A stretch of 7,213 bases of DNA from Elusimicrobia bacterium HGW-Elusimicrobia-2 (GTDB lineage Bacteria > CG03): positions 1 through 7,213 of the forward strand of contig PHAM01000074.1 in the NCBI GenBank assembly GCA_002841685.1, written 5' to 3'. Position 1 is the first letter of the stretch; each line of letters starts with the position of its first letter. Positions 1-7,213 of this stretch are shown here, one piece after another. Position numbers and translations under genes: made by a program. The notes under the pieces are model-generated. The model had not been told where the DNA came from. It did not search any database and worked only from the letters and a program-made list of their open reading frames with translations.

Positions 1-79
1 TGTCCCGAGCAAGATTTCTCCCTACGGTCGAAATGACATGAGCGAGGGATCCGGAATGACAGACTGTTGTTTTTGTCAT
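1..79. repeat. Probable dispersed intergenic repeat fragment
   Basis: The stretch holds AATGACA twice as direct repeats (32-38 and 55-61), and ATGACA (56-61) is an inverted partner of TGTCAT (74-79) across 12 bases. Read on the minus strand it contains GTCATTTCGACCGTAGGGAG followed by AAATCT, a pattern I associate with dispersed non-coding repeats (GTCATTTCGAC...GAGAAATCT) in several bacterial phyla. Only one copy is visible here, so repeat status rests on that resemblance. No gene is seen in 1-141. Confidence 0.45.
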
Positions 80-141
80 CGGAGTATGAATAATGCGGGA
101 TTTCCATGCCAACGAATAACAATCGGCAAGCTTAATTTGCA

Positions 142-1212
142 TTAAGATTGCGCCTTTTTCCTGCGCGCCATCACGGTTTTACAAAATTTTCCGAATTTTT
201 TGTCCTTATTCCTTTTTTCAAGTTTACTCATTGTGTTATGCTGCATTTCTTTTTGGAGTTTTATGTAGCTGAGGTATTTTTTGTTATCTAACTCGCCGGA
301 ATCCAGGGCGTCTTTTACAGCGCAGCCAACTTCCCCTCCGTGCGAACAGTTTGAATATTTGCATTTTAGGGCGATTTCTTCTAATTTTTTGAATATTTCC
401 CCGGTATCGTCTTCTGTCAAATCTCCGGACATACCAAATTCCCGCATGCCGGGATTATCTATAACAATACCGCCATTATCTAAAACGTGCAGCGATCTGA
501 GGCAGGTTGTATGTGTCCCTTTTTTTGTGTAATCGCTAAGCGCGCCTATTTCTAAAGTTTCCTTACCTATCAAACTGTTTATCAGGGAGGATTTACCCAC
601 GCCGGAAGAACCGATGAAACAATAGGTTGTTTTTTTCCGGATGAATTTTTTCAGCCCGGATGTTCCGCCGTCCGTTATGCCGCTGGAGGGGATTATATGC
701 AGCCTCGGGAATCTTTTTTTAATAAGTGATATTTTCTCCCGCAGTTCTTCTCCGGATATCAGATCAGTTTTATTCAGGACGAGGACAGGCCGTATTTTGC
801 AATTTGTGACGGCCGTCAGATATCTTTCCAGGCGGTTCAGGTTGTAATCCCGGTCAAGGCCCTGTATTATAAAAGCCGCGTCTATGTTCGCTCCTATGGG
901 TTGACTGTCCGCGCCGCCCGCGGATCTGCGGAGGAGGATATTTTTTCTCGGCAGTATAACCTTTATTGTGGGGTGGTTTTCTTCCAGCCCCGATAGCGAG
1001 ACCCAGTCGCCGACCACGGGAAAATTCTCTTTCTCCATGGAGGTATAGAATATCTTTCCGGTGATCTTCGAGGCGTATTCGCCTTGTTCCCCCGCTACGG
1101 TGTAGGTGTCTTTGTGGCAGGATGTCACACGCGTCATGGACGAGACGGGAAGTTTTAAAAAAGCCCTGGACTCTTCAAAAAAAGCGTTGTAGCCGAAATC
1201 TTCAAGCCGCAT
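142..1212 (-). CDS. rsgA: Ribosome small-subunit-dependent GTPase A (RsgA/YjeQ/YloQ)
   Basis: RsgA is a cytosolic GTPase that binds the 30S subunit late in its assembly and hydrolyses GTP on release. The 356 residues show the family's order: an N-terminal OB-fold (about 25-100, with FPVVGDWV at 64-71), a circularly permuted GTPase domain, and a C-terminal zinc finger. G4 (NKTD, 147-150) precedes G1 (GSSGVGKSS, 201-209), the switch motif (KGTHTT, 231-236) and G3 (DNPG, 252-255). Zinc ligands are C284, C289, H291 and C297. The start is supported by the typical opening LEDFGYNAFF, and a weak GGGA lies about 8 bases upstream of ATG. A basic tail closes the protein. The gene follows the molybdenum hydroxylase gene after 80 bp, so it may be the last gene of the operon or have its own weak promoter. 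No clear terminator is seen after its stop. Confidence 0.96.
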   Translation of the reverse strand: MRLEDFGYNAFFEESRAFLKLPVSSMTRVTSCHKDTYTVAGEQGEYASKITGKIFYTSMEKENFPVVGDWVSLSGLEENHPTIKVILPRKNILLRRSAGGADSQPIGANIDAAFIIQGLDRDYNLNRLERYLTAVTNCKIRPVLVLNKTDLISGEELREKISLIKKRFPRLHIIPSSGITDGGTSGLKKFIRKKTTYCFIGSSGVGKSSLINSLIGKETLEIGALSDYTKKGTHTTCLRSLHVLDNGGIVIDNPGMREFGMSGDLTEDDTGEIFKKLEEIALKCKYSNCSHGGEVGCAVKDALDSGELDNKKYLSYIKLQKEMQHNTMSKLEKRNKDKKFGKFCKTVMARRKKAQS

Positions 1213-1292
1213 AAAAACAATCCCGTTCCGCCTCGTGCGAGTTCAAATTAAACTCAATAAGTATCGAAATGTTTCATCCGCCGGAAGAGGAG

Positions 1293-4097
1293 TCAACCTC
1301 TGGCACCATTTCCGTCCAGCTCTTTTAATATTTTTTCCGGGCGGAAAGGCCAGTGCTTCATCCAGATGCCGCAGGCGTTGTTTATCGCCACGCTTATGCA
1401 GGCGGAAGCGCCGTCGCAGGCGAGCTCGCCGATGGACTTTCCGACATAGGGTGTTATAGAATCCGCGACTTCTATAAGTTCCACCTCAAAATCTTCCGGC
1501 ATGTCATTTATGTTCTGTATCGGATAATCCGTAAAAGTGTCGGTGAGGCATTTGCCCCCTTTGTCAAATTCCATCCCTTCGTATAGTGTGTGCCCTATTG
1601 TTTTCAGCACCCCGCCGTAAACCTGGCCTTTGGCGAGGTCCGGATTTATAGGCACGCCGCAGTCGTGAAGGGCGTGGTATTTGTCCACTTTTACCATGCC
1701 GGTGCGTTTGTTTACTGAAACCTGACAGAAATGAGCGGCGTAAGGTATGGGGGATTTTTGAGTTGTAAAAGCGCCGCTCGATATGAGCTGTCCGGCGCCG
1801 TCGCCGGCCTGTGTGGCGAGAGCAAGTTCTTTGAAGGTCATATTTTTTGATTTTGTTCCCACTTTCCCGACGGGCATTATTTTTACCTGCGAGGGTTTGA
1901 GCTTCAGGATGTTTGCGGCGCTCTGTATTATTAGTTTTTTCATGTTCCGCGCGGCGACATAAGCGGCGTTTCCGGTGAAAAATGTTCCGCTTGAGGCGTA
2001 AGACCCCTTATCAAAAGGCGTTGTGTCCGTGTCCGCTGCGGTGACCGCTATCTGCTCCTGATTCACGCCGAGCTCTTCGGCCGCGATCTTCGCGGCGACG
2101 GTGTCTTCCCCCGTGCCCAGGTCCGCGCCGCCGATATAGAGCATAAAGGTGCCGTCGGAGATCATTTTTACCATGGCGTTGGCCGCGTCAAGCCCGGGAA
2201 TCCCTGAGCCCTGCATCATCACGGCCATGCCTTTCCCCTGGACGATGTCGTCGCCGAGCGAGGATTTTTTGTTTGTCCATGTGTTGTATTTCTTTAGGCC
2301 CTGTTTTATGCATTCCTGTAAACCGCAGCTTGATAATTTTTGCGCAAGGCCTTCTCTTCCTTCGCCGAGCTGTTTGAGAATATCAATTCGGTAGCCCTTT
2401 GTGACGAGGTTTTTGGATAGGAAATCCTCAAATTTCATGCCGAGTTTCTGGGCTAATTGGGCAAGGACGATGTGCACCGTGAAATTTGTCTGAGGCACAC
2501 CATAGCCCTGATAGGCCCCGGAGACGATGTTATTGGTGTAGTATGCCGCCACCTCATAGGACATATTTTCACAGGTGAAGAGGGGCAGTGTTTTTGAGCA
2601 GCCGTTCATGGGAACGGTAAGGGCGTGAGGCCCGTAGCCGCCGGAATCAATCTTTGTTTTTATGGAAAGCGCCGTGAGTTTACCGCTTTTGTCGGCTCCG
2701 GCCTTTACCGTCATGAACATTGCCGGCCGGGTTCTTATGGTGAACTCATCTTTCCTGCTTATCCTGTAATAAACGGGTCTGCCTGACTGGTAAGCGATTG
2801 TCCCGACGAGATCCTCCACTCCGCAGTCCTGTTTCGCTCCGAATCCCCCGCCGACTTTTTCCTTGATAACGCGCACTTTGTTTTCGGCGAGCCCGAGAAT
2901 GTTCGCGACGATCCTGCGCACATGGAATGGCGTCTGGACGGAGGTGTGTATTATGAGCCGCCCGTTTTTCATGTAAGCGTAAGCCGTGTGGGGTTCCATG
3001 GGCGTGTGCTGTACGGGAGGAGTGGAGCAGGCGGCCTCGGCTATGACGGCCGCTTTCTTAAAACCTTTGTCCATATCGCCGATACCGCCGGAATTTCTGC
3101 AGATAATATTTTTTTTCGGGATAGCTCCCACATCAAGAGGATCCAATTTTTTGGCGTCGCGGTCATGTATGACGGGCGCGCCCGGGGCGGAGGCTTCTTC
3201 AATACTGAATACAGGTTTAAGGACTTTGTACCGCACTTTTATTTTTAAAGCCGCTTTTTTCGCAAGCTCAAGGGATGTAGCGGCCACGGCGGCCACCCTG
3301 TCGCCGATAAATCGCATTTTAGCGTTTATAACCTGTTGGTCATAAGGAGAGGGTTCGGGATAGCTCTGCCCGGCCTGAGTGTACCAGGTCTTGGGCGAGT
3401 TTTTGTGGGTGAGGATGTATTCAACACCTTCCATTTTTTCCGCCCCGGATGTGTCTATGGAAATTATTTCCGCGTGAGGATAGGGGCTGCCCAGGACATA
3501 AATATGGAGAGCGTCAGGCGCGACATAATCCTCAACGTATGAATTTTCGGCTTTCACCATCTGAAGAGCGTCTATCTTTTCAGTTATTTTTCCGACGACA
3601 CGATAATCTTTTTTGTATTCCCTGGTGAAATCCTTTGGTTTTTTTCCTTTGGTGATAATATCCAGCGCATTGTATATCTGCTTGTATCCGGTGCAGCGGC
3701 ACAGCACACCGCTCAAGGCGTCGTTTATCTGTTGACGGGAAGGCTTTTTTACTTCATCCAGCAGTGCTTTGACGGCGAGTATCTGGGCGGGGGTGCAGTA
3801 GCCGCATTGGACGATGCCGGCGTCTATGAAGGCCTGCTGTATTTTGTGAAGTTTTCCGCCTTTGGAAAGCGCCTCTACCGTCGTGATATTTTTTCCGTTT
3901 ATCTGCGGGGCGATCAGGAGACAGGAATTAACGAGTTTTCCATCCAGAAGGATGGAGCAGTTGCCGCATTTTCCCTCTTCGTCACAACCTTTTCTCACGG
4001 AATTGATATGCAGTTCCTTCAGTATATCAAGCGCTTTTTTTTCAGCCGGCGCCTCAAGTTCCACATTTTTGCCGTTCAAATTGAATTTTATTTTCAT
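1293..4097 (-). CDS. xdhD: Molybdenum hydroxylase, fused [2Fe-2S] and molybdopterin subunit (XdhD-like)
   Basis: This 934-residue protein belongs to the xanthine dehydrogenase/aldehyde oxidase family. It should hydroxylate a heterocycle or aldehyde at a Mo-pterin site and pass electrons through two [2Fe-2S] clusters to the FAD partner encoded just upstream. Residues 1-80 are a plant-type ferredoxin domain (C38, C44, C47, C59) and 81-150 a helical [2Fe-2S] domain (C98, C101, C133, C135). The Mo domains follow: GQSYPEPSP (243-251), GDMDKGF (340-346), GGGFGAK (416-422), GAYQGYG (527-533), and GKSIGE (886-891) with E891 as the expected catalytic glutamate. From memory, these motifs match E. coli XdhD (formerly YgfN; about 956 aa) better than classical xanthine dehydrogenase, which normally has Arg where Q530 lies. 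XdhD relatives have been linked to purine hydroxylation and, in E. coli, selenate reduction, and related enzymes use a labile selenium cofactor. The substrate here is unproven. An RBS (TAAGGAG) overlaps the upstream stop codon, 6 bases before ATG, suggesting coupled translation. Confidence 0.92.
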   Translation of the reverse strand: MKIKFNLNGKNVELEAPAEKKALDILKELHINSVRKGCDEEGKCGNCSILLDGKLVNSCLLIAPQINGKNITTVEALSKGGKLHKIQQAFIDAGIVQCGYCTPAQILAVKALLDEVKKPSRQQINDALSGVLCRCTGYKQIYNALDIITKGKKPKDFTREYKKDYRVVGKITEKIDALQMVKAENSYVEDYVAPDALHIYVLGSPYPHAEIISIDTSGAEKMEGVEYILTHKNSPKTWYTQAGQSYPEPSPYDQQVINAKMRFIGDRVAAVAATSLELAKKAALKIKVRYKVLKPVFSIEEASAPGAPVIHDRDAKKLDPLDVGAIPKKNIICRNSGGIGDMDKGFKKAAVIAEAACSTPPVQHTPMEPHTAYAYMKNGRLIIHTSVQTPFHVRRIVANILGLAENKVRVIKEKVGGGFGAKQDCGVEDLVGTIAYQSGRPVYYRISRKDEFTIRTRPAMFMTVKAGADKSGKLTALSIKTKIDSGGYGPHALTVPMNGCSKTLPLFTCENMSYEVAAYYTNNIVSGAYQGYGVPQTNFTVHIVLAQLAQKLGMKFEDFLSKNLVTKGYRIDILKQLGEGREGLAQKLSSCGLQECIKQGLKKYNTWTNKKSSLGDDIVQGKGMAVMMQGSGIPGLDAANAMVKMISDGTFMLYIGGADLGTGEDTVAAKIAAEELGVNQEQIAVTAADTDTTPFDKGSYASSGTFFTGNAAYVAARNMKKLIIQSAANILKLKPSQVKIMPVGKVGTKSKNMTFKELALATQAGDGAGQLISSGAFTTQKSPIPYAAHFCQVSVNKRTGMVKVDKYHALHDCGVPINPDLAKGQVYGGVLKTIGHTLYEGMEFDKGGKCLTDTFTDYPIQNINDMPEDFEVELIEVADSITPYVGKSIGELACDGASACISVAINNACGIWMKHWPFRPEKILKELDGNGARG

Positions 4098-4107
4098 CCC
4101 TGTCTCC

Positions 4108-4893
4108 TTACAAAAGCTTTCTCAGAAGCGAGGCCAAATGGCTCTCAATCATTCTCTGTTTTACGCGCGCGCTGACTTTTACATTCGCGGCGGCGGGAAT
4201 GTCTTTTAAGGCCGCGGCGCAGAGTTTGCAAGTGTCGACCGCCGATGGTTTCAGGCCGTTGAGATATTGCGAGGCTTTTTCCGAGACGGCAAGAGGGCCT
4301 TTCGCGCCGCTGACCGCTACAACGGCATTCGCTATTTTGCCGCCGTGAAGGTCAATGCCCAGGGCTGTCACTATCGCGGGAAAATCCGAGGCGGCGATCT
4401 TGTCCTCGGTGAAAGCGACTTTTCTCGCTGATTTTTTTATTGTGACGGCGCAGACGATACCTTTTTTTGATTTTAGCCATGCCGCCAGCGGCGAGCTTTT
4501 CTTTTTCCCGGATAAATAATATTCCACTTCCGCTTCATATGCGGCGAACACCGGAAGAAGGCTGGAAATGAAAAAACCGCTCGCTGCGGCTCCCCCGACG
4601 GTGGCGATGTTCCTCACGTTGATGCTGGTGAAAGTTCCCGCCGCTTTTGCTATTTCAGGCGGCACTTTTTTTGACAGGGCCAGTTCCTGGATTGTCACTC
4701 CAGCGCCGATGATGATTTTGTTTTTTGACGCCTCAATCTCTTGAGTATTCAGCTCTTTGAGGTCTATAAGAGCTTTCGCCTGTGGCGCGCCCCGCCAGTT
4801 CAACATGGTGCCGCCCGCGAGATAAAAACTTCCTTTTAACTTTTTCTTAAGCTTTTCCGCCCGGTTTAACGATAAAGGTACAAAATATTCCAT
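4108..4893 (-). CDS. ygfM: FAD-binding subunit of molybdenum hydroxylase (YgfM/CoxM-like)
   Basis: This is the 261-residue flavin subunit that would take electrons from the iron-sulfur clusters of the XdhD-like protein and pass them to an acceptor. It has the two FAD-contact motifs of the family: LAGGTMLN (25-32) in the first half and RNIATVGG (94-101) in the second, followed by a C-terminal CO-dehydrogenase-flavoprotein-like domain from about 160. The AGGTxLN form, rather than the usual AGGTDL, and the length match E. coli YgfM (about 259 aa), which is also encoded directly before xdhD. The acceptor is unknown: no NAD-specific or ferredoxin-specific element can be read from the sequence. Translation starts at ATG with GGGGAG about 9 bases upstream. 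It lies 18 bp after nagB and 10 bp before the Mo subunit gene, so all three are almost certainly cotranscribed. Confidence 0.92.
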   Translation of the reverse strand: MEYFVPLSLNRAEKLKKKLKGSFYLAGGTMLNWRGAPQAKALIDLKELNTQEIEASKNKIIIGAGVTIQELALSKKVPPEIAKAAGTFTSINVRNIATVGGAAASGFFISSLLPVFAAYEAEVEYYLSGKKKSSPLAAWLKSKKGIVCAVTIKKSARKVAFTEDKIAASDFPAIVTALGIDLHGGKIANAVVAVSGAKGPLAVSEKASQYLNGLKPSAVDTCKLCAAALKDIPAAANVKVSARVKQRMIESHLASLLRKLL

Positions 4894-4911
4894 AATAAAA
4901 CTCCCCTTTTT

Positions 4912-5658
4912 TTAGAACCGTCCCGATTCTTTTTTCAGTTTAGCGGCCGCGGCGCTGTCGAGTATAAAAGTGCAATTGGTGTGTTTTTGCAGAAGCGATG
5001 CCGGTACATCTTCGGTGACCGGGCCTTCTACGGATTTGAGAATTGCTTCTGCTTTGCTTTCCTTATCTGCTATAAGAATTATTTCCTTTGCTTCCATTAT
5101 GGTGCCGTTCCCCATGGATAGGGCCTGTTTAGGCACATCTTCAGCTTTTTCGAAAAACCGCGCATTATCTTTGACGGTGTTTCCGGTGAGGGTAACCACG
5201 CCCGTGCGCGAATCGGCTTTTGAGCCAGGCTCGTTGAAAGCGATGTGGCCGTTGCTGCCGATGCCGAGAAGCTGGAGGCCTATGCCGCCGGCTTTTTTAA
5301 TGGCATCTTCGTAATCGCGGCATTCTTTTACCGGGTCAGCAGCCATACCGTTGAGCACATGAGTGTTTTCCCGCGGGATGTTGACATGATCAAAAAGATT
5401 TTTATTCATAAAATATCTGTAACTCTGGTCGTGAGTTGCGGGTATGCCGAGGTATTCGTCAAGATTGTATGTTGTCACCCGCGAGAAATCCAGACCCTCT
5501 TCCCGATGAAGCCGCACAAGTTCCGCGTACATTTTTTCCGGCGTTCCGCCGGTGGCCAGGCCAAGGACTATATTTGGATTGCTCCTGATTCTCTGCGCGA
5601 ACAATTCCGCCGCTTTCCTGCTCATCTCCTCCGACGATTCGGTGATAATGAAATTCAT
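4912..5658 (-). CDS. nagB: Glucosamine-6-phosphate deaminase (short, NagB)
   Basis: NagB converts glucosamine-6-phosphate to fructose-6-phosphate and ammonia, the step that brings amino sugars into glycolysis. The 248-residue protein shows GLATGGTP (33-40) for phosphate binding, YNLDEY (64-69) with the catalytic Asp67, and GIGSNGHIAFNEPG (132-145) with His138 and Glu143. Asn136 replaces the Asp of the E. coli enzyme, as in Bacillus-type NagB. The length is close to the short, non-allosteric Bacillus type rather than the 266-residue allosteric E. coli enzyme. I place the start at the ATG ending at 5658, because a GAGG lies 10 bases upstream and MNFIITES is the typical N-terminus. A longer in-frame TTG start at 5706 would add 16 atypical residues inside the preceding gene. 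No nagA is present here. Its neighbours are a cysteine hydrolase and a molybdenum hydroxylase, an unusual setting. Confidence 0.95.
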   Translation of the reverse strand: MNFIITESSEEMSRKAAELFAQRIRSNPNIVLGLATGGTPEKMYAELVRLHREEGLDFSRVTTYNLDEYLGIPATHDQSYRYFMNKNLFDHVNIPRENTHVLNGMAADPVKECRDYEDAIKKAGGIGLQLLGIGSNGHIAFNEPGSKADSRTGVVTLTGNTVKDNARFFEKAEDVPKQALSMGNGTIMEAKEIILIADKESKAEAILKSVEGPVTEDVPASLLQKHTNCTFILDSAAAAKLKKESGRF

Positions 5659-5667
5659 TTTTCTGTA

Positions 5668-5673
5668 TCCTCG
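5668..5673 (-). promoter_or_regulatory. Ribosome binding site of nagB
   Basis: On the minus strand this reads CGAGGA, 10 bases before the ATG at 5656-5658. It lies in the 20-bp spacer after the cysteine-hydrolase stop and selects the short NagB start over the TTG start at 5704-5706, which has no comparable site. Confidence 0.65.
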
Positions 5674-5678
5674 TAAAA

Positions 5679-6269
5679 TTATATCTTTTTTTTCAGCGTA
5701 TTCCAAGATACGGTTTTTATCCAGTTGCTGGCCGGCGGAGTTTTAAGCATAATATCTTTTTCTTTTTTGAGTCCTGAATAAGTATCGCAGGCCTCTTTTA
5801 TAACACTTACCCTGTGCCCGCGGAAAGTCAATTCCTGGGCCGTGCAGAAAAGGCATCTGTCAAGCGTAAGTCCGAACAGTATGCAATCGCGGGTTTTGAC
5901 ATTTTTTTTCCGCCACTTTTCAAATCCCGCTATATCAGGATATGGCCACGAAGTTTTTTTGACCGTTCCCGCGTTTTTGCGCGTCCATACGGGCGAATTC
6001 ATAGCCTTAATCCACGGCTTTCTTTTGATGCTCTCCGGTATTTCAGACTCAAAGCCGGGGGTTCCGGGAACGCAGTTTTCATTTTTATCGCCCCAGCGCG
6101 GATGCCGGTAATCGGCCATAATTTCCCCGACTCTAATTTTTCTTTTTATAAGGAAGGGAATAAGAATTTCTTTTGTGAAACGAACCATGGGGCGTTTTTT
6201 ATAAAAACTTCCCGAAGATAAGGTAAACTCTTTTTGAAAATCAACGCAGACAAAAGAAAATGAATCCAT
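5679..6269 (-). CDS. Isochorismatase/nicotinamidase-like cysteine hydrolase
   Basis: This 196-residue protein resembles the isochorismatase-fold cysteine hydrolases (nicotinamidase, isochorismatase, ureidoacrylate or N-carbamoyl amidases). It has VDFQKEF (9-15) with the first catalytic Asp (D10), CVPGTPGFE (66-74) matching the conserved C-x-x-GT segment, a lysine pair (K104/K105) in the region of the catalytic Lys, and LDRCLF (136-141) with the nucleophile C139. TAQELTFRGHRVSVI follows, as is usual after that cysteine. The region that holds the zinc ligands in nicotinamidase reads DYRHPRWGD (53-61), so some ligands are kept and others are unclear. The substrate therefore cannot be named. Translation starts at ATG only 6 bp after rpsI, with a weak GAAGAG upstream; starting later would remove D10. 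The tail is basic and ends in an A-rich run that is also a possible frameshift site. nagB follows after 20 bp. Confidence 0.82.
   Translation of the reverse strand: MDSFSFVCVDFQKEFTLSSGSFYKKRPMVRFTKEILIPFLIKRKIRVGEIMADYRHPRWGDKNENCVPGTPGFESEIPESIKRKPWIKAMNSPVWTRKNAGTVKKTSWPYPDIAGFEKWRKKNVKTRDCILFGLTLDRCLFCTAQELTFRGHRVSVIKEACDTYSGLKKEKDIMLKTPPASNWIKTVSWNTLKKKI
5685..5691 (-). other. Candidate -1 frameshift heptamer A-AAA-AAG
   Basis: On the minus strand, within a run of eight A (5686-5693), the hydrolase codons read AAA AAA AAG ATA and then the stop TAA. This places the heptamer A AAA AAG, the slippery sequence known from E. coli dnaX, in the right phase two codons before the stop. A -1 slip would enter the nagB frame without a stop before the nagB ATG. 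I see no strong upstream Shine-Dalgarno and no clear downstream hairpin, so function is doubtful. Confidence 0.3.
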
Positions 6270-6275
6270 CGCTCT

Positions 6276-6665
6276 TCAGCGTTTGGAGTATTGGAATCTT
6301 TTCCTTGCTTTGGGCTGACCGGGCTTTTTTCTTTCCACGATTCTGGAATCTCTTGTCAGAAGCCCTTCTTTGCGGAGAACTGTTCTGTAATCCTCGGATA
6401 TTTTTACAAGAGCTTTTGATATACCGTGCCGTATCGCCTGGGCCTGAGCGGAAATGCCTCCGCCGGACACATGGGCGTTGCAATCGTACTTTTTGCGCGT
6501 GTCCGTAAGTATCAGGGGCCGGAGCAATTCGTGCCTCGCGGCCATTTCGCCTCTGAAGTACAGCTCAAAATCTTTTTTGTTTACTGTTATTTTTCCCTCG
6601 CCGTCTTTCAGCACAATTTTTGCTATAGCCAGTTTTCTTTTTCCCGAAGTCGCTATTTCAACCAT
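6276..6665 (-). CDS. rpsI: 30S ribosomal protein S9
   Basis: S9 is a 30S head protein whose C-terminal tail reaches the P-site tRNA. The 129 residues have the normal length and the conserved landmarks: an opening ATSGKRKLAIAK, the central SGGGISAQAQAIRHGISKAL block, and the basic tail KKPGQPKARKRFQYSKR ending in SKR. The start codon overlaps the end of rplM by 8 bp, and GGGGGA inside the rplM end serves as RBS, so the two ribosomal proteins are translationally coupled, as in the universal rplM-rpsI operon. The next gene downstream begins only 6 bp after the stop, with no terminator between. Confidence 0.98.
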   Translation of the reverse strand: MVEIATSGKRKLAIAKIVLKDGEGKITVNKKDFELYFRGEMAARHELLRPLILTDTRKKYDCNAHVSGGGISAQAQAIRHGISKALVKISEDYRTVLRKEGLLTRDSRIVERKKPGQPKARKRFQYSKR

Positions 6666-7062
6666 TCTGTCCCCCTGCTATATTTGCCGCGTGCGGATGC
6701 TCAGCCCCCGGATATATTCTTACCCTTCGTAGCGCCACTGCTCTTAAACGGTTTTTGGGGAGCATGCCTTTAAGCGTTTCCATCATTACCTTAGAAGGAT
6801 TTTCGGCAAGAAGTTTTCCGAGAGTAATTTTTTTCCAGTGCCCCGGCCTTGTGGTCGGATGAAAAAAATATTCTTTCTTTTTTGCTTTGGTGCCGCTCAG
6901 TTTAATTTTGGCGGCGTTGATAATAACAACACCGCAGTTGCCGAGCTTGTTGGGGAAATAAGGAATCTCGTCCTTGCCCCTCAGCATTTTGACTATCTGC
7001 ACGGCGCAGCGCCCCGGGGCTTTCCCTTCGGCATCGTAAACAAACCATTTTATGTCGCTCAT
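6658..7062 (-). CDS. rplM: 50S ribosomal protein L13
   Basis: L13 is an early-assembling 50S protein. The 134 residues include KWFVYDAEG near the N-terminus (family form: W-Y-V-x-DAEGK-x-LGR), INAAKIKLSGTKAKKKEYFFH in the middle, and GMLPKNRL and YPGAEHPHAA at the C-terminal end. It is shorter than the usual ~142 residues because about 8-10 N-terminal residues before the W-F-V-Y strand are missing. An in-frame TAA lies 9 bases upstream within the -10 box, so no longer ATG-initiated form is possible. The segment after the central Lys-rich stretch reads HPTTRPGHWKKIT, where many L13 proteins have an R-H-x-G-Y-P-G-G type motif, which points to a divergent lineage. There is no Shine-Dalgarno before the ATG. 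It is the first gene of the apparent operon. Confidence 0.97.
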   Translation of the reverse strand: MSDIKWFVYDAEGKAPGRCAVQIVKMLRGKDEIPYFPNKLGNCGVVIINAAKIKLSGTKAKKKEYFFHPTTRPGHWKKITLGKLLAENPSKVMMETLKGMLPKNRLRAVALRRVRIYPGAEHPHAANIAGGQNG

Positions 7063-7070
7063 AATGGCGT

Positions 7071-7100
7071 ATTATATTAGAAAGAGGATATTTCTGTCAA
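7071..7100 (-). promoter_or_regulatory. Consensus sigma70-type promoter of the rplM operon
   Basis: On the minus strand TTGACA (7095-7100) and TATAAT (7071-7076) are both exact consensus hexamers, 18 bp apart. Only 8 bases separate the -10 box from the rplM ATG. Usual start-site spacing would put transcription initiation within about three bases of the ATG, giving a leaderless or nearly leaderless mRNA. It probably drives rplM-rpsI and, since no terminator is seen, the metabolic genes downstream. Confidence 0.8.
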
Positions 7101-7127
7101 TAACCAAATTTTGATATGTCATTTAAA

Positions 7128-7174
7128 AATCAAAAGTGAACCGTTTTTGTTAGATTTAAGAATCAAAAGTGAAC
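7128..7174. repeat. Two direct copies of AATCAAAAGTGAAC
   Basis: Identical 14-bp copies lie at 7128-7141 and 7161-7174, a period of 33 bp. On the minus strand they read GTTCACTTTTGATT. TTTTGAT at 7109-7115 also forms an inverted repeat with ATCAAAA of the first copy. Multiple short repeats of this TTCACTTTTGAT type remind me of IS21-family transposon ends, but no transposase is in the window. They could instead be operator sites just upstream of the rplM promoter. Confidence 0.7.
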
Positions 7175-7181
7175 TCTTTAT

Positions 7182-7209
7182 TTTCCCCCTTTTTGATAAA
7201 AGGGGGAAA
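7182..7209. repeat. Perfect 12-bp-stem palindrome (C5/G5 type)
   Basis: TTTCCCCCTTTT (7182-7193) pairs perfectly with AAAAGGGGGAAA (7198-7209) around a TGAT loop. No T-run follows on either strand beyond the stem, so it is not a classical terminator. It could end transcription of a gene beyond the window. It also resembles C5/G5 palindromes scattered through intergenic regions of many bacterial genomes. Confidence 0.7.
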
Positions 7210-7213
7210 CCGA

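Follow-up and report, generated by a model that had tools for sequence, protein, structure and literature searches.

A deep-branching XdhD-YgfM-type molybdenum enzyme that retains the iron-sulfur cysteines missing from Escherichia coli XdhD

A stretch of 7,213 nucleotides from the genome of Elusimicrobia bacterium HGW-Elusimicrobia-2 (contig PHAM01000074.1; hereafter, the window) encodes a two-subunit molybdenum enzyme of the XdhD-YgfM type in which all eight iron-sulfur cysteines absent from E. coli XdhD are in place. The type itself is already known, and the window pair is a deep branch of it with what would be the ancestral, complete cofactor chain. We lean modestly toward reading the pair as a selenium-independent urate reductase that forms 2,8-dioxopurine and whose chain runs unbroken from NAD(P)H through FAD and two [2Fe-2S] clusters to Mo, with its cofactors, electron direction, substrate, and freedom from selenium inferred.

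The two genes are open reading frames on the minus strand, separated by 10 bp and each preceded by a plausible ribosome-binding site. The first (4108..4893, minus strand) encodes a YgfM-like FAD-binding subunit of 261 aa, recognized by a match to PF00941 (77.5 bits, over the cut-off) and by AGGTxLN and RNxATVGG motifs that are conserved in 83 aligned partners. The second (1293..4097, minus strand) encodes an XdhD-type fused [2Fe-2S]/molybdopterin subunit of 934 aa, identified by model TIGR03313, tree position, and fold model, whose residues 1-150 form the N-terminal Fe-S domain (3648..4097, minus strand). The order ygfM then xdhD, and the division into a fused Fe-S/Mo subunit and a separate FAD subunit, are those of E. 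coli XdhD-YgfM (b2881/b2880). Housekeeping genes flank the locus, and promoter and terminator scans of it gave no signal above shuffled sequence.

The original prediction, made from this DNA alone, had assigned the pair to the YgfM/XdhD type and proposed comparison with TIGRFAM models. The best NCBIfam model for the Mo subunit was indeed TIGR03313 (908.4 bits, with the next-best XDH model at 522 bits), and that for the FAD subunit was TIGR03312 (67.1 bits), so the family stood; both scores were nevertheless below their cut-offs (1101.9 and 241.5 bits, respectively). Because both subunits fall under the curated XdhD and YgfM cut-offs, the pair is a deep XdhD branch outside the named equivalogs, unlike the E. 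coli proteins. Several relatives also score below the TIGR03313 cut-off (L036, 907 bits; L041, 976; L042, 1022; L096, 1052), and a Spirochaetota member, L110, exceeds it at 1199 bits. Identity to E. coli is 43% for the Mo subunit with XdhD and only 25% for the FAD subunit with YgfM. In both a FastTree phylogeny and an IQ-TREE mixture-model phylogeny, each built without the Fe-S domain and with XdhA-type, PaoC, and aldehyde-oxidoreductase-like sequences as outgroups, the Mo subunit and E. coli XdhD formed one clade with support 100, and xanthine dehydrogenases and aldehyde oxidases fell apart from it. A grouping with aldehyde oxidoreductases or CO dehydrogenase, named beforehand as the outcome that would count against an XdhD assignment, was thus not what the trees returned. 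Together, tree and model scores rule out identity as an aldehyde oxidoreductase, CO dehydrogenase, or XDH; for the MOP-type aldehyde oxidoreductase, the window protein lies outside in the tree and scores 446 bits with NF045668 (cut-off 1100), and the 4-hydroxybenzoyl-CoA reductase model TIGR03194 gives 404 bits against 994.55.

In fold, two [2Fe-2S] motifs, and a catalytic Glu, the window protein agrees with the xanthine oxidase family and with MOP, the aldehyde oxidoreductase of Desulfovibrio gigas (1sij). Its fold model matches 1sij over the full length (Z 39.3, rmsd 2.4) and is also close to 4-hydroxybenzoyl-CoA reductase (1rm6; Z 37.7), which differs in having a separate Fe-S subunit; Z values of this size are similar for many enzymes of the family, and the comparison cannot choose among substrates.

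The cluster cysteines of the Mo subunit, C38/C44/C47/C59 and C98/C101/C133/C135, were found at exactly the positions predicted, and the window pair therefore encodes the eight cysteines of two [2Fe-2S] clusters as well as the FAD- and Mo-binding domains. The statement that E. coli XdhD has lost these residues also proved correct: in the MG1655 translation, the same columns hold D/A/D/S and S/N/S/D, and none of the eight cysteines is left. What did not hold up is the suggestion that retention is a peculiarity of the window protein. We examined 88 XdhDs, picked by their similarity to a window-led alignment (at most 80 loci), among which 46 have all eight cysteines and 41 at most one; given this similarity-based choice, 46/88 is not a population frequency, but it does rule out that retained cysteines are exceptional. 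Two sequences with broken frames (L125 and L151) were excluded, as was L144, which has a mixed cysteine pattern, because its match begins only at residue 111. The C-x5-C-x2-C spacing recurs in the cysteine-bearing set. Further, the cysteine-less XdhDs are nested among cysteine-bearing ones in the tree, so the loss is derived, and retention is the ancestral and common state among XdhDs. A literature search of partial coverage found no paper commenting on the missing cysteines of XdhD.

The absence of cluster cysteines bears directly on the reported chemistry. Reduction of urate by E. coli XdhD-YgfM has been reported to yield 2,8-dioxopurine (yanthine), with the FAD in YgfM said to hand electrons to the Mo in XdhD (PMC12507026), a report that makes the older label of “probable selenate reductase,” carried by the models named in the original prediction, outdated. 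The first urate-reducing step of the gut pathway is assigned to XdhD-YgfM of E. coli (PMC12507026), yet this XdhD lacks every cysteine by which the superfamily binds its electron-carrying clusters. In the window enzyme, NAD(P)H would donate electrons to the FAD of the small subunit; two [2Fe-2S] clusters, located in the large subunit's N-terminal domain, would relay them to the molybdopterin site, where reductive dehydroxylation would most likely convert urate to 2,8-dioxopurine, as reported for the E. coli enzyme. With wiring that the E. coli branch has lost, the window enzyme is a natural reference for the wire-less E. coli XdhD; and because the family divides cleanly into complete and cysteine-less members with the same active-site signature, natural pairs make the question of the E. 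coli electron path testable. A tentative extension, which we think has a minority chance of being right, is that XdhD exists in a wired and a wire-less state, the wire having been lost once and its positions re-fixed (Asp38, Asp47, Ser98, Asn101) in a domain that stayed equally conserved; the window would then represent a selenium-free branch from before the loss, in a reductive urate pathway where a dihydropyrimidine-dehydrogenase (DPD)-like protein takes the role of YgfK. In that case, E. coli-type XdhD would have to feed its Mo by a route free of Fe-S clusters, something new for the superfamily.

The active-site segment around GAYQGYG (residues 527-536; 2490..2519, minus strand), defined by alignment and PDB relatives, contains Gln530, which is Gln in 88/88 XdhDs and Arg in 12/12 outgroups. 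Arg also occupies this position in E. coli XdhA and in the PDB relatives nicotinate dehydrogenase, MOP (AFRGYG, against AYQGYG in the window), and 4-hydroxybenzoyl-CoA reductase (AMRGHG). The latter enzyme carries out a reductive dehydroxylation within the same superfamily. The catalytic loop KSIGELACDGA (residues 887-897; 1407..1439, minus strand), located by alignment, contains Glu891, a position that is Glu in every row reaching it, XdhD and outgroup alike. E. coli XdhD shares the AYQGYG, GEG, and KSxxE motifs. Window Glu579 aligns with E. coli Glu606, which has been proposed to orient urate (PMC12507026); we rejected this residue as an XdhD-only marker of urate because GEG also occurs in 5/12 outgroups. 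Conservation of the active-site motifs throughout the clade, also in members that lie within urate clusters, argues against a substrate outside the purines (a different N-heterocycle, for example, or an aldehyde), which would make the XdhD clade broader than its E. coli member suggests. The scores under curated cut-offs, the lack of urate genes beside the window locus and its nearest relatives (L096 and L092), and the imperfect co-occurrence with SsnA described below are in its favor, and we regard it as rather improbable.

The partner genes of the E. coli system were predicted to be missing from the window, and none of ygfK, ssnA, selD, yqeB, or mocA is found there, so that the window locus, unlike that of E. 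coli, has no ygfK, ssnA, or yqeB neighbors. Family searches with curated cut-offs against the organism's own genome recovered, away from the locus, SsnA (468 bits; cut-off 455.5), YgeW (607; 500), and YgeY (565; 321.5), together with a YqeA-like kinase (49% identity to the E. coli protein) and an 8-oxoguanine deaminase (609; 532), all of which count toward urate reduction. YgfK and YgeX were not found over cut-off in this genome, and its YgfK hits were dismissed since they reach no further than the GltD-like half and come from other flavoproteins. HyuA was not found intact there (weak or fragmentary matches) and is over cut-off in a congener, G001. A DPD-like protein of 833 aa is encoded one gene away from ssnA in G004 and adjoins HyuA and/or XDH genes in other members of the phylum; it is the best candidate for a YgfK replacement and may serve as such, with SsnA, YgeY, and YgeW supplying downstream steps from elsewhere in the genome. 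Across the phylum, XdhD and SsnA do not co-occur perfectly: G001 and G006 have XdhD and no SsnA over cut-off, and G007 and G012 the reverse. Together with the position of the locus apart from urate genes, the missing YgfK and YgeX, the lack of an intact HyuA, and the scores below curated cut-offs, this weighs against urate reduction. In its favor, several spirochaete loci have XdhDs with eight cysteines next to ssnA, ygeY, and ygeW; those of L110, L122, and L129 resemble the window protein in their cysteines and Gln530 and differ in being embedded in such clusters.

The same inventory bears on whether the enzyme instead oxidizes a purine, acting as a hydroxylase or dehydrogenase in which electrons leave Mo by way of the clusters and FAD for NAD+, with the urate genes elsewhere being unrelated. 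The cofactor chain of the superfamily is reversible, the locus lies away from the urate genes, and the genome encodes a cytosine-deaminase-like protein besides the 8-oxoguanine deaminase. However, the window protein has the XdhD-only Gln530 in common with the reported urate reducer, where Arg stands in E. coli XdhA and the remaining outgroups, and the genome has, on another contig (C56), a distinct XdhA-like Mo subunit accompanied by an Fe-S subunit of its own. We therefore consider purine oxidation unlikely and retain urate reduction as the preferred reading.

XdhD has been listed with the hydroxylases proposed to depend on selenium (PMC2276186), and its genes usually occur with selenium-hydroxylase marker genes (Haft and Self 2008, PMC2276186). 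A genome-wide search for selD, yqeB, mocA, and ygfK followed the original prediction: XdhC-like and MocA-like genes are present elsewhere in the genome, below equivalog cut-offs, and selD and yqeB, like ygfK, gave nothing over cut-off. Neither selD nor yqeB (TIGR03309) exceeded its cut-off in any of the 7 genomes of the window's family (63-97% complete), which sets the family apart from selenium-dependent molybdenum hydroxylases; selD hits there reached 33-54 bits, below cut-off, and the one in the organism's own genome looks, from its sequence, like ThiL. Since the SelD-YqeB route of other families in the phylum is missing here, the Mo ligand is probably sulfur, and the XdhC/MocA-like pair would mature it. 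That the enzyme depends on selenium after all, with selD and yqeB lost to assembly gaps or replaced by unrecognized genes, would agree with the proposed selenium dependence of XdhD and with the yqeB or selD genes beside xdhD in other families; given the seven family genomes, we judge it very improbable. Elsewhere in the phylum, yqeB is present in other families, in some of them together with selD next to xdhD. The window's lineage has XdhD in the absence of selD and yqeB, which separates the enzyme from the selenium markers under which it is usually filed.

XdhD proteins fall cleanly into two states, and the cysteines of the window's Mo/Fe-S subunit are ancestral rather than exceptional. The eight cluster cysteines that the original prediction placed in this protein (C38/C44/C47/C59 and C98/C101/C133/C135) are confirmed. 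Among 88 XdhD rows chosen by similarity to an alignment led by the window, so that shares are not population frequencies, 46 carry all eight (one with the first four positions off the contig), 41 carry zero or one, and one is unusable. Because trees were built on the Mo domain alone, with the Fe-S domain excluded, the cysteine trait could not shape their topology. Cysteine-less rows form a single clade in an IQ-TREE mixture-model tree (SH-aLRT 85, not starred), an AU test rejects monophyly of the cysteine-bearing rows (p = 0.006), and FastTree requires two changes of state. Loss of the cysteines is therefore derived, and occurred once or possibly twice.

In the cysteine-less rows (loci among L111-L170), replacement residues are nearly fixed: Asp38 in 39/41, Asp47 in 40/41, Ser98 in 41/41 and Asn101 in 39/41. 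Mean pairwise identity of the N-terminal domain is 0.52 in cysteine-less and 0.53 in cysteine-bearing proteins; given the fixed residues and equal conservation, the cysteine-less domain does not look like one in decay. A neighboring FAD subunit occurs at 82 of 85 loci and is kept in both groups alike, with conserved GG(T/S) and RNxATxGG motifs. The first cluster motif is C-x5-C-x2-C in cysteine-bearing XdhDs versus C-x4-C in the other Fe-S subunits examined, and the apparent exceptions inspected are XdhD fragments. This two-state split is what makes the finding most useful, since it opens electron delivery in E. coli XdhD-YgfM to testing. Position 109 of the FAD partner is mostly acidic in cysteine-less pairs and mostly Cys, Ile, or Ser in cysteine-bearing pairs.

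The finding of a YgfM/XdhD-type pair is itself real and was correctly interpreted. TIGR03313 is the best model for the Mo/Fe-S subunit (1293-4097, minus strand; 908 bits, below the 1101.9 cut-off) and TIGR03312 for the FAD subunit (4108-4893, minus strand; 67 bits, below the 241.5 cut-off). The window groups with E. coli XdhD against XdhA-type proteins with support 100 in both FastTree (100 rows, its outgroups also including PaoC of E. coli and one fused protein resembling aldehyde oxidoreductases) and IQ-TREE (mixture model, 54 rows). Within XdhD, it falls in a deep branch that also contains sequences from its own phylum, from a Bacillota, and from gut metagenomes (IQ-TREE support 98). The TIGR03313 cut-off is missed by every tested member of this branch but cleared by L110 and L103, cysteine-bearing XdhDs from other parts of the tree.

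At position 530 (within GAYQGYG), 88/88 XdhDs have Gln and 12/12 outgroups have Arg, as do the aligned PDB entries for nicotinate dehydrogenase, 4-hydroxybenzoyl-CoA reductase, and two aldehyde oxidoreductases; the position corresponds to that of the second-shell Arg by Mo in xanthine oxidase, probably bovine Arg912. Glu891 is retained at the catalytic Glu position. Glu579, invariant across XdhD, aligns with Glu606 of the E. coli enzyme, for which a role in orienting urate has been proposed (PMC12507026), but is not diagnostic because five of the 12 outgroups also have it. An AlphaFold2 model of the Mo subunit (pLDDT 88, pTM 0.90) matches D. gigas aldehyde oxidoreductase over its whole length (Z 39.3); many family members score nearly equal Z, so the fold cannot discriminate substrates.

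Beyond the genes, motifs, clade, and gene inventory observed here, we propose that electrons would pass from NAD(P)H through FAD and two [2Fe-2S] clusters to Mo, for reductive removal of the urate 6-oxygen, with the downstream pathway probably dispersed across the genome. This role is favored by the shared active-site signature, by cysteine-bearing XdhDs in spirochaete urate clusters, and by a pathway partly present in the same genome; it is weakened by the unclustered locus and imperfect co-occurrence.

The window spans the full length of contig C25 of a metagenome-assembled genome (G000; 1.78 Mb, 96% complete). This genome encodes SsnA (contig C39), adjacent YgeY and YgeW (C36), a YqeA-like carbamate kinase (C2), 8-oxoguanine deaminase, whose product is urate (C45), and, grouped on C33, XdhC-like and MocA-like genes. 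Neither YgfK nor YgeX scored over cut-off in this genome, and HyuA is a fragment at most. In the genus, what we read as an Ldh2-like dehydrogenase ORF, absent from the E. coli urate cluster, follows ygeY-ygeW directly or one gene on (L233 742-5679, on C36; L234, L237, L241).

Conserved across the phylum is also an 833-aa DPD-like protein, 59-88% identical among the members compared, whose best solved relative is dihydropyrimidine dehydrogenase (ORFs of about 830-860 aa: L206 5398-7899, L273 259-2754, L274 8744-11299, L276 960-3551). Its gene lies one gene from ssnA in genome G004; in G008, G009, G010, G012, and G014, HyuA genes, XDH genes, or both are immediate or close neighbors. Since a PydA homologue substitutes for YgfK in C. 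difficile (PMC12507026), replacement of YgfK by the DPD-like protein is plausible but unproven. The protein is a candidate reductase of a purine ring.

In the 16-genome phylum sample, neither selD (cut-off 125 bits) nor yqeB (220 bits) was found over cut-off in the 7/7 genomes of the window's family, and the benefit that C. difficile draws from urate and xanthine depends on both genes (PMC11448449), which points to a selenium-free enzyme; its Mo ligand would be sulfur rather than selenium. Among the other nine genomes, yqeB occurs in seven and selD in three, and xdhD is adjoined by both in G008 and G015 and by yqeB alone in G009. Four genomes (G009, G010, G011, G014; L041, L071, L074, L068) have yqeB without selD over cut-off, counter to a published rule that yqeB occurs only where selD does (PMC2276186), although assembly gaps are possible. 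The selD beside xdhD in G008 (L042 756-1829) has one in-frame TGA mid-gene, which may be a sequencing error, a pseudogene, or a real recoded codon.

The order on the window's minus strand is rplM and rpsI (by our reading of the sequence), an isochorismatase-like ORF (5679-6269; its Pfam score of 22.5 bits misses the 27-bit cut-off), nagB, the FAD subunit, the Mo/Fe-S subunit, and rsgA. A 10-bp gap separates the two subunit genes, each of which is preceded by a plausible ribosome-binding site. In congeners, the nagB slot (4912-5706) instead holds a 611-aa ORF (L046 2311-4146, L036 9980-11815) whose N-terminus appears to resemble glmS, the product of which makes glucosamine 6-phosphate rather than breaking it down.
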